This document shows positions 1 to 64,000 of a stretch of DNA of 64,000 nt, piece by piece. How positions within the stretch are numbered: the stretch's first letter is position 1; each line of letters begins with the position of its first letter. A program made the position numbers and the translations under genes. The notes under the pieces are model-generated. The model saw nothing but the letters and a program-made list of their open reading frames with translations. It was not told the origin of the DNA and searched no databases. Origin of the DNA: Desulfobacula sp. (GTDB lineage: Bacteria > Desulfobacterota > Desulfobacteria > Desulfobacterales > Desulfobacteraceae); the NCBI GenBank assembly GCA_023701135.1, contig JAMPXP010000013.1:1-64000 (forward strand). Direction: 5' to 3'.

Positions 1-53
1 ACCGATCAAAGAAAAATCATACAATCCCCATAGCCGCCTCGGGGCTGAAATAA

Positions 54-402
54 CCTTCAGTTCATCCATTTAATCGATTTGTTGCAAGGCTGAAAAGAAA
101 TTCAACTGGGCATTGTGGCATGCAACAATCGATTAAACGCTCTTCCATTGATTCGCAACGCTACAGAGTGCATCCGGATTGCAAAAAGCTTTTGTGCTTT
201 GTATATGATCCAGAGGGCTGGATTTCAAATCCTTGCGGGCTTGAAAATGACCTCAATAAAAGAGAAGATGATTTCGAGAAAGGTTCTTATCGTACCCAGG
301 GGGCACTATGCATGGCAATTCTTTCCAGCGGACTATCAAAAGCTGCGCTTTTGTCATTCGCTGGACTCAAACGATGAGCAAAATATAGCAAAAAGGGCAT
401 AG
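54..402 (+). pseudogene. Possible remnant of a restriction-nuclease-like C-terminus (frameshifted)
   Basis: The frame starting near 54 and read through 377 contains a conserved-looking stretch, HPDCKKLLCFVYDPEG followed by NPCGLENDL. From memory this resembles the C-terminal PD-(D/E)XK-like part found in DpnII/MboI-type and other restriction-associated proteins. After about position 283 the continuation that would fit such a domain (KVLIVPRG) lies in another frame (the one open from 115 to 402), which suggests a frameshift. No intact upstream domain is present, since a stop lies at 51-53. I therefore read this as the decayed tail of a longer gene. The family assignment is recollection, not a search. 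The rest of the first 405 bases shows no other gene. Confidence 0.3.
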
Positions 403-405
403 CCT

Positions 406-1317
406 ATGAGATCAAAATGGCTAAACTGTGTTAAATACTTTACCCGTTTCATCATCTTATCTGTTTGCCTCATGGGATGCGCAGGACAGGCTGGTTACAT
501 TCAGACTGCGGACCAGCCGCCGAACCTTCCGTCAAAAGACACTGCCTTAACCATTCCAGAGGCACTGAGAGAGAAAGTTCGCCTTTCTGAGGACCTGGGG
601 CGAGAACTCTACATTATTGACAAAATGGCTGCCATAGGAACTGATGTGATGCTGGAAAATCTTACCGATTCCAAAAAGGCTGGTATTTGCGGATATATTG
701 TCTTCAGAGAAGGCAACGAGCAAAACCAGCCCACAGGGTCTTGGCTGGTACAATTTTTTGTAGATGAAGCTGAGCCAAAGATTGGGTACAAGGTCCTAAT
801 TACGCCTCCTACTACGCCCGGCCGTACAAAAACGCAGTTCGAAGAAGTCACTCCGCCAAGGGCGCCCACTGATGGCGAACTCAATCTTTTCCGCTCTATC
901 CGTACTGCTCTCGTTGCAGTTCCTGATCGTCCCAACCAGCCGGTCAATCCTGTAGTGATCCCCGCCCAAGCCATAGGAGAAGAGGGTATTCTTGTGTACC
1001 TTCTTGCTGGAACGAAGAAAGACAAAGTCGCGGTGATGGGTAAGCACTATCGGGTTTTGGTCTCAAATGACGGACTTAAGGTAAACAGGGTTGAACCGCT
1101 CACCAAGACCGTTCTTGAAACCCAGTTCAATCCCCCTGAACCTGGAGGCAAGCCAGATGCGCTTATTGTGACCCATCTGTTTAGTGATTACCCTTTCGAA
1201 ACACACGTATTTATCAGCAATCTTCATCACGTGCCTCTTTTTGTGGGCACAGAAAAATATACTTGGTGCATCAGCGAAGGAAAAATAAGGCTGGTGTCCT
1301 TAAAGACCCGACAATAG
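406..1317 (+). CDS. Hypothetical lipoprotein
   Basis: The 303-residue protein starts with a basic stretch and a hydrophobic segment (about residues 14-24). It ends in a lipobox LMGC with the cysteine at residue 25, so it should be exported and lipid-anchored. The mature part is soluble, rich in proline and charged residues, with no motif I recognise. The ribosome site before 406 is weak. The gene stands alone: upstream is a decayed fragment and downstream is a 209-base gap before a toxin-antitoxin pair. Function is unknown. Confidence 0.7.
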   Translation: MRSKWLNCVKYFTRFIILSVCLMGCAGQAGYIQTADQPPNLPSKDTALTIPEALREKVRLSEDLGRELYIIDKMAAIGTDVMLENLTDSKKAGICGYIVFREGNEQNQPTGSWLVQFFVDEAEPKIGYKVLITPPTTPGRTKTQFEEVTPPRAPTDGELNLFRSIRTALVAVPDRPNQPVNPVVIPAQAIGEEGILVYLLAGTKKDKVAVMGKHYRVLVSNDGLKVNRVEPLTKTVLETQFNPPEPGGKPDALIVTHLFSDYPFETHVFISNLHHVPLFVGTEKYTWCISEGKIRLVSLKTRQ

Positions 1318-1490
1318 AACTCAGTGATCGCCCGACTTTTGGGTAAAGCGGATGCAGGAACACGTTGTTTTTTCAAATACGTGGCCGCAAGACCCCTCTA
1401 AGAGAACCCGGAACCCGTTCTAAGCCCTGGCTCATGCGGCAAGGATTGGGTGGCCCGTTGGTGATATAGGTAGTCCGCTGGGAAATCCAT

Positions 1491-1526
1491 TTGACAACCG
1501 TAACCCGATGAGTTACGTTGTAATAC
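1491..1526 (+). promoter_or_regulatory. Putative higBA promoter with operator-like inverted repeat
   Basis: A consensus -35 box TTGACA lies at 1491-1496. It is followed by the inverted repeat CGTAAC-N7-GTTACG at 1499-1517, directly before the toxin start at 1527. HigA-type antitoxins usually repress their own promoter by binding such palindromes. The -10 box is not clear: TACGTT is at the right distance but weak. There is no good ribosome site in front of the toxin. Confidence 0.4.
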
Positions 1527-1805
1527 ATGATAAAATCATTCAAGCATAAAGGATTGGAAGATTTTTTTTATACGGGAAGCAAAAAGGGAATATTGCCAAA
1601 TCATGCAAACAGGCTCGGAAGAATCCTGGATCGATTGAATGCCGCAGCAGAAATCAAAGATATGAACTATCCGGGTTCCTTTCTTCATCCATTAACAGGA
1701 GACAAGAAAGGGTTCCATTCTGTCAAAGTTTCCGGCAATTGGCGTGTATTCTTCACATTTGAAGAAGGTGACGCCTACATTGTGGACTATGCTGATTATC
1801 ATTGA
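1527..1805 (+). CDS. higB: HigB-type toxin (RelE/ParE superfamily)
   Basis: The 92-residue protein has the size and layout of HigB mRNA-interferase toxins, which cut translated mRNA at the ribosome. It has an N-terminal helix beginning IKSFKHKGLEDFF, a central helix (ANRLGRILDRLNAA), then the strand pattern GFHSVKVSGNWRVFFTFE ending in VDYADYH, typical of the RelE fold. Its stop is 11 bases before the start of the antitoxin, so the pair is co-transcribed in the HigB-first order of this family. No ribosome site is obvious, so low expression is plausible. Confidence 0.88.
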   Translation: MIKSFKHKGLEDFFYTGSKKGILPNHANRLGRILDRLNAAAEIKDMNYPGSFLHPLTGDKKGFHSVKVSGNWRVFFTFEEGDAYIVDYADYH

Positions 1806-1816
1806 GAGGTGTATAT

Positions 1817-2155
1817 ATGAGAAAAATGACAAGAAGACCCACACATCCGGGTCATATTTTAAGGGAGGATTATTTGGTCCCTCTTTCCGTCAAAATTCAA
1901 GATATGGCCGAAATCCTGGGCATTTCAAGGAAAACGCTTTCCAAAATAATCAATGAAAGAGGTTCCATCACGCCTGACATGGCCTTACGACTCTCCCGGG
2001 CCTTTGATACGTCTCCGGATTTCTGGCTGAATCTGCAAAAGAATTTCGATTTATGGCTTGCAGAACAAACCTCAACTGAATGGCAGAAAGTTAAACCCTT
2101 TCCCGAACATATACTGCACCGGGATTCAACAGTGATCAGCGAACCCGTCGCTTGA
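1817..2155 (+). CDS. higA: HigA-type antitoxin, XRE-family HTH
   Basis: This 112-residue protein has the HigA signature: an N-terminal segment with HPGHILRED, then an XRE helix-turn-helix (IQDMAEILGISRKTLSKIIN) and the following PDMALRLSRAFDTSPDFWLNLQ. I chose the ATG at 1817 over the in-frame TTG at 1802 because GAGAGGTG lies just upstream of 1817. It should neutralise the upstream toxin and autorepress the operon. The C-terminal tail (about the last 30 residues) is longer than in minimal HigA proteins. Confidence 0.9.
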   Translation: MRKMTRRPTHPGHILREDYLVPLSVKIQDMAEILGISRKTLSKIINERGSITPDMALRLSRAFDTSPDFWLNLQKNFDLWLAEQTSTEWQKVKPFPEHILHRDSTVISEPVA

Positions 2156-2178
2156 GCGGGACCGTTCCAAGCCGCGCC

Positions 2179-3063
2179 TTATGCCGACCGGCTCTCCCTC
2201 ACCATATCGGCGGGGCTCTGCCCGAAATAGCGCTTGAATTCGCGGCTGAACTGGGAGGAGCTTTCATAGCCCACCCTGTCGGCGGCAAGATAGGCCTTCA
2301 GGCCTTCCTGGAGCATTAAATCCCTTGCCTTGGTCAGCCGGATCTTTTTCAGATACTGTATGGGGGAATCCGAGGTAATCTCCTTAAAGGCCCGGTGAAA
2401 GGCCGAGGCGCTCATTCGGGCGGCCCCGGCCAGTTGTTCCACGTCTATTTTTTCCGCATAATGATTCTGCAGGACCTTCAAGGCATGGGCCACCTGGGAA
2501 AAGGCGCCGCTGTGCATGGCCAGGGAATAGAGCACCGATGCCTGGGCGCCGCAAAGGGCCCGGTAAAGGATTTCCCGCACCAGGCCGGGGCCCAGGATCC
2601 GGGTTTCCGCCTCGGACCGGAGGCATTTGACCAGCCGGGCCGCTGCATGGGCCATGTCTTCGTCCATGGCCGCCGGACCGATCCCGCAGGGCAGGCCCTT
2701 TTCACCGGCGGCCCGGATATCCGCCTGGAGTCCCAGTTGGCCGATCAGGTCATGCAACTGGGGCATATCAATATCAATGACCATGCCGCGCAAGGGTTCT
2801 TCGGGGCTTGCAAAAATCTCGCATTCAAGGGGCATGGCCACGGAGGTCACCAGGTAATGGTCGGCGTCGTACCGGAATTTCAGGCCGCCCAGGCAGGCGA
2901 TCTTATAGCCCTGGGCCACGATATAGATACCGGGGTCATAGACCATGGGCTCCCGGGGGACATGCTTTGTTTCTTTAAAAAAACGGACCCCTTTAAGCCG
3001 CGATTCAGAGGCTCCGTCAGCGATTTCCGGAAAATTTTTCAATATTTCGGCCATGGGTGACAT
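2179..3063 (-). CDS. AraC-family transcriptional regulator (AraC_N cupin type)
   Basis: The 294-residue protein has an AraC_N (cupin_6) sensing domain in roughly residues 20-170 (e.g. VYDPGIYIVAQGYK). Its C-terminus carries the double helix-turn-helix of AraC regulators (VEQLAGAARMSASAFHRAFK and VGYESSSQFSREFKRYFG). The start at 3063 is supported by a strong ribosome site (GAAGGAGG). The open frame continues upstream to 3291, but that part has no ribosome site and overlaps the intergenic region. It is divergent from the molybdopterin hydroxylase genes at 3316, which it most likely controls in response to a small substrate, possibly an aldehyde. The 250-base gap should hold both promoters. Confidence 0.85.
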   Translation of the reverse strand: MSPMAEILKNFPEIADGASESRLKGVRFFKETKHVPREPMVYDPGIYIVAQGYKIACLGGLKFRYDADHYLVTSVAMPLECEIFASPEEPLRGMVIDIDMPQLHDLIGQLGLQADIRAAGEKGLPCGIGPAAMDEDMAHAAARLVKCLRSEAETRILGPGLVREILYRALCGAQASVLYSLAMHSGAFSQVAHALKVLQNHYAEKIDVEQLAGAARMSASAFHRAFKEITSDSPIQYLKKIRLTKARDLMLQEGLKAYLAADRVGYESSSQFSREFKRYFGQSPADMVRESRSA

Positions 3064-3315
3064 AAAAATCCTCCTTCTTTTTTTTATCTGATTTAGACAA
3101 TATTCATGGGGATAAATCAATCCAAAACAAAGGGTCCGGCAGAAATAGGCAATATTTTGAGAGGATTGGATATTCCCGATTCGTTCGCCGCGTATTAATA
3201 TCCGTTCAAGACACCGACAACCCGGGACCGGGTTTGCCGCCCTGGTCCTTCCGGAACAGGGGGTTGCCCGGTTCATGTTCATGATTAACACGATAACCAG
3301 ATAAAGGAGGCTTGA

Positions 3316-3777
3316 ATGTTTACATTCACTGTGAACGGCAAGAAAAAACAGGTGGATGCGGCCCCGGAGACGCCTTTGTTATGGGTTCTGCGGGACAACC
3401 TGGGGATTACCAGCGTGAAATATGCCTGCGGCGTCGCCGAATGCGGCATGTGCACAGTCCTCATTAACGGCAAGGCCCGGCGTTCCTGTGTGGTCAGCGT
3501 GGAGGAGGCCCGGGAAAGCGATATCACGACCATCGAAGGCCTGCCCGACAATCATCCGGTAAAGCTTGCCTGGATCGAAAAACAGGTGCCCCAGTGCGGA
3601 TACTGCCAGCCCGGCATCATGCTCCAGACCGTTGATTTTCTGTCCCGTACGCCCAACCCGTCGGAAGCACAGATCAACCAGGCCATGGATGACGTCATCT
3701 GCCGGTGCGGCTCCCATCCGAGGATGAAACAGGCCATTGTGCTGGCCGCCCAAATGACCGCCAAACAAGGAGGCTAG
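3316..3777 (+). CDS. (2Fe-2S)-binding subunit of a xanthine-oxidase-family hydroxylase
   Basis: The 153-residue protein holds the eight cysteines of the small subunit of molybdenum hydroxylases. A plant-type [2Fe-2S] set is at C38, C43, C46 and C58, and a helical-domain [2Fe-2S] set at C94, C97, C129 and C131. It passes electrons from the molybdopterin subunit encoded 3 bases downstream. The pair has the layout of IorA/IorB (isoquinoline 1-oxidoreductase) and related periplasmic aldehyde oxidoreductases. AAAGGAGG precedes the start. Confidence 0.93.
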   Translation: MFTFTVNGKKKQVDAAPETPLLWVLRDNLGITSVKYACGVAECGMCTVLINGKARRSCVVSVEEARESDITTIEGLPDNHPVKLAWIEKQVPQCGYCQPGIMLQTVDFLSRTPNPSEAQINQAMDDVICRCGSHPRMKQAIVLAAQMTAKQGG

Positions 3778-3780
3778 GAT

Positions 3781-5925
3781 ATGAAAACCAAGATAACGAG
3801 ACGGTCTTTTCTGAAGAACACCAGCCTGGTGATTGCAGCAACCGCCTTTTCAGGGTCTTTCACCCTGTTCAACGCCTCTCCGGCAAGGGGCGATTCAGCA
3901 CTTCCCTTTAAACCCCACGCCTTCCTGGAAATTGCAGCGGACGACGGGATTACCGTCTGGGTGGGCCAGACCAATCTGGGCCAGGGAACCCATACCGGCA
4001 TTCCCATGATCATCGCCGATGAGCTGGATGCCGCCTGGGAAAGGGTGGCGGTCAAAACGGCCCTGGCGGCGGAACCCTTTAAGGACCCGCAGTGGGGCGC
4101 CCAGGTGACCGGCGGAAGCACCAGTATCCGCCACCGCTGGGATCTGCTCCGGAAGGTCGGGGCTGCGGCCCGGCAGATGCTGGTGGAAGCGGCGGCCGAA
4201 GAATGGAAGATTCCGGCGGGCCAGTGCACGGCCAGGGACGGCCGGGTCCTTCACCCGGACGGGCGCAGCCTCAGTTTCGGCCAACTGGCCCGGGCTGCGG
4301 CCCAGCGGCCAATGCCTGAAAATCCTTCCCTTAAAACCCCCCAGGCCTATGGCATCATCGGCACCTCCCGGACCCGGCTGGACATTCCGGACAAGGTCAT
4401 GGGCAAAACCGTTTTCGGGATGGATTTCACCCTTCCGGACATGTGCATTGCCCTGGTGGCCCGTCCGCCCCGTTTCGGCGCATCCCTCGGGGCCTTTGAT
4501 GAAAAGGCGGCCCTGGCGGTGAAGGGCGTCGTCAAGGTGGTGCCCCTTGAAAACAGGGTGGCGGTCTGCGCCCAAACCACCTATGCGGCCATGCAGGGCC
4601 GGGACGCCCTGGGCGTCCAATGGTCCCCAGGGTCCCGGCCCGATCTGGATGACGCGGCCCTGGACAAGATCTACAAAGACTATCTGGAAAAACCCGGCGT
4701 CACGGCCAGAAACACGGGGGATGTCGCCGCCGCCTTTGCCAAGGCCCACCAGACCCTGGAACAGGCCTATAAGCTGCCCTATCTCTCCCACGCCCAGGTG
4801 GAGCCCATCAATTGCACGGCCCACGTGGAAAAAGAGCGCTGCCGGATCTGGATGCCCACCCAGGGGCAGACGGGGACCCAGCTCACGGCGGCCAAACTGA
4901 CCGGATTACCCCCTGAAAAGGTGGAGGTCATGACCCTGCCCGCCGGCGGCGGCTTCGGCCTGCGGGCCGAAATCGACCCGGTGGTTGATGCGGTTTTGCT
5001 GTCAAAGGCCCTGAACCGCCCGGTCAAGGTCATGTGGACCCGGGAAGACGATTTTGCCAATGACTATTTCCGGCCGGCCGGCCAGAGCAGGATCAAGGCC
5101 GGGCTGGATAAGGACGGGCGGTTGACGGCCTGGTCCCACAAGCTTGCCGCGCCATCGGTCATGTCCCGGCTGATGCCCCATGCTGTGGAAAAGGGCATTG
5201 ATCCCGATGCGGTTTCGGGCGTCCGGGATATGCCCTATGCCCTGCCCAACCTGCTGGTGGACTATGTGATGGTGAACCTTCCCATACCGGTGGGGTTCTG
5301 GCGCTCGGTGGGATATTCCGCCAATGCCTTTGCCGTGGAATCCTTTATGGATGAAATGGCCCACGCCGCCGGGAAAGATCCGGTCCAATTCCGCCTGGAT
5401 CACATGGAAAAAGACGCCAGGCCTTATCAGGTGCTCTCTCTCCTGGCGGAGAAGGGAGGATGGAACAGTCCCGTTCCCCCGGGCAGGGCCAGGGGGGTGG
5501 CCGTCACCTCCTGTTTTGAATCCTTTGCCGCCCATATGGCAGAGGTGTCCGTAAATGATAAGGGAACCATCACCGTGCATAAGATGGTCTGCGCCATTGA
5601 CTGCGGGACGGCCGTATTTCCCGATGGGATCCGGGCCCAGGCCGAAAGCGGGGTCATCATGGGCCTGAGCAACGCCTTCCATGAAAAGGTCAGTTTTGCC
5701 CAGGGCGGCGTGAAGACGGCCAATTATGACGCATACCCTGTCCTGACCATGTCCGAGGTGCCCGAGATAGAGGTGCATATCGCGAAAAACAATCTGAAGG
5801 CCGGGGGAGTGGGCGAGCCTGTTTTCCCGTCGGTGGCCCCTGCCGTGGCCAACGCCGTCTTTAAGGCCACGGGCGTCCGGCTCCGCGAGCTGCCCTTCAA
5901 ACGGGAGTCCCTGGTCAAGGGGTAA
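3781..5925 (+). CDS. Molybdopterin-binding subunit, IorB-like aldehyde/N-heterocycle hydroxylase
   Basis: This 714-residue protein begins with a twin-arginine signal (RRSFLK at residues 6-11, then a hydrophobic segment), so it should fold in the cytoplasm and be exported by Tat. The body carries the molybdopterin hydroxylase features: the QTNLGQGTHTG loop near residue 70, PAGGGFG in the middle and GGVGEPVFPSVAPA near the C-terminus, where the family's catalytic glutamate lies. The length is normal for the single-chain IorB type. The electron partner is encoded just upstream. No cytochrome c subunit gene follows, although some relatives have one, so the electron acceptor is not visible. The substrate (aldehyde or N-heterocycle) cannot be told from sequence. 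Confidence 0.92.
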   Translation: MKTKITRRSFLKNTSLVIAATAFSGSFTLFNASPARGDSALPFKPHAFLEIAADDGITVWVGQTNLGQGTHTGIPMIIADELDAAWERVAVKTALAAEPFKDPQWGAQVTGGSTSIRHRWDLLRKVGAAARQMLVEAAAEEWKIPAGQCTARDGRVLHPDGRSLSFGQLARAAAQRPMPENPSLKTPQAYGIIGTSRTRLDIPDKVMGKTVFGMDFTLPDMCIALVARPPRFGASLGAFDEKAALAVKGVVKVVPLENRVAVCAQTTYAAMQGRDALGVQWSPGSRPDLDDAALDKIYKDYLEKPGVTARNTGDVAAAFAKAHQTLEQAYKLPYLSHAQVEPINCTAHVEKERCRIWMPTQGQTGTQLTAAKLTGLPPEKVEVMTLPAGGGFGLRAEIDPVVDAVLLSKALNRPVKVMWTREDDFANDYFRPAGQSRIKAGLDKDGRLTAWSHKLAAPSVMSRLMPHAVEKGIDPDAVSGVRDMPYALPNLLVDYVMVNLPIPVGFWRSVGYSANAFAVESFMDEMAHAAGKDPVQFRLDHMEKDARPYQVLSLLAEKGGWNSPVPPGRARGVAVTSCFESFAAHMAEVSVNDKGTITVHKMVCAIDCGTAVFPDGIRAQAESGVIMGLSNAFHEKVSFAQGGVKTANYDAYPVLTMSEVPEIEVHIAKNNLKAGGVGEPVFPSVAPAVANAVFKATGVRLRELPFKRESLVKG

Positions 5926-6013
5926 AGAAAAGGGGTTAATTCCATCCGCCCCTTGAAATTTTATGCCGTATCGTCTAATGATAGCCTTTTATCCCTGACC
6001 TGAAAGGATTTCA

Positions 6014-6940
6014 ATGACATATACGGGTGAACTGATTGCCATGGCAACGGTGCTGTGCTGGACCATGAGCGTTCAGTTTTTCGAAGCCGCCTCCAAAAGG
6101 ATCGGGGCAACGCCGGTGAACATCATCCGGCTGACCTTTGCCCTGATCCTTTTCACCCTGCTGCTGATCATCAGAAGCGGGTTTCTTGTCCCGCTTCATT
6201 TTTCAGCCCATGCCTGGATCTATCTGGGCCTGTCCGGGGTGATCGGCTTTTTCCTGGGGGATATCTTCCTTTTCAAGGCCCTGGTGGAAATCGGGCCCCG
6301 GGTGGCCATGCTCATTTTCAGCCTGTCGGCCCCCACCACCGCCGTCATCGGCTGGCTCTTCCTGAATGAAACCTATGGGCCTTCCCAATGGGTGGGCATG
6401 GGGGTCACGCTCTCCGGCGTCGGCATGGTGGTCCTTGAAAGGAGCCGGAAACCGGTTGCCCCCTCAGCCCTCACGGTCCGGAACATTTCCCTGAAAGGGG
6501 TCCTCTTCGGCATCGGGGCCATGCTGGGCCAGGCCCTGGGCTATATCCTCAGCAAAACCGGCATGAAGGAAGGGGGCGAATACCTGGATGCCTTTTCCGC
6601 CACCCAAATCCGGGTCATTGCAGCCTTCCTGTGTTTCCTGGTTTTCTTTTCAGTTACAGGAAAATGGAAAAATGTGGGATCTGCCTTAAAGGACCGGAAA
6701 GCGGTTCTGATGACCGCTGCCGGGTCCGTCATCGGGCCTTTTCTGGGGGTGTCGCTGTCCCTTCTGACCCTGCATTATCTGACCACCGGCATCGCCTCCA
6801 CCTTTTTATCCCTGGTGCCTGTCTTCATTATCCCATTTTCCATTTTCCTGCACAAGGAGCACGTCTCCGTCCGGGCCATGGCCGGGGCCGTTATTGCCGT
6901 CTTCGGAATTTACCTGCTCATGGCCCATGGGCCAGCTTAA
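6014..6940 (+). CDS. EamA/DMT-family transporter
   Basis: The 308-residue protein is almost wholly hydrophobic, with about ten membrane segments in two homologous EamA halves (roughly 1-145 and 160-305). A typical half-end motif is SAPTTAVIGWLFLNETYGP near residue 110. Such proteins export metabolites or amino acids across the inner membrane; the substrate is unknown. The stop is 15 bases before the radical SAM gene, suggesting co-transcription. Confidence 0.88.
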   Translation: MTYTGELIAMATVLCWTMSVQFFEAASKRIGATPVNIIRLTFALILFTLLLIIRSGFLVPLHFSAHAWIYLGLSGVIGFFLGDIFLFKALVEIGPRVAMLIFSLSAPTTAVIGWLFLNETYGPSQWVGMGVTLSGVGMVVLERSRKPVAPSALTVRNISLKGVLFGIGAMLGQALGYILSKTGMKEGGEYLDAFSATQIRVIAAFLCFLVFFSVTGKWKNVGSALKDRKAVLMTAAGSVIGPFLGVSLSLLTLHYLTTGIASTFLSLVPVFIIPFSIFLHKEHVSVRAMAGAVIAVFGIYLLMAHGPA

Positions 6941-6955
6941 AAACAGGGGGTTGCC

Positions 6956-8659
6956 ATGTTTATTCCCACCACGCAAAAAGAAATGAAGGCTCTGGGCTGG
7001 GCCTCCCTGGACATCATCCTGGTGACCGGGGATGCCTATATTGACTCTCCCTTCATGGGCGTTGCCCTCATCGGAAAGGTGCTTCTGGATCAGGGATATC
7101 GAGTGGGCATCATCGGCCAGCCGGATCTGACAACGGATAAGGATATCGCCAGGCTGGGAGAGCCTTCTTTATTCTGGGGTATTACCGGGGGCTGCGTGGA
7201 TTCCATGGTGGCCAATTATACGGCCCTGAAGAAAAAAAGAAGATCCGATGACCATACCCCCGGCGGGGTCAACAACCGGCGGCCGGACCGGGCCGTTATC
7301 GCCTATGCCAACCTGGTCCGCCGCTATTTCAAAGAGACCCGGCCCATTGTGCTGGGCGGCATCGAGGCCAGCCTGAGGCGCATCGCCCATTATGATTTCT
7401 GGTCCAACAGCGTCCGGCGGTCCATTCTTTTCGACGCCAGGGCCGACTATCTTCTTTACGGCATGGCCCACGGCAGCATTCTTAAATTTGCCTCGGCCCT
7501 GAAAGAGAAAAAGCCGCCTGCCGGGCTGAAAGGCCTGGCCTGGATATCCAAGGAAAAGGCAGGGCTGGAGCTGCCTTCCTACGAAGCGGTTCAAAAAAGC
7601 AAAGATGATTATATCAAGGCCTTCCGGCTCTTTTACGAAAACAATGATCCTTTCACGGCCCAAACCCTTTGCCAGAAACACCAGGACCGGTATCTGGTCA
7701 TCAACCCCCCGGAAGCTTGCAGCACCACGGAAGAGCTGGATCATATCCACGGTCTTGGGTTTGAAAGGGACCTCCACCCCTTCCATCAACCCGGCGGCAG
7801 GGTCAGAGCCCTGGATACCATACGGTTTTCCATCCCCACCCATTACGGCTGCTATGGGGAATGCCGGTTCTGCGCCATCGCCGTTCACCAGGGCAGAACC
7901 GTCTGCTCCCGGAGCGAGGGGTCCATCCTGGAAGAAGCCAAAACCCTTTCCCGGCTGCCGGATTTTAAGGGATACATCCTGGATCTGGGCGGCCCCACGG
8001 CCAATATGTACGGATATGAATGCAAAAAAAAGCTTGAGAAAGGAGCCTGCAAGGACAAGGGCTGTCTTTTTCCCTCCCCCTGCAAGAGCCTTTGCCCGGA
8101 TCATTCAAAACAACTGGGCCTGCTCCGTAAGATTGAACGGCTGCCGGGCGTTAAAAAAGTGTTCATCAGCTCCGGCATACGGTATGACCTGATCTTCAGC
8201 GACACCCAAACCGGAGAAGCCTATCTTGAAAAAATAGTCGCGGACCATGTCTCCGGTCAGATGAAAATCGCCCCGGAGCACACGGCGCCCCATGTTCTGG
8301 CCCTCATGGGAAAGCAGCCCGTGGAACATCTCCTCAAATTCAAGCAGCAGTTTGACCGCCTGTCCAAAAAGGCGGGAAAACCCCAGTTTCTGACCTATTA
8401 TCTGATTGCGGCCCATCCCGGCTGCCGCCTGAAAGACATGCAGGATTTAAAACGGTTCTGCATCGAAAATCTGAAGACCATCCCGGAGCAGGTCCAGATA
8501 TTCACGCCCACGCCCTCCACCTGGTCCACCCTCATGTATTATACGGAAACGGACCCCTTTTCCGGGAAGCCCCTCTTTGTTGAAAAAGATCCCAAAGAAA
8601 AGGAAAAGCAGAAGCTGGCGGTGACGGCCAAACCCCTGGGGAAAAAAGGCAGGCGATGA
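6956..8659 (+). CDS. YgiQ-family radical SAM protein
   Basis: The 567-residue protein carries the radical SAM cluster motif C299-x3-C303-x2-C306 in HYGCYGECRFC, where the cysteines bind a [4Fe-4S] cluster with S-adenosylmethionine. It has the long N-terminal region typical of YgiQ/UPF0313 proteins (LDIILVTGDAYIDSP; GITGGCVDSMVANYT). A later cysteine-rich patch (about residues 352-385, ending CKSLCPDHSK) may bind another metal site. It is shorter than E. coli YgiQ (about 740) and lacks its C-terminal extension. The reaction is not known for the family. Its stop abuts the convergent PilZ gene. Confidence 0.9.
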   Translation: MFIPTTQKEMKALGWASLDIILVTGDAYIDSPFMGVALIGKVLLDQGYRVGIIGQPDLTTDKDIARLGEPSLFWGITGGCVDSMVANYTALKKKRRSDDHTPGGVNNRRPDRAVIAYANLVRRYFKETRPIVLGGIEASLRRIAHYDFWSNSVRRSILFDARADYLLYGMAHGSILKFASALKEKKPPAGLKGLAWISKEKAGLELPSYEAVQKSKDDYIKAFRLFYENNDPFTAQTLCQKHQDRYLVINPPEACSTTEELDHIHGLGFERDLHPFHQPGGRVRALDTIRFSIPTHYGCYGECRFCAIAVHQGRTVCSRSEGSILEEAKTLSRLPDFKGYILDLGGPTANMYGYECKKKLEKGACKDKGCLFPSPCKSLCPDHSKQLGLLRKIERLPGVKKVFISSGIRYDLIFSDTQTGEAYLEKIVADHVSGQMKIAPEHTAPHVLALMGKQPVEHLLKFKQQFDRLSKKAGKPQFLTYYLIAAHPGCRLKDMQDLKRFCIENLKTIPEQVQIFTPTPSTWSTLMYYTETDPFSGKPLFVEKDPKEKEKQKLAVTAKPLGKKGRR

Positions 8660-8660
8660 T

Positions 8661-9029
8661 TTATTCGGAAGATCCGTATTTTTTGATGAGATAGGTGACG
8701 ATGTCCAGGCGGGCCTGATCCATGGCCATGAACCTGAATCCGATGATAAAAAATTCCGGGTTGGCGTCTTTCTCGCACCACAGGCTTTCGGCATCAAAGA
8801 CCAGGTCTTCCTCCATGCCGAATTCCTCGCTCAGATTGATCCTGAGCCTGAAAACCGTTTTCAGTGCAGCGCTTTCCCGGCTGAACAGCATGATCCCCTC
8901 TGTTGAGATATCCCCCAGATAGCCGGCCAAAGCCCCGGTACTGTCATGGACCACTTTCAGATAAAAATAGAGCTGCTTCCGGTCAAACCTGCGTTTTTCA
9001 AATTTATTTAAAAGGCTGTGGTTCATCAT
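8661..9029 (-). CDS. PilZ-domain protein
   Basis: The small protein (about 122 residues) has both PilZ signatures for cyclic di-GMP binding: an arginine motif near the N-terminus (KRRFDRKQ) and DISTEGIMLF about 30 residues on. It has no other domain, so it is probably a small cyclic di-GMP receptor. I chose the ATG at 9029 because GAGGA lies four bases upstream; in-frame ATGs at 9026 and 9044 are alternatives. It is convergent with the radical SAM gene. Confidence 0.82.
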   Translation of the reverse strand: MMNHSLLNKFEKRRFDRKQLYFYLKVVHDSTGALAGYLGDISTEGIMLFSRESAALKTVFRLRINLSEEFGMEEDLVFDAESLWCEKDANPEFFIIGFRFMAMDQARLDIVTYLIKKYGSSE

Positions 9030-9182
9030 GGTTTCCTCATGCACAACATAAAAGATTCATTCCGGAGAGTCAAGATTCAGGCACATTTAAAATTTCCGGC
9101 CGGAAAATTCCATTGACAAAAACGGATGAATGGTTTAACCATTGGCAAGACTTTATCAATCTTCTTTCGTTCGGGAGAGAGC

Positions 9183-11258
9183 ATGACAGACAGCAGAATC
9201 AAGGTTCACCCGGTTCTGGAGGTTCCGGAAAAAGAGACGGTGTCTTTTTTCTGGAACCACACACCGCTGACGGCAAAAAAAGACGAGATGATCTCATCGG
9301 CGCTCTTTGCAAATCATATTAAAATCTTCGGCCACCACCACAAAGACGGATCGGCCCAGGGCATTTTCTGCGCCAACGGCCAGTGCGCCAAATGCACGGT
9401 CATTGCCGACGGGGTGCCGGTCAAGGCCTGCATGACGGCGGTCCGGGACAAGATGCAAGTGGAGAGCGTGGAAGGCCTGCCCAGGCTTCCCGATACCAGC
9501 GGCCCCTTGAAAATCAGCAATGTCGAACAGATCCATACCGATGTGCTCATCATCGGCGGCGGCCCGGCCGGGCTCTCCGCCGCCATCCAACTGGAAGAAC
9601 ACGGAATCCGCGCCGTCCTGGTGGATGACAAGGATGAGCTGGGCGGGAAGCTGGTGCTCCAGACCCATAAATTCTTCGGGTCCGTAGAAGACTCCCATGC
9701 CGGTATGCGGGGCATGGATATCGGCCGCCTCCTGGCCCAAAAGGTGGAGGGCGGCCGATATATAGAGGTCTGGAAAAAGAGCACGGTCCTCTATGTGTTT
9801 GATGATAAAAAGGTCGGAATTCTGAAGGATGGGGTCTATAAAATCCTTACCCCGAAGATTATTCTTAATGCCGCCGGGGCCAGGGAAAAATTCCTCCGGT
9901 TCAGGGGCAATTCCCTTTCCGGCGTCTATGGGGCCGGGGCCTTCCAGACCCTGGTGAACCGGGATCTCATCAAACCCACGGAAAAGCTGTTTATTGTGGG
10001 CGGCGGCAATGTGGGCATCATTGCGGGCTACCATGCCCTCCAGGCCGGGATACAGGTGGTGGGGCTCTGCGAAGCCCTGCCCCGGTGCGGGGGATACAAG
10101 GTCCATGAGGACAAGCTCCGGCGTCTGGGCGTTCCCATCTACACCTCCCATTCCATTGTGTCGGCCAATGGGAAGGAATCCGTGTCTTCCGTCACCATTG
10201 CCGAAATCGACCGGAATTTTGAAATGCTCCAGGGCACGGAAAAAACCTTTGAATGCGACACCGTATTAATTGCCGTGGGCCTTGAATCCGTTTCCGAATT
10301 CACCCAGGAAGCCGAATCCGCCGGGATTCCCGTATTTTCCGCAGGGGATGCGGCGGAAATCGCCGAAGCCTCCTCCGCCATGTTCAACGGCAAGATTGCA
10401 GGCCTCAAGACGGCCCGGTATTTTAAACCGGAAATCAAGGACATTCCCGGCTCCTGGTATGAAAAAGCCGACATCCTCAAATCCCATCCCGGCCCTGTTC
10501 AGGAACTGACGGCCCCGGCCAGTGAAGAGGGCATCTTCCCCGTGATCCACTGCAAGCAGGAAATTCCCTGCAACCCGTGCAGCACGGTGTGCCCGGAGGG
10601 GTCCATCCACATGCAGGGAGACCCTGTCAAGGGGCGGCCCTTCTTTGACGGCCGATGCCAAGGCTGCATGAAATGTCTGTCCATCTGCCCCGGCCTTGCC
10701 ATCACCCTGGTGGATTACCGGAAAGACAAGGACAACCCCGTGATTTTCCTGCCCTATGAAATCTCCAATATCGAGATCCAAAAAGACGACCGGATCAACC
10801 TGGTGGATGTGGACGGCAACCCCCTGGGCGTTTTTCCGGTCCTGGGCGCAAAGGCCACAAAGGAGAGCAACCGCACCCAGGTGGTCCGGGTGAGGGTGCC
10901 CAAGGCCATCGCCAAAAAAGCCGTGGCCTTTACCATCCAGGACAGGGAAGTGACAAAGCCCCTGACCCGGAAAATCCCCGACGATCAGATCCGGGACGAT
11001 GAGGTGGTCTGCCTGTGTGAACGGGTGACGGCGGGAGAGGTCCGGGCCCTGGTGAAAAAAGGCGTGACCGACATCAATCAGATCAAGGCCGTGACCCGGG
11101 CCGGCATGGGGCCCTGCGGGGCCAAGACCTGCACAAACCTCATGGCCCAGATTTTCCGGGCCGAAAAAATCCGGCAGGAGGATATGGTTCAAAATGTGCG
11201 GCGGCCCCTGTATATCGAAGTTCCCCTGGGAAAATTTGCAGACGGAGGGTTATCATGA
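9183..11258 (+). CDS. FAD/iron-sulfur subunit of an amine or imino-acid dehydrogenase (sarcosine/opine/proline type)
   Basis: The 691-residue protein fuses four parts. An N-terminal [2Fe-2S] domain has C63, C68, C71 and C83. A pyridine-nucleotide-disulfide FAD domain has GGGPAG at 125-130 and a second GGGNVG motif near 277. A two-cluster ferredoxin-like part near 455-505 includes CQGCMKCLSICPG. A BFD-like [2Fe-2S] domain near 607-655 has CLCERVTAGEV and CGAKTC. HcnA/HcnB, sarcosine oxidase alpha and archaeal proline dehydrogenase alpha subunits share this plan, usually in separate chains. The start at 9183 has GGGAGAG upstream; the longer frame from 9126 lacks one. It overlaps the next gene by four bases, so the two subunits form one enzyme that feeds amine-derived electrons into the chain. 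Confidence 0.87.
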   Translation: MTDSRIKVHPVLEVPEKETVSFFWNHTPLTAKKDEMISSALFANHIKIFGHHHKDGSAQGIFCANGQCAKCTVIADGVPVKACMTAVRDKMQVESVEGLPRLPDTSGPLKISNVEQIHTDVLIIGGGPAGLSAAIQLEEHGIRAVLVDDKDELGGKLVLQTHKFFGSVEDSHAGMRGMDIGRLLAQKVEGGRYIEVWKKSTVLYVFDDKKVGILKDGVYKILTPKIILNAAGAREKFLRFRGNSLSGVYGAGAFQTLVNRDLIKPTEKLFIVGGGNVGIIAGYHALQAGIQVVGLCEALPRCGGYKVHEDKLRRLGVPIYTSHSIVSANGKESVSSVTIAEIDRNFEMLQGTEKTFECDTVLIAVGLESVSEFTQEAESAGIPVFSAGDAAEIAEASSAMFNGKIAGLKTARYFKPEIKDIPGSWYEKADILKSHPGPVQELTAPASEEGIFPVIHCKQEIPCNPCSTVCPEGSIHMQGDPVKGRPFFDGRCQGCMKCLSICPGLAITLVDYRKDKDNPVIFLPYEISNIEIQKDDRINLVDVDGNPLGVFPVLGAKATKESNRTQVVRVRVPKAIAKKAVAFTIQDREVTKPLTRKIPDDQIRDDEVVCLCERVTAGEVRALVKKGVTDINQIKAVTRAGMGPCGAKTCTNLMAQIFRAEKIRQEDMVQNVRRPLYIEVPLGKFADGGLS

Positions 11259-12421
11259 AATCCTATGATGTCATCATTATCGGCGCAGGCTCCATCGGGG
11301 TTCCGGCGGCCCTGTCCCTTGCCCAAAACAAGGTAAAGACCCTGGTCATCGACGCCTTTGCCTCGCCGGGCCAGGGCCAGAATAAAAAAGCCATCGGCGG
11401 CATCCGGGCCACCCATTCGGACAAAGGAAAGATCTTCACCTGCAAGCGCAGCATTGAAATTTTTTCAACCTGGAAGGAGGTCCACGGGGATGATATCGGC
11501 TGGATTCAGAACGGCTACAGCTTTCCGGCCTATACGGACCAAGATGAAAAAAAGCTCAAGGATCTCATGGCCATCCAGAAATCCTTTGACCTGAACATCA
11601 ACTGGCTGAACCCCGAAGAATATGAGGCCCTGGTGCCCGGCATCAATATGGAGGGCCTGAGAGGCGCCACCTATTCGCCGGAAGACGGCAGCGCCTCCCC
11701 GCTCCTGGCCGTCAATGCCTTTTATTTTAAAAGCCTGGAATACGGGGCTGAATACAGATTCCGGGAAAAGGTAACGGCCATACGCATTGCCAATGACCGG
11801 GAAATCAAGGTCAAAACCGACAAAGGCGAATACACGGCGGCCAAGGTTATCAATGCGGCCGGGAATTTTGCCCGGGATATGGGCCGGATGGCGGGTCTTG
11901 ATGTCCCCGTGACACCGGACAGCCACGAAGGGGCCATCACCGAGCCGGTGGAGCGCTTCTTCGGGCCCATGATCGTGGATTTAAGGCCCTCGGAAGACCC
12001 GGCCACGGAGGATTCCGCCAATTTCTATTTCTACCAGAACAACGAAGGCCAGGTGATCTTCTGCCTCACCCCCAAACACCTCATCACAGGGACGGCCAGT
12101 GAAGCCACCTCGGTCTTCCTTCCCCAGGTGGCCAAACGCATGGTGGCCCTTTTTCCCAAGCTGGCCAACCTGAAGGTCAGGCGAACCTGGCGGGGACAGT
12201 ACCCCATGACCCCGGACGGCTTTCCCATCGTGGGGGCCGCAAAGGAATATCCCCATTTCATCAACGCCGCAGGCATGTGCGGCCAGGGCTATATGCTGGG
12301 GCCGGGCCTGGGAGAATTGCTGACGCGAATTGTGACTTGCGGTTTGACAAAAGATGATATAGAAGTTTTATCACATTTTAATTTGTACCGGGATTTTTCA
12401 GGAGCTGAACAGTTTAAATAA
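11255..12421 (+). CDS. FAD-dependent oxidoreductase, DAO family (catalytic subunit)
   Basis: This 388-residue protein begins with the FAD dinucleotide motif GAGSIGVPAALSLA (residues 11-24). It has the D-amino-acid-oxidase family layout, with VINAAGNFARDMGRMAGLDVPV in the middle and a C-terminal WRGQYPMTPDGFPIVG motif. Relatives oxidise sarcosine, proline, glycine or opines at a carbon-nitrogen bond. Its start overlaps the stop of the iron-sulfur flavoprotein (ATGA), so it is the catalytic partner of that subunit. The substrate is not evident. The next gene encodes a FadR-type regulator. Confidence 0.88.
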   Translation: MKSYDVIIIGAGSIGVPAALSLAQNKVKTLVIDAFASPGQGQNKKAIGGIRATHSDKGKIFTCKRSIEIFSTWKEVHGDDIGWIQNGYSFPAYTDQDEKKLKDLMAIQKSFDLNINWLNPEEYEALVPGINMEGLRGATYSPEDGSASPLLAVNAFYFKSLEYGAEYRFREKVTAIRIANDREIKVKTDKGEYTAAKVINAAGNFARDMGRMAGLDVPVTPDSHEGAITEPVERFFGPMIVDLRPSEDPATEDSANFYFYQNNEGQVIFCLTPKHLITGTASEATSVFLPQVAKRMVALFPKLANLKVRRTWRGQYPMTPDGFPIVGAAKEYPHFINAAGMCGQGYMLGPGLGELLTRIVTCGLTKDDIEVLSHFNLYRDFSGAEQFK

Positions 12422-12441
12422 AAAAGGTACAGGACAGTGCC

Positions 12442-13164
12442 ATGTTTATAAAAGCAAAGCAAAGCCGGGTATTCCAGGATGTGGTGGAACAGATCCAGAA
12501 TGCCATTATCAGCGGTAAACTCGAACCGGGCAGCAAGCTTCCGGCAGAGCGGGAGCTTAAAGACATGTTCAATACCAGCCGGGGGACCCTGAGGGAGGCC
12601 CTGCGGGTTCTGGAGCAAAAAGGCCTCATTGAAATCAAACTGGGTGTTTCCGGCGGAGCCATCATCAAACGCATTGATACCGGCATCATGATGGAATCCA
12701 TGGCCCTTCTCATCCGGTCCGGGGAAGTTTCCCTGGAACATCTGGCCGAATTCAGGATCAAAACCGAAGGAAGCATCGTGGAACTGGCCACCCAGCGGGC
12801 CACCAAAAAGGATATCAAAGAGCTGGAAAAACTCTTTAAACGGGCCAAAACCTATTATGAGCAAAGCGACTGGGAAAATTTCCTTCTGACCGATGAAAAA
12901 ATGCATACCTATATCGGTGTCATGACCCGGAACCCGGTGTTCCAGTTTGTGCAGAAAACCATCCACGACAATATCCATCTGTATTACAATGAATATCTGC
13001 CCATGGCCCAGGACAGGACCCTTGAAAACCTCATGGATTTCAAAAAAATCATTGATGCCATGAAGGCCGGGGATGCCGTTGCCGCCTCGGAGATTATCAG
13101 GGATCATATCAAACGCTTCAACGATAAGATGCTGGAAAAAACCCGGAAAAACCCAAAGGCATAA
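12442..13164 (+). CDS. GntR-family regulator, FadR/FCD subfamily
   Basis: The 240-residue protein has an N-terminal winged helix of the GntR family (IISGKLEPGSKLPAERELKD followed by SRGTLREALRVLEQKGLIE). The C-terminus is an all-helical FCD ligand domain with the metal-site-like histidines seen in this group (e.g. DEKMHTYIG, IIRDHIKRF). FCD regulators usually respond to carboxylic acids. It lies 20 bases after the flavoprotein dehydrogenase genes on the same strand, so it likely controls them and itself. Confidence 0.9.
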   Translation: MFIKAKQSRVFQDVVEQIQNAIISGKLEPGSKLPAERELKDMFNTSRGTLREALRVLEQKGLIEIKLGVSGGAIIKRIDTGIMMESMALLIRSGEVSLEHLAEFRIKTEGSIVELATQRATKKDIKELEKLFKRAKTYYEQSDWENFLLTDEKMHTYIGVMTRNPVFQFVQKTIHDNIHLYYNEYLPMAQDRTLENLMDFKKIIDAMKAGDAVAASEIIRDHIKRFNDKMLEKTRKNPKA

Positions 13165-13169
13165 AGCTG

Positions 13170-13988
13170 CTACAGACTGTTTTTGTAATGGCGCAGAACC
13201 GAGCGCACCCCGTTCATCATGCTCACGTTGCCAAAACAGAACATCTGTATGAACCGGTCTTCCTTCAGGCGCAAGGCTCTGAATATCTCTTTTTCGGAAA
13301 GGCCCTTTTTCCAGAGGTCCACGATGGCGCCGTAGAGATCCCGGAGAAAGGCAAGTTTGGCCTGGATGCGCTGCCGGCCCTGTTCCCTCCTGGGGAAATG
13401 GCTGCACAGGAGCAGGTCAAAGTCCAGTTCCAGAACCCGCTCCAGGGATTCAATCTCGGTTCCCAGGCATTCATCGGCCCGAAAATATTTGATCCGGTCG
13501 GCAAGATAGAGATCCCCGGGAAACAGAATTCCGGCCTCACGGATAAAAAAGGCCGTATGGTCCTTGGAATGGCCGGGGGTATGGACGGGAACCATAAGGC
13601 CCAGGGCCGTATCGATCTTTTCCGGGAAGGGTTCCACCTCCAGGGGCGCTGACTTTCCCCAGACATAGGTCTGATAGGGCAGTATCCGGGAGGGCCGGGC
13701 CATTTTTTCAATGGTGAGCGGATGCCCGTACACCCTTGCCCCCAAAGCCTCTTTAAGGGCTGCGGCATTGCCGCTGTGATCCTCGTGATGGTGGGTCAGA
13801 ACGATTCTTTTGACCCGGTTCTCCGCTGCCAGGGCCGGCACCTCTTTTCGCATACGGCTCAGCCCGGTGTCGATCATCAGGTCGCCCAGGATATAGCAGA
13901 AGGCGGTCATGAGGGGAGGCCCGGCCAGGGACCAGCCCAGTTTGTACCCCTTGACCCCCCTGAATTCATATGTTTTTAAGAACCGCAT
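13170..13988 (-). CDS. MBL-fold metallo-hydrolase
   Basis: The 272-residue protein shows the metallo-beta-lactamase zinc motif HHHEDH near residue 67, then HTPGHSKDH near 140 and GDLYLAD near 158, the usual metal ligands of a two-zinc hydrolase. Members hydrolyse thioesters, lactones or phosphodiesters, and the substrate here is unknown. It is convergent with the GntR regulator (5 bases between stops). Downstream of the fold is a helical C-terminus, possibly a winged helix. Confidence 0.88.
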   Translation of the reverse strand: MRFLKTYEFRGVKGYKLGWSLAGPPLMTAFCYILGDLMIDTGLSRMRKEVPALAAENRVKRIVLTHHHEDHSGNAAALKEALGARVYGHPLTIEKMARPSRILPYQTYVWGKSAPLEVEPFPEKIDTALGLMVPVHTPGHSKDHTAFFIREAGILFPGDLYLADRIKYFRADECLGTEIESLERVLELDFDLLLCSHFPRREQGRQRIQAKLAFLRDLYGAIVDLWKKGLSEKEIFRALRLKEDRFIQMFCFGNVSMMNGVRSVLRHYKNSL

Positions 13989-14126
13989 GGCCTGTTCTTT
14001 ATATCCCCTTTTTAAAATTTTACAAAGAAAAAATCTCCCCCGGGCCTTGCTATTTGACCCCGAACTCTCTATACAATAATTTAATCAAATAAATGATTAT
14101 ATTTTTAAAATTAGAGGAGCCCAAGC

Positions 14127-15482
14127 ATGAAAACCCTACCGGTCAAAACCCCCATCGATGCCGCCATCGTCAGGCAGGAAATCGAAAAAATGGGGCTGAA
14201 ATCCGTCGGACTTGCGTCCATCCGGGAATTGAACCGCATCGTCAACAATATTGAAACCGCTTCAAACCAGAAATACATCCGCATGGAAATGGGCGTACCC
14301 GGCCTTGAGCCCCCCAAAATAGCCGTGGATGCGGAAATTGAAGCCCTGAAAAAAGGGGTGGGCTCCAAATACCCGCCCTTTGACGGCATCCCGGAACTGA
14401 AACATGAAATCTCACGGTTTGTCAAAAATTTCATGGATGTGGACATCAGCCCGGAACCCTGTTTTCCCACGGTGGGGTCCATGCAGGGCTGCTATATGGC
14501 CATGATGTGCACCACCCGGCGCTGCAAGGGCAAGAACAAGATCCTGTTCCTGGACCCCGGCTTTCCGGTGAACAAACGCCAGGCCGCCGTCATCGGCGCT
14601 CCCTTTGATCATTTCGACGTCTATGAATACCGGGGAGAAAAGCTCAAGGCCAAGTTGGAATCCTATCTGGAAAAGGGCGACTTTGCCTCTCTCATGTATT
14701 CCAACCCCAACAACCCGGCCTGGATCTGCTTTACCGAACGGGAACTTGAGATCATCGGCGAGCTGGCCACAAAATACGACTGCATTGTCATGGAAGACCT
14801 GGCCTATTTCGGCATGGATTTCAGGCAGGACTATTCCGTTCCGGGAAAGGCCCCTTTCATCCCCACGGTGGCCAAATACACGGACAATTATATCCTGCTC
14901 ATCTCCAGCTCCAAATCCTTTTCCCTGGCCGGGCAACGCATCGGCATGACCGCCATCCCGGACAAGCTGTTCAATTCCACGGGGGACAACCTGGAACCCT
15001 GGTTCGGAACCAATAAATTCGGCTATGCCTATATTTTCGGGGCCATGTATTCCCTCAGTTCCGGTGTGTCCCATTCCAACCAGTACGGGCTTTACGGCCT
15101 TTTAAAAGCCGTCAATGACGGGACATACAATTTTGTGGCCGGCGTCAAGGAATACGGCGACCGGGCCCGGGCCATGAAAAAACTCTTCACGGACAACGGC
15201 TTTCTCATCGTCTATGACATGGACGACACGGTGAAAATCGCCGACGGGTTTTATTTTACCATCTCATACCCCGGCTTCACCGGCGTGGAACTGGTGGAAG
15301 AACTCCTGTATTACGGCATCAGCGCCATTTCCCTGACCACCACGGGCAGTGACCGGCACGAGGGCCTCCGGGCCTGCGTGTCCCTCACCGGCAAAGAACG
15401 GTTCAAGGAACTGGAAGACCGGCTCAAGGCCTTTGAAAAAGACCATCCCAAAGGCGGCGGGTTCAAAATCATCGCCCTGTAA
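14127..15482 (+). CDS. Pyridoxal-phosphate-dependent aminotransferase, class I/II fold
   Basis: The 451-residue protein has the fold-type I signature: SNPNNPAW near residue 192, an aspartate-containing VMEDLAYFGMD segment near 221, and the Schiff-base lysine K263 in SSSKSFSLAGQRIG. It should transfer an amino group between an amino acid and a 2-oxo acid in the cytoplasm; the substrate is not clear. AGAGGAG precedes the ATG. It stands alone, convergent with the Hsp70-like gene. An imperfect inverted repeat between the stops (AGGCCCGG ... CCGGGCCT) may act as a shared terminator. Confidence 0.88.
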   Translation: MKTLPVKTPIDAAIVRQEIEKMGLKSVGLASIRELNRIVNNIETASNQKYIRMEMGVPGLEPPKIAVDAEIEALKKGVGSKYPPFDGIPELKHEISRFVKNFMDVDISPEPCFPTVGSMQGCYMAMMCTTRRCKGKNKILFLDPGFPVNKRQAAVIGAPFDHFDVYEYRGEKLKAKLESYLEKGDFASLMYSNPNNPAWICFTERELEIIGELATKYDCIVMEDLAYFGMDFRQDYSVPGKAPFIPTVAKYTDNYILLISSSKSFSLAGQRIGMTAIPDKLFNSTGDNLEPWFGTNKFGYAYIFGAMYSLSSGVSHSNQYGLYGLLKAVNDGTYNFVAGVKEYGDRARAMKKLFTDNGFLIVYDMDDTVKIADGFYFTISYPGFTGVELVEELLYYGISAISLTTTGSDRHEGLRACVSLTGKERFKELEDRLKAFEKDHPKGGGFKIIAL

Positions 15483-15529
15483 CACCCTCCAGGCCCGGCG
15501 CAAGCTTTTGTATCCTGTTTGCCCGGGCC

Positions 15530-16816
15530 TTATCCCATCAGGCCGCCGTACAACCCCAGGCCATAGGCAACGCTGGTAAAGGCGTTGCCGGTCCTGATCC
15601 TGCCCTTGTCCAGCCGTTTTTCAAACAAGCCCCGGATGAGGGGAATATAGGAAGACCCGCCGGTCAAAAAAACCACGTCAATATCGGCAGCCCCCAGGCC
15701 TGCATCGGCCAGGGTTGAATCGATGCAGGCATCTATGGCGGCGGCCTTTTCACGGATCATGAATTCAAATTCGATTCGGGACAAATGCTCGTCAATACGG
15801 ATGCCGTAATCATGAAACCGGATATGGGATGCCTCCTTGCCGGACAGGTCACATTTTGCCGCTTCAATGGAGCGGAAAAGGAGATAGCCGTAGTTGGCCT
15901 CGATGAGGTTTTCCAGATTGCTGATCAGTTCCTTGTCCCTGAAACTCGCCGTAACCTTGAGTTCCTTGATATTGTTCAATGTGGCCGGACGCCGGAGCTG
16001 CGGAATGAGATGCCAGTGCAAAAGGTTCCGGATCACGACCGGGGAAAGCCCGAAATAATTGTCGCTGAACATGGATTTGGCCTGGACGTTTTTCCCGTAA
16101 TGGGCCGCCACCTTTTCCTTCATGATGGCTGAGTCAAAGAGATCGCCGCCGATATAAACCCCACCGACGGCCAGGATATCCTTCTCTCTTTGGGTCCGGG
16201 TGCCCGCCTTTTTCCCGGCCCTGTGGATGGTGAAATCCGAACTGCCCGCACCAAAATCGCCCACCAGCACGATCTGTTCTTCTCCCGGGGAAAGGCTGTT
16301 TTCATAGGCCAGGGCCGCGGCAATGGGTTCCAACTGGAAGGCGATATTCTTGAATCCGGCCAGCCGGGCCGCACTTTCCAGGCGGTCCTGGGCAATCCGG
16401 TCCCGGTCCCGGTCCCCAGAGAAAATCACGGGACGCCCCAGGACCAGATCGGACACCTCCCGGCCCACGATAGCCTCACCGCGCTCTTTCATGACCCGGA
16501 AGAAAATGGAGATCAATTCTTCCAGACTGTATCGTTTCCCGTAAACGGAGGTCTTTTCAAAGGCCGTATCCGGCAGAAAAGTTTTGATGGACTGCATATA
16601 CCGGCCGTCGGCACCGTTCTCAATATATTTGTGGATGCCTTCATAACCGACATAGGAGGCGGTCCGGCCGTCTTCCTTTAAAAAATAGAGAATGGATTTC
16701 AGGGAATTGGAAATGGGGTTTCCTTTGTCCACGTCCAGCATCCGCACCCTGTTGGCTTCATTGACGGACAATGCTGAATTGGATGTGCCGAAATCAATAC
16801 CGAAGATCGCTGACAT
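15530..16816 (-). CDS. Hsp70-family ATPase (YegD-like, no substrate-binding domain)
   Basis: The 428-residue protein starts with the actin-fold phosphate loop FGIDFGTSNSALSV and has a second phosphate motif VGDFGAGSSDFTI near residue 187 and VFLTGGSSYIPLIRG near 388. The length covers only the nucleotide-binding domain, as in E. coli YegD, and the C-terminal peptide-binding part of DnaK is missing. The role of this family is unclear. It is separate from the true dnaK at 32568. Confidence 0.88.
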   Translation of the reverse strand: MSAIFGIDFGTSNSALSVNEANRVRMLDVDKGNPISNSLKSILYFLKEDGRTASYVGYEGIHKYIENGADGRYMQSIKTFLPDTAFEKTSVYGKRYSLEELISIFFRVMKERGEAIVGREVSDLVLGRPVIFSGDRDRDRIAQDRLESAARLAGFKNIAFQLEPIAAALAYENSLSPGEEQIVLVGDFGAGSSDFTIHRAGKKAGTRTQREKDILAVGGVYIGGDLFDSAIMKEKVAAHYGKNVQAKSMFSDNYFGLSPVVIRNLLHWHLIPQLRRPATLNNIKELKVTASFRDKELISNLENLIEANYGYLLFRSIEAAKCDLSGKEASHIRFHDYGIRIDEHLSRIEFEFMIREKAAAIDACIDSTLADAGLGAADIDVVFLTGGSSYIPLIRGLFEKRLDKGRIRTGNAFTSVAYGLGLYGGLMG

Positions 16817-16948
16817 GGTTTATTTTCCCAAAGCTCACCTGTTGGATAAAATTGCACCGGGCAGGTATTCATTTCCCGGTGCAAAAGGCGGCTAAGGTAC
16901 AAGATTCTTATGGTTTTGTAAAGAAAAATCAAAGAGACCTTTTCCCAT

Positions 16949-17746
16949 TCAGGGCAGGGTAAAATCACTGAGGGGCGCCAGGTCATCCACGGTCAGGGCC
17001 ACGGTGAATTTATATCCCGAAAGCACACGAACCGGTTTTAAATCATGGAACTCGTTATGGGGGTGATCATGAATCGTCAAGGATGCCTTGCCTTTCCAGA
17101 CCGGTGACAGTTTAACGTCCCGGGATTTGAGCTGGACCAGTTCATGGACCGCCGGGCGGTCGTGGCTGCCCTGGACGAGATTGGGGAAATACCGGACCAA
17201 TGCCGACCCGGCAAAGGTGGGGGACGGCAGGGAGGTGGTTTCCGTTTCAAGGGTGACCACGGCCTCGGCCTGGCGGCGGCCGCCGACGGACAAAGCCGCG
17301 CCCAGCATGGCGCCGCTGCCGTTGCCCGGTGCGGCCTTGGAAGGAAGATCATAGGACCTGGTGATCCAGGTTTCGCCCATCTGTTTGGGCCAGCCCTGGA
17401 TCAGGCCCCGCATCAAGGCCTTGTCCTGGTCCACCCAGATAAAGGGGCAGTAGGCCATGGGCCGGTCCTGATACCGGGCCGACAGGAGAAGGATGGTTTC
17501 CCGGTACTGGCTAACTACCGGATCAAGATAGTCTTTGCCCGTGTCACCGGCATACTGCCATTCAATAAAATAGACGGCGCATTGGCCCGATAAAAGGCTC
17601 AGGCCCTGGGGCAGAAAGGCGGCGGCCTTTTCGGGATCGGTTTCGTATTCAACGGCCAGGACATTGCCGATATAATGCCACGGCGGTGCGGGAACAAGGC
17701 TGGAAGCCCCCTTTGGGGTGCGGGGCAGGGTATATCCGGTTAACAT
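16949..17746 (-). CDS. Acetoacetate decarboxylase-family protein
   Basis: The 265-residue protein matches the ADC family: PWHYIGNVLAVEYETDPEKA near the N-terminus, then GLIQGWPKQMGETWITR. The lysine in the GWPK motif corresponds to the family's Schiff-base region. True members decarboxylate acetoacetate to acetone, but many relatives do other beta-keto or lyase chemistry. I chose the ATG at 17746 because AGGAGG lies six bases upstream; the frame extends to 17899 without support. It is divergent from an AraC regulator, which probably controls it. Confidence 0.85.
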   Translation of the reverse strand: MLTGYTLPRTPKGASSLVPAPPWHYIGNVLAVEYETDPEKAAAFLPQGLSLLSGQCAVYFIEWQYAGDTGKDYLDPVVSQYRETILLLSARYQDRPMAYCPFIWVDQDKALMRGLIQGWPKQMGETWITRSYDLPSKAAPGNGSGAMLGAALSVGGRRQAEAVVTLETETTSLPSPTFAGSALVRYFPNLVQGSHDRPAVHELVQLKSRDVKLSPVWKGKASLTIHDHPHNEFHDLKPVRVLSGYKFTVALTVDDLAPLSDFTLP

Positions 17747-17898
17747 GGTCATCCTCCTATATGAGTTATGGTTTCTATTCTGTTTACCCCTCTTTTTCAT
17801 CCCTGCATTGTAAAAAATTGCAGGATTTGCAATTGCCAAAAATTTTGCATGCTTGTAAATAGGATTTATGACACCTGACCCCACAATCGGATTCAACA

Positions 17899-18699
17899 AT
17901 GACTGAAGATGCCGGCCCCACCGCCATGGTCAGAAATGCGGGGCTGCCCTTTATGGAAATCAAGGAGGGCACCTGGAAAGGCTATTCCGTAAGGACCCAT
18001 TCCCATGAGGAATTGACCCTCGGATTTGTGGAAAAAGGCGGCAGCACCATCACCTGCAACGCTCTGGAATTCAAGATCAAAGAGGGACAGTCCATTCTGA
18101 TCCCGCCGGGGATGATCCACCTTTGCCGCCCCGACGACCTGAACCGGTACCGGTTTACCATGCTGTATATGGACCCCTTCTGGTTTGAATCGGCATTTAA
18201 AATAGAGACGGCCAAAATCAAACCCCGGATCAGACCCATGGATCATCCGGCGGTTGAGGAAAAAGAACGGTTTCTGGCCGCCTTTAAAACCGGAAGCGAC
18301 CCCCTGGACTTGGAGAGCCGGGCCATCCTGTTTCTCGGAAATTTTATGTCCGGCGGTTTTGGCATGAAGGGGTTAACACCGCCTTTGACCGGGGGCCGGG
18401 CAGAACTGGAGGCGGTCAGGCAGTATATGGATCAGAATTTCAGCGACCAGATCCAACTGGATGACCTGGCCCGGATTTCAGGCATGACAAAATTTTCACT
18501 GCTCCGGCGGTTCAAGGCCCGATACCAATTGTCCCCCCATGCCTATCTCATCAATAAAAGAATCCATCTTGCCAGGCAATTGCTGCTGGAAGGAAACACC
18601 GTGGCTTCAACCGCCGTCACCTGCGGTTTTTTCGATCAGAGCCATTTTGTCAAAACCTTCCGGCAATACGTGGGGATCACCCCCATGGACTACAAATAA
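17899..18699 (+). CDS. AraC-family transcriptional regulator
   Basis: The 266-residue protein has an N-terminal cupin-type sensing domain (HSHEELTLGFVEKGG at about 34-48; GQSILIPPGMIHLCRP at about 64-79). Its C-terminal AraC double helix-turn-helix includes IQLDDLARISGMTKFSLLRR and CGFFDQSHFVKTFRQYVG. The start has no strong ribosome site; the ATG at 17926 is an alternative. It lies between the divergent decarboxylase-family gene and the acyl-CoA ligase gene, either of which could be its target. Confidence 0.88.
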   Translation: MTEDAGPTAMVRNAGLPFMEIKEGTWKGYSVRTHSHEELTLGFVEKGGSTITCNALEFKIKEGQSILIPPGMIHLCRPDDLNRYRFTMLYMDPFWFESAFKIETAKIKPRIRPMDHPAVEEKERFLAAFKTGSDPLDLESRAILFLGNFMSGGFGMKGLTPPLTGGRAELEAVRQYMDQNFSDQIQLDDLARISGMTKFSLLRRFKARYQLSPHAYLINKRIHLARQLLLEGNTVASTAVTCGFFDQSHFVKTFRQYVGITPMDYK

Positions 18700-18783
18700 T
18701 TTTTTAACAAATTAATTATTGTCTTTTAGGGGCCGAATCTATACAGTTTTCGAAAAAACACTTGTAAACAAGGAGAGACTCCC

Positions 18784-20436
18784 ATGACGGCATCCCACGG
18801 TTCCATGACGGAAGAGCAAAAGGCGCGTTTCAATTTACTGAACAAGGAAAATCTCGAATTTCTCATGGATCGCTACAACCGTGTCAACCGGTTTGTCATT
18901 GCGGATATGGTCCGCCGCACGGCCTATCACAGCCCGGATAAAATCGCCATTATTTTCGGCGACACCTCCCTCACCTATGCTGAGCTGGATGCGGCGGCCA
19001 ATCAGACGGCCAATGCCCTGGCCGACCTGGGGGTGAAAAAATATGACCGGGTGGCCATCCTGGCCCACAACACCATCCACCATGTCCTGACCTGGCTGGG
19101 ATGCTGCAAGATCGGAGCCGTATATCTTGCCGTCAACTATCTGCTCCGAGGCCCCGACATCACCTATTGCATCAACCACTCGGAAAGCAAGGTCTTCATC
19201 GTCGAGGATGCCCTTTTCGGGCTGGTGAAAGACGTGCTGGACCGGATGCCCACGGTGAACACCCTGATATGGTCCGATCAGGGCGCAGGCCGGCCAAGAC
19301 AGGACGACCGGTTCCTGGATTTTGACGCCTGGATGAAAGCAGCGCCGGCAACGGAGCCGGACGCTGTCCTGCACATCGAAGACCCCTGCCAGATGACCTA
19401 TACCAGCGGCACCGAATCCCTGCCCAAGGGGGTGATCATCAGCAACCAGGCCCTCATTGCCCAGTATATGGGGGCCATCATCGACGGCGGATATGACAGT
19501 GAGGACATCAATGTCAATGCCCTGCCCATCTACCACTGCGCCCAGCGGGACGTGTTCCTGAATCCCGTTTTCTGGGTGGGCGGCACCAATATCCTCATGG
19601 CCCCGGACATCGGTCAGATCCTGAAGACCATTGACCGCTACCGGGCCAATATGTTTTTTGCCCCGCCCACGGTATGGATCGGCATCCTCCGCCACCCGGA
19701 TTTTGACCGCTATGACCTGTCCTGTCTGACCAAATGCTATTACGGGGCCTCCATCATGCCGGTGGAAGTGCTCAAGGAACTCATGGAGCGGCTGCCCGGA
19801 TGCAAGGTGTACAATTACTACGGCCAGACCGAACTGGCCCCCTACCACACCATCCTGAAAGCCGAGGACGCCATGGCAAAACTGGGCTCCGCCGGTATGG
19901 CCGGCCTGAACATGGAAACCCGGCTTGAGGACGAAGAATCCCGGCCCATTGATAAGGCCGGTGTCCCCGGCGAAATCTGCGGCAAGGGACCCCATGCAAT
20001 GATCATGTATTTCAAGGACCCTGAAAAAACTGAGGCCGCCATGCGCGACGGCTGGTTCCATTCCGGCGATATCGGCGTACTGGATGCGGACCGGTATATT
20101 TCGGTGGTAGACCGCAAAAAAGATATGATCAAGACCGGGGGAGAGAATGTTTCCACCCGGGAAGTGGAAGAAGCCATCTACCTGGACAAACGGGTGGAAG
20201 AGGTGGCCGTCATCGGAACCCCCCATCCCAAATGGGTGGAGGCGGTCACGGCCGTGGTGGTTCCCCGGAAGGGGGAGGTCATCACCCAGGCGGAAATCAT
20301 CGACCTGTGCAAAAAAGAGCTGGCCGCCTTTAAGGTGCCCAAATCCGTCGTCTTTGTGGAGGCCTTGCCCAAAACCCCCACGGGCAAGATCCTCAAGCGG
20401 GACATGAGGAACAGTTACAAGGATTTGAATGGTTGA
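18784..20436 (+). CDS. Acyl-CoA synthetase (AMP-binding family)
   Basis: The 550-residue protein has the ANL-superfamily motifs: the ATP loop TYTSGTESLPKGVI near residue 205, YNYYGQTE near 340, the adenylate-binding DGWFHSGDIGVLD near 421, and the catalytic lysine in PTGKILKRDM near 537. It activates a carboxylic acid to its CoA thioester using ATP. The loop is unusual: TES replaces the common TTG. A good ribosome site (AAGGAGAG) precedes 18784. The acid is not evident; the neighbouring decarboxylase-like gene hints at a keto or medium-chain acid. Confidence 0.9.
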   Translation: MTASHGSMTEEQKARFNLLNKENLEFLMDRYNRVNRFVIADMVRRTAYHSPDKIAIIFGDTSLTYAELDAAANQTANALADLGVKKYDRVAILAHNTIHHVLTWLGCCKIGAVYLAVNYLLRGPDITYCINHSESKVFIVEDALFGLVKDVLDRMPTVNTLIWSDQGAGRPRQDDRFLDFDAWMKAAPATEPDAVLHIEDPCQMTYTSGTESLPKGVIISNQALIAQYMGAIIDGGYDSEDINVNALPIYHCAQRDVFLNPVFWVGGTNILMAPDIGQILKTIDRYRANMFFAPPTVWIGILRHPDFDRYDLSCLTKCYYGASIMPVEVLKELMERLPGCKVYNYYGQTELAPYHTILKAEDAMAKLGSAGMAGLNMETRLEDEESRPIDKAGVPGEICGKGPHAMIMYFKDPEKTEAAMRDGWFHSGDIGVLDADRYISVVDRKKDMIKTGGENVSTREVEEAIYLDKRVEEVAVIGTPHPKWVEAVTAVVVPRKGEVITQAEIIDLCKKELAAFKVPKSVVFVEALPKTPTGKILKRDMRNSYKDLNG

Positions 20437-20493
20437 ACCCGGCTTTCCCGGTTTGGCGAAGGCCCGGGCGAAAAATCAAAATAGTCATTGATA

Positions 20494-20521
20494 TTGACGG
20501 GCTGTTTGATTAGACTATGAG
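20494..20521 (+). promoter_or_regulatory. Possible sigma-70 promoter for the polyamine importer
   Basis: TTGACG at 20494-20499 is followed after 16 bases by TATGAG at 20516-20521, about 70 bases upstream of the ATG of the binding-protein gene. Only the -35 box is strong. The rest of the 156-base gap shows no other clear signal. Confidence 0.3.
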
Positions 20522-20592
20522 CATAGATTCTGTTCTTTTACAGACAGATGTGAGCAGATAATTATCATCATAATAGAAAGGGAGGCGAAAAA

Positions 20593-21663
20593 ATGGCTAA
20601 AAAAAGCATCGGCTTATTCATCACCATAATCATCGGTTTTTCTTTTCTCTCCACCGCAGTCTGGGCTGAAACCCTGGAGCTGCTAACCTGGAAAGGCTAC
20701 GCACCCACGGTTCTGGTTGACAAATTCAAAGCGGAAACCGGCATCGAGGTCAAAGTCACCTTTACCAACAATGAAGAAATGATTGCAAAACTCCGGGCCA
20801 CCCGGGGAGCAGGCTTTGACCTGGCCCAGCCCAGCCAGGACAGGATTTCCTCGGTTCAGGCCGAATACAAGATTTATCAACCCATTGATTTTTCAAAAAT
20901 CAATGGGGATCAGATCATCACCACCATGCTGGATGCGGTGAAAAAGAACACCACCGTGGACGGCGTGGCCCATGCCGTGCCCTTCTGCTGGGGAACGGAC
21001 GGGCTTGTTGTCAATAAGAAGCTTGCACCTGCGGCCGCAGATTATACAGACCTTTTGAACCCCGCCTACAAAGGCCGGGTGAGCTACCGCCTGAAACGGC
21101 CCACTCTCATTGCCCTTGCCTTTGCCACGGGCAATGACCCCTTTGCCAAATATTCGGACCCCGTTGCCTATAAAGCCCTCATGGAAAAAATTGGCCAGGA
21201 GATGATCGACAAAAAGGATCTGGTCCAGAATTACTGGACCAACGGGGATGCCCTGCTCCAGTCCATGCGCGCCAATGAAATATACGTGGCAATGGCTTGG
21301 GACAACGGCGGATGGAAACTCCATGAAGAAAATCCGGACATTGATTTTGTGGCTCCCAAAAGCGGGGCCATGGGATGGATCGACACCTTTGCCATTCCCG
21401 CCAAGGCAAAAAATACCGAGGCTGCCTACAAATGGATCAATTTCATGCTCAAACCGGAAAACGCAGCCGTTTTTACCAATCTTGAAAAAACCGGTACCGC
21501 CTCCAAGGGGGCCATCCAGTTGGCCGATGCAAAGGTCAAGGCCCATTTTGAAAGATGCTTTTCCGATGCGGACATTAATAATATCAAATGGTATCCGCCC
21601 GTGCCCGACAAGCTGGAAGCCATGGAAGGCATGATCCTGGATAAGGTCAAGGCCTCCAAATAA
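20593..21663 (+). CDS. potD: Spermidine/putrescine-type ABC transporter, periplasmic binding protein
   Basis: The 356-residue protein has a cleavable signal peptide (hydrophobic residues about 7-24, likely cut after VWA). It follows the PotD pattern ELLTWKGYAPTVLVDKFKAETG and ends with the usual EAAYKWINFMLKPENAA helix region. It should deliver a polyamine or similar amino compound to the membrane complex encoded downstream. A strong ribosome site (GGGAGGC) precedes the ATG. It is first in a potD-A-B-C operon; the usual order in E. coli is A-B-C-D. The exact ligand is inferred from family only. Confidence 0.88.
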   Translation: MAKKSIGLFITIIIGFSFLSTAVWAETLELLTWKGYAPTVLVDKFKAETGIEVKVTFTNNEEMIAKLRATRGAGFDLAQPSQDRISSVQAEYKIYQPIDFSKINGDQIITTMLDAVKKNTTVDGVAHAVPFCWGTDGLVVNKKLAPAAADYTDLLNPAYKGRVSYRLKRPTLIALAFATGNDPFAKYSDPVAYKALMEKIGQEMIDKKDLVQNYWTNGDALLQSMRANEIYVAMAWDNGGWKLHEENPDIDFVAPKSGAMGWIDTFAIPAKAKNTEAAYKWINFMLKPENAAVFTNLEKTGTASKGAIQLADAKVKAHFERCFSDADINNIKWYPPVPDKLEAMEGMILDKVKASK

Positions 21664-21713
21664 ACCCCTGCCCCTGTCCCCTGCCGCCCGGCGGGGGACA
21701 GCCCGGAGCCGAC

Positions 21714-22823
21714 ATGCAGACCGATCTTTCAGTGATCAATGTCACAAAAACATTCAAGGATTTTACAGCCGTTGAATCGGTCTCCTTTGATGTGGAAAAA
21801 GGCAGGTTCTTTTCTATTCTTGGCCCTTCCGGGTGTGGCAAAACGACCCTGCTGAGGATGATCTCCGGATTTTTTGAACCCACCTCCGGGGTCATTGAAA
21901 TCAACGGGAAAAATATGGCCGGGATTCCACCCAACAAGCGGCCTGTGAACCTGATCTTTCAAAACCTCGCCCTTTTCCCCATGATGAATGTGGGGCAGAA
22001 CATCGCCTTCGGGCTTGAGCGGAAAAAAGAAAAACGCGTGGTGATCCGTCGGAAAACCGCTGAAATACTTGAACGTGTTGGGTTGCCCGGATTTGAAAAG
22101 AAAAAGGTGGACCAGCTCTCCGGCGGACAACGGCAGCGGGTGGCCATTGCCCGGAGCCTCATCCTTGAACCGGCCGTCCTCCTCCTGGACGAACCCCTGG
22201 GCGCCCTGGACCTGAAACTGAGGGAGCAGATGAAAATCGAGCTGAAAACCCTTCAGACCCAGGTGGGCACAACCTTTGTCTATATCACCCATGACCAGTC
22301 GGAAGCCCTGGTCATGTCGGACCATGTGGCCGTGATGAACAAGGGAAGGTTCGAACAGGTGGACACGCCCCGGAATCTCTATTCAAAACCCCTGACCCCC
22401 TTTGTGGCCCGGTTTGTCGGGGAAAACAACCAATGGCCGGCCAGGATGACGGGGATAAACACCATCGACGGCGGAAAGCAGGCCTCCATCACGACCTCCG
22501 AAGGTCTCGCCTTTAAGGCCGTCATGAAGGCCGGTATCGATCCCGGTGAGGCGGTTGATCTTTTCCTGAGGCCTGAATCCATTGTCCTGGAACCGGACCC
22601 TTCCATAAAAACCCTGAACCGGTTCTCCATCCGGGTCCAATCCATCCTGTTTGACGGCGCCAACAGCAGGCTCCTGGCTTTGCTGCCGGAATCGGGCCGG
22701 GAAATCCAAATCTCCCTTCCCCAGACCCGGCAATTTGACCACATCCAGCCGGGAAGCAAAGTTGAAGCAGGCTGGGCCCCGGAGTCCGGCATCCTGTTTC
22801 CCGCAAAACCGGTGACGCCGTGA
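21714..22823 (+). CDS. potA: Spermidine/putrescine-type ABC transporter ATPase
   Basis: The 369-residue protein has the ABC ATPase motifs in order: Walker A GPSGCGKTT (about 37-45), the signature LSGGQRQRVA (about 135-144), and Walker B VLLLDEPLGALD (about 155-166) with the switch histidine in YITHDQSEAL. A C-terminal TOBE-like domain (about 240-369) is the regulatory part in this group. It energises uptake through the two permeases that follow, and its stop overlaps the first of them by four bases. Confidence 0.93.
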   Translation: MQTDLSVINVTKTFKDFTAVESVSFDVEKGRFFSILGPSGCGKTTLLRMISGFFEPTSGVIEINGKNMAGIPPNKRPVNLIFQNLALFPMMNVGQNIAFGLERKKEKRVVIRRKTAEILERVGLPGFEKKKVDQLSGGQRQRVAIARSLILEPAVLLLDEPLGALDLKLREQMKIELKTLQTQVGTTFVYITHDQSEALVMSDHVAVMNKGRFEQVDTPRNLYSKPLTPFVARFVGENNQWPARMTGINTIDGGKQASITTSEGLAFKAVMKAGIDPGEAVDLFLRPESIVLEPDPSIKTLNRFSIRVQSILFDGANSRLLALLPESGREIQISLPQTRQFDHIQPGSKVEAGWAPESGILFPAKPVTP

Positions 22824-23677
22824 ACAAAGGGATGAGATGGGGGCTCTTGATTTTCATCCTCCCGGTCCTGGTCTGGCTTCTCCTGCTCATCGTGCTTCCC
22901 CAGGTGGATATGGCCGTCATGGCCATCCGGGCGGACAATGAATGGGGGGAAAAAGGGTTCAGCCTTGCCAATTTTCGAGTCTTCTTTTCAGAGCCCATTT
23001 ACTGGAGAACCTTTGCCCGCACGGCCGTTTTCTCGGTCCTGGTGACCTTTCTGACCTTTTTGATCACCATGCCGGTGGCCTTTTATATCACCAAGGTCGT
23101 GTCCTCTAGGTTCCAGGGGTTTCTGACGGTGCTGACCCTCCTGCCCTTCTGGGTCAGCGAGCTGGTCCGGGTCTACGGCTGGATGATTCTTTTGCGGGAA
23201 AGCGGGGTCATCAACCATTTTCTGATCAAATCCGGAATCCTGAACAAACCCGTGGAACTGCTCTACAATGACGCCACCATGGTCATGGGCCTGGTGTATA
23301 CCTCCATGCTGTTTATGCTGGTGCCCCTTTTATCGGTTCTGGAAAACCTGGACAATAACCTCATTGAGGCCGCCTATGACCTTGGCGGCAATGTATGGTC
23401 CATTACAACGAAAATCATCATTCCCTATTGCCTTCCCGGAATTGTTTCAGGTTCCATTGTCGTGTTCATGCTGACCCTGGGCAATTATCTGACGCCCAAT
23501 CTCATGGGCGGGAAAAACGGCCTCTGGTTTACGGAACAGATTTACAACCAGTTCATCGCCAGTTTTAACTGGAACCAGGGCAGCGCCTTTGGGTTCCTGC
23601 TCCTGATCCTCTCATCGGCAATCATCTGGATCGGGCTGAAGCTGACCCACCAGAGCCTGGGAAAGGTGGTCCAGTGA
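22820..23677 (+). CDS. potB: Spermidine/putrescine-type ABC permease (PotB-like)
   Basis: The 285-residue protein has about six membrane segments and the permease EAA motif (IEAAYDLGGNVWSITTKIIIP near 190). It forms the pore with the next gene product. It starts with GTG overlapping the ATPase stop, so the two are translationally coupled; an ATG four codons later is a possible alternative. Confidence 0.92.
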   Translation: MNKGMRWGLLIFILPVLVWLLLLIVLPQVDMAVMAIRADNEWGEKGFSLANFRVFFSEPIYWRTFARTAVFSVLVTFLTFLITMPVAFYITKVVSSRFQGFLTVLTLLPFWVSELVRVYGWMILLRESGVINHFLIKSGILNKPVELLYNDATMVMGLVYTSMLFMLVPLLSVLENLDNNLIEAAYDLGGNVWSITTKIIIPYCLPGIVSGSIVVFMLTLGNYLTPNLMGGKNGLWFTEQIYNQFIASFNWNQGSAFGFLLLILSSAIIWIGLKLTHQSLGKVVQ

Positions 23678-24528
23678 TCCGGAATATCCCCCAGGCCAAA
23701 ACCTATTCCCAGGGATTCAAGCTATATGTGGGCCTGTATTTTGTATTTCTGTTTGCCCCTCTTTTGGTCACCTGTGTCCTGGCCTTTAACGACTCCATGT
23801 TTCCGTCCCTGCCCTGGAACGGATTCACCCTGGACTGGTTTTGGGGCAACGGCCCCGTAAAGACCGGCATATTTCACGACCGGATCAACCTGGACAGTAT
23901 TTGGGTCAGTTTCAAGGTGGCTTTTTTTGTCTCCCTTTCATCCACCTTTGTGGGAACCATGGCCGCCTTCCTGTTTGAACAGGAAGATTTCCCCTTCAAA
24001 CAGCTTCTTTTTTTCCTAATGCTGGCCCCCCTTGTCATTCCCGGCGTTATCCTGGGCATTTCCATCCTGCTGTTTTCAAATACCCTGGGCGTTTTTTTTG
24101 AAACCCGGATGGGACTGGATGTGGGACTTTTCAGGCCCGGATTCTGGCTGGTGGTGCTGGGTCAGTTTTCCTTCATCACCACCATTGCCACCCTGATTGT
24201 TTCTGCCCGCCTGAAAAAATTCGACCCCACCCTGGAAGAAGCGGCCATGAATCTTGGGGCTACCCGGTTTGAAACCATCCTGCATATCACCCTGAAATTT
24301 TTAAGGCCTTCCATTATCGGTGCCCTGGCCGTCTCGTTTCTCATGTCCTTTGAGAATTTCAACACCACCCTGTTTCTGGTTTCCTCCCAGGCCACCCTGC
24401 CCATTAACCTGTATCTCCAGGTCCGGGACGGAAGCACGCCGGTCATTAATGCCATCTCCGTCCTCATGATCGGCGGCACCTCTGTGCTGGCCCTGGCCAA
24501 TCTCTATTTTTCCAAGCCGGACCGGTAA
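23674..24528 (+). CDS. potC: Spermidine/putrescine-type ABC permease (PotC-like)
   Basis: This second permease of 284 residues has about six membrane segments and the EAA motif LEEAAMNLGATRFETILHIT near 187. Its GTG start overlaps the stop of the first permease by four bases. It closes the four-gene importer operon; a strong hairpin follows its stop. Confidence 0.92.
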   Translation: MIRNIPQAKTYSQGFKLYVGLYFVFLFAPLLVTCVLAFNDSMFPSLPWNGFTLDWFWGNGPVKTGIFHDRINLDSIWVSFKVAFFVSLSSTFVGTMAAFLFEQEDFPFKQLLFFLMLAPLVIPGVILGISILLFSNTLGVFFETRMGLDVGLFRPGFWLVVLGQFSFITTIATLIVSARLKKFDPTLEEAAMNLGATRFETILHITLKFLRPSIIGALAVSFLMSFENFNTTLFLVSSQATLPINLYLQVRDGSTPVINAISVLMIGGTSVLALANLYFSKPDR

Positions 24529-24537
24529 ATGGATGGG

Positions 24538-24587
24538 TTCTGCACGGGGATGGCATCCCCATGCAGAAGAAAAACCCGGTTTTTTTA
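24538..24587 (+). terminator. Rho-independent terminator after the pot operon
   Basis: TTCTGCA-C-GGGGAT pairs with ATCCCC-A-TGCAGAA (24538-24568), a 13-pair stem with one internal mismatch and a three-base loop. A second small hairpin and a run of seven T follow near 24580-24587. It ends the importer operon and lies at the stop of the convergent phosphatase gene, so it may serve both strands. Confidence 0.65.
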
Positions 24588-25847
24588 TTTGAGCAATAAG
24601 GGCTCGGTTTTTCCGATAAGGATGGATTCCGAGGATGGTATCACCATCCCTGTATTTTCATTGCGGCCCTGGAGAATAAACCTTGGCGACTTGCTGTCTT
24701 TTTCGTCAACAGCCTGTTTGGAAATCTTTCCGATATCCCCGCCCTTTACCCTGTTCCATACCAGGGTTAATTTCATGCCGGGGAAACCCGTGGACATTTC
24801 ATAATCGCCATCACTGTCCGCGGCAGAGAATAGGGGATCCCAGGTCTTGCCGAGATTCTTCTTGATGACCATGTTGATGGCATCGACCTTTCCCTGTCTT
24901 TGGGTCTGGACCCATCCGGGTTTGTATTCCGGCAGGATTTTTCCATCCGGGCTCGACGCCAGTTCCATGGCGATGACCCTTTCTGCGGGGACATTGTACC
25001 CGAAATGACCGATTCCGGAAAAGACTTCCACCACGGGTTTGTAGCTGGCCGATACCACAAAGACGTCAATGCCGTTGGCTTCAAAGGCGGCAATCAGGTC
25101 CTGCATTTCCGGATAGACCCGCAACCCTGTTTTATAGGAATAGCTGACAACCCCGGCCTTTGTCTGAAAATTTTCCGGCGTAACCCATTTTTGTTTGCTC
25201 AGTTTGTTGCCCAGTTCGTAGGCAATGGTTTCTTTTGCCAGGGCCTTCACCTCATCTACGGTATGACCGGCCAAAAGGTAAAGCACCCAGGGATAGCCAT
25301 AGACCGCCTCAATCCCCTTGGTTTCGCAATAGCCGTCATACAGAAAGGGCAGTTTTGACAGAAAATCCATATACTGGGGGCTCTTCTGAATATCTTCCAG
25401 GCTCATGGCTCCGCCAAGACCGGAAAAATTATCATACAAAAAATTATAATCATTGATCAGGTCTTCGTTGATATCCTTTAAAACGATATTCTTATAATCT
25501 TCACTCAGCTTGGTTACCCCGTTGATCTCATCTTTAAGCAAGCCCTTGAACTGCTCCTTGGTCATTTTATACCGCAGGTTCACGAGTTGATAGCGCATGA
25601 CGGCCTCTTCAACGTCAAAATGGGCGCAGGTCTGGTCCCAGTCCAGAACCACATAGGGCGCTTTTTTGGCGTCATAGAATTTGCCGCCCTTCCCGTAATC
25701 CGTGATAAATTGGTTGAGAACCTGGTAATTTCTCTCGGACCAGTTCATCCTGTCCAGCTTTTTCGGAGCCTCTTTCGCACTCACCCATGAACCGGCGATG
25801 AATACGGAAAGGAAAAGAACCAAACACATCCGTACAATTTTTTTCAT
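24585..25847 (-). CDS. Exported HAD-superfamily phosphatase (phosphorylcholine-phosphatase-like)
   Basis: The 420-residue protein has a signal peptide (hydrophobic residues about 7-23, likely cut after VSA). HAD motif I is DWDQT (nucleophile D69, acid/base D71), a motif II serine is in VFVVSASYKP, and the acidic motif IV is AADSDGDYEM. It should be a periplasmic phosphohydrolase. The layout recalls secreted phosphorylcholine phosphatases, but the substrate is inferred. It sits convergent to the polyamine-type importer; a link to import of the released amine is possible but unproven. The start has GGGGGAAT upstream. Confidence 0.78.
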   Translation of the reverse strand: MKKIVRMCLVLFLSVFIAGSWVSAKEAPKKLDRMNWSERNYQVLNQFITDYGKGGKFYDAKKAPYVVLDWDQTCAHFDVEEAVMRYQLVNLRYKMTKEQFKGLLKDEINGVTKLSEDYKNIVLKDINEDLINDYNFLYDNFSGLGGAMSLEDIQKSPQYMDFLSKLPFLYDGYCETKGIEAVYGYPWVLYLLAGHTVDEVKALAKETIAYELGNKLSKQKWVTPENFQTKAGVVSYSYKTGLRVYPEMQDLIAAFEANGIDVFVVSASYKPVVEVFSGIGHFGYNVPAERVIAMELASSPDGKILPEYKPGWVQTQRQGKVDAINMVIKKNLGKTWDPLFSAADSDGDYEMSTGFPGMKLTLVWNRVKGGDIGKISKQAVDEKDSKSPRFILQGRNENTGMVIPSSESILIGKTEPLLLK

Positions 25848-26032
25848 TATTCCCCCTCTGTTGGTTTAAAAGATGAATTGAGATTATGGCTCACGCCACA
25901 AGCGAGGTATAGAAAGCGCCCGGTCTTTTGTCAATAGGCGAATCGGAAAACCCGGCTCGTTTTTGTATTGTCCTGTTTCAAAATTTCCTGTTATATAAAA
26001 CCGGATGAACCCCATCACAGGAGGAAAAAATT

Positions 26033-26536
26033 ATGCCTTTCGTACACAAACTTGTCGACATTGAACTCAAAGAGAACAAGTCCCCGGTGTCCGATTTCTC
26101 ATGGAAAACCAGCCTGCCGCTGGCGGAGATATCAGAGTCGAAATACCTGCATTTTGACATCAAATCCTTATTTCCGGGTAAATTTTCCTATCCCTACCAT
26201 TTCCACCGCAATGCCGAAGAACTGTTCGTCATCCTGGAGGGTGAAGCCACCCTGCGGTCGCCCAAAGGCTATCAGACCGTATCCAAAGGCGACCTGATCT
26301 TTTTTGAAGAAGGCCCGGAGGGCGCCCATCAGTTTTACAATCACGGGGACCAGCCCCTCCTGTATATGGACCTGCGCACCAAGGCCAATGTGGATGTGTG
26401 TGAATATCCGGACTCCGGTAAGATCAATATCCTGCCCGCCATGGACATCTTCAGGAAAGATTCAAAGGTTCCCTATTATACCGGAGAAGAAGGGGTCAGG
26501 GAAAAATGGCCGGAAGAAATTTTGAAAAAGGAATGA
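26033..26536 (+). CDS. Cupin-domain protein
   Basis: The 167-residue protein has a single cupin fold with metal-ligand-like motif 1 (PYHFHRNAEELFVILEGEA, about 53-71) and motif 2 (EGPEGAHQFYNHGDQPLLYMD, about 99-119). Such proteins bind sugars or small acids or act as isomerases or dioxygenases, and nothing here decides which. ACAGGAGG precedes the ATG. It is a single gene, convergent with the methyltransferase of the restriction locus. Confidence 0.85.
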   Translation: MPFVHKLVDIELKENKSPVSDFSWKTSLPLAEISESKYLHFDIKSLFPGKFSYPYHFHRNAEELFVILEGEATLRSPKGYQTVSKGDLIFFEEGPEGAHQFYNHGDQPLLYMDLRTKANVDVCEYPDSGKINILPAMDIFRKDSKVPYYTGEEGVREKWPEEILKKE

Positions 26537-26568
26537 TCTTCCTCCCGGCCGTAGTTTGATTAGTTTAT

Positions 26569-27915
26569 CTATTCTTCATGCTTCCGGAGAATCACAATAT
26601 ATTCCTGCCGCATGGTATTGGCCATGCCGACGATCTGCCGGGGAAGGGACCTGACATGGACAAGGCCTTTTTGTTTTCCAATTTCCGTAACGACTTTATG
26701 CAGGCCGACAACGGCCTCTTTTTGAATATTTAAGGCCTTGCTCAACTGGTTGTCGTTGGTTCCAATGATGATACTGCACATCCGGCCTTTTTTCAGGACA
26801 CGGGAACATTCCGATATGACTTTTTCCATATCTTCCAGATATAATCCGTATTTTTCTTTTAAAGATTTTCCCCTCATTCCAATCATGGTTTCACTTAATT
26901 TTGGAATATTGGTTTCAAAATATTTTAAATGGGGAAGATCATTCTCCAGATAATCAATGGCAAAACTATAGGGAGGAGAAAAAATAATCCCGTCTATGCT
27001 GTTTGCCTCAATATCAAGATGTCTTGCGTCTCCTTGGGCCAGAATGGTTTGGGCAGGTATCATATTGAAATGACTCAAAACACCTGCAATTTTTTTTACT
27101 GCCGCAGAGTAGCGCTCAAAGATGGATTGAAAATATTCCAAATGCGTTTTCCGGTTGCTTCTTTGCGCATACCCATCGCTGTCAAGAAACGCCAGGAACA
27201 GCACATTAAAAATTTTTTCCCGTTCAATTTTTTCTATATCTATATTTTTTTCTAAAAATAAAGCCTTTTGCTGATCAAATACGGCAGGGCAAGCCTTGAA
27301 ATCTGAAAACAGGATTTCAGCCTTACCCATAAACCTTTCCAGATCTTCAGGGTTGATGGTTAATGCATCGAATTTTGCTTGTGCCATGAACCTGCAGAAT
27401 GGACTTGAATCCATCCCTATGGCCTTTATCCCCATCAAGCAGGCCTCCACAGGAGCCGTTCCCGAACCCATCATGGGGTCGAGTAGAGTATCGCCGGGTT
27501 TAACCCCCATAATATTGATAACAGCCTTGATCATCTGGGGATGAAATTTTCCCCGGTACGGAAAAAATCCGTGGGTGGCATAGCCTGTTCTGAATTGGTT
27601 TTGAACAAAAAACGATTTCAATCGTGATGAAGAATAATCGGGGATCTTAACCGGGTCTCCGGTACAGATAAAATAATGGCGGGTAAGCTCATTGCCCGCT
27701 GTTACAAAATAGGCGCTGTTGTCTATGAGTTCTTTTGTCGTCAGTATCCGGCTTTCATAATAGGCTAGGGCAAGTTCATAGACCTCGCTTAAATTGGGGC
27801 AGATCTCCAGTTCTTCAGGAAAAAGAAGATGATACATCCCCTGCCTGATGATCTCTGCCGGGCTTTTGGATTCAATTGTGGCCCCTTGCCCGGACTTATT
27901 TGAGTGCTCGTCCAT
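26569..27915 (-). CDS. DNA methyltransferase of the BamHI-like system (SPPY type, M1)
   Basis: The protein of about 448 residues has the SAM-binding motif LLDPMMGSGTAPVEACLMG (about residues 144-162) followed later by the catalytic tetrapeptide SPPY (about 315). This tetrapeptide is usual in cytosine-N4 methyltransferases, and the order SAM motif first, catalytic motif second is clear. It would protect chromosomal sites from the nuclease encoded just upstream. I chose the ATG at 27915 (AAAGG nearby), giving a 20-base overlap with the nuclease gene. The frame is open up to 27987. It is the third gene of the C-R-M1 unit. BamHI's own methylase modifies an internal cytosine at N4, which fits. Confidence 0.85.
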   Translation of the reverse strand: MDEHSNKSGQGATIESKSPAEIIRQGMYHLLFPEELEICPNLSEVYELALAYYESRILTTKELIDNSAYFVTAGNELTRHYFICTGDPVKIPDYSSSRLKSFFVQNQFRTGYATHGFFPYRGKFHPQMIKAVINIMGVKPGDTLLDPMMGSGTAPVEACLMGIKAIGMDSSPFCRFMAQAKFDALTINPEDLERFMGKAEILFSDFKACPAVFDQQKALFLEKNIDIEKIEREKIFNVLFLAFLDSDGYAQRSNRKTHLEYFQSIFERYSAAVKKIAGVLSHFNMIPAQTILAQGDARHLDIEANSIDGIIFSPPYSFAIDYLENDLPHLKYFETNIPKLSETMIGMRGKSLKEKYGLYLEDMEKVISECSRVLKKGRMCSIIIGTNDNQLSKALNIQKEAVVGLHKVVTEIGKQKGLVHVRSLPRQIVGMANTMRQEYIVILRKHEE

Positions 27916-28492
27916 CCGTGCCTTTTCTAATGGGAAGGACATCCAGGGATAAATCGTCATGTTCAATTTCAATGACGCCCAGAACACCGCTTGATATGTT
28001 CAGGTTCTTCCAGACCGGAAAATAGGGCTCGATTTCAGCAAAATTGCCGATCCTGTCTGTCAGATAATAGTACATATCACGGGATGGCAGAATCAGAATG
28101 CCGCCTTCGATTACTTTGTCAAGCAAACCAATGGCCATTTTATTCATGGCCCGGTGGCTTGAGGAAATATTGCCGGTTTCCCATTCCACTGCAAAAAATC
28201 GGTTTCCCGGCAGGCATTTCACTGAATCAACCGGACCAGGCATTAACCTGGAGGCGATTCTCATCCTGAATTCACCCTTCCATCCATTTTCCCCAAGGGA
28301 TTTAATAAAATTCAGTTTTATGGGAACAACTCCGCTTGCCTGCTTTTTAGGATATAAGGTGAATTTTCCACTGTCCGGGGGCCATGCTATGGAAGAAATC
28401 GCTTTATAAATTTCAGCCAGTATGGTTTCAAATTCTGTTGAGCCGGAAAACTCACCCCTTTTTATCAGAAATTCTGTTTTGAGTATCTTCAT
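27896..28492 (-). CDS. BamHI-family type II restriction endonuclease
   Basis: The 198-residue protein aligns from memory with BamHI (213 residues) along most of its length. Shared segments are GVVPIK, EWETGNISSSHRAMNK (BamHI EFETGNISSAHRSMNK) and YYLTDRIGNFAEIEPYF (BamHI YYLTDRVTNFEELEPYF), plus a C-terminal KGTDG. The catalytic acids of BamHI (D94, E111, E113) match D89, E103 and E105. The base-contacting residues N116, S118, R122, D154 and R155 match N108, S110, R114, D146 and R147 at a constant offset or nearly so. I therefore predict cleavage of GGATCC. The gene overlaps the C gene upstream and methyltransferase M1 downstream, so it is expressed late in a controlled operon. Confidence 0.92.
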   Translation of the reverse strand: MKILKTEFLIKRGEFSGSTEFETILAEIYKAISSIAWPPDSGKFTLYPKKQASGVVPIKLNFIKSLGENGWKGEFRMRIASRLMPGPVDSVKCLPGNRFFAVEWETGNISSSHRAMNKMAIGLLDKVIEGGILILPSRDMYYYLTDRIGNFAEIEPYFPVWKNLNISSGVLGVIEIEHDDLSLDVLPIRKGTDGRALK

Positions 28493-28712
28493 TTAAAATT
28501 TCCTCCACCTCATGGATCATGCCGGCAGCAGTGGTATTCAAAATCCTGGAAAGCAGCAGGATCGTTGTCAGGCTCGGCTGCCTCAGCCCTCTTTCCAGAA
28601 GGGATATATAACTGCGGTCCAAACCGCATTCCTGGGATAATTTTTCCTGGGATAGCCCATTGATCGTCCTGAATTTACGAAGCACCCGGCCAAATACTTT
28701 TTCCTTCGTCAC
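28452..28712 (-). CDS. Restriction-modification controller (C) protein, XRE-family HTH
   Basis: This small helix-turn-helix protein (86 residues from the GTG at 28712; 98 from the ATG at 28748) has LRKFRTINGLSQEKLSQECG and LDRSYISLLERGLRQPSLTT, the pattern of C proteins of PvuII/BamHI-type systems. C proteins activate their own promoter and hence the nuclease gene after a delay, which lets methylation come first on entry to a new host. I prefer the GTG start because GGGAGA lies upstream. Its end overlaps the nuclease start by 41 bases. The expected operator is present upstream at 28759-28784. Confidence 0.88.
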   Translation of the reverse strand: MTKEKVFGRVLRKFRTINGLSQEKLSQECGLDRSYISLLERGLRQPSLTTILLLSRILNTTAAGMIHEVEEILNEDTQNRISDKKG

Positions 28713-28758
28713 AATAAAATTCTCCCTTTTGGTGTTGCAACATGGCATAATTTTTTAT

Positions 28759-28784
28759 CAGTCTCTACAGACTATAGTCTGCAA
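28759..28784 (-). promoter_or_regulatory. C-box operator of the restriction-modification system
   Basis: A perfect 14-base palindrome CAGACTATAGTCTG lies at 28768-28781, next to a second imperfect palindrome (GTCT-N4-AGAC at 28761-28772). This matches the known two-site C-box form built on GACT/AGTC repeats (the PvuII type carries GACTATAGTC). It lies between the C gene (minus) and the divergent second methyltransferase (plus), where a C protein would activate its own operon and could affect the divergent promoter. Confidence 0.75.
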
Positions 28785-28861
28785 AATACCAATTGATTAG
28801 ACCAGCCTTCTGTGTTAGTAATAAAACCGGAAAATAAAAATCAATACATTAGGGACCCCAT

Positions 28862-30025
28862 ATGCTTTTCAAAGCGCTACAGATAGACAATACCCGGCAG
28901 TTGAACCTGTTTGCAAAAAAAACCGGGATTGCCCTAAAAAGGCTTCAATATTATAATGATGCCCATAAAATGCCGTCGGGAACAGATCTTGAAATCATAT
29001 TAAAAGAAACCGGCCTCTCTGAAATCCAATTGATGCTGGCAACGGGATGCCTGAACCAGGCGCTCAAATCACTCCTTTCAGAAAATGCAGCCCATATCAG
29101 CAGGCTCTTATCCCCTGTGGAAAAAAAAATAAGCTCACAAAAAGACATGAAACCCGTCTTCAAAACGGACCTTGGACAACTCTACCAAGGTGACTGTCTG
29201 GACCTGCTGAGAGGAATTGAAAATGACGGCGTGGATCTGATTTTTGCAGACCCCCCCTTTAATCTGAACAAACTGTATCCCTCAAAAATTAATGACAACC
29301 TCAAGACGAGTCCGTATTTATCCTGGTGTGAAGACTGGGCTTTTGAATGTACAAGGGTTTTAAAACCCGGCGGGAGTCTGTTTATCTGGAACCTTCCCAA
29401 ATGGAATCTGCACATGGCTGAATTTTTAAATTCAATGTTAACCTTCAGGCACTGGATTTCAGTCGATATCAAATATTCGCTTCCCATCAGGGGAAGATTA
29501 TATCCGTCCCATTATTCATTGCTTTATTATTGCAAAGGGGAAAAACCCGATACTTTCAAACCGGACCGGCTGCCAATGGGCATCTGCCCCCGCTGTCACG
29601 GGGATCTGAAAGACTATGGCGGATATAAGGATAAAATGAATCCCAACGGAGTCAATATCAGCGATGTCTGGCTGGATATCCCTCCGGTAAGACACGCCAA
29701 ATACAAAAAAAGAAACGGCTCCAATGAATTGTCTGTAAAACTGCTGGACAGGATCATAGAGATGGCTTCAAAAGAAGGGGATCTTGTTTTTGATCCCTTT
29801 GGTGGTTCGGGAACCACCTATGCCGTTTCTGAACTAAAAAACAGGAGATGGCTGGGGGTTGAGATAGGACCTGTTGAAGGCATCATCAACAGATTTCAAA
29901 ACATAGATGAAGACCGCCTGAATCTTGAACAGATACGAAAAGATATCAACTGCCTGATTCCGGAAAAACACTATCAAAAAAGACTGGATCAGGGATTATG
30001 GACTCCGGAATCTTTCCGGAATTGA
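28862..30025 (+). CDS. Second DNA methyltransferase of the restriction locus (DPPF type, M2)
   Basis: The 387-residue protein has the catalytic tetrapeptide DPPF at 130-133 and the SAM motif LVFDPFGGSGTTYAVSELK near 305-323. This is the beta-class order, used for adenine-N6 or cytosine-N4 methylation. The N-terminal 90 residues are helical and look like a helix-turn-helix (ALKRLQYYNDAHKMPSG), which in some methyltransferases represses their own gene. A CPRCHGD motif near 242 may be a small zinc site inside the target-recognition region. It is divergent from the C-R-M1 unit across the C-box. Why the locus needs two methyltransferases is not clear. Confidence 0.86.
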   Translation: MLFKALQIDNTRQLNLFAKKTGIALKRLQYYNDAHKMPSGTDLEIILKETGLSEIQLMLATGCLNQALKSLLSENAAHISRLLSPVEKKISSQKDMKPVFKTDLGQLYQGDCLDLLRGIENDGVDLIFADPPFNLNKLYPSKINDNLKTSPYLSWCEDWAFECTRVLKPGGSLFIWNLPKWNLHMAEFLNSMLTFRHWISVDIKYSLPIRGRLYPSHYSLLYYCKGEKPDTFKPDRLPMGICPRCHGDLKDYGGYKDKMNPNGVNISDVWLDIPPVRHAKYKKRNGSNELSVKLLDRIIEMASKEGDLVFDPFGGSGTTYAVSELKNRRWLGVEIGPVEGIINRFQNIDEDRLNLEQIRKDINCLIPEKHYQKRLDQGLWTPESFRN

Positions 30026-30040
30026 TGAAATTCTTATAGA

Positions 30041-30070
30041 AGGGAGCAATCCTGATGGAATTGCTCCCTT
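30041..30070 (+). terminator. Hairpin terminator after methyltransferase M2
   Basis: AGGGAGCAAT at 30041-30050 pairs perfectly with ATTGCTCCCT at 30060-30069 around a nine-base loop. The following tract is only moderately T-rich (TGTTGGTTT). It lies 16 bases after the methyltransferase stop. Confidence 0.5.
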
Positions 30071-30105
30071 GTTGGTTTATGGACAGTCGGGCTGTTGCCG
30101 GGGGG

Positions 30106-30642
30106 CTATTTCTCGGATGTGACGTTATAATCAACAACCATCCCGTCTTTGATTAAGAAATACGTATAGCCGATTACAACATCTTTAGGCCCGAATACCA
30201 GTTTTTTGATCCCATTGCTGTAGTCATGGCTGCTGACAGGGGTTCCCCATTTTCTGGTCAGCTCATCCACCGTCATGGGGTGGGTTTTGTAATAATTGCC
30301 CATCAGCGAGCAGGGCTCAGGGTCTTTGCCGGTCCTGGAAACATTTTCTATGCCGTCATCCTCCGTGGTTCCCCGGTCAATCACCTGGCCGGCCCTGGTC
30401 AGGAAATAGGTATAGCCGACCTCAACATCCTTGGGTCCGAAAATCAGCTTTTCAACTCCGCCAGCCATTTTAATGACATTGACCGGCTCTCCCCAGGACG
30501 CTTTCAACTGGTCTACGCTCATGGGGTGGGTTTTGTAATAGCTCTCCAGCCAGGTGGCCATGGCCTGACCCGGTAGGCCCAGGGACATGAAAAAACAGAA
30601 AACGGCGATCATCAGGCTTGTTTTAACTATGCTCTTTTTCAT
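30106..30642 (-). CDS. Exported protein with a duplicated ~55-residue domain
   Basis: The 178-residue protein has a signal peptide (hydrophobic residues about 8-28, cut near AMA). The mature part is two copies of one unit. Copy 1 (about 34-93) begins YYKTHPMSVDQLKASWGEPV and contains KLIFGPKDVEVGYTYFL. Copy 2 (about 115-175) begins YYKTHPMTVDELTRKWGTPV and contains KLVFGPKDVVIGYTYFLI. The fold recalls the small periplasmic SmpA/OmlA-like modules by its 'G-P-V ... Y' layout, but I cannot name the family. It would act in the periplasm. It is a single gene between the restriction locus and the sigma-54 regulator. Confidence 0.75.
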   Translation of the reverse strand: MKKSIVKTSLMIAVFCFFMSLGLPGQAMATWLESYYKTHPMSVDQLKASWGEPVNVIKMAGGVEKLIFGPKDVEVGYTYFLTRAGQVIDRGTTEDDGIENVSRTGKDPEPCSLMGNYYKTHPMTVDELTRKWGTPVSSHDYSNGIKKLVFGPKDVVIGYTYFLIKDGMVVDYNVTSEK

Positions 30643-30851
30643 TTCTTTGTATCCTTTGTAAATATTTAAGGTTCCTTGCCTGCCATAAGTTTAGCAAGGC
30701 CTGTGCCAGGGATTGATTTTTAATAAATATATATTATTTTCAGCATGTTATATGAATATTGGAGGAATCACCGGGGATAGGATCCTTTTCAACTTGAAAA
30801 GGACTTTTTCAAATAGTAAGATGGCCCATCATTTAACAGGAGGTATAAAAC

Positions 30852-32486
30852 ATGCGGGCCGAAGACATCAAGCTCTCGGAAATATTCAGTCAGGACCCCG
30901 GAACGGGCTTTCCCATGTTCGGCACCCAGCGGATGATCATGAGCAGCCTGCCTGCCATGAGCCAGTTGATGCAGCAACTGCTGGCCCTCATGGGGCCGGA
31001 GCAACTGGCCGGAGTGCTTTCCCGGTACGGCTACCGGATCGGTATGACTGCGGCCCTGAACATTGCATCCCATTATGAATTCGACTCCCCCCGGGAATGG
31101 CTGGAGGCCTCCCGATACATCGGCAGCATGACAGGGATGGCCGACGCAAGGCTGGAGATCCATCATTTTGACCGGGAAACCCGGTCCCTTCGATTTTCCG
31201 TGACCTGCCAGTCTTCCTTTGAGGTGGGGTGCTGGCAATCCATAGAACTGGATTTTACCCAGAAACCCATCTGCCATATTTTCACGGGAGCGCTCAGCGG
31301 ATTCGCCAGTGTGGTTTTCGGCAGCGAGGTGCTGGTCAAAGAGGTGGCCTGCCAGGCCCAGGGGCACGGGCATTGCCTTGCGGAAGGGCGCTCCGCCTCG
31401 GAATGGGGGATGTCCCCTTCAGAGGTTCAGGAACTGTGGACCCAGATGGAATTGAAGCCCTTTGAAAAAGAGATGGAAATCCTGCGGGAAAAGCTGAAAA
31501 AGGCCCAGACGGATCTGTCCACACACCAGGAAAAGATCAGGCGCCTTGAAGCCAAAATCCATCCGGGTTCGGAGGGCAGCGGGATAATTTACCGAAGCAC
31601 CCGTATGAAAAAACTGATGCTTCTGGCCGACAAGGTCGCTCCCACCCAATCAACGGTTTTGATCCAGGGCGAAAGCGGCACGGGAAAGGAAATGATCGCC
31701 CGGTATATCCACACACATTCAGGCCGGGCCGACCATCCCTTCCGGGCCGTCAACTGCGCGGCCCTTCCGGCCGCCCTTCTGGAGTCGGAACTGTTCGGGC
31801 ATGTCAAGGGCGCCTTTACCGGCGCAGACTCAAATCATAAAGGCTTGCTTCTGGAAACCGGCAAGGGATCATTTTTCCTGGATGAAATCGGTGAACTTCC
31901 CCTTGAACTTCAATCCAAGCTTTTACGGGTGTTACAGGAAAAGGAAATCCGGCCCGTGGGCGGCTTAGATCCTGTGCCCTTTGAAGCCCGCATCATTGCG
32001 GCGACAAACCAGGATTTAAAATCGCGGATCAAAGAAAAACTGTTCCGGGAAGATCTGTATTACCGCCTTGCCGTGTTTCCGTTGACGGTGGACCCCTTGT
32101 GCGAGCGCAAAGAAGACATTCTCCTGCTCTCACGGTATTTCCTGGACCGGATTCAGCCCGGCCACCACGGGTTTTCACCGGCGGTGGTTCGGATGATGGA
32201 AACCTATCCCTGGCCGGGCAATGTCCGGGAGCTGAAAAACTGTATGGAATATGCCGTCATCCTGGCAGGGCAGGACCGGATCTTGCCGGAACACCTTCCC
32301 CTGTCCGTATCTTCCGAAGATCCTCTGACCGCCATCTCCCATGATTTGCCCACATTCCGGGAACTGGAAAAAAGGTATACCCGGCTGGTGTTGAAAAACA
32401 CCCACCAGAACAAAACCCAGGCCGCCAGAATCCTGGGGACCAGCGTGACCACCCTATGGCGGCGGCTCAATGAGATGGGAATGTAA
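30852..32486 (+). CDS. Sigma-54-dependent activator with XylR_N and V4R sensing domains
   Basis: The 544-residue protein has a XylR_N-like region (about 1-110) and a V4R domain (about 115-180) with the cysteine/histidine cluster CQAQGHGHC. A short coiled linker (about 203-236) leads to the AAA+ sigma-54 domain: Walker A GESGTGKE (273-280), the sigma-54 contact loop GAFTGA (320-325) and Walker B GSFFLDEIGEL. The C-terminus is a Fis-type helix-turn-helix (NKTQAARILGTSVTTLWRRL). XylR/DmpR-type proteins bind aromatic effectors directly and switch on catabolic genes. No receiver domain is present. Its target is not in sight, since no clear -24/-12 promoter was recognised nearby. CAGGAGG precedes the ATG. 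Confidence 0.92.
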   Translation: MRAEDIKLSEIFSQDPGTGFPMFGTQRMIMSSLPAMSQLMQQLLALMGPEQLAGVLSRYGYRIGMTAALNIASHYEFDSPREWLEASRYIGSMTGMADARLEIHHFDRETRSLRFSVTCQSSFEVGCWQSIELDFTQKPICHIFTGALSGFASVVFGSEVLVKEVACQAQGHGHCLAEGRSASEWGMSPSEVQELWTQMELKPFEKEMEILREKLKKAQTDLSTHQEKIRRLEAKIHPGSEGSGIIYRSTRMKKLMLLADKVAPTQSTVLIQGESGTGKEMIARYIHTHSGRADHPFRAVNCAALPAALLESELFGHVKGAFTGADSNHKGLLLETGKGSFFLDEIGELPLELQSKLLRVLQEKEIRPVGGLDPVPFEARIIAATNQDLKSRIKEKLFREDLYYRLAVFPLTVDPLCERKEDILLLSRYFLDRIQPGHHGFSPAVVRMMETYPWPGNVRELKNCMEYAVILAGQDRILPEHLPLSVSSEDPLTAISHDLPTFRELEKRYTRLVLKNTHQNKTQAARILGTSVTTLWRRLNEMGM

Positions 32487-32510
32487 ACATCAAAGGTTAC
32501 ACCCGGCTGA

Positions 32511-32552
32511 AAAAGAGATGCAGGCGCGGGGTATCGCGCCTCCATCTCTTTT
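32511..32552. terminator. Bidirectional terminator between the sigma-54 activator and dnaK
   Basis: AAAAGAGATG-C-AGGCGCG pairs with CGCGCCT-C-CATCTCTTTT over 18 positions with one mismatch and a six-base loop. The A-run on one side and T-run on the other make it usable from both strands, which suits the convergent genes. Confidence 0.75.
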
Positions 32553-32567
32553 AGGAATTCACAGGGC

Positions 32568-34466
32568 CTAGGCCACTTCGGAAAATTCGGCATCCACGAC
32601 GTCGTCATCGGCGGGCTTTGGTCCGCCCTGGCCGCCGGGTTGACCGGCATTGCCCGATGCGTCGGTTTTATTGTACATGGCCTGGCTACGGCCATGAAGG
32701 GCCTGGGTCAGATCCCCGGTCACCTTTTTCATCCGGGTCAGATCATCCTGCTTTACCGCCTGCTTCAGATCAGAGACCAGGCCTTCCACCTGATGGATGG
32801 AAGCGGGATCCATCCCGGCCCCCGACTCCTTGACGGTTTTTTCAGCCCTGTAGATCAGGGCGTCGGCCTCATTGCGGGCCGTGACCCGTTCCTTTTTCGC
32901 CTTGTCTTCATCGGCATGGAGTTCGGCCTCCCGGACCAGGGCTTCAATATCGGATTTGGACAGGCCCGATGAAGCCGTGATCCTTATGGACTGGGCCTTG
33001 CCCGTGGCCTTGTCCTTGGCCGACACATTGACGATGCCGTTGGCGTCTATGTCAAAGGCCACCTCGATCTGGGGCAGGCCCCTCGGCGCCGGTGCAATGC
33101 CGGTCAGTTCAAACCGGCCCAGGGTCTTGTTGTCCCCGGCCATCTCCCGTTCTCCTTGCAGGACATGGATGGTCACGGCCGGCTGGTTGTCCTCGGCCGT
33201 TGAAAAGACTTCACTTTTCCGGGTGGGGATGGTGGTGTTTTTTTCAATGAGCCGGGTCATGACCCCGCCCAGGGTTTCAATGCCAAGGGAAAGGGGGGTG
33301 ACATCCAGAAGCAGCACATCCTTTAAGTCGCCTTTCAGGATTCCGCCCTGGATGGCGGCGCCAAGGGCCACCACCTCATCGGGGTTCACGCCCTTGTCCG
33401 GCTCCCGGCCGAAGATCTTTTTCACCAGATCCTGGACCGCCGGCATCCTTGTCATACCGCCCACCAGCAGGACCCGCGCGATATCGGAAAATTTCATTCC
33501 GGCATCCTGAACCGCCGTGACACAGGGTTTTTCAATCCTGGCCATGAGATCCGCCACCAGAGATTCCAGTTTTGCCCGGGTCAGTTTGATGTTCAGGTGC
33601 TTGGGACCCGTTGCATCAGCCGTGATAAAGGGCAGGTTGATATCGGTTTCCATGGAGGCGGACAGTTCCTGTTTCGCCTTTTCCGCCGCTTCTTTCAGGC
33701 GCTGAAGGGCCATGGTATCCCGCCTCAGATCAATACCCTGGTCTTTTTTAAACTCATCGGCCAGAAAATCCATGATGCGCAGATCAAAATCTTCCCCGCC
33801 CAGGTGGGTGTCGCCGTTGGTGGATTTGACCTCAAACACCCCGTCCCCGATTTCAAGGACGGAGATATCAAAGGTGCCGCCGCCCAGGTCGAAGACGGCA
33901 ATCTTTTCTTCCTTTTTTTTTTCCAGCCCGTAGGCCAGGGACGCGGCCGTGGGTTCGTTGATGATCCTCAGCACATTGAGGCCGGCAATCCTGCCTGCAT
34001 CCTTGGTGGCCTGGCGCTGGCTGTCGTCAAAATAGGCCGGAACCGTAATGACGGCATCCGTGACGGTTTCCCCCAGAAAATCCTCGGCCGTCTTTTTCAG
34101 ATGGGCCAGGATAAAGGAAGAGATCTCGGCCGGGCTGTGATAGCTGTTGTGCAGTTTTATTGTGACGCCTCCGTTGGCCGCTTTTTCAATCTTGTAGGGC
34201 AGGTTGGCGATGTCCTTTTGCACTTCAGGGGAATCAAAGTTCCGCCCGATGAGGCGTTTCACCCCGAAAATGGTATTTTCCGCATTGGTCACGGCCTGGC
34301 GTTTGGCGATCTGCCCGATGAGGCGTTCCCCGGTTTTGGTTGTGGCCACGATGGACGGCGTGGTCCGCCCGCCTTCGGCATTGGTGATCACAACGGGTTT
34401 GTCGTTTTCAAGTATGGATACACAGGAATTGGTGGTCCCGAGATCGATTCCGATAATTTTACTCAT
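32568..34466 (-). CDS. dnaK: Chaperone DnaK (Hsp70)
   Basis: The full-length protein of 632 residues has the Hsp70 phosphate loop [13 protein letters not shown] at residues 5-17, [17 protein letters not shown] near 142, and [18 protein letters not shown] near 190. The interdomain linker [19 protein letters not shown] lies near 382, and the C-terminal acidic tail ends [13 protein letters not shown]. It refolds proteins with DnaJ and GrpE. Neither partner gene is beside it, so it is probably a stand-alone or additional copy. A strong ribosome site (GGAGGACC) precedes the ATG. Confidence 0.97.
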
Positions 34467-34511
34467 GATGGTCCTCCGTTTTATAAGGATTATTCTTTTT
34501 CCGACAGGCTC

Positions 34512-34539
34512 AAGGTATGACCTAAAAATTGCATGTCAA
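34512..34539 (-). promoter_or_regulatory. Putative sigma-70 promoter of dnaK
   Basis: On the minus strand TTGACA (34539-34534) is followed after 16 bases by TACCTT (34517-34512), about 46 bases upstream of the dnaK ATG. No sigma-32 consensus or CIRCE repeat was recognised in the 211-base gap. Confidence 0.4.
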
Positions 34540-34677
34540 TAAAAATATATGACTATTTTGAATTAATTTAAAAAGTAATGCGATAAGATGAAAGCCTGAT
34601 TTTATTGTGGACAACCCGCCATGATATTTTATATGATTTTAAAAAAGATAAAAATCATTTATATCTGGAGGCGAAGC

Positions 34678-34947
34678 ATGAAATCGATCCAGGCGGAATT
34701 TCAAAAAGATCCACGGGAAATCAGGATTAAGGCGGGCGCCCAGCAAGAGGAATGGCCCCAGGTGTGCCGCAGGTTTAATGATGATGTGGAAAGGGTCTGC
34801 GATGTAACCGGGATGGAAAGCTATACCGGCCTTTATCAATGTTTTGATGAAAAAAACAAGGGGGTTTTCTATCTTGTGGAAGAGGATGACGCCCTGGCCC
34901 GGTTGAAACGAAGGCATTTCCTGGAAAATATCGGCATTCAACATTAG
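34678..34947 (+). CDS. Hypothetical protein, 89 residues
   Basis: The short acidic/basic mixed protein has no signal peptide and no motif I recognise. I chose the ATG at 34678 because CTGGAGGCGAAGC is a good ribosome site; the frame opens earlier at 34621. Two cysteines (about 29 and 40) are far apart. It precedes the YqeY gene by 56 bases on the same strand and may share its transcript. Confidence 0.6.
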   Translation: MKSIQAEFQKDPREIRIKAGAQQEEWPQVCRRFNDDVERVCDVTGMESYTGLYQCFDEKNKGVFYLVEEDDALARLKRRHFLENIGIQH

Positions 34948-35003
34948 TCTTGCATCCATCCTTCATTGTCGTCTATAGTGCCAAAAAACAGGAGAGCATC
35001 CAT

Positions 35004-35501
35004 ATGTCAGATATAAAAAGCGAATACGGCTGGGACCCGTCCCTGGGAATTTCCCTCTACGACAAGATCCGGCAGGACATGAAGCAGGCCATGGTCCATA
35101 AGGACAATGCGGTCCGGGACACCATGCGGCTCATCATGGGGGCCTTCCCCGGCCTTACGGTGGCCATTACCCTGGAGAGCGGAAAAAAGACCACAAGGGT
35201 CAAAAAGCCCGAAGAGATTACGGATGAAGACCTGATGGACATTATCCGCCAGTTCATCAAATCGGAAAAGACCGTGCTGGAATTTAAAAAAGAGGCCACC
35301 TCGGATTACCTGGAACTTCTGCATCGCTATCTGCCGAAATCAGCCACCCCGGAGGAGATCGAGCAGTGGATCAGGGACAATATCGACTTCTCAACTTTCA
35401 AGAACCCCATGCAGGCTGTGGGACCGGTGATGAAGCATTTTGGAAAGTCGGCCTCGGGCGATGCGGTCAAGGAAATCCTGAAGCGCATGGGACCGGGATA
35501 G
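35004..35501 (+). CDS. GatB/YqeY-domain protein
   Basis: The 165-residue protein matches the YqeY family: LYDKIRQDMKQAMVHKDNAVRDTMRLIMGA near the N-terminus, the middle helix EFKKEATSDYLELLHRYLPK, and the C-terminal GPVMKHFGKSASGDAVKEILKR. The domain is shared with the tail of the GatB amidotransferase, where it contacts tRNA; stand-alone members have no settled role. A good ribosome site (CAGGAGAG) supports the start at 35004. It is convergent with the STAND gene, with two bases between stops. Confidence 0.9.
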   Translation: MSDIKSEYGWDPSLGISLYDKIRQDMKQAMVHKDNAVRDTMRLIMGAFPGLTVAITLESGKKTTRVKKPEEITDEDLMDIIRQFIKSEKTVLEFKKEATSDYLELLHRYLPKSATPEEIEQWIRDNIDFSTFKNPMQAVGPVMKHFGKSASGDAVKEILKRMGPG

Positions 35502-35503
35502 GG

Positions 35504-38500
35504 TTATTCATGGAGGTTGTTATTCTCCAACAAATATTTTGCCATATAATACTCAAAATTGATGATCTTATGGGTCTGGACCACCCGTCTTAAAATATCT
35601 TCAGCCCTGTCAGGATCTCCGTTCATATCCAGAAAAAGGGCATGATAGAAGAAAAGGAGTTCAAACCATTTAAACGATCTGTCGGTCTTTGCATAAGGAG
35701 ATTTCGCAAAGGTTCCGGGATCTTTTAAATGGCCGAATATTTCATCATATGCCACCTTGCCTGCAAAATAGCCGATGAGCATTTCAGCCATGACATGGCC
35801 TGCATCGGATTCCAAACGGCCGGGCCAGCCTAAGGGCTTAATGGAGGCCCACCGTTCCTGCAACAGCTCACGGGCTTCGTTTTTTTCACCTTTTTTAAAA
35901 AGCGCCCAGTGAAAAAGCAGGCGCAAATAATCCCTGTCATCATCATAGGACTCATACAGGAACCGGCGGGCATCATATTGGTAATCTCCCGAGAGAGAGA
36001 CAAGCTGGATAAAAAGTTTGTGCTTGAGCCATAAAAACAGGTTCTGGTTATCCGATTTCATCAGATCTTCGGCAAGCATGACGGCTTTTTCATATTGACC
36101 CTGGTCCAAAGTTAAAAGATATTCCAGGACCTTCATATCATAGCTGTCCGGGAATGATTCTCTTCCCTTTTGCAAGACCTCATGGGCCCGGGTCCGGTCA
36201 CCGGCAATGAGATAAGCTTCTGAAAGATCATAATAAATCCGTTCACAGGCGGGCCAGCCCTTATCCGGCTGAATTTTATCTGCCAAGGTCCTCAGCAATC
36301 CTATTGCCGGCTCTATCAGCCCGGCCTTCTCATCCGGATCTGCATCTTCGCTCAGGTGCTTGTAGGCACGGGCCAGTTTCCAATCCAGCCACCCGGCATT
36401 TTGCGCCTTAAAATCATCGGGTAGTCTTCCAATGTAACGCCTGGCTTTTTCCAACAGATCTACAGCCTTGATCCAATCTTCCTTTCCGGATCGATCGCTT
36501 AAAAATTCTCCGGCCCTGTAATTTATCCAATATCCTTTGGAATGTATCGTTTCTTGAGCCAATTCATAGAGCAGGGATGCAAACCAAGCCGGGGCCTTTG
36601 GTACGGTTCCCCTGTCATGATATGGTTTAGCCAATTCATATAATAGATCGTCTGCTTTTAGTTCGTCAAACCCATTACATGCGTTTAAAAGCAAGGCTTT
36701 AATCCTGTCAAGGTATGGGGGAAGTCCTGCACGGTCGCCATGATGCCGGATCATAAAATTGGCCAGCAGATAGCCTTCCTCCAGGCTCAGGTTCGTCTCC
36801 CTATCGTCGGATACCAGCTCCTGAATAAGATGTCGGGCTTTTTGGCCATAATTTGCGGATATATAATTCCAAAGCAGCCATAATTGAAGCCGGCGCCGTT
36901 CCAGGGGCAGGATTTCCGTATCCTGGTCTATAAACTCCTCAAGCTCATAAATAAGCCATGGGTCCTGGGCCATATTGGTAGAGGCAATTTGCCCCGGTTC
37001 CGGCAAACTGCATTTTGTCCTGAAATTTTCAAGCCGGCCCTTTGAAGTCAACGCAAATTGTTGCGGATACAATTTTAAAAAAGCACGATAAGCGTATTCC
37101 CTGTCATTCCGGACAGCTTTTCTGAACAGCTCGGTTGCACGGGTCAGGCTGCCTCCGGAAAGTTTGGCAATCCCCTCTTTTAAAAAGACCAAGCCTTTGG
37201 AATCCTCCAGTTCATAAGCCACAGGGGTCACCCTTGCCTCTTGAAGGCTGCGCAGCCGGGTTTTGATGGTGTCCAAATCATCCAGGTCATCCCCCATGGC
37301 CGCCCAGAACAGCAATGAACCAAACAGCCATTGGGGGTAACGGATGGTTTGGCTTTTTGACGGGACTCCGGCTAGGTCCCCGGATTTTGCTTGTAAGGAT
37401 ATTTCCCTTTCATCCTTTTCCGGTGAAATAACGGACCTCAAGATGAGCTTGATATCCGTGAGGGTAAATTGTTTCTTCAGCCAGGTTTTCAGTTCAGGGG
37501 GCATGGCCTCAAGGATCAAAGCCGCTTTTTCCGTCGTAATCAGCCGGGTCCGGTAAGCTTCAATTCTCTGGCCGAGCCCGGACATCAGACGTTCAATGAA
37601 TCGATCCGGAAGCGCTTTAATGGGAACGGCGTCAGGGTTATCCTTTTCCTGATTCGGCATCAGGATTGAAAACGAATCCTCATCCAGCCCATCATCTGTG
37701 GGAAAATATATCCACGGCACATCCAGTCCGAATTTCCAGTATATTTTCCCCCGCAGTTCTGAAACGGCCTCTATGATCTCAGGTTTTAAATGATCGGAAA
37801 AATTCTTTGCCAGATAAACATTGATCGGCGGGAGTTCCAAAGGAATATAGGGGCCGGCTTCCTCATAAATCCATATCCAGCCGGACCTATTTTCTTCTGT
37901 TTTTCCGGATTCATTTTGAAAGGGCAAATCCCGTCGTTTCGGAAGCCTGCCGGTATAATCATCGCCCTTGGATTCGCTGTCCGCTATGGCATATCTTGCA
38001 GCATCTTCCGGAGAATAACCGGGACACCGGGCCAGGGAATCCAATACATATTTAAGACGGGTTAAGGATTTTTTTTGTTTGATGCATTCTATCATCACAG
38101 CCCGGATTCCCTCGATGCCTCCCTGGGCCGCCAGCGCCTCGGCAACGGTATGGGGAAAATCCTTACGAATTCGCTCAACCAGAAAAGCAACACTCTCGCG
38201 GGTAAAGATATATTCAGGATTGTTCAATAATACATTCCCAACGATTTGGACCAAGGCTGCTTCCGGCATATAAAACGGATAGCCTGCGGTTTTCCACAAC
38301 ACCGATGTCCAGCGTGGGACAAGATACCATTCACCTGGAAGTTCAGGCAGTTGGCTCCAATTTTTCTTATTTTCATCAAAAAAATTCTTAAGCGGGTCTG
38401 CGAGCCCTTTGTTCTCAAAAAGGATCCTGTCTTTCAGCTTAGATATGGTTCTTTTTACAAAAATTTTTTCCCCTGTCCTTGAACCGGCTTTCATCTCTTC

Positions 38501-40252
38501 ATCATAAAACAATCTAATTTCAGATATCGGCAGACTGGGGTCCTCCAGGAATTTCAACCTTAAAGGCAAAGGAAATCCATGCCTTCCTGCAATATTTGCA
38601 GAATAATACCACCACTCAAACCGCAATTGGTCCTGATTGATCACAAGGTCTGGATTATATTTCAACGTCAGTGGCCAGGGGGAATTCGCGTCAACTCCGG
38701 GCATTATCCTTCCGGCCCTTTTGTCGGCCCCGTAATCAGCGGGAATGAGGTCTTCTGCCTGTTGAAGGATTTGGACAAGATCGCCAAGCCTTTCTTTATT
38801 TCTTTTTGATAAACCATAGAGAAAGCCTGCGATACTGTTCAAGGTGTTTTCCTGTTTGAGCACCCTTTCCTCTTTATCCAGTCTCGGGAGCTCTTCCCGC
38901 AGTTTTTCAATTTTTCCCGTTGTCTCCTGGTGCCGCCTTTTTTCCCGCTGACGGTCATTATATATCGGTTTGGCAAAATACAGGATGGTCATAAAAAGGA
39001 AAAAAGAAAAGACGGCAAATGTTAACGCCCGTTTCCAGAGCCGGTTTCTTATTAACCGCTTTCGCAGGTTCTTGTTTGCTTCCTGGATGGGTTTGATGAG
39101 CCTGTCGTGGGTCAGTTCGTACCAGCGGGCGCCGGCCCTCACCTCGGCACGGATAAGGTGTTCACTCTCCAGAGTATCCACAAGAGAATTGGGAATCCCG
39201 CCTGTCTGTTCTTCCTCCCGGAAAACCGTCCCCCGGGTCCCGGAAGGAGTGATCAGCCGTTCAAAAAACCAGGTATGCAGCTTGTCCGATGAGGTGCGGG
39301 ACTTTCTGGCAGTGTTGCCGATGACCCTCACATAGAATTCCTTCAAGGCTTCGTCCACATTGCCTGATTTTTGAAGCTGATCATCCGTGATAACTGAAAG
39401 ATCTCCGGGCAGATTGGACCATAAGCTCTTGCAGACCACCTGCAATTGCACGGGCTCGACATATTTGCCAGGTGTTTCGATCATATTGTTGAAAGAATCC
39501 GTGGTCCGGATGGTGAGCAATTCTTTTACCAGTTTTTCCGCCACGCCTGTATCAAATTTAACCCTTGTATTGTTCAAAGGGCCGGTAACGGCTTCATGGG
39601 CAGCCTGTTCCCCAAGGCACTCCAACTGGTAGCGAAACCGGAGCTGTTCAGGCAATAAGAATGCATAGGGGGTCATGTTGGCCAGATAATCCTCCCGCAT
39701 GACAAACAGGACCCGTAAAAGCGGATCAGCCGCAAGGGCTTCGGCAACCTGCTGAAAAAACCCCTCACGGGCTTTCCATCGTTCCGGATAAAACGAAAAC
39801 AATTCCTCAAACTGGTCAAAGATAATGACCCTGCCCAAAGCGAATCCGTCTTCGTCAAAACAGGGCTGCCTGTCCTTCAGGAATCGGCTGAGGGTCAGGT
39901 TCAAAAGGTCCGGTGGCTTTATACCGTCTCCTGCCCAACTGATAAGGGCGTTGAACGCATAGGGATTGGGGATGGATGAAGGACTCATTGACTCAGGGAT
40001 TAGCCCTCTGACGCGCGCCAAAGGCAGGACTTCCAATTCTTCCCGTTCAAGAAGGGGGATAAGACCGGCATTTATCAACGAAGTTTTACCTGCACCGGAT
40101 TGGGCATAAAGCAAGAGCGTGCGATGGGAAATGATTAAGGATAAAATTTCATTAACTTCCCGGTCTCTTCCGAAAAACGGATATTGGGAATTTTTCTCAA
40201 AGGGACTGGGACCGGGATAAGGGCATTTTTCTCTGGAACTATGTGCCATCAC
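35504..40252 (-). CDS. Large STAND-type (nSTAND1-like) NTPase with membrane segment and helical repeats
   Basis: The 1582-residue protein begins with PYPGPSPFEKNSQYPFFGRD, the entry motif of nSTAND1 ATPases. Walker A is QSGAGKTS (51-58), Walker B is VIIFDQFEELF (142-152), and a winged-helix-like part follows (about 320-400). A single membrane segment lies at about 408-427, then a charged coiled coil (431-472), then about 1100 residues rich in helices with TPR/SEL1-like stretches (e.g. RAEDILRRVVQTHKIINFEYYM at the end). STAND proteins act as sensors that assemble when they recognise a ligand. It overlaps the SIR2-family gene by about 14 bases, so the two are coupled. GTG at 40252 or ATG at 40249 may be the start. 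A role as the sensor of a defence system is inference. Confidence 0.82.
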   Translation of the reverse strand: MMAHSSREKCPYPGPSPFEKNSQYPFFGRDREVNEILSLIISHRTLLLYAQSGAGKTSLINAGLIPLLEREELEVLPLARVRGLIPESMSPSSIPNPYAFNALISWAGDGIKPPDLLNLTLSRFLKDRQPCFDEDGFALGRVIIFDQFEELFSFYPERWKAREGFFQQVAEALAADPLLRVLFVMREDYLANMTPYAFLLPEQLRFRYQLECLGEQAAHEAVTGPLNNTRVKFDTGVAEKLVKELLTIRTTDSFNNMIETPGKYVEPVQLQVVCKSLWSNLPGDLSVITDDQLQKSGNVDEALKEFYVRVIGNTARKSRTSSDKLHTWFFERLITPSGTRGTVFREEEQTGGIPNSLVDTLESEHLIRAEVRAGARWYELTHDRLIKPIQEANKNLRKRLIRNRLWKRALTFAVFSFFLFMTILYFAKPIYNDRQREKRRHQETTGKIEKLREELPRLDKEERVLKQENTLNSIAGFLYGLSKRNKERLGDLVQILQQAEDLIPADYGADKRAGRIMPGVDANSPWPLTLKYNPDLVINQDQLRFEWWYYSANIAGRHGFPLPLRLKFLEDPSLPISEIRLFYDEEMKAGSRTGEKIFVKRTISKLKDRILFENKGLADPLKNFFDENKKNWSQLPELPGEWYLVPRWTSVLWKTAGYPFYMPEAALVQIVGNVLLNNPEYIFTRESVAFLVERIRKDFPHTVAEALAAQGGIEGIRAVMIECIKQKKSLTRLKYVLDSLARCPGYSPEDAARYAIADSESKGDDYTGRLPKRRDLPFQNESGKTEENRSGWIWIYEEAGPYIPLELPPINVYLAKNFSDHLKPEIIEAVSELRGKIYWKFGLDVPWIYFPTDDGLDEDSFSILMPNQEKDNPDAVPIKALPDRFIERLMSGLGQRIEAYRTRLITTEKAALILEAMPPELKTWLKKQFTLTDIKLILRSVISPEKDEREISLQAKSGDLAGVPSKSQTIRYPQWLFGSLLFWAAMGDDLDDLDTIKTRLRSLQEARVTPVAYELEDSKGLVFLKEGIAKLSGGSLTRATELFRKAVRNDREYAYRAFLKLYPQQFALTSKGRLENFRTKCSLPEPGQIASTNMAQDPWLIYELEEFIDQDTEILPLERRRLQLWLLWNYISANYGQKARHLIQELVSDDRETNLSLEEGYLLANFMIRHHGDRAGLPPYLDRIKALLLNACNGFDELKADDLLYELAKPYHDRGTVPKAPAWFASLLYELAQETIHSKGYWINYRAGEFLSDRSGKEDWIKAVDLLEKARRYIGRLPDDFKAQNAGWLDWKLARAYKHLSEDADPDEKAGLIEPAIGLLRTLADKIQPDKGWPACERIYYDLSEAYLIAGDRTRAHEVLQKGRESFPDSYDMKVLEYLLTLDQGQYEKAVMLAEDLMKSDNQNLFLWLKHKLFIQLVSLSGDYQYDARRFLYESYDDDRDYLRLLFHWALFKKGEKNEARELLQERWASIKPLGWPGRLESDAGHVMAEMLIGYFAGKVAYDEIFGHLKDPGTFAKSPYAKTDRSFKWFELLFFYHALFLDMNGDPDRAEDILRRVVQTHKIINFEYYMAKYLLENNNLHE

Positions 40253-41120
40253 GATTCTGTCTCCATCTTTCCATCAGTTCTTTTATAAAATCACGGGCAG
40301 TGGCCCAATGGATTCTCACATCAGTATTCTGAAAATATTTTTCAAGGAAAAACTGGGATTTTTTTTGTTCCTTGTCCGATTCTTCCGGAGGCAACTGCAC
40401 AGCCACACTGATCCGTCTCAGGCTTTTTTCCAGGGACCCGACAAGGCCCCGGAAAAGCACCCGGAAAGTCCAGTCTGAGAGACGATAACCGATAAACAGC
40501 AACGAGGCTCCCGTCAGCGCCTGCTGAATCCGGGGGGGCAGCAATGCCTGGTTCCTTGAAATATTGACGAGGAAATCCAGGTAGTCATCCTCGGTCAGGA
40601 CCATTGATTCCGGGACATCCGCTTTGCCGTGGAGATGAAAAACGACCGGATTGGCAGGGCTGGGGTCATAAAAAGGCGTCCCGTCAAAAGCCGAGGGTAT
40701 CTCTCTGATATATTTATTCCATCGGCACATTTCCTGGACCGGATTTCTCTGCCGGGACCGAAGGGCTTCGGCCATGAAATTATCATAATTGGTTGTCAGG
40801 TATACGGGCAGGGGAAGGTCCGCCAGATTGCCGTGCAGTTCATCATTGGATTTAAACTCCGGGGGTTTATAACTCTTTATCAGATCGGCAATCTCATCTT
40901 TCGGGAACATGGGGTCGCCCCTGTCAACGGCCAAAAACTGAGCGACACGGGCCAGGTCATAGCTGTCACATAGGGGGTAGCTATACTTTATGGACCAGCC
41001 ATGGGCAACCTCCGAACCCAGGGGAAGGGTTCCGGCACAGGCCCCGGCCCCCAGGAAAGGCGTACATTTTCCCTGGGCTATTCTTTTTAACAGAATGTCC
41101 CAATGTTTATCTTCAAGCAT
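40239..41120 (-). CDS. SIR2-family protein (putative NADase effector)
   Basis: The 293-residue protein has the SIR2-like motifs of bacterial defence effectors: CTPFLGAGACAGTLP (about 18-32), YLTTNYDNF (about 110-118) with the family's catalytic asparagine region, VFHLHGKAD (about 168-176) with the histidine, TEDDYLDF, and a closing LLFIGYRLSDWTFR. In systems such as Thoeris and SIR2-STAND (Avs-like) proteins such domains degrade NAD+ on infection. It lacks the zinc-binding cysteines of true deacetylases. Here it is the middle gene of three, between a membrane receiver protein and the STAND protein, so sensing and killing could be split over separate chains. The ATG has AAGGA upstream. Confidence 0.88.
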   Translation of the reverse strand: MLEDKHWDILLKRIAQGKCTPFLGAGACAGTLPLGSEVAHGWSIKYSYPLCDSYDLARVAQFLAVDRGDPMFPKDEIADLIKSYKPPEFKSNDELHGNLADLPLPVYLTTNYDNFMAEALRSRQRNPVQEMCRWNKYIREIPSAFDGTPFYDPSPANPVVFHLHGKADVPESMVLTEDDYLDFLVNISRNQALLPPRIQQALTGASLLFIGYRLSDWTFRVLFRGLVGSLEKSLRRISVAVQLPPEESDKEQKKSQFFLEKYFQNTDVRIHWATARDFIKELMERWRQNRDGT

Positions 41121-41152
41121 TTTTATGGATCCTTTTCAAACAGGTGAATCGT

Positions 41153-41794
41153 TCAATCTTTTTTTCTTTCCAGGGCGTCAAGGGCGAGATGGACCAGTTC
41201 GTCCGGTCTGTTGGTAATGCCAAAGGCCCTGGCAGGCGTCCCCAGAGCCGGGTCAAAAACACCCACATAAAAAATGACCGGTAAAAATTCTCTTTTTGAA
41301 ACAAGGCTGTCAAGCAATTCAAGACCGGCTGTCTTGTTATCCCCGTGAACCATATCGGAAAATACAAGATCATAGGAATGATTTCTCATCAAGGTGGATG
41401 CTTCGTTCAAATCCTTTGCAAGGTCTATCTCAACCCCAAGCTCTGAGAACATCCGGATTTCATTTTTATTGTTTTCCGGGTGATCGTCGACCCAGAGGAT
41501 GCGGGAATTTTTGAAATAGCCCAAATGGTTTTTAATGCGGGTTAATACTCTTTTTTGATCGGCAGATGATGTCCGGACTTTCCACTGGGGGGATTTCTCA
41601 GCCAGGCGGATGGATTTTTCAATATATTCCTTTACAAAGGACAGCTCCACGCCCAGGGCCTTGAAACTGCCAAGCTTGGGAATCAATTCATCCCGTATGG
41701 GCCGGTAAAAAAGAAACAGGCAACATAATAGAAAACAGAACCCCAAAAGGGAGGGAAGGATCTTGATGATTTCAACAATTATGGTTGTATTCAC
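41153..41794 (-). CDS. Membrane-anchored receiver-domain protein
   Basis: The 213-residue protein has one N-terminal membrane segment (about 7-29). A juxtamembrane part follows (about 35-65, LIPKLGSFKALGVELSF), then a receiver-type domain (about 97-210). It has the acidic pair in RILWVDDHPENN (D103, D104) and the phospho-acceptor-like aspartate in LVFSDMVHGD (D147). The usual conserved lysine of receivers is not evident (the loop reads PVIFYVGVFDPALG), so phosphorylation may not be used in the standard way. It starts with GTG (AAGGAGC upstream) and is first in the operon with the SIR2-family and STAND genes. No histidine kinase is beside it. Confidence 0.8.
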   Translation of the reverse strand: MNTTIIVEIIKILPSLLGFCFLLCCLFLFYRPIRDELIPKLGSFKALGVELSFVKEYIEKSIRLAEKSPQWKVRTSSADQKRVLTRIKNHLGYFKNSRILWVDDHPENNKNEIRMFSELGVEIDLAKDLNEASTLMRNHSYDLVFSDMVHGDNKTAGLELLDSLVSKREFLPVIFYVGVFDPALGTPARAFGITNRPDELVHLALDALERKKD

Positions 41795-42066
41795 GGTCTC
41801 GCTCCTTATTAAACAGATGAATGAAGCAGCTCGACAGAAAAGGGATGGTTTATCTCTATATTGAATTCAATGAAAAATCAATGAGGGAAAACCCTGAATT
41901 TTCATATTTTTTACGATTAATCTTTGTTTTAAAGAAAATTGCCGGGTCTGGTAAGCGATTCTCATTTTTTGTCCTGGCCCTGTTGTCAAACAAGGCTTAC
42001 TCTATAGCTAACCAACCTGAATTAAATGATAAAATATTTTTATAGTTTTAAAAATTAAAAATAATC

Positions 42067-42118
42067 ATAGTTAAACTTTTATTTTATTGACAAAATAAAA
42101 GTTTAACTATAATAAAAT
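42067..42118 (+). promoter_or_regulatory. Perfect 19-bp inverted repeat with promoter upstream of the TetR gene
   Basis: ATAGTTAAACTTTTATTTT (42067-42085) and its exact reverse complement (42092-42110) flank a six-base spacer ATTGAC. A -35 box TTGACA overlaps the spacer (42087-42092) and TATAAT lies at 42108-42113, 15 bases on. The TetR ATG is at 42160. This is the form of an autoregulated TetR operator that covers its own promoter; the 15-base spacing is short. The rest of the 365-base gap from 41795 is AT-rich and shows no gene; a 74-codon frame at 41821-42045 has no support. Confidence 0.6.
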
Positions 42119-42159
42119 TAAAAATTGAGCGTGCAAAATGACCAGAAAAGGATTCCCCA

Positions 42160-42750
42160 ATGCCACAGAATAAAACGGAACTCAGAAAACGGCAGATCAT
42201 TGATACAGCCACTAAAGTCTTTGCCCAAAGGGGTTTCAATGAAACCACCATATCGGAAATCGCCAAGGCGGCCAAGATTTCCGAAGCATCGATCTATGAA
42301 TATTTTTCCACCAAAGAGGGACTTTTATTTTCAATTCCCACCGAGTCCTCCCAAAGTCTTTTTGATACCATGGCCTTTCATCTGAAGCTCATCCGGGGGG
42401 CAGGCAACAAACTGAGGGCCATTGTGTTTCTGTTCATGGATTCCTACCAGAAAAACCCTGATTTTGCATCGGTCCTCATGCTGTACCTGAAGCACAATAA
42501 AAAATTTCTCGACACCGAGGGACACCTGACCATCAAGGCCGGCATCAGGCAGATCACCACAGTGATCGAACAGGGGATCGAAGCCAAAGAATTCAAGGAA
42601 GACACCCATCCCTATCTTATCCGCTCCATGATCCTCGGAACCATTGAGCATCTGGTGACCAACTGGGTCATGACCGGGAGCCCGGACAATCTTGAAGAAC
42701 TTGTGGACCCCCTCATCGATACGATTATCAAAGGAATTTCCAATACCTGA
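42160..42750 (+). CDS. TetR-family transcriptional regulator
   Basis: The 196-residue protein has an N-terminal TetR helix-turn-helix (IIDTATKVFAQRGFNETTISEIAKAAKISEASIYEYFSTKE in pieces over residues 9-49). A helical ligand domain follows, ending in TIEHLVTNWVMTG. FadR-like members of this family bind acyl-CoA esters. It is first in the operon, 11 bases before the carboxyltransferase gene, and its upstream palindrome suggests it represses itself and the whole catabolic cluster until an acyl-CoA inducer appears. Confidence 0.9.
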   Translation: MPQNKTELRKRQIIDTATKVFAQRGFNETTISEIAKAAKISEASIYEYFSTKEGLLFSIPTESSQSLFDTMAFHLKLIRGAGNKLRAIVFLFMDSYQKNPDFASVLMLYLKHNKKFLDTEGHLTIKAGIRQITTVIEQGIEAKEFKEDTHPYLIRSMILGTIEHLVTNWVMTGSPDNLEELVDPLIDTIIKGISNT

Positions 42751-42761
42751 AAGGATATGCC

Positions 42762-44378
42762 ATGGATATCATTGAAACCAAGATTGATGTGAATTCCGAA
42801 CTCTACCAAAAAAACCTTCAGGACATGACCGCCCTTGTTCAGGATCTGGAAAAGGAACTGGACAGGGCGGCCAATGAGCGGTCGGCCAAGGCGTTAAAAC
42901 GCCATGAGGAGTCTGGCAAGCTGCCGGTCCAGAAAAAACTGGACCTGCTCCTGGATAAAAACACGCCCTTTCTGGAAATCGCTCCCCTGGCGGCCAGGGG
43001 TCTGTATGACGGCAAAATCCATAAGGCCGGGCTCATCACCGGCATTGGGGTGATCGAAGGAAGGGAATGCATGATCAGCGTCAGTGACGGCACGATCAAG
43101 GGCGGTTCCATTTATCCCATGGGCGTGAAAAAAACCCTGCGGTGCCAGACCATTGCCATGGAAAACCGGCTGCCCCTGATAACGCTCATGGATTCTGCCG
43201 GGGCCTATCTGCCGCTTCAGTCCGAAATCTTCCCGGATATTGATGACGGGGGAAGAATCTTTTTCAACCAGGCCCGGATGTCAAAAATGGGCATTCCCCA
43301 GATCGTGGGCGTCATGGGGCTGTGCACGGCAGGCGGGGCTTACGGCGTGGCCATGTGTGATGAAATCGTCCATGTCCGGCAGCATGGTGCGATTTTTCTC
43401 GGAGGACCGCCCCTGGTGAAGGCGGCAACGGGAGAGGATGTGTCGGCCAATGATCTGGGCGGCGCCGAGCTTCACTGCAGCGATTCAGGGGTGTCGGACT
43501 ATTATGCCGAAGATGACGCCCAGGCCATCCGGATGATCCGGAACATCACCAAAAACCTTCCGGACAATAAAAAATCAAGGCTTTCCATGCGTGAACCGGA
43601 ACCTCCCCTGTATGATGTAAAAGAACTTTACGGCATTGTGGGGCCGGATCTTTCCCGGCCCTATGATATCCGGGAGGTCATTGCCAGGATTGTGGACGGT
43701 TCAAGATTCCTGGAATTCAAGGAATTGTTCGGGGAAACCCTGGTCACGGGATGGGCCCATATCCACGGGTATCCCGTGGGCATCCTGGCCAATAACGGGA
43801 TTCTCTTTTCCAAGAGCGCCCAGAAAGCCACCCAGTTCATCCAGCTCTGCGACAAGCGGGAAATCCCCCTTGTTTTTCTCCAGAATATCAACGGATTCAT
43901 TGTGGGAAGCGATTATGAACGGGCCGGGATAACAAAGGACGGCCACAAGATGGTCAATGCCGTGTCCAATGCCACCGTTCCCAAATTCACCATGATCGTG
44001 GGAGCCTCCTTTGGCGCAGGCAATTATGCCATGTGCGGCAGGGCCTATTCCCCGAGATTTCTGTGGATGTGGCCCAATGCCCAGATCGGCGTCATGGGCG
44101 GCCGGCAGGCGGCCGATGTGCTGATCAGCATTACCAATGACCAGCGCCAAAGGGCCGGCCAGCCAAACCTGACTCCGGAAGAAACGGAGTTTATCCACAA
44201 ACCCGTGGTGGAGGCGGCCCTGAAAGAAGGCAATGCCTATTATTCCACGGCCCAGCTCTGGGATGACGGGATCGTGGACCCTGCAAAATCACGGGATGTC
44301 CTGGGACTGGCCCTTTCCGCCTCCCTGAACGCGCCGCTCAGGGACCAGGACCACGGATTCGGCGTATTTAGGATGTAG
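42762..44378 (+). CDS. Acyl-CoA carboxylase carboxyltransferase subunit (methylcrotonyl/geranyl-CoA type)
   Basis: The 538-residue protein has the methylcrotonyl-CoA carboxylase beta pattern: TIKGGSIYPMGVKKTLRCQ near residue 109, GRIFFNQARMSKMGIPQIVG near 163, CTAGGAYGVAMCDE near 187, and GGAELHCSDSGVSDYYAEDD near 229. It moves carboxylate from biotin onto a 3-methyl-2-enoyl-CoA. The length is the family norm. Its partners, biotin carboxylase and biotin carrier, follow as separate genes. Methylcrotonyl-CoA (leucine route) and geranyl-CoA (terpene route) enzymes are close relatives, and the sequence alone does not decide between them. Confidence 0.9.
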   Translation: MDIIETKIDVNSELYQKNLQDMTALVQDLEKELDRAANERSAKALKRHEESGKLPVQKKLDLLLDKNTPFLEIAPLAARGLYDGKIHKAGLITGIGVIEGRECMISVSDGTIKGGSIYPMGVKKTLRCQTIAMENRLPLITLMDSAGAYLPLQSEIFPDIDDGGRIFFNQARMSKMGIPQIVGVMGLCTAGGAYGVAMCDEIVHVRQHGAIFLGGPPLVKAATGEDVSANDLGGAELHCSDSGVSDYYAEDDAQAIRMIRNITKNLPDNKKSRLSMREPEPPLYDVKELYGIVGPDLSRPYDIREVIARIVDGSRFLEFKELFGETLVTGWAHIHGYPVGILANNGILFSKSAQKATQFIQLCDKREIPLVFLQNINGFIVGSDYERAGITKDGHKMVNAVSNATVPKFTMIVGASFGAGNYAMCGRAYSPRFLWMWPNAQIGVMGGRQAADVLISITNDQRQRAGQPNLTPEETEFIHKPVVEAALKEGNAYYSTAQLWDDGIVDPAKSRDVLGLALSASLNAPLRDQDHGFGVFRM

Positions 44379-44407
44379 GCCTTAACATGTAAAACAGGAA
44401 GACCATC

Positions 44408-45892
44408 ATGTTTGAAAAAATTCTGATCGCCAACCGGGGAGAAATCGCCTTAAGGGTCATCCATACCTGCCGGGAAATGGGGATAAAAACCGTGGCCGTG
44501 TATTCCGATGCCGATAAAACAGCCGCCCATGTGATTTTTTCCGATGAGGCCGTATACCTCGGGCCTTCGGAACCCTCCCTCAGCTATTTAAATATGGATG
44601 CCCTCATCTCCGCGGCCAGACAGACCGGGGCTGAGGCCATTCATCCGGGATACGGCTTTCTTTCCGAAAACCATGAATTTGCCCGGCGCTGCCAAGATGA
44701 AGGCCTTGTGTTCATCGGCCCGCCACCCGAGGTGATCCAGGCCCTGGGGGATAAGATCACCTCCCGGAAGATCATGCTGGACGGCGGCGTTCCGGTCATA
44801 CCGGGGTTGAGCCGCTGTGAGCCGGATATGGCCGTGCTCAAGGAAGCCGCACGAGCAATCGGATACCCCATCCTGGTCAAGGCCACGGCCGGGGGCGGGG
44901 GCAAGGGCATCCGCATCGTCCACGGGCCTGAAGAGATGGAAGAAGCCGTGGCCCAGGCCTCCAGCGAAGCCTTCAACGCCTTTGGAAACCGGGAGGTCTA
45001 TATTGAAAAATTCTTCACCCGGGCCCGGCATATTGAATTCCAGATTCTCGCGGATCAGTACGGACATACCATCCACCTCTATGAACGGGAATGTTCCATC
45101 CAGCGGCGGCATCAGAAAATCATCGAGGAAACCCCTTCTTTGGCATTAAGCCCTGAACTGAGGGAAGAAATGGGGAAGGCGGCCGTGAAGGCGGCAAAAT
45201 CGGCCCGCTATGCGAATGCGGGAACCGTGGAATTTCTCCTGGACGAGGAAAACCGGTTCTATTTCCTGGAAATCAATACCCGGCTCCAGGTGGAGCACCC
45301 CATAACGGAGATGACCACGGGCCTGGATCTTGTCCGGCTTCAGATCGAGATCGCAAACGGACAAAAACTGAGCCTCAAACAGGGCGATATCCGGCCCAGG
45401 GGCCATGCCCTGGAATGCAGGATTTATGCGGAAGACCCGGAAAAGGATTTTTTCCCGTCACCGGGAACCATCCGGTTTATGAAAGAACCCGGCGGACCCG
45501 GCATCAGGATTGATTCCGGGATCTACCAGGGGTTTGAGGTCCCGGTGGATTATGATCCCATCCTGGCCAAGCTCATCGTCCACGCGGGGACACGGGAAGA
45601 GGCCACGGCAAAGATGATCAAAGCCTTGCAGGATTATATTATTTTGGGTGTCAAAACCCCTATTGAGTTTATGATGGATGTTTTAAATTCCAGGCCCTTC
45701 AGGGAAGGCCGGGTGTTTACGGATTTCATCCCCGCCCATTTTTCAGACTGGAAACCGGACAGGGACCTTGCCGATGTGGCCGTGATGGCCTTTCTTGCCC
45801 ATGGCCAGGGGAAGGCGGGAAAAAAGAAGGCCTCTTTGGGGCCGGAAAAGGCCCTATCTCCCTGGGATACCCTGGGAAACTGGAAACTTTAA
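44408..45892 (+). CDS. Biotin carboxylase subunit
   Basis: The 494-residue protein has the ATP-grasp biotin carboxylase features: ILIANRGEIALRVIHTCREMG at the N-terminus, the glycine-rich loop ATAGGGGKGIRIVHG near residue 160, the EFQILADQYG and RECSIQRRHQKIIEE catalytic strip near 211-245, and NTRLQVEHPITE near 292. It carboxylates biotin with bicarbonate and ATP. It lacks the fused carrier domain of most methylcrotonyl-CoA carboxylase alpha chains; that domain is in the next gene, 10 bases on. Confidence 0.93.
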   Translation: MFEKILIANRGEIALRVIHTCREMGIKTVAVYSDADKTAAHVIFSDEAVYLGPSEPSLSYLNMDALISAARQTGAEAIHPGYGFLSENHEFARRCQDEGLVFIGPPPEVIQALGDKITSRKIMLDGGVPVIPGLSRCEPDMAVLKEAARAIGYPILVKATAGGGGKGIRIVHGPEEMEEAVAQASSEAFNAFGNREVYIEKFFTRARHIEFQILADQYGHTIHLYERECSIQRRHQKIIEETPSLALSPELREEMGKAAVKAAKSARYANAGTVEFLLDEENRFYFLEINTRLQVEHPITEMTTGLDLVRLQIEIANGQKLSLKQGDIRPRGHALECRIYAEDPEKDFFPSPGTIRFMKEPGGPGIRIDSGIYQGFEVPVDYDPILAKLIVHAGTREEATAKMIKALQDYIILGVKTPIEFMMDVLNSRPFREGRVFTDFIPAHFSDWKPDRDLADVAVMAFLAHGQGKAGKKKASLGPEKALSPWDTLGNWKL

Positions 45893-45902
45893 GGAGCGCT
45901 CA

Positions 45903-46439
45903 ATGGAATACGATTTCATGGTCAACCGGGAAAAATTATCCGTCCAAGCTGTCATTTCTAAAGGGGCTGTCATTTCTAAAGGGCCCGGCAATTCCGAAGG
46001 GCATATTCAGGTCCAAAGGGAAAACCGCTCCTATGAGGCAGAGTTTGTAAATGTATCGGATCACCAGGTCCTGATCCATGTGGATGGCAAAATCTTCAAT
46101 GCCTATGTCTCCCGGCACGGGAACATAAAGACCGTGATCCTCCGGGGCCGGTCCTATGAAATCACGGATGCGGACCTGATGGAGGAAACCTCTCCCGGAA
46201 AAAAAAGCTTTCTAAACACGGCCTCCGTCGTTGCTTCGCCCATGCCGGCCGTGGTCATCGGCATCCTGGTGAAAATCGGGGACAGGGTGGAAAAAGGCCG
46301 GGGGCTTATCATTGTTTCGGCCATGAAAATGGAGACCACCCTTTTCGCCCCCTTTGAGGGCCGGGTCTCGGGCATCCATGCCGATATCGGGGACAAGGTC
46401 ATGCCCGCCCGCATCCTTGTGGATATTGAAAAAGACTGA
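45903..46439 (+). CDS. Biotin carboxyl carrier protein
   Basis: The 178-residue protein carries the biotin attachment motif VSAMKMETT (about residues 140-148; lysine at the AMKM site) in a C-terminal biotinyl domain preceded by SPMPAVVIGILVKIGDRV. The N-terminal 80 residues correspond to the BT-like joining region of carboxylase alpha chains. The start at 45903 is backed by TTAAGGAGC. Near the N-terminus six residues, AVISKG, are repeated in tandem from an exact 18-base duplication (45948-45983). It completes a three-chain carboxylase with the two genes upstream. Confidence 0.92.
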   Translation: MEYDFMVNREKLSVQAVISKGAVISKGPGNSEGHIQVQRENRSYEAEFVNVSDHQVLIHVDGKIFNAYVSRHGNIKTVILRGRSYEITDADLMEETSPGKKSFLNTASVVASPMPAVVIGILVKIGDRVEKGRGLIIVSAMKMETTLFAPFEGRVSGIHADIGDKVMPARILVDIEKD

Positions 46440-46448
46440 GGAGACTTC

Positions 46449-47237
46449 ATGACGCTACCAACGGAAAAAGATCTTTTATATGACGCAAAAGACAGCATCG
46501 CAACCATCACCATTAACCGGGAAAGGCAGAGAAACGCCATCAGCCCCGAAGCTGTCCGGCTTTTTCAGGAGGCCCTGGAATCGGCCCGGAAAGACGATGG
46601 GGTCAAGGCCGTCTGCATCACCGGCGCCGGGGACAAGGTGTTCTGCTCCGGGGCCGACCTTTCCGCAAGCATGGGCAAGGGATCAGAGGCGGAAAAGGAA
46701 GTTTTCAGCCGCTATGCCGATCTCTTGATCCAGATCTATAGGTTTGAAAAACCCACCCTGGCCCGGATAAACGGTCACTGCCTGGCCGGCGGCACCGGAT
46801 TTATGCTGGCCTGCGATATTGTCCTGGCAAGGGAGGATGTGACCTTCGGGACCCCCGAGGTCAATGTGGGGCTTTTCCCCATGATGATCGGGGCCCTGAT
46901 TTACCGGAACGTGCCCAGGAAAAAAGCCATGGCCATGATGATGCTGGGAGAAAGGCTTTCCGCGGCCCAGGCCCTGGAAATGGGAATGGTCACCCGGATT
47001 TTTCCCCAAGCCGATTTTGACAGGGAAACCGGGGATATTCTCAAGGCCCTGGCCGCCAAGAGCCCCATTGGGATGAGGCTGGGGAAAAATGCGCTGAACC
47101 GTATCGAATCCATGCCCTTTGAAGAGGCGGTCCACTTTCTTTCGGAACAACTGTCCGCCATTGCAAAAACAGAGGACGCCAGGGAAGGCATCACCGCCTT
47201 TTTAGAAAAAAGACCCCCGGTGTTTAAAGGAAGATAA
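46449..47237 (+). CDS. Enoyl-CoA hydratase/isomerase family protein
   Basis: The 262-residue crotonase-fold protein has the oxyanion-hole segments CSGADLSAS near residue 65 and GHCLAGGTGFMLACDIVLA near 112. The downstream catalytic region reads FGTPEVNVGLFP. In a methylcrotonyl-type cluster its likely job is hydration of the carboxylated enoyl-CoA (methylglutaconyl-CoA hydratase); specificity is inferred from context. TGAGGAGA precedes the ATG, 9 bases after the biotin carrier stop. Confidence 0.9.
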   Translation: MTLPTEKDLLYDAKDSIATITINRERQRNAISPEAVRLFQEALESARKDDGVKAVCITGAGDKVFCSGADLSASMGKGSEAEKEVFSRYADLLIQIYRFEKPTLARINGHCLAGGTGFMLACDIVLAREDVTFGTPEVNVGLFPMMIGALIYRNVPRKKAMAMMMLGERLSAAQALEMGMVTRIFPQADFDRETGDILKALAAKSPIGMRLGKNALNRIESMPFEEAVHFLSEQLSAIAKTEDAREGITAFLEKRPPVFKGR

Positions 47238-47238
47238 A

Positions 47239-49023
47239 ATGAAAGACGAACTGATCATTGCAAACTGTTCCGGATTTTACGGAGACCGGCTCAGCGCGGC
47301 AAAGGAACTGGTGGAAGGCGGGGAGATCCATGTCTTGACCGGGGACTATCTTGCCGAGCTGACCATGGCCCTTTTGTTCCGGATGAAGCTGAAAGATCCG
47401 GACAAGGGATACGTCACCCCCTTTCTCTCCCAGATGGAACAGGTCATGGCCGCCTGCCTGGAGAAGGGCATCAAAATCGTGGCCAATGCCGGGGGATTGA
47501 ACCCCCAAGGTCTGGCAAAGGAATTAAAGGCCCTGAGCCGGACCCTGGGATTGAATCCGGTCATCGCCCATATCCATGGGGACGACCTCATGCCGACGCT
47601 TGCCGACCTCCAAGCGGCCGGAGAAGCCTTCCGGCATATGGATAAGAACACCGACCTCACATCTTCGGGCCTCCAGCCCCTGACGGCCAATGCCTACCTG
47701 GGCGCCTTCGGAATCAAAAAGGCCCTGGACCTGGGGGCCGATATCGTGGTGGGGGGTCGAATCGCCGATGCCGCCCTGGTCGCAGGCCCGGCCGCCTGGA
47801 AATTCAACTGGAAGGAAACGGATTTCGACCGTCTGGCCGGAGCCTATGCCGCCGGGCACATCATCGAGTGCGGAACTCAGGCCACGGGCGGGAACTATTC
47901 TTTCATGGATGAAATCCCTTCCTATAAAAACATGGGATTTCCCCTGGCCCGGATGCGTGAAGATGGCTCCTTTGTCATTACCAAGCACCCGGGAACCGGG
48001 GGACTCGTCTCCAGGGGCACGGTGACGGCCCAGCTCTTATATGAAATCCGGGAACCGGCCTATCTGACCCCGGATGTCAAGGTCCGGTTTGACACCCTGG
48101 CCATCCAAGACCTGGGTCATGACCAGGTCCTGATTTCCGGCGTCAAAGGGGAAGCCCCGACGGGGTTCACCAAGGTCTGCATCAATACCCTGTACGGGTT
48201 TAAAAACAGCATGACCGTTGTCTTGACCGGCCTGGACATTGAAAAAAAGGCCGGTATCGTCGAGGACATCATCTTCGGCCTTTTGGGCGGGAAACACCGG
48301 TTTGAAAAAACCGATGTTCAACTGACCCGGTCCGGCCATCCAGACCCCCTAACCAATGACGAGGCCTTTTCCTATTTGAGGATTTCCGTCATGGACAAGG
48401 ACAAGACAAAGGTGGGCAAATTATTTTCCTCGGCCGTTGTGGAAGCGGCCCTGTCCACCATCCCCGGATTCACCCTCACGGGCCCCCCGTCCGGTGAAAC
48501 CCCTGCCATCCTGCACTGGCCGGCCCTCGTCTCATTAAAACACATCCGGCAGGAGGTGGTGATCCAGGATCAGGGCCATGTCATTGAAACAAGATTTTTC
48601 CCGCCCCCAGAGGACCCCGGGGAAGATACCAGATCAAAGCCGGGTGGGGAACCGGCCAGGCCCCCGGAAGACACCGCCCAGGCCGGGCCCCTCACAACGA
48701 TCGCCTTTGGACGGATCTTTGCCACGCGGTCCGGGGATAAAGGGGGAAACGCCAACCTGGGGGTATGGGCAAAGGACGAAAAAGGCTTTCGGTTTTTAAA
48801 CCCGTTCCTGACCGTGAAAAAATTAAAAGAGCTGCTGCCGGACATGGCCGGGTTTGACATTGAGAGATACGAGCTGCCCAACCTGCTGGCCCTGAATTTT
48901 TACATCAAAGGCGTGCTGGAGGACGGGGTGGCCGCCTCTTTGAGAAGTGACCCCCAGGCCAAAACCCTGGGCGAATACCTTCGGGCAAAGCCCATAGACA
49001 TCCCCGAATCCCTGAAACCCTGA
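47239..49023 (+). CDS. atuA: AtuA-family (DUF1446) protein
   Basis: The 594-residue protein has the DUF1446/AtuA body (about 1-450: IANCSGFYGDRLSAAKELVEGG at the start, DIVVGGRIADAALVAGPAAW near 165) fused to the AtuA-like ferredoxin-fold tail (about 490-594: GRIFATRSGDKGGNANLGVWA). AtuA is needed for growth on acyclic terpenes in pseudomonads, but its reaction is not settled. Related genes accompany carboxylases and hydratases of branched acyl-CoAs, as here. The start lies one base after the hydratase stop. Confidence 0.92.
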   Translation: MKDELIIANCSGFYGDRLSAAKELVEGGEIHVLTGDYLAELTMALLFRMKLKDPDKGYVTPFLSQMEQVMAACLEKGIKIVANAGGLNPQGLAKELKALSRTLGLNPVIAHIHGDDLMPTLADLQAAGEAFRHMDKNTDLTSSGLQPLTANAYLGAFGIKKALDLGADIVVGGRIADAALVAGPAAWKFNWKETDFDRLAGAYAAGHIIECGTQATGGNYSFMDEIPSYKNMGFPLARMREDGSFVITKHPGTGGLVSRGTVTAQLLYEIREPAYLTPDVKVRFDTLAIQDLGHDQVLISGVKGEAPTGFTKVCINTLYGFKNSMTVVLTGLDIEKKAGIVEDIIFGLLGGKHRFEKTDVQLTRSGHPDPLTNDEAFSYLRISVMDKDKTKVGKLFSSAVVEAALSTIPGFTLTGPPSGETPAILHWPALVSLKHIRQEVVIQDQGHVIETRFFPPPEDPGEDTRSKPGGEPARPPEDTAQAGPLTTIAFGRIFATRSGDKGGNANLGVWAKDEKGFRFLNPFLTVKKLKELLPDMAGFDIERYELPNLLALNFYIKGVLEDGVAASLRSDPQAKTLGEYLRAKPIDIPESLKP

Positions 49024-49036
49024 AAAGGAGGCCGGA

Positions 49037-50743
49037 TTGAAACCCACCTACCAAGACAAGCCCTGGCTGAAATTTTATGACGACGGGGTGCCTGAATTCG
49101 TTCCGTTTGAAAACACCCTTCTCCATGAATTCCTTGAAAAAAACAGCAGGGACATCCCCAACCATACGGCCTTTATTTTCCAGGGGTACCGGATGACCTT
49201 CAAGGAATTCAATGACATGGCCGACCGGTTTGCCGCCTATCTCCTGGACCAGGGCGTCCAAAAGGGAGACCGCGTTGCCATCCTTCTGCCCAATGTCATC
49301 CCCTGCCCGGTGAGCTTTTACGCCGTCTTGAAAATCGGGGCCGTGGCCGTGATGAACAATCCCCTTTATTCGGACAGGGAACTGTTGCACCAGTTCAAGG
49401 ATTCAACGTCCACCCATCTCATCACCCTGGATCTCCTGGCCGGCCGGATGATTGATCTGAGGCCCCAGACCTGCCTTAAGACCATCGTCTATACCTCCAT
49501 CGGCGATTATCTTCCCTTTCCGAAAAACCTGCTGTTTCCCCTGGTGTCCAGAAAAAAGAAGCTCTCGGCCCCGGTCAAACCGGCCCCCGAGGTTTTTAAA
49601 TGGAAGGATACCATCAACGCCTATTCGCCTTCCGCGCACCGGGTTGATCTCCATTCGGAGGATGTGGCCATGGTCCAGTATACCGGCGGCACCACCGGGG
49701 TGTCCAAGGGCGCGGTGCTGACCCACGGCAACCTGAGCAAACAGACCCAGCAGATCGATGCCTGGCTCCCCGGATTCAAGGGAAACACGGATGAGGTCAT
49801 GATCGGGGCCCTACCTTTTTTCCACGTCATGGGGCTCACCGTGTCCATGAATTTCGCCGTCTTCAAGGGATGGTCCAATATCCTGGTTCCCAAACCCCAG
49901 CCCGAACCCCTTTTGGAAGCCATTGAAAAATTCAGGCCCACCTTTGCGCCCCTGGTTCCCACCATGTTCATCGGGATGCTGAACCACCCGAGGCTCTCAA
50001 AAACCGATCTCTCCTCCATCAAGGCCTGCGTTTCCGGAAGCGCCCCCCTGCCCCTGGAGGTGATCCGGGGATTTGAAGAAAAAACCGGCTCCGTCATTAT
50101 CGAAGCCTTCGGCATGACGGAATCCAGCCCGGCCACCCATGTCAACCCCTATGCCAACGGGTTGAGGAAGGTGGGCAGCATCGGGCTTCCCCTGCCCGAC
50201 ACGATCTGTAGGATAGCAGACCTGAATGATCCTGCGATTGACCTGCCCGTGGGGGAACCCGGCGAACTGGTGATCCAGGGACCCCAGGTCATGCAGGGCT
50301 ATCTGAACATGCCCGAAGAAACGGCCAAAACCGTTATCAACGGCTGGCTCCATACCGGGGACATCGCCTATATGGACGAAGACGGGTATTTCTTTATCGT
50401 GGACCGGATCAAGGACATGATCCTGTCCGGCGGTTATAATGTCTACCCCAGGGATATCGACGAGGTTCTGTTTGAACACCCCAAGGTCCGGGAGGCCTGC
50501 GCCATAGGGGTGCCCCATCCCACAAGGGGGGAACAGATCAAGGCCTTTGTCGTGCCGGCCCAAGGACAGACCGTCACGGAACAGGAACTGATGGACTATT
50601 GCCGCCAAAAACTGGCCGTATACAAGCTGCCCACGGAAATCGAATTTATTGGCGAGCTGCCCAAAACCAATGTGGGAAAGGTGCTCAGGAAAAATCTCAG
50701 GGCCATGGAAATGACAAAAAGATCACTACACCAAAAAGCATAA
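49037..50743 (+). CDS. Long-chain-type acyl-CoA ligase
   Basis: The 568-residue AMP-binding protein has the ATP loop QYTGGTTGVSKGAVL near residue 214, EAFGMTESSP near 355, NGWLHTGDIAYMDEDGYFFIVDR near 435, and the catalytic lysine in NVGKVLRKNLR near 551. It activates an acid entering the pathway as its CoA ester. The start is TTG at 49037, placed by AAGGAGG six bases upstream, which is a rare start codon here. It lies 13 bases after the AtuA-family stop. Confidence 0.92.
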   Translation: MKPTYQDKPWLKFYDDGVPEFVPFENTLLHEFLEKNSRDIPNHTAFIFQGYRMTFKEFNDMADRFAAYLLDQGVQKGDRVAILLPNVIPCPVSFYAVLKIGAVAVMNNPLYSDRELLHQFKDSTSTHLITLDLLAGRMIDLRPQTCLKTIVYTSIGDYLPFPKNLLFPLVSRKKKLSAPVKPAPEVFKWKDTINAYSPSAHRVDLHSEDVAMVQYTGGTTGVSKGAVLTHGNLSKQTQQIDAWLPGFKGNTDEVMIGALPFFHVMGLTVSMNFAVFKGWSNILVPKPQPEPLLEAIEKFRPTFAPLVPTMFIGMLNHPRLSKTDLSSIKACVSGSAPLPLEVIRGFEEKTGSVIIEAFGMTESSPATHVNPYANGLRKVGSIGLPLPDTICRIADLNDPAIDLPVGEPGELVIQGPQVMQGYLNMPEETAKTVINGWLHTGDIAYMDEDGYFFIVDRIKDMILSGGYNVYPRDIDEVLFEHPKVREACAIGVPHPTRGEQIKAFVVPAQGQTVTEQELMDYCRQKLAVYKLPTEIEFIGELPKTNVGKVLRKNLRAMEMTKRSLHQKA

Positions 50744-50759
50744 ATAAGGATGATGAACC

Positions 50760-51911
50760 ATGGGGAATGATTTATATTTTGGAAAAGAGCATGAACAGGT
50801 CAGAAAAGCGGTCCGGGATTTTGTAACCAAAGAGATCAATCCCCATGTGGATGAATGGGAGGAGAAAGGGATCGCCCCCCTGCACGATCTGTTTAAAAAA
50901 ATGGGGGACCTGGGGTTCCTGGGCATCCGCTACGATGAAAAATGGGGAGGCGAAGGCCTGGACTACTGGTATGAAACCGTGGTGCTTGAAGAATGCGCCC
51001 GGATTCATTGCGGCGGTATCCCCATGGCCATTGCCGTTCAAATGAATATGGCCACCCCGGCCATTTATGATTTCGGGTCCGATTATCTCAAGGAAACCTA
51101 TCTGAAACCGGCCCTCAGGGGCGATCTGGTGGCGGCCATTGCCGTGACCGAACCCGATGCCGGGTCCGATGTGGCCGCCTTAAAGACCTTTGCAAAAAAA
51201 GACGGGGACCATTATATCCTGAACGGGTCCAAAACCTTTATCACCAATGGAACCCAGGCCGATTTCCTCACCCTCCTGGCCAGGACCAGCGATGATCCGG
51301 GGTATCACAGTTTTTCCCTGTTTGTGGTGCCCACAGACATCGCCGGATTCCAGGTCAGTAAAAAACTGGACAAACTGGGCATGAGAAGCTCGGATACGGC
51401 TGAACTGTATTTTGACGACATGAGGATTCCGGCTGAAAACCTCATCGGCCGGGAAGGCGAAGGCTTTATCCAGCAGATGATGCAGTTCCAGCATGAACGG
51501 TTCAGCGCCATTCCCATGGCCTATGTCTGGGCCCGGCAGATGATCGCCGATGCCGTGGAATACCTGAAGGGCCGCATTGTCTTCGGCAAACCCCTCATCA
51601 AAAAACAGGTGCTGCGCCACAGGATCGCCAAATGGCTCACGGAAATCGAATGCCTTCAGCAACTGGCCTATCATATCGTGAGAATGAAGATGGCCGGACA
51701 GGATGCCACCCTGATGATTTCCATGGCCAAGCTGAAAAGCGGGGATCTGCTGACCGAGGTGGCCGACGGCTGCCTCCAGATGTACGGAGGCATGGGGTTC
51801 ATGAACGACATGAAAATCTCAAGATTTTACCGGGATTCCAGGCTCATTTCCATTGGCGGCGGCGCCAGCGAAGTCATGTGTGATGTCATCGCAAAATTTT
51901 CCGGGTTATAA
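50760..51911 (+). CDS. Acyl-CoA dehydrogenase (isovaleryl/long-chain catalytic-base type)
   Basis: The 383-residue protein has AVTEPDAGSDVAALKT near residue 128 and the C-terminal CoA/FAD segment MYGGMGFMNDMKISRFYRD. The catalytic glutamate seems to be E246 in FQHERFSA, the position used by isovaleryl-CoA and long-chain dehydrogenases. The C-terminal site used by medium-chain enzymes (YEGT) reads IGGGAS here. This fits dehydrogenation of a branched acyl-CoA such as isovaleryl- or citronellyl-CoA before carboxylation. Electrons would go to an electron-transfer flavoprotein not encoded in this window. Confidence 0.92.
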   Translation: MGNDLYFGKEHEQVRKAVRDFVTKEINPHVDEWEEKGIAPLHDLFKKMGDLGFLGIRYDEKWGGEGLDYWYETVVLEECARIHCGGIPMAIAVQMNMATPAIYDFGSDYLKETYLKPALRGDLVAAIAVTEPDAGSDVAALKTFAKKDGDHYILNGSKTFITNGTQADFLTLLARTSDDPGYHSFSLFVVPTDIAGFQVSKKLDKLGMRSSDTAELYFDDMRIPAENLIGREGEGFIQQMMQFQHERFSAIPMAYVWARQMIADAVEYLKGRIVFGKPLIKKQVLRHRIAKWLTEIECLQQLAYHIVRMKMAGQDATLMISMAKLKSGDLLTEVADGCLQMYGGMGFMNDMKISRFYRDSRLISIGGGASEVMCDVIAKFSGL

Positions 51912-51920
51912 GGAGGCCCC

Positions 51921-53921
51921 ATGTATACCCAGCTTTTCAGCCCCATCCGGATCAACGGGCTCATGGTCAGAAACCGGATCGCCTATCCTTCCCTGGGTCT
52001 TTTGTATTCCTATGATACCAAGCTGAACGATAAATATTATCATTTTTATGCTGAGATCGCCAGGGGCGGGGCCGGTATTGTCACCATCGGCCCCGTGGGA
52101 ATCGATTTTACCGGGTCCGGGTTTGCGGTCCTGTCCCTGGCCAAGGATGATGCCGTGGATTCCTTCACCAGGGCCGCGGATATGATCAAGGCCCAGGGGG
52201 CAAGCCCCTGGATCCAGCTTTTCCACGGAGGGGCCTATACCCATCCCTTTCTCATCAACAACGAAACCCCCATGGCGCCTTCAGCCGTGTTTTCCAAATA
52301 CTCCAAAACCACCCCCCGGGAAATGAGCCTGGAGGATATCAAAACCGTTCAGAAAGCTTTTTGCGACGCTGCCCTCAGGGCGAAAAAAGCCGGGTTTGAA
52401 GGGGTGGAAATCATCGGGTCCGCCGGATATCTCATTACCCAGTTTTTATCCCCCCTGACCAACAAAAGGACGGACGAATACGGCGGCAGCCTTGAAAACC
52501 GGGCCAGGTTCCCGAGACAGATCCTGGAAATGCTCCGGGATGTGGTGGGGCCTGAATTTCCCCTGGGCATCCGGATGGCCGGAAATGATTTTGTTCCCGG
52601 CGGCACCACCGATGCCGAAACCCCGGACATTGCCCGGATCTATGAAAAAGCCGGGGTAGATATCATTAATGTGACCGGCGGGTGGCATGAATCGAAAATC
52701 CCCCAGCTTCCCATGGATCTGCCCCGGTCGGGCTTTTCCCACCTGGCCTGGAATATCAAACAGGCCGTGTCCATCCCGGTCATGGCCTCCAACCGCATCA
52801 CCACACCGGACCAGGCTGAAGGGATATTAAGGGACGGCCTGGCCGACATGGTCAACTTGGGAAGGGTCCTCATTGCCGATCCCTTCTGGCCCCAAAAAGC
52901 CAAAAACGGAACCCCTGAAGAAATCAGGCCCTGCGTGGCCTGTTCCCAGGGCTGCACCGATGAAATCTTTTCCGGTCGGCCCGTGTCCTGCATCGGAAAT
53001 GTGCGGGCCGGATTCGAAGAGGAAAGGCGGATCACCCCCTGCGCCCGGCCCAAACGGGTCATGGTGGTGGGGGCCGGGGTGGCCGGCCTTGAGGCGGCCC
53101 TCACGGCCAAAATAGCCGGGCATGAGGTGGAAATCTATGAACGGGCCGATGATATCGGCGGCCAGCTCTGGATGGCCGGGGCCCCGCCCCATAAACGGGA
53201 ACTCCTGGAATATATCCGGTATTACCGGGCCATGCTGAAAAAATATGGAATCCCGGTCCATTTGAATACAGCGGCGGATCCGGACCTGATCAAAACCGTC
53301 CACCCGGACCATCTTGTCATCGCCCAGGGCGCCAGACCCCTGATTCCGCCCATCGAAGGCATAGACGGCCCCGGCGTCATCTCCTCCTGGGAGGTCCTGA
53401 AAAACAATCCCTTCCTGGGAAAAAATGTGGCCGTCATCGGCGGGGGGGCCGTGGGACTTGAAACCGCCCTGTTTGTGGCCCATAAAGGAACTCTCTCTCC
53501 GGAGATGCTTCATTTTCTGGTCACCTACGATGCCATGGATCTTGACCGGCTCAAACATTATATGTTCACCGGGTCCTGCCGGGTCACCGTCTTTGAAATG
53601 CAGGAAAAAGCGGGCCAGGATGTGGGAAAATCCACCAAATGGATATTGATGAGCAATCTGAAACGCTATGGGGTCAGGGTCCTCACCCAGACCCGGGTGG
53701 TTTCCATCAAATCCGGACAGGTTGAATTTGAAACCCAGGGAAAAACCGGAACAGAACGCTTTGACACCGTCATCCCGGCCTTGGGGTCGGCCCCGGTCCG
53801 GGATATTGAAGAACAGGTCAAGGACCTTGGCATTCCGTTTTCCGCGGCGGGCGACTGCGTCACGCCCGGAAAAATAAGCCATGCCGTATTGGGAGGATTT
53901 TCAGCAGCCATAAAAATATAG
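51921..53921 (+). CDS. FMN/FAD/[4Fe-4S] NADH:flavin oxidoreductase, 2,4-dienoyl-CoA-reductase-like
   Basis: The 666-residue protein has three parts. An old-yellow-enzyme barrel (about 1-330) contains GYLITQFLSPLTNKRTDEYGG. A [4Fe-4S] cysteine set (about 337-357) reads CVACSQGC followed by a cysteine in VSCIG. The FAD/NAD(P) domains contain VVGAGVAGLEAALTAK near 381 and VIGGGAVGLETALF near 505. It has the plan of bacterial FadH-type enzymes, which remove conjugated double bonds from unsaturated acyl-CoAs. In this cluster it could reduce unsaturated terpenoid or branched intermediates. ATAAGGAGG precedes the start. Confidence 0.9.
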   Translation: MYTQLFSPIRINGLMVRNRIAYPSLGLLYSYDTKLNDKYYHFYAEIARGGAGIVTIGPVGIDFTGSGFAVLSLAKDDAVDSFTRAADMIKAQGASPWIQLFHGGAYTHPFLINNETPMAPSAVFSKYSKTTPREMSLEDIKTVQKAFCDAALRAKKAGFEGVEIIGSAGYLITQFLSPLTNKRTDEYGGSLENRARFPRQILEMLRDVVGPEFPLGIRMAGNDFVPGGTTDAETPDIARIYEKAGVDIINVTGGWHESKIPQLPMDLPRSGFSHLAWNIKQAVSIPVMASNRITTPDQAEGILRDGLADMVNLGRVLIADPFWPQKAKNGTPEEIRPCVACSQGCTDEIFSGRPVSCIGNVRAGFEEERRITPCARPKRVMVVGAGVAGLEAALTAKIAGHEVEIYERADDIGGQLWMAGAPPHKRELLEYIRYYRAMLKKYGIPVHLNTAADPDLIKTVHPDHLVIAQGARPLIPPIEGIDGPGVISSWEVLKNNPFLGKNVAVIGGGAVGLETALFVAHKGTLSPEMLHFLVTYDAMDLDRLKHYMFTGSCRVTVFEMQEKAGQDVGKSTKWILMSNLKRYGVRVLTQTRVVSIKSGQVEFETQGKTGTERFDTVIPALGSAPVRDIEEQVKDLGIPFSAAGDCVTPGKISHAVLGGFSAAIKI

Positions 53922-53970
53922 AAACAAAAAATAAATGTCCAACCATTATCAGGAAAAGGGGGATGCAAAA

Positions 53971-55674
53971 ATGAAGGCGTTTTGGAAATTATCCTATGAC
54001 CCGGGGATCGAGGATCTGGACCCGATGCTGTGGGAAACCACATTGGATCAGGTGTATCATCAGACCATGGACGCATTTCCCAAACGAACTGCGCTGGCGT
54101 TTATGGGGGTTGAGATCTCCTTTTCCGAGCTGGATCAATATGCCAACCGGTTTGCCCATATGCTCCTGTCCAACGGGTTTAAAAAAGGGGACGTGGTGGG
54201 CATCAGCCTGCCCAATATCCCGGAATACGTCATCAGCGTCATGGGCGCCCTCAAGGCCGGCTGTGTGGTTTCCGGCGTGTCCCCCCTCCTGTCCCTGGAT
54301 GAAACCGCCTTTCAGTTGAAAAACGCCGATGCCAGGGGCTTTGTGACCCTGGATGCCCTGTTTGAAAAATACCTGACCCGGATTCATTCCACGCTTCCGG
54401 AATTAAAGCTTGTGGCAGTGGCCGGCGTGGGCGGATTCCTGCCCGCGCCGAAACGCTTTCTCGGCAAACTCCTGGGCAAGATTCCCAAGGGGAAAATAAG
54501 CCCTTTGGAGGGGAAAACGATCTTTCAATTCCGTGATATTCTCCGCTCAAAACAATTTTCCCCGGCCCGGCCACGGGTGGACATCAGCCCCGGCGACACG
54601 GCCTATCTGCAATATACCGGGGGAACCACGGGAACGCCCAAGGGAGCCGTCATCACCCACCGGAACGCCCTGGCCGACATGGCCATTGTCTCCTCCTGGC
54701 TTCATCTGAAAAAAGGACAGGAAAAAGCGCTATCCGCCTTTCCGCTCTTTCATATTGCCGGGCTGTTCACCAGCTCCATCTTCCTGTCCTACGGCATCAC
54801 CCAGATCCTGATTCCCAACCCCAGGGATACGGACCGGATCTGCGCCGACATGGCCAGATACAAACCCTTTTTCACGGCCAATGTACCCTCCCTCTACCAC
54901 CTGCTCATGGAAAACCCGAAATTCAAACGCATGGACCATTCCACCCTGAAGGTCTGCGTAACGGCCGCCGCCGCCTATCCCGAAGATTCCCAGAAAAAAC
55001 TGGAACAGATCATCGGAAAAGGAAAACTCATCGAAGCCTACGGCATGACGGAAACCTCCCCCCTGACGGCCATGAACCCCGTCATGGGCCAGAAGAAACT
55101 GGGCAGTATCGGGCTGCCCCTGCCCAACACGGATATCCGGCTGGTGGATCCGGATACCCAGAACCCCGTGACCCAGGGAGAACCCGGCGAAATCTGCATC
55201 AAAGGCCCCCAGGTCATGCAGGGATATTATAAGCTGCCCAAGGAAACCCTTCAGGTCATGGATGCCGAGGGCTATCTTCACACCGGGGATGTGGCGATCC
55301 AGGATGCGGACGGATATCTGACAATCGTGGACCGGACCAAAGACATGATCAATGTCAGCGGGTTCAAGGTCTTTTCAAAAAAGATCGAGGATATCCTGAC
55401 GGACCATCCGGCCATTGCCCAGGTCGCCGCCATCGGCTTTCCCGATCCTAAAAAACCGGGGTCGGAACTGGTCAAAGCCTATGTGACCCTTGATGAAGGC
55501 GCCGGGTTCCAGGGCAGCGAAGCGGATTTAAAGGCCAGCATCACCGCCTTTGCAAAGGAAAAACTGGCCGCCTACGAGATTCCCAGGGACATTGAGATCA
55601 GAAAAGAACTGCCCCTGACCAGCGTTGGAAAACTGGATAAGAAAAAGCTCAGGAAGGGATCTTCCTTGCCGTGA
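53971..55674 (+). CDS. Acyl-CoA synthetase (AMP-binding family)
   Basis: This second ligase of the operon, 567 residues, has QYTGGTTGTPKGAVI near residue 212, EAYGMTETSPL near 353, YLHTGDVAIQDADGYLTIVDR near 435, and SVGKLDKKKLRK near the end. I chose the ATG at 53971 (AAGGGGG upstream) over 53935, which has no ribosome site. It lies 49 bases after the reductase and ends the TetR-controlled operon. Its acid may differ from that of the first ligase. Confidence 0.9.
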   Translation: MKAFWKLSYDPGIEDLDPMLWETTLDQVYHQTMDAFPKRTALAFMGVEISFSELDQYANRFAHMLLSNGFKKGDVVGISLPNIPEYVISVMGALKAGCVVSGVSPLLSLDETAFQLKNADARGFVTLDALFEKYLTRIHSTLPELKLVAVAGVGGFLPAPKRFLGKLLGKIPKGKISPLEGKTIFQFRDILRSKQFSPARPRVDISPGDTAYLQYTGGTTGTPKGAVITHRNALADMAIVSSWLHLKKGQEKALSAFPLFHIAGLFTSSIFLSYGITQILIPNPRDTDRICADMARYKPFFTANVPSLYHLLMENPKFKRMDHSTLKVCVTAAAAYPEDSQKKLEQIIGKGKLIEAYGMTETSPLTAMNPVMGQKKLGSIGLPLPNTDIRLVDPDTQNPVTQGEPGEICIKGPQVMQGYYKLPKETLQVMDAEGYLHTGDVAIQDADGYLTIVDRTKDMINVSGFKVFSKKIEDILTDHPAIAQVAAIGFPDPKKPGSELVKAYVTLDEGAGFQGSEADLKASITAFAKEKLAAYEIPRDIEIRKELPLTSVGKLDKKKLRKGSSLP

Positions 55675-55696
55675 GACAACGGTTCCGCTGATTTTT

Positions 55697-56995
55697 TTAT
55701 TCGACCTTAATGGCTATCTTCTCCACCTTGGCCAGGTCTTTTTCATAATAAAAGGAGGCTATGAAAAAGAGAATTCCTGCTACGAGAGCGGAGAGAGAGG
55801 CAAATGTGAGCGCTGTTTTGATATCATATTTATCCGACAGGACTCCCACAAAAAACGGCCCGACCGAACTGCCGAGAAGGTTCTGCACGATCACGCATAA
55901 GCTGTATGAGGTTGCCCGTAATCCGGGATGAACGACATCCTGTGTCACGGCTATGGCCGAGGATGCAAAGGCGATGGCGGAGACGCCTCCGAAAAGAAGG
56001 ATATAATACTGCAAAGGACCTGTAAAAAAATAGAATGCCGAGAAAAAAACCACCGCGGTTGTGACGGAAGAAAGGGCGCTGAAAACAAGCCTCGCATTGA
56101 TTCTTTTTTTCATCCACGTATCGGCAAGAAAACCGCCCAGGGGGGAGCCGATAACGGCAAGCAGCATAACCGAACCGCCCTTGACGGAAGCCTGCTGCAT
56201 GGGCAGATTTTCAATCCTGTTGAAATAAGTGGGCAGCCAGCTCAGCATGGCTGTTGTCAGAAAGGTATTTCCGGCAAAGGCAAAATAGGTCAAAATCAGA
56301 GAAGGGGTTCCGGTAAACTCCCTTATAATATCCCTTTTGCTCATTTTCATGGGGTTCCCGGACTCGTCCTTTTTCCCTTTTGCAGAGCGGACAAGATCCA
56401 CGGTCTTATAATCTTTGATAAAAAAGAAAAGGATAGAGATGATCATGCCCGGGATGGCCACAATTCCAAAGGCATGGCGCCATCCGTAATTTACGGCGAT
56501 AAAGCCGCCAAGAGCGACGCCGATGGCGCTTCCGATGGGAATTGATGCATTCCATATCCCCACCATGACGGACCGCTTTTTTTCCGGGAAAAGGGCGGAA
56601 ATCATTGCGGTCCCACCCGGGGCGTAACCGGCCTCACCGATTCCGATGGCCGTTCTTGCAGCAAAAAGCTGGGGGAAATTTTTTGTAAAGGCGCAGGCAA
56701 CAGTGGAAAAGCTCCATAACAGCGCCATAACCCCTATGCTTTTTTTCCGGCTCCACCGGTCCACAAATATTGAAACGGGAAATGAAAAAATCAGGATGGA
56801 CCAATAAACAGCGGAAACAAGCATTCCGCACTGGGTATCCGACAAGCCCCAGTCGGTTTTCAGGAACGGGAAAAGGGAGACCACAACAAGCCGGTCGATG
56901 TAATCAAACATATAGAGAAGGAACAACAGGATGAAAACATAATAGGAATGACCTTTTGACATTAAAAACCCGCTTGGTATGGTGCTGCTTTTCAT
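55697..56995 (-). CDS. MFS transporter
   Basis: The 432-residue protein has about twelve membrane segments and the MFS loop motif VDRWSRKKSIGVMALLWS near residue 72. The second-half loop is LADTWMKKRINAR. It is likely an anion or organic acid symporter by general resemblance, with no firm substrate. The start at 56995 is fixed by GGGAGGA; the open frame reaches 57112 without support. It is convergent with the catabolic operon, whose substrate it might import. Confidence 0.88.
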   Translation of the reverse strand: MKSSTIPSGFLMSKGHSYYVFILLFLLYMFDYIDRLVVVSLFPFLKTDWGLSDTQCGMLVSAVYWSILIFSFPVSIFVDRWSRKKSIGVMALLWSFSTVACAFTKNFPQLFAARTAIGIGEAGYAPGGTAMISALFPEKKRSVMVGIWNASIPIGSAIGVALGGFIAVNYGWRHAFGIVAIPGMIISILFFFIKDYKTVDLVRSAKGKKDESGNPMKMSKRDIIREFTGTPSLILTYFAFAGNTFLTTAMLSWLPTYFNRIENLPMQQASVKGGSVMLLAVIGSPLGGFLADTWMKKRINARLVFSALSSVTTAVVFFSAFYFFTGPLQYYILLFGGVSAIAFASSAIAVTQDVVHPGLRATSYSLCVIVQNLLGSSVGPFFVGVLSDKYDIKTALTFASLSALVAGILFFIASFYYEKDLAKVEKIAIKVE

Positions 56996-57082
56996 TGGAT
57001 TTCCTCCCGCATCAGCGTATTTGATGAGATTCGGCAGATTCGAAAAAAATCCCATCAGTCCACATCTATATTTTGGTCTGAA

Positions 57083-57112
57083 TTGATAGGATAAACCTCT
57101 CTGTTTTGTCAA
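57083..57112 (-). promoter_or_regulatory. Putative promoter of the MFS transporter gene
   Basis: On the minus strand TTGACA (57112-57107) precedes TATCAA (57088-57083) by 18 bases, about 88 bases upstream of the ATG. The remainder of the gap 56996-57314 is AT-rich. I see no gene, repeat or clear hairpin in it. Confidence 0.35.
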
Positions 57113-57314
57113 TCAAAATCCTTGCTGTTTTGCCAAAAGACATGATCAGCCGACTTATATCAGAGTATTAATTTTTCTAAAAAAAATTGAGATCGCTTTA
57201 TTTAAAAAACAGCAGAGTTCAATCCTTTAATTCCAGAGTAGCGAATTAATTCAATTGGAGACTCGACCCAATTTACAGCCTGCTGACAAACCAACTATTC
57301 CTCGCCTGCCTTGT

Positions 57315-58106
57315 TCAGGGTTGGGTCATAAACGAACGGATCTTTTCCCGGATGAGGCCGGTCCCGGCATCCGTGATATCGTTGTGGCCGGCGCCGGGGA
57401 TTTCCACCAGGGATTTTTCCCCTTTGAAACAGGCCAGTTGCTCCCGGGCAAACCGGATGGGGATGATATCGTCCGCTGTGCCGTGGAAGAGGAGGGCCGG
57501 GGTTTGGCCTGCCCAGGCCGAGGCCTCGAACCGGTGTTTCATGAGCAGGTGCACGGGCAGCCAGGAATAATGGTATCGGGCCACCCGGGCCAGGGAGGGA
57601 TAGGCGGAGATCAGGATCAGGCCGCCGACCGGGGTTTGGGATGCAACAAAGGCGGCTACACCGGTTCCCAGGGACTCGCCCATAAGATAGACCGGAAGGC
57701 CGGGATCCAGAGTCTGGATATGGCGGACCAGGGCAAGGGCCCCCTCCAGGATCACGGCTTCGCCGGGTTTTTTCCCGTCCCGGCCGAAGCCGGGGTATTC
57801 AAACACCACCTGGTTTGCCGGAAACCCTTCCAGAAGGTCCAGGAAATAGGTGCGGTCGCAGGCATTGCCGGCATTGCCGTGAAAGATGATGATCCACTGC
57901 TCCGGGGACGGGCTTTTTTGGATATAATACCGGATATCCCCAAAGGATTCGGCCTTTGCCCCGCGGCGCTCCATGTCCGGGCAATGGCCGAACCGGGCCG
58001 GGCCGGGGAAAAATATCATCTTTTCCTGGAACAGATAAAAGGCGGCCAGGACGAGGGCATAAAGGGCTGCGGCAGATCCCAGGGTCATGATGACGGTTTT
58101 GATCAT
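57315..58106 (-). CDS. Alpha/beta hydrolase, membrane-anchored
   Basis: The 263-residue protein has an N-terminal membrane segment (about 7-25). Its alpha/beta hydrolase core has IIFHGNAGNACDR near residue 74, the nucleophile elbow MGESLGTGV near 144, an aspartate in LLFHGTADDIIP near 202, and a histidine in IPGAGHNDI near 236. The set resembles the ABHD13/YfhR-like group. It should be an esterase or thioesterase facing one side of the membrane. The start overlaps the stop of the histidine kinase by four bases, so the two are coupled. Confidence 0.88.
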   Translation of the reverse strand: MIKTVIMTLGSAAALYALVLAAFYLFQEKMIFFPGPARFGHCPDMERRGAKAESFGDIRYYIQKSPSPEQWIIIFHGNAGNACDRTYFLDLLEGFPANQVVFEYPGFGRDGKKPGEAVILEGALALVRHIQTLDPGLPVYLMGESLGTGVAAFVASQTPVGGLILISAYPSLARVARYHYSWLPVHLLMKHRFEASAWAGQTPALLFHGTADDIIPIRFAREQLACFKGEKSLVEIPGAGHNDITDAGTGLIREKIRSFMTQP

Positions 58107-59911
58107 AACGGGGTCTCCGACCTCAGGGGCAGCCTGACGGTGAACCGGGCCCCCTTTCCCGGGGATGAATCCACCGTCATCCGGCCGCCGTGATTATCCA
58201 CAACAATAAAATAGGAAACAGACAGCCCAAGGCCGGTTCCCTTTTCCGGGCCCTTGGTGGTGAAAAAGGGTTCAAAAATCCGTTTGCGGGTTTCTTCATC
58301 CATGCCGGGACCGTTATCCTCCACGTCAATACAGACCATGCGGTCTTCCTGTTTCAAACGGATGATGAGCCTCGGCCCCTCTCCCTCTGTCGTTCCGCCT
58401 CCCATGGATTCAGACGCATTTTTAAACAGATTGAACAGCACCTGCTGAATCTTGCTTTCCTCACAGAACACTGCCGGAAGATCAGGGCTGTATTCCCGGA
58501 CAATGTCCATATGTTTAGCATCATGGATTTTGTTCAAACCATAATCATTTTTTACAAGGTCAAGGGTTTTGTCTGCCAGCAGGGCCAGATCGACTTTTTT
58601 TCTGGAGGCATCGCCTTTTTTGGCAAAGCTCAGCATGTTTTCGATGATCTTTGCTGCCCGCATCCCTGCCTGGGTGATGCTGTCCAGGTGGTTTAATATG
58701 CCCCGGTTCTCCATGTACCGGCGGATGGCCGGCATGGAAAGGTCCAGTTCCCGGGCAGCGGCTTCATTGGCCGGCAAATCCTTTGTCAGCCGGTTATGGA
58801 TGACCTGGGCGTTCTGGATCATTCCGGCCAGGGGGTTGTTGATCTCGTGGGCCATGCCCGCGGCCAGCCCGCCGACGGACACCATTTTTTCAGACTGGAT
58901 GATCATTTCCTGGGTCTTTTTAATTTCCGTTATATCATTGACCAGCGCAGCCACGCCTATGATTTCGCCCCTGGTGTCCTTTAAGACCGTATTGTACCAG
59001 TCACACAGGATGCTTTTCCCGGTTCGGGTTCTGTTTTTGCGTATGCTGCGATCCCCTCCCCGGCCGGACAAGAGCGCCCGGTAATCTTTTTCAAACGGAT
59101 GAACGTGCTCCGGGAAAAAAATCAATCCCGATATTTTTTCCCCCACAGCGTCCTGTTTCCTATACCCGAATATGGATTCAGCCGCAGGGTTCCACTCCAT
59201 CACCCTGAACTCCCTGTCCCAGGAAATGGCGCCCACCGGCGTGTTTTGCAGGTGTACGGAAAGCCTGTTTTCACTTTCCTGGAGGGCTTTTTCCGCTTTT
59301 TTTCGCTCCTCCAGCTCTTTTTTCAGCGATGTCAGGGCCTGCTGATAAATTGAAAACAAGGTAAAGGACACAAAAAATACAAAGGTCATGGCAATGGAAT
59401 TATCAAACAGATAATCCAGGCGTTCTTTTGTTGTCAGATCCTCTACCGTCAGCAGATACACATTAAAAATCCAGAAAACGACCATATTGCCTGCAAAATA
59501 AAGCACCATGGGACGGCGGCGTTTAAAAAACATCAGCTGCATGGCGCTCATGAGGGCCGGGACAAAAACAATGCTGTCCAGCATGGTCAAGGGTCTGATA
59601 TTCGGCGTGACGAACATCACCATCCATATGGTGCCGAACCCGGCGATCAGAAGGGTATGGACGGCAAGCCCGTAACGGCCCTTGATGAGAAGGATCAATG
59701 CCGACAGCATAACGGCAAAGCCGGCCAGTTCCGTGAAGATGACGGTCCGGCTGACACCCAGCATAAAATAGGTATAGGCCATGGTGGATACCAGGGACAG
59801 AACCAGAAGAAAGGTGATGATCAGAACAAATTTCGCCTTGAGATAGACTTCCTTATCCCCTGGATCATACTGATTTAAAAAAAATTCCGGGAAACGGCTC
59901 ATGGGTTTCAT
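58103..59911 (-). CDS. PAS-domain sensor histidine kinase
   Basis: The 602-residue protein has a membrane region with about six segments (residues 28-190), a coiled linker (192-215), a PAS domain (about 215-330), and the phosphoacceptor H355 in [16 protein letters not shown]. The ATPase domain has [33 protein letters not shown] and [13 protein letters not shown]. No response regulator is encoded nearby, so its partner is elsewhere. It shares a transcript with the downstream alpha/beta hydrolase. The ATG at 59911 has AGGA upstream; ATG at 59902 is an alternative. Confidence 0.92.
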
Positions 59912-59969
59912 GGATTCCTATAGGCCTCAAAAAACAGGTTTCAGATGATGTTCAACCATCCTGGATATC

Positions 59970-62900
59970 ATGTGTAAATACCATATAAGTTTTGACCGTT
60001 TTGACAAACCATATTATATATCAGGAATGAGCGATAAAGACATCCATAATTTTGAAGCCTATTGGGACACGCTTTTGGAAGACCGGAAAATCGATCTCAT
60101 AAAAGCTGCGGAACATTCCACCCCTGATCTTGCCGTGCAGATGGTTCTCAAAGGCATTGATTCCTATCATTCCGCCGTCCGGGTCCAGGCCAGGGAAACC
60201 CTTCAAACCCTTCAGGCCGGAATCCTTGCCCGGCTGAGAAACCCAGGGGACAAACACGGGCGGCTTGCTGCAATGAAAGATTCAGCCCGGGTCTGCAGCC
60301 GGATTTTTTCCCGGATCAGACCGGGAATTTCCCTGGAAGAACAAATTTTTATCGTAAAAACCCTGCTCGGGTTTGAAGGCAAGGGCGCCTATTTTGTCTT
60401 TAAAGCGCTTTGTATGCGGCGGATAACCCTGGCCTCCCTGGAAAAGATCCTCTTGAACGCAACGGATTCCCAGCGTCTGGACCTTATTCACGAATACCTG
60501 AAAGCCTCTCCCGAACTCCGGTTAAAATTCGGGTCCGCTTTCCGGCAAATGGTCCGGGCCGTCAAGCAAAAGGATGCCGTCATTCATTTCTATGCCGGAC
60601 TGTTTGATGCAAAAGAGGATATGGACCCGTTTTTATACAATTTAGATCCGGGTTTAAGAGATCCGGAGGCCATCCTGTCCGGCTTTGTCCGGTCCGGTTC
60701 CCCAGCGGTCAGGGCGGAGGGACTCAAAGCCCTGGCCATGACAACGGAAAAAATATCTCCCGGCCTTCTTACGGAAATCCTGGAAAAGGAAATCCATCCC
60801 CTTGTCCGGCAGACCCTTTATCAAATCATAGAAGACTCTGCCCTGGGAACCTATCCTGAACTCTTTGACCCCATTTTGTCGCTGCTGGAAAAAACCGGCC
60901 CGGAGGAGGACGCCTTTCATGCCTTCAAAGCCCTTATGGTATCGGGAAAGCTGCCCTTGCTCGAAGTGGTTGACAGGGTCCGGTCAACGCACTCCCATCT
61001 CATGGCCCATCTCTGTAATGAAATATCCAGGTTGTCCAAAATCTCCTTTTTCTTTATCCAGGACATGGCCCTGAATCGTCCCACCTATGGGGGCGCAAAT
61101 AGCGAAATCAATCTGGCGGCGGTTTTCGGCATCATCCAAAAAAGACCTGAACGGGTCGTGGGGATGCTTCAAAACCATGTCGCTAAATCCGGCCCCGGCA
61201 TCCAAAAAGGGGTTCATGAATTTATCAAAAAGGCAAAACAAATCCTGGCCATGGAAGGCCGGGGATTTGAAGAAGCCTTTCTTGCCATGGGCCAAAGAGT
61301 GGAAAAACTGGAACCGGAAAAACCTGAAGGCCTCCTCAAATCCTTTTTTTCATCCTCCGGTCCGGCTAAAAAAATCGAGGCCCTGAAAAAGGATAAAAAA
61401 CAGGACCCCATCGATTTCAACGGTGACCCCATCATCCAGGCAGACCTGTCATCCCTGGTCTGCCTGGACCGGATAGCCTATTTCGCCGGTTCCGTGATCA
61501 AGGACTCCAATTTTTCCAATGCCTCTTTTTCCAATGCCTCTTTTAAAAATTGCATTCTCTATCGGGTAGACCTTCAGAATAGCGTTTTCACCCATGTCTC
61601 CTTTGATGAGGCCGTTTTTATCCATGTCAATGCAAAGGGGGCCGTTTTCAAGGACTGCAGTTTCCAGGGCGTTTCCATCCACCAGTCCAATTTTGATGGG
61701 GCCCTCATGAGCGGCTCGTTTTTTATCGGCGCCACCCTGTCCAAAACCTCATTGGAAAAAACAGACCTGACCTTTTCCTGCTTTGCCTATTCCGTTCTCA
61801 GGGGAATCTCTTTTGTGACCTCCAACCTGGATCAGGCCGATTTCAGCGGGGTTCAGGCCCAGTTCTGCCGCTTCCCCACCCATATAAGGCCTTCACTCTT
61901 AAAAGACGATATTGATCTGAATGCCCGGAAATATCAATTACAGCCGGAAGATATACCTGAATTTGATGAAAACCTGCTTTCGAAACTCAATATATTGATT
62001 TTCGGTGAATTCATTCATTATGGCGAGATCAAATTCATGCGCCAGAACCGGTACAGCCTGATCACGGCCTTTGACGTATTCAAGCCCAGGCAGGCAGACC
62101 TTTTTCAGATCATCCCCTATCTTCTCCATGAAAATACGCCCCTGCCGGGAATCCGGCAGGGGTTTGAAAAAGAAACGCCCCATGGGATTTTTGATTATCA
62201 TCCCGACCCTGAAACCCTTGAAATCATTTTAAAATACAGCCGGGGAGAAAAACCGGTTTCCCGGCCGCCCGAAAACCCGGCCATTGACGGCCTGTTCACC
62301 ATGGGAAGCATCGGGTCCGTGGCCCAGGCCGACGACTCTGATATAGATTACTGGGTATGCCTCCATGAAGCGCGTTTCACCCAAAACGAACTGGCCCTCC
62401 TGGAAAAAAAGCTTCGCGCCATTGAAACCTACGCCCGGGAAGAATTTCATATCCAGGTCACATTTTTCAGGGTGGATATTATGAAGGCGTGCAACAACGA
62501 CTTTGGTGATTCCACCCTGGAAAGTTCAGGATCGGCCCAGGCCATGCTGTTAAAAGAAGAATTTTACCGGGCCATGATCCATGTGGCGGGCAAGCTTCCG
62601 CTATGGTCCGTCCTGCCCACGGCCTTCAGCAGGAACCATTACCATACCATCCTGAATCTGATCTCGGGCCTGCCTGATTTTTTCCGGTATATTGATCTGG
62701 GGGATATCCATGCCATTCCCGCGGGCGAATTTTTCGGCGCCTCCATCTGGCAGATGTTTAAAAGTCTGAAAAGCCCCTTTAAATCCATCCTGAAAATGGC
62801 CCTCTTAGAAAAATACGTTTGTGAACAAGCGCAAAAGCCTCTATTGTGCAATATCTATAAAGATGAATGGATGAATTCCGGGGTCAATCTCAAACTGGCC

Positions 62901-63890
62901 CGGAATGATGCTTATTTTATCCTTGTGGATCACCTTCTGAATTATTTCAACGCCTCTAAGGATAAAGAATCCGTCTCCCTTCTCTTGACCTGTTTTTTCC
63001 TTAAACTCGGTATTTCAAGACCCAATGACCTGGATGGAACGGTTTTCGGGCTTCGGAAAATATTGATGGAGCACTGCCTGTCAAAATGGGGCTGGTCCAG
63101 GGAAAAAATGTTCAGGATCGGAGACTATGCCTCCTGGCCCTACAAAAACATTGTTGAACTTTCCAACCTTTTGAAAACCTATATCATCAAAAAATATAAA
63201 TTCCTGAACAAGGCCCTCGAGGACCTGCCCGGGGACGAAATCCTGATCTCTCCCGAAGACAGAACGGTTCTGGGCCGGAAGGTCTATGCGGAATTATCCC
63301 GGCAGCCGGATAAGATCGTAAAGATACTGCTGGTTTCTAAAACCGCCCTCCATTTCAGCGGACTTCATGTGAAATATGTCCGGACAAAGGAGGGCGCCTG
63401 GGAATTGATCCACAAAACCGGGAAAACCCTTGACGGTTCAGAAACCTTGATCTCGGCACAAAGCATTGAGGAAATCGGGGCATGGCTGATGATCAATGAT
63501 GTTTATAGGGACAATCCCATGGTCCATCTATTGCCAAACCCCACACCGGTGACCACCGATGATATCCGTAAACTGTTCAAGGCTCTGTACGATTCTTTCG
63601 GCCCCCTGATCCATCAGCCGGTGGGCTTTGATCCTTTATTAAAAAAAGAGGCCCTGGCAGGCCTTTTTGTGTCCGTCAATTTTTACAGCCCGCGACAGCA
63701 ACGGGATATCACCGATTATACCCTGATATATATGAACACCTGGGGAGAAATGTTTTTAAAATCCTTCCGGCCCCAAAAGGGCCTGCCTGACCTCAGGGAC
63801 TTGAAAAAGACGGTGCAGGGACATCTATATCCCCTAATGTTTCCGGAAAAGCCCCTCTGCTATTTCAGAGGCATTGTCAAGAAATTCTAA
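59970..63890 (+). CDS. cyaA: Class I adenylate cyclase with N-terminal helical and pentapeptide-repeat regions
   Basis: The 1306-residue protein joins three parts. The first 480 residues are helical and HEAT-like (e.g. AVRVQARETLQTLQAG). Residues about 508-628 form pentapeptide repeats (SNFSNASFSNASFKNC and later units of the A/S-x-F form). From about 660 on is a class I (CyaA-type) cyclase with the nucleotidyltransferase motif GSIGSVAQADDSDIDYWVC at about 779-797. It should make cyclic AMP from ATP. Two SNASF units arise from an exact 15-base tandem repeat at 61511-61540. The start is uncertain: ATG 59970 has a weak ribosome site and ATG 60027 is possible. Confidence 0.88.
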   Translation: MCKYHISFDRFDKPYYISGMSDKDIHNFEAYWDTLLEDRKIDLIKAAEHSTPDLAVQMVLKGIDSYHSAVRVQARETLQTLQAGILARLRNPGDKHGRLAAMKDSARVCSRIFSRIRPGISLEEQIFIVKTLLGFEGKGAYFVFKALCMRRITLASLEKILLNATDSQRLDLIHEYLKASPELRLKFGSAFRQMVRAVKQKDAVIHFYAGLFDAKEDMDPFLYNLDPGLRDPEAILSGFVRSGSPAVRAEGLKALAMTTEKISPGLLTEILEKEIHPLVRQTLYQIIEDSALGTYPELFDPILSLLEKTGPEEDAFHAFKALMVSGKLPLLEVVDRVRSTHSHLMAHLCNEISRLSKISFFFIQDMALNRPTYGGANSEINLAAVFGIIQKRPERVVGMLQNHVAKSGPGIQKGVHEFIKKAKQILAMEGRGFEEAFLAMGQRVEKLEPEKPEGLLKSFFSSSGPAKKIEALKKDKKQDPIDFNGDPIIQADLSSLVCLDRIAYFAGSVIKDSNFSNASFSNASFKNCILYRVDLQNSVFTHVSFDEAVFIHVNAKGAVFKDCSFQGVSIHQSNFDGALMSGSFFIGATLSKTSLEKTDLTFSCFAYSVLRGISFVTSNLDQADFSGVQAQFCRFPTHIRPSLLKDDIDLNARKYQLQPEDIPEFDENLLSKLNILIFGEFIHYGEIKFMRQNRYSLITAFDVFKPRQADLFQIIPYLLHENTPLPGIRQGFEKETPHGIFDYHPDPETLEIILKYSRGEKPVSRPPENPAIDGLFTMGSIGSVAQADDSDIDYWVCLHEARFTQNELALLEKKLRAIETYAREEFHIQVTFFRVDIMKACNNDFGDSTLESSGSAQAMLLKEEFYRAMIHVAGKLPLWSVLPTAFSRNHYHTILNLISGLPDFFRYIDLGDIHAIPAGEFFGASIWQMFKSLKSPFKSILKMALLEKYVCEQAQKPLLCNIYKDEWMNSGVNLKLARNDAYFILVDHLLNYFNASKDKESVSLLLTCFFLKLGISRPNDLDGTVFGLRKILMEHCLSKWGWSREKMFRIGDYASWPYKNIVELSNLLKTYIIKKYKFLNKALEDLPGDEILISPEDRTVLGRKVYAELSRQPDKIVKILLVSKTALHFSGLHVKYVRTKEGAWELIHKTGKTLDGSETLISAQSIEEIGAWLMINDVYRDNPMVHLLPNPTPVTTDDIRKLFKALYDSFGPLIHQPVGFDPLLKKEALAGLFVSVNFYSPRQQRDITDYTLIYMNTWGEMFLKSFRPQKGLPDLRDLKKTVQGHLYPLMFPEKPLCYFRGIVKKF

Positions 63891-64000
63891 GTCAGTCCGA
63901 GCTTTTTCAGGTCAAAATGCAGTTCCAGTTCATTATACTCTTTCCCCTCTCTCCATCGCCCGTTGTATTCAAGGGTGGGAACCACCCAATCCTCTCCTCC
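63887..64000 (-). CDS. C-terminal end of a gene cut by the window edge
   Basis: On the minus strand the sequence is open from the window end to a TAG at 63889-63887, giving 37 residues that end LELHFDLKKLGLT, preceded by WVVPTLEYNGRW. The stretch reads like real protein and its stop overlaps the end of the cyclase gene by a few bases. The product cannot be named from this part. Confidence 0.45.
   Translation of the reverse strand, partial: GGEDWVVPTLEYNGRWREGKEYNELELHFDLKKLGLT

What the first reader, a model, noticed from the sequence alone, without database searches (positions are those of the whole stretch)
41153..41794. Receiver domain tethered to the membrane without a kinase or the usual conserved lysine
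The protein keeps the acidic pair (D103, D104) and the acceptor-like D147, but the loop where the conserved lysine would be reads PVIFYVGVFDP. It has an N-terminal membrane segment and no DNA-binding output. In an operon with SIR2 and STAND genes it may act as a protein-protein switch or adaptor rather than a two-component regulator.
Basis: partly seen in the sequence, partly recalled or inferred. Interest (0 to 1): 0.65.

Follow-up and report, generated by a model that had tools for sequence, protein, structure and literature searches.

The report
Membrane-tethered pseudo-receiver beside SIR2 and STAND
A small membrane protein carries a signalling domain that looks like half of a bacterial two-component switch but has lost the parts that respond to phosphate; it belongs to a rare, scattered family in which the same domain is joined to membrane segments or to NAD-destroying modules typical of bacterial antiviral defence.

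Summary
Window 41153-41794(-) encodes one predicted transmembrane helix plus a receiver (REC) domain, no output domain, and starts a tight three-gene cluster with SIR2_2 and nSTAND1-TM genes. D103, D104 and D147 are kept. Both switch residues are absent.

New here: the protein belongs to a rare clade of REC domains in which the acidic residues are nearly invariant (44, 43 and 45 of 45) while Thr/Ser (8 of 45) and Lys (2 of 45) are mostly lost. N-terminal parts are interchangeable: TM, two-TM hairpin, TIR, TIR-like or DUF4062-type (TIR-like NADase), wHTH-TM, or large conflict-system proteins. I read it as a phosphorylation-independent sensor/adaptor tied to NADase-type defence, tethered here beside a SIR2-STAND pair.

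Against: no SIR2 or STAND relative lies in the 41 other family loci, four SIR2-STAND pairs elsewhere lack this REC, and the host has 126 HisKA matches, so partnership and kinase independence are inferred. Kinase-free receivers in conflict systems were already proposed in print: a new variant of a known kind.

The parts
41153..41794 (-). TM + pseudo-receiver gene, 213 aa, GTG start
41802..41807 (-). AAGGAG ribosome-binding-like site upstream of the GTG
   Evidence: sequence
41705..41761 (-). predicted transmembrane segment, residues 12-30
   Evidence: Kyte-Doolittle scan, more K/R on the C-terminal side
41639..41665 (-). juxtamembrane motif FKALGVELS, residues 44-52; a pattern written after seeing the sequences fits 13 of 15 members classed as single-TM
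41156..41506 (-). receiver-fold domain, residues 97-213
41483..41488 (-). acidic pair D103-D104
   Evidence: D in 44/45 and 43/45 of the clade (the 27 pattern-scan members are biased here)
41354..41356 (-). acceptor-position D147
   Evidence: 45/45 in the clade
41264..41266 (-). V177 at the canonical Thr/Ser site
   Evidence: Thr/Ser in 8/45 of the clade
41207..41212 (-). N195-R196; R196 at the canonical Lys site
   Evidence: Lys in 2/45; Asn at the preceding site in 33/45
40239..41120 (-). SIR2_2 protein, 293 aa, with GAGA, TTNYD and LHG motifs
   Evidence: PF13289 E 1.7e-25; PDB matches include KomC and ThsA chains; motif meaning recalled
35504..40252 (-). nSTAND1 NTPase + TM + C-terminal region with marginal TPR matches, 1582 aa
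   Evidence: PF20703 E 3.9e-35
38972..39028 (-). predicted TM segment of the STAND protein, residues 409-427

Best explanation
The protein is a membrane-tethered pseudo-receiver: a receiver fold that keeps the acidic metal-site residues but has lost the Thr/Ser and Lys that read out phosphorylation. It belongs to a clade in which this domain is a regulatory or sensor module attached to interchangeable N-terminal parts (one TM, two TM, TIR, TIR-like, DUF4062-type, wHTH-TM). In this operon it most likely holds a cytoplasmic switch or adaptor at the membrane, beside the membrane-bound STAND sensor and the soluble SIR2 NADase, and controls or reports their activation without a histidine kinase. 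Shown by sequence and model: fold, residues, clade membership, partner exchange, gene order. Inferred: co-function with SIR2 and STAND, the defence role, kinase independence, the nature of the ligand or partner surface.
For: REC fold. Over 45 domains the acidic positions are D in 44, 43 and 45; Thr/Ser is kept in 8 and Lys in 2. Clade separate from 7 canonical RECs, 100/99 support. Partners: TIR_2 (L032, L040, L050, L143); DUF4062 (L045, below Pfam's cut-off; L042 as next gene, 95 bp away); a PADLOC effector model described as TIR (L036); an EAD5/VMAP/MoxR/SLOG system (L012); a protein with two such RECs, GAF and acylphosphatase (L138); pYEATS as next gene (L025). Well-supported branches force at least three gains or losses of TIR. 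HisKA-type profile: 0 of 41 family loci. In the host genome 14 of 18 other REC matches lie within 2 kb of a HisKA match (several are in one protein with it), this one 17 kb. wHTH-TM-REC proteins L141 and L142 are predicted to put the domain outside the cytoplasm. REC-SIR2-STAND spacing is that of an operon.
Against: REC-SIR2-STAND was seen once: no family REC in four other SIR2-nSTAND pairs, and no SIR2 or STAND relative at E 1e-5 in 41 other family loci. Four further STAND relatives (L107-L110) have no SIR2 directly beside them, and three SIR2 relatives (L110-L112) are parts of proteins of about 685 aa. By eye most of the 27 loci are solitary genes without an evident defence neighbour. The host's 126 HisKA matches leave a distant kinase possible. 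The window row has a long branch (1.51) and no well-supported close sister. The 38 control loci L056-L093 also rarely had a HisKA kinase (4 of 38), so that test discriminates weakly; it would miss NarX-type kinases, and L031 has, by eye, such a kinase-regulator pair upstream.
Confidence: 0.5

Rival explanations
1. It is an ordinary orphan response regulator, phosphorylated at D147 by a distant kinase or small phosphodonor, with Arg substituting for Lys and its effect made through protein contacts.
For: D103, D104 and D147 intact; host has 126 HisKA matches; 11 of 33 members carry Arg at the Lys site.
Against: Both switch residues mostly lost across the clade; no output domain; predicted extracytoplasmic copies in L141 and L142; fusion to TIR-type domains.
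Confidence: 0.15
2. The REC-like pocket is an enzyme or receptor for an NAD-derived or cyclic-phosphate nucleotide, as proposed in print for cREC; the acidic residues bind metal and ligand, and the TM or TIR part is the output.
For: Nearly invariant acidic residues with lost phosphate-switch residues; linkage to TIR, DUF4062-type, SLOG and, here, SIR2; published cREC proposal for a divergent Rec never found with kinases and tied to NAD/ADPr enzymes (PMC7824862, section 20).
Against: Only 4 of 28 members reach the cREC model at E 0.05, best E 0.005, while 28 of 28 match PF00072. No ligand evidence. By eye no cyclase gene in the loci I read (not searched for).
Confidence: 0.2
3. The TM-REC is a chance neighbour of a two-gene SIR2-STAND defence module and does something unrelated.
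For: SIR2-nSTAND pairs occur without it (L105, L106, L113, L114) and 41 other family loci hold no SIR2 or STAND relative; by eye most other members are solitary.
Against: Same strand, 32 bp gap, a ribosome-binding-like site before REC and before SIR2; family linked elsewhere to NADase-type domains; REC and STAND both predicted membrane-bound.
Confidence: 0.3

Closest known systems
Pseudo-receivers (Bourret et al. 2025, PMC12632262)
   Same: Recognised as a receiver (PF00072) but lacks residues of the conserved active site; by that paper's definition this is a pseudo-receiver.
   Different: The paper reports that about 80% of pseudo-receivers are non-acidic at the second acidic position while D, T and K each stay near 65% (section 7); here the acidic residues stay and T and K go. 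TM and TIR attachments are not discussed in the two sections that I read (4 and 7).
Kinase-independent receivers in conflict systems (Kaur et al. 2020 PMC7159879; 2021 PMC8195603)
   Same: Receivers in vWA-MoxR, iSTAND2 and TERNS3 systems without histidine kinases, in the 2021 paper proposed as nucleotide-responsive switches (passages read). L012 lies in such a system and L138 looks like one.
   Different: The passages that I saw give no TM-tethered form beside SIR2 and nSTAND1 and no residue pattern.
cREC (PF20274; Iyer et al. 2021, PMC7824862)
   Same: Divergent Rec tied to NAD/ADPr enzymes, never found in histidine-kinase systems (section 20).
   Different: This family matches PF00072 in 28/28 and the cREC model weakly in 4/28.
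DUF4062 TIR-like NADases, Swarozyc (PMC13174449, preprint; abstract and passages seen)
   Same: A DUF4062-type domain is fused to this REC (L045, weak match, and four sister proteins not scanned with Pfam) and a clear DUF4062 gene follows a two-TM-REC gene (L042).
   Different: 'Receiver' and 'response regulator' do not occur in that paper's main text; the auxiliary domain it describes is a helix-turn-helix/winged fold.
Pycsar (names PycTM and PycTIR recalled; start of the abstract of PMC11224242 seen in a search listing)
   Same: One sensor domain carried with either a TM or a TIR output (recalled), as here.
   Different: The sensor is a cyclic-pyrimidine receptor encoded with a cyclase; here the sensor is a receiver fold and no cyclase was noticed.
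SIR2 defence proteins ThsA and KomC; STAND defence proteins (Avs, recalled)
   Same: SIR2 matches KomC and ThsA chains, though its best PDB match is a 278-aa chain named only NAD-dependent protein deacetylase (9v0g); PADLOC ThsA models match.
   Different: SIR2 and nSTAND1 are separate genes; PADLOC has no match for this STAND.

Membership tests
Receiver domain fold | beta-alpha receiver fold and PF00072 above cut-off | tested here: met
   35.8 bits against 30.2; Z 17.0
Functional phospho-receiver | acidic pair and acceptor Asp | tested here: met
   D103, D104, D147
Functional phospho-receiver | conserved Thr/Ser and Lys | tested here: not met
   V177 and R196 by alignment
Two-component system | cognate kinase near the gene | tested here: not met
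   nearest HisKA match 17 kb away; a distant kinase is not excluded
Pseudo-receiver | PF00072 match lacking key active-site residues | tested here: met
   definition from PMC12632262
Aspartate-less receiver | acceptor Asp replaced | tested here: not met
   D147 present, 45/45 in the clade
cREC (PF20274) | match to the cREC model | tested here: not met
   window domain matches PF00072 only at E 0.05; 4/28 members weakly cREC
cREC (PF20274) | acts on cyclic phosphates | not testable with these tools
   needs biochemistry
Known anti-phage defence component (the receiver) | convincing match to a PADLOC model | tested here: not met
   best E 0.0025
SIR2-STAND defence module (the two neighbours) | SIR2 effector domain and STAND NTPase as adjacent genes | tested here: met
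   sequence level only, activity and defence not tested
SIR2-STAND module with a receiver as third gene | recurrence of the triad in other genomes | tested here: not met
   0 of 4 other SIR2-nSTAND pairs and 0 of 41 other family loci

The most novel reading that the evidence does not exclude
This clade is a distinct class of phosphorylation-independent receptor: a receiver fold turned into a metal-dependent sensor of a nucleotide or NAD-derived signal (or of a partner protein), which drives interchangeable outputs (membrane segments, TIR or DUF4062-type NADases) in the way that Pycsar or CBASS sensors do, and which in two proteins even works outside the cytoplasm as the sensor of a ToxR-like regulator. 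In this window the membrane form has joined a SIR2-STAND NAD-depletion module as a third component.
Probability: 0.25. Interest if true: 0.75.

Novelty: new variant of a known kind. Interest (0 to 1): 0.5.

Why it matters
Pseudo-receivers are common, yet how bacterial ones are switched on and off is called a mystery in print (PMC12632262, abstract). This clade offers a clean case: the metal-site residues are kept, the phosphate readout is lost, and the outputs (TIR, DUF4062-type NADase, TM) can be assayed. An E. coli member exists in 26 of 5426 complete genomes, so the question can be tested in laboratory strains.

Tried and rejected
Rejected: membership of cREC by model match. Not found: a second REC-SIR2-STAND triad.

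Led nowhere: with the window protein as query, viral contigs gave no confirmed relative and phages no match. The plasmid hit in Hyphomicrobiales (L011) is, by eye, an ordinary OmpR-type regulator. Two Proteus mirabilis hits were not followed. Synteny of the insertion site: YqeY was found in 4 of 9 other same-genus genomes, none with the window's other flank genes beside it, so insertion as one unit could not be tested. GC of the block (44-51% per kb) is lower than that of the genes from 43 kb on (53-59%), which is suggestive at most. No tRNA in the window. The first 402 residues of STAND have no PDB sequence match at E 0.01. SIR2 relatives on plasmids: 24 records, of which I read 2.

Rows left out of the 45-domain count: L028, L051, L086 (no ORF in the expected frame), L041 (in-frame stop), L120 (ORF not recovered), L021 (same protein as L048), L013 (same gene as L010). 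L056-L093 were not counted as family: four (L056, L057, L059, L060) served as canonical rows; the rest I did not read one by one. L046 and L136 are identical in the REC. L138 counts twice (two domains). The seven canonical rows are few and not a random choice. The 27 members found by pattern scan are biased towards the acidic pair and PENN, but not at D147, T or K; the other 18 show the same trend. In L020 and L025 the loop before beta-5 is longer, so their Lys column is less sure. The HK profile was built from 15 of 20 host kinase stretches and would miss NarX-type kinases. The structural search lists only receivers among the rows shown.

Changed on re-checking: one search was added to test SIR2, STAND and family-REC co-occurrence by tblastn and HMM; because it found no other co-occurrence, confidence in the best explanation went from 0.55 to 0.5 and the chance-neighbour rival from 0.25 to 0.3.

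Literature seen: PMC7159879 and PMC8195603 passages; PMC7824862 section 20 and passages; PMC13092281 section 5, figure legends and passages (HATPase and receiver stand in its abbreviation list for predicted systems; not followed); PMC12632262 abstract, outline, sections 4 and 7; PMC13174449 abstract, outline and passages; PMC11224242 search listing only. Burroughs and Aravind 2020, cited in PMC8195603, is not held under the DOI that I recalled, so I cannot say whether this clade is named there. Searches for the clade in print.

Full report
What is there. Window 41153-41794 on the minus strand is an open frame of 213 aa with a GTG start and AAGGAG seven bases upstream. Pfam finds one domain, Response_reg, E 1e-8. 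A hydropathy scan gives one TM segment at residues 12-30 with more positive charge on the C-terminal side, so the domain should be cytoplasmic. AlphaFold2 on a 27-row alignment (the window and 26 relatives) gives a model of mean pLDDT 84.6 with a long N-terminal helix and a beta-alpha domain whose best structural match is a solved receiver at Z 17.0, 1.7 A over 115 residues. Downstream on the same strand, after 32 bp, is a SIR2_2 protein, and then, overlapping by 14 bp, a 1582-aa nSTAND1 protein with its own predicted TM segment and marginal TPR matches.

Residues. D103, D104 and D147 fall on the canonical acidic pair and acceptor. The lysine position, after beta-5 (192-194), is R196. So both phosphate-readout residues are missing.

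Relatives. With the window protein as query there was no confirmed relative in viral contigs and no match in phage records. An E. coli relative occurs in 26 of 5426 complete genomes; in the two records that I read it lies between yfgI and guaA. One scan of genome contigs gave 68 loci, of which those up to L055 are mostly of this kind. Profile searches of whole genomes gave hits in 3 of 292, 3 of 296, 6 of 299 and 2 of 169 genomes of four phyla (each count includes the genome used as centre) and, with a smaller profile and a laxer limit, 6 of 395 in the window's own phylum (own genome included, and by eye the two weakest are ordinary receivers). The family is rare and scattered.

Pattern in the family. 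In 45 domains (27 from a pattern scan that favours the acidic pair, 18 not) the acidic positions are D in 44, 43 and 45; Thr/Ser is kept in 8 and Lys in 2; the residue before the Lys site is Asn in 33. A tree separates them from seven canonical receivers with 100/99 support, though the canonical set is small and some branches, the window's included, are long. Bourret and colleagues report another trend for pseudo-receivers in general: the second acidic residue is non-acidic in about 80%, while D, T and K each stay near 65% (PMC12632262 section 7).

Partners. N-terminal to this domain are one TM (a juxtamembrane pattern, written after seeing the sequences, fits 13 of 15 members that I classed as single-TM; three of these, L020, L025 and L048, score as two segments), a two-TM hairpin, TIR_2 (L032, L040, L050, L143), a TIR-like domain that matches a PADLOC effector model described as TIR (L036), a DUF4062-type domain (L045, 18.1 bits against a cut-off of 24.7; four sister proteins not scanned with Pfam) and a DNA-binding wHTH followed by a TM (L141, L142). 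L042 has a clear DUF4062 gene 95 bp downstream. DUF4062 was recently shown to be a TIR-like NADase in phage defence (PMC13174449, abstract). Two very large proteins contain the domain: L012 (with a SLOG domain, next to EAD5-trypsin, VMAP and MoxR-type genes) and L138 (two copies, with GAF and acylphosphatase; a MoxR-type gene before it by eye). L025 stands before a TM-pYEATS gene, and the E. coli gene L010 after an AAA ATPase gene with a transposase remnant between. Well-supported branches force at least three gains or losses of TIR, so outputs have been exchanged around a conserved REC. In L141 and L142 the wHTH should be cytoplasmic, so one TM would put the REC outside, where a histidine kinase cannot reach it; this is a prediction from hydropathy and charge.

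Kinases. A HisKA-type profile built from 15 host kinases hit 0 of 41 family loci (583 kb of flank) and 4 of 38 control loci, L056-L093, so this test is weak; by eye L031 has a NarX-type kinase and regulator upstream, which the profile missed. In the host genome 14 of 18 other REC matches lie within 2 kb of a HisKA match, several in one protein with it, and this one is 17 kb away. The genome has 126 HisKA matches, so a distant kinase remains possible.

Is the receiver a partner of SIR2 and STAND? SIR2 carries GAGA, TTNYD and LHG motifs (sequence; meaning recalled) and matches KomC and ThsA chains; it should be an active NADase (inferred). SIR2 next to an nSTAND-type gene recurs in Ensifer (L105), Nonomuraea (L106) and two genomes of the window's order (L113, L114), all without a REC of this family. 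Four further STAND relatives (L107-L110) have no SIR2 directly beside them, and three SIR2 relatives (L110-L112) are the end of larger proteins. None of 41 other family loci holds a SIR2 or STAND relative at E 1e-5. So SIR2-STAND is a module of its own and the receiver is an addition seen once. Gene spacing and the family's ties to NADase-type domains favour co-function; recurrence does not support it.

Mechanism. I favour a phosphorylation-independent switch or adaptor tethered at the membrane beside the membrane-bound STAND protein, gating or reporting SIR2 activation (0.5). Rivals are a nucleotide or NAD-product receptor or enzyme (0.20), an ordinary orphan regulator (0.15) and a chance neighbour (0.30); these overlap and need not sum to one.

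Known or new. Receivers without kinases in conflict systems, as nucleotide-responsive switches, were proposed by Kaur et al. 2021 (PMC8195603, passage), and a divergent cREC tied to NAD enzymes by Iyer et al. 2021 (PMC7824862, section 20). The family here is closer to PF00072 than to cREC (28 of 28 against 4 of 28 weak). I found no description of this residue pattern or of the TM/TIR/DUF4062 exchange in the searches; a 2020 paper that may bear on it is not held. Hence: new variant of a known kind.

Noticed in passing
L141:8163-9023 and L142:8131-9057: wHTH - one TM - pseudo-REC, reverse of the usual OmpR order and ToxR/CadC-like; the REC is predicted outside the cytoplasm.
   Followed up: partly
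L138:8342-13789: 1815-aa protein with two of these RECs, GAF, acylphosphatase and, by eye, a caspase-like C-terminus, after MoxR-type ATPase and caspase-like genes.
   Followed up: partly
L025:2-2458: TM-REC followed by a TM-pYEATS gene and a gene with a weak DUF2589 match.
   Followed up: partly
L010:6571-9360 / L013: E. coli accessory block between yfgI and guaA: AAA ATPase with PADLOC PtuA/GajA/AriA-type matches, transposase remnant and a two-TM-REC; the REC gene is in 26 of 5426 genomes.
   Followed up: partly
L042:9581-11456: Two-TM-REC with a DUF4062 gene 95 bp downstream, while other members look like DUF4062-type-REC fusions.
   Followed up: partly
L105, L106, L113, L114: SIR2 followed by an nSTAND-type NTPase as a recurring two-gene unit in Ensifer, Nonomuraea and two genomes of the window's order.
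   Followed up: partly
window 38972-39028: STAND protein has a single predicted TM between NTPase and C-terminal region, strongly basic on both sides, so the side of the C-terminal part is unclear.
   Followed up: no
L041:9590-10366: A two-TM-REC gene broken by an in-frame stop.
   Followed up: no
H32/H33, H67/H68 (Proteus mirabilis records NZ_OL790811.1, NZ_OL790812.1): Partial matches to this REC family in two Proteus mirabilis records.
   Followed up: no
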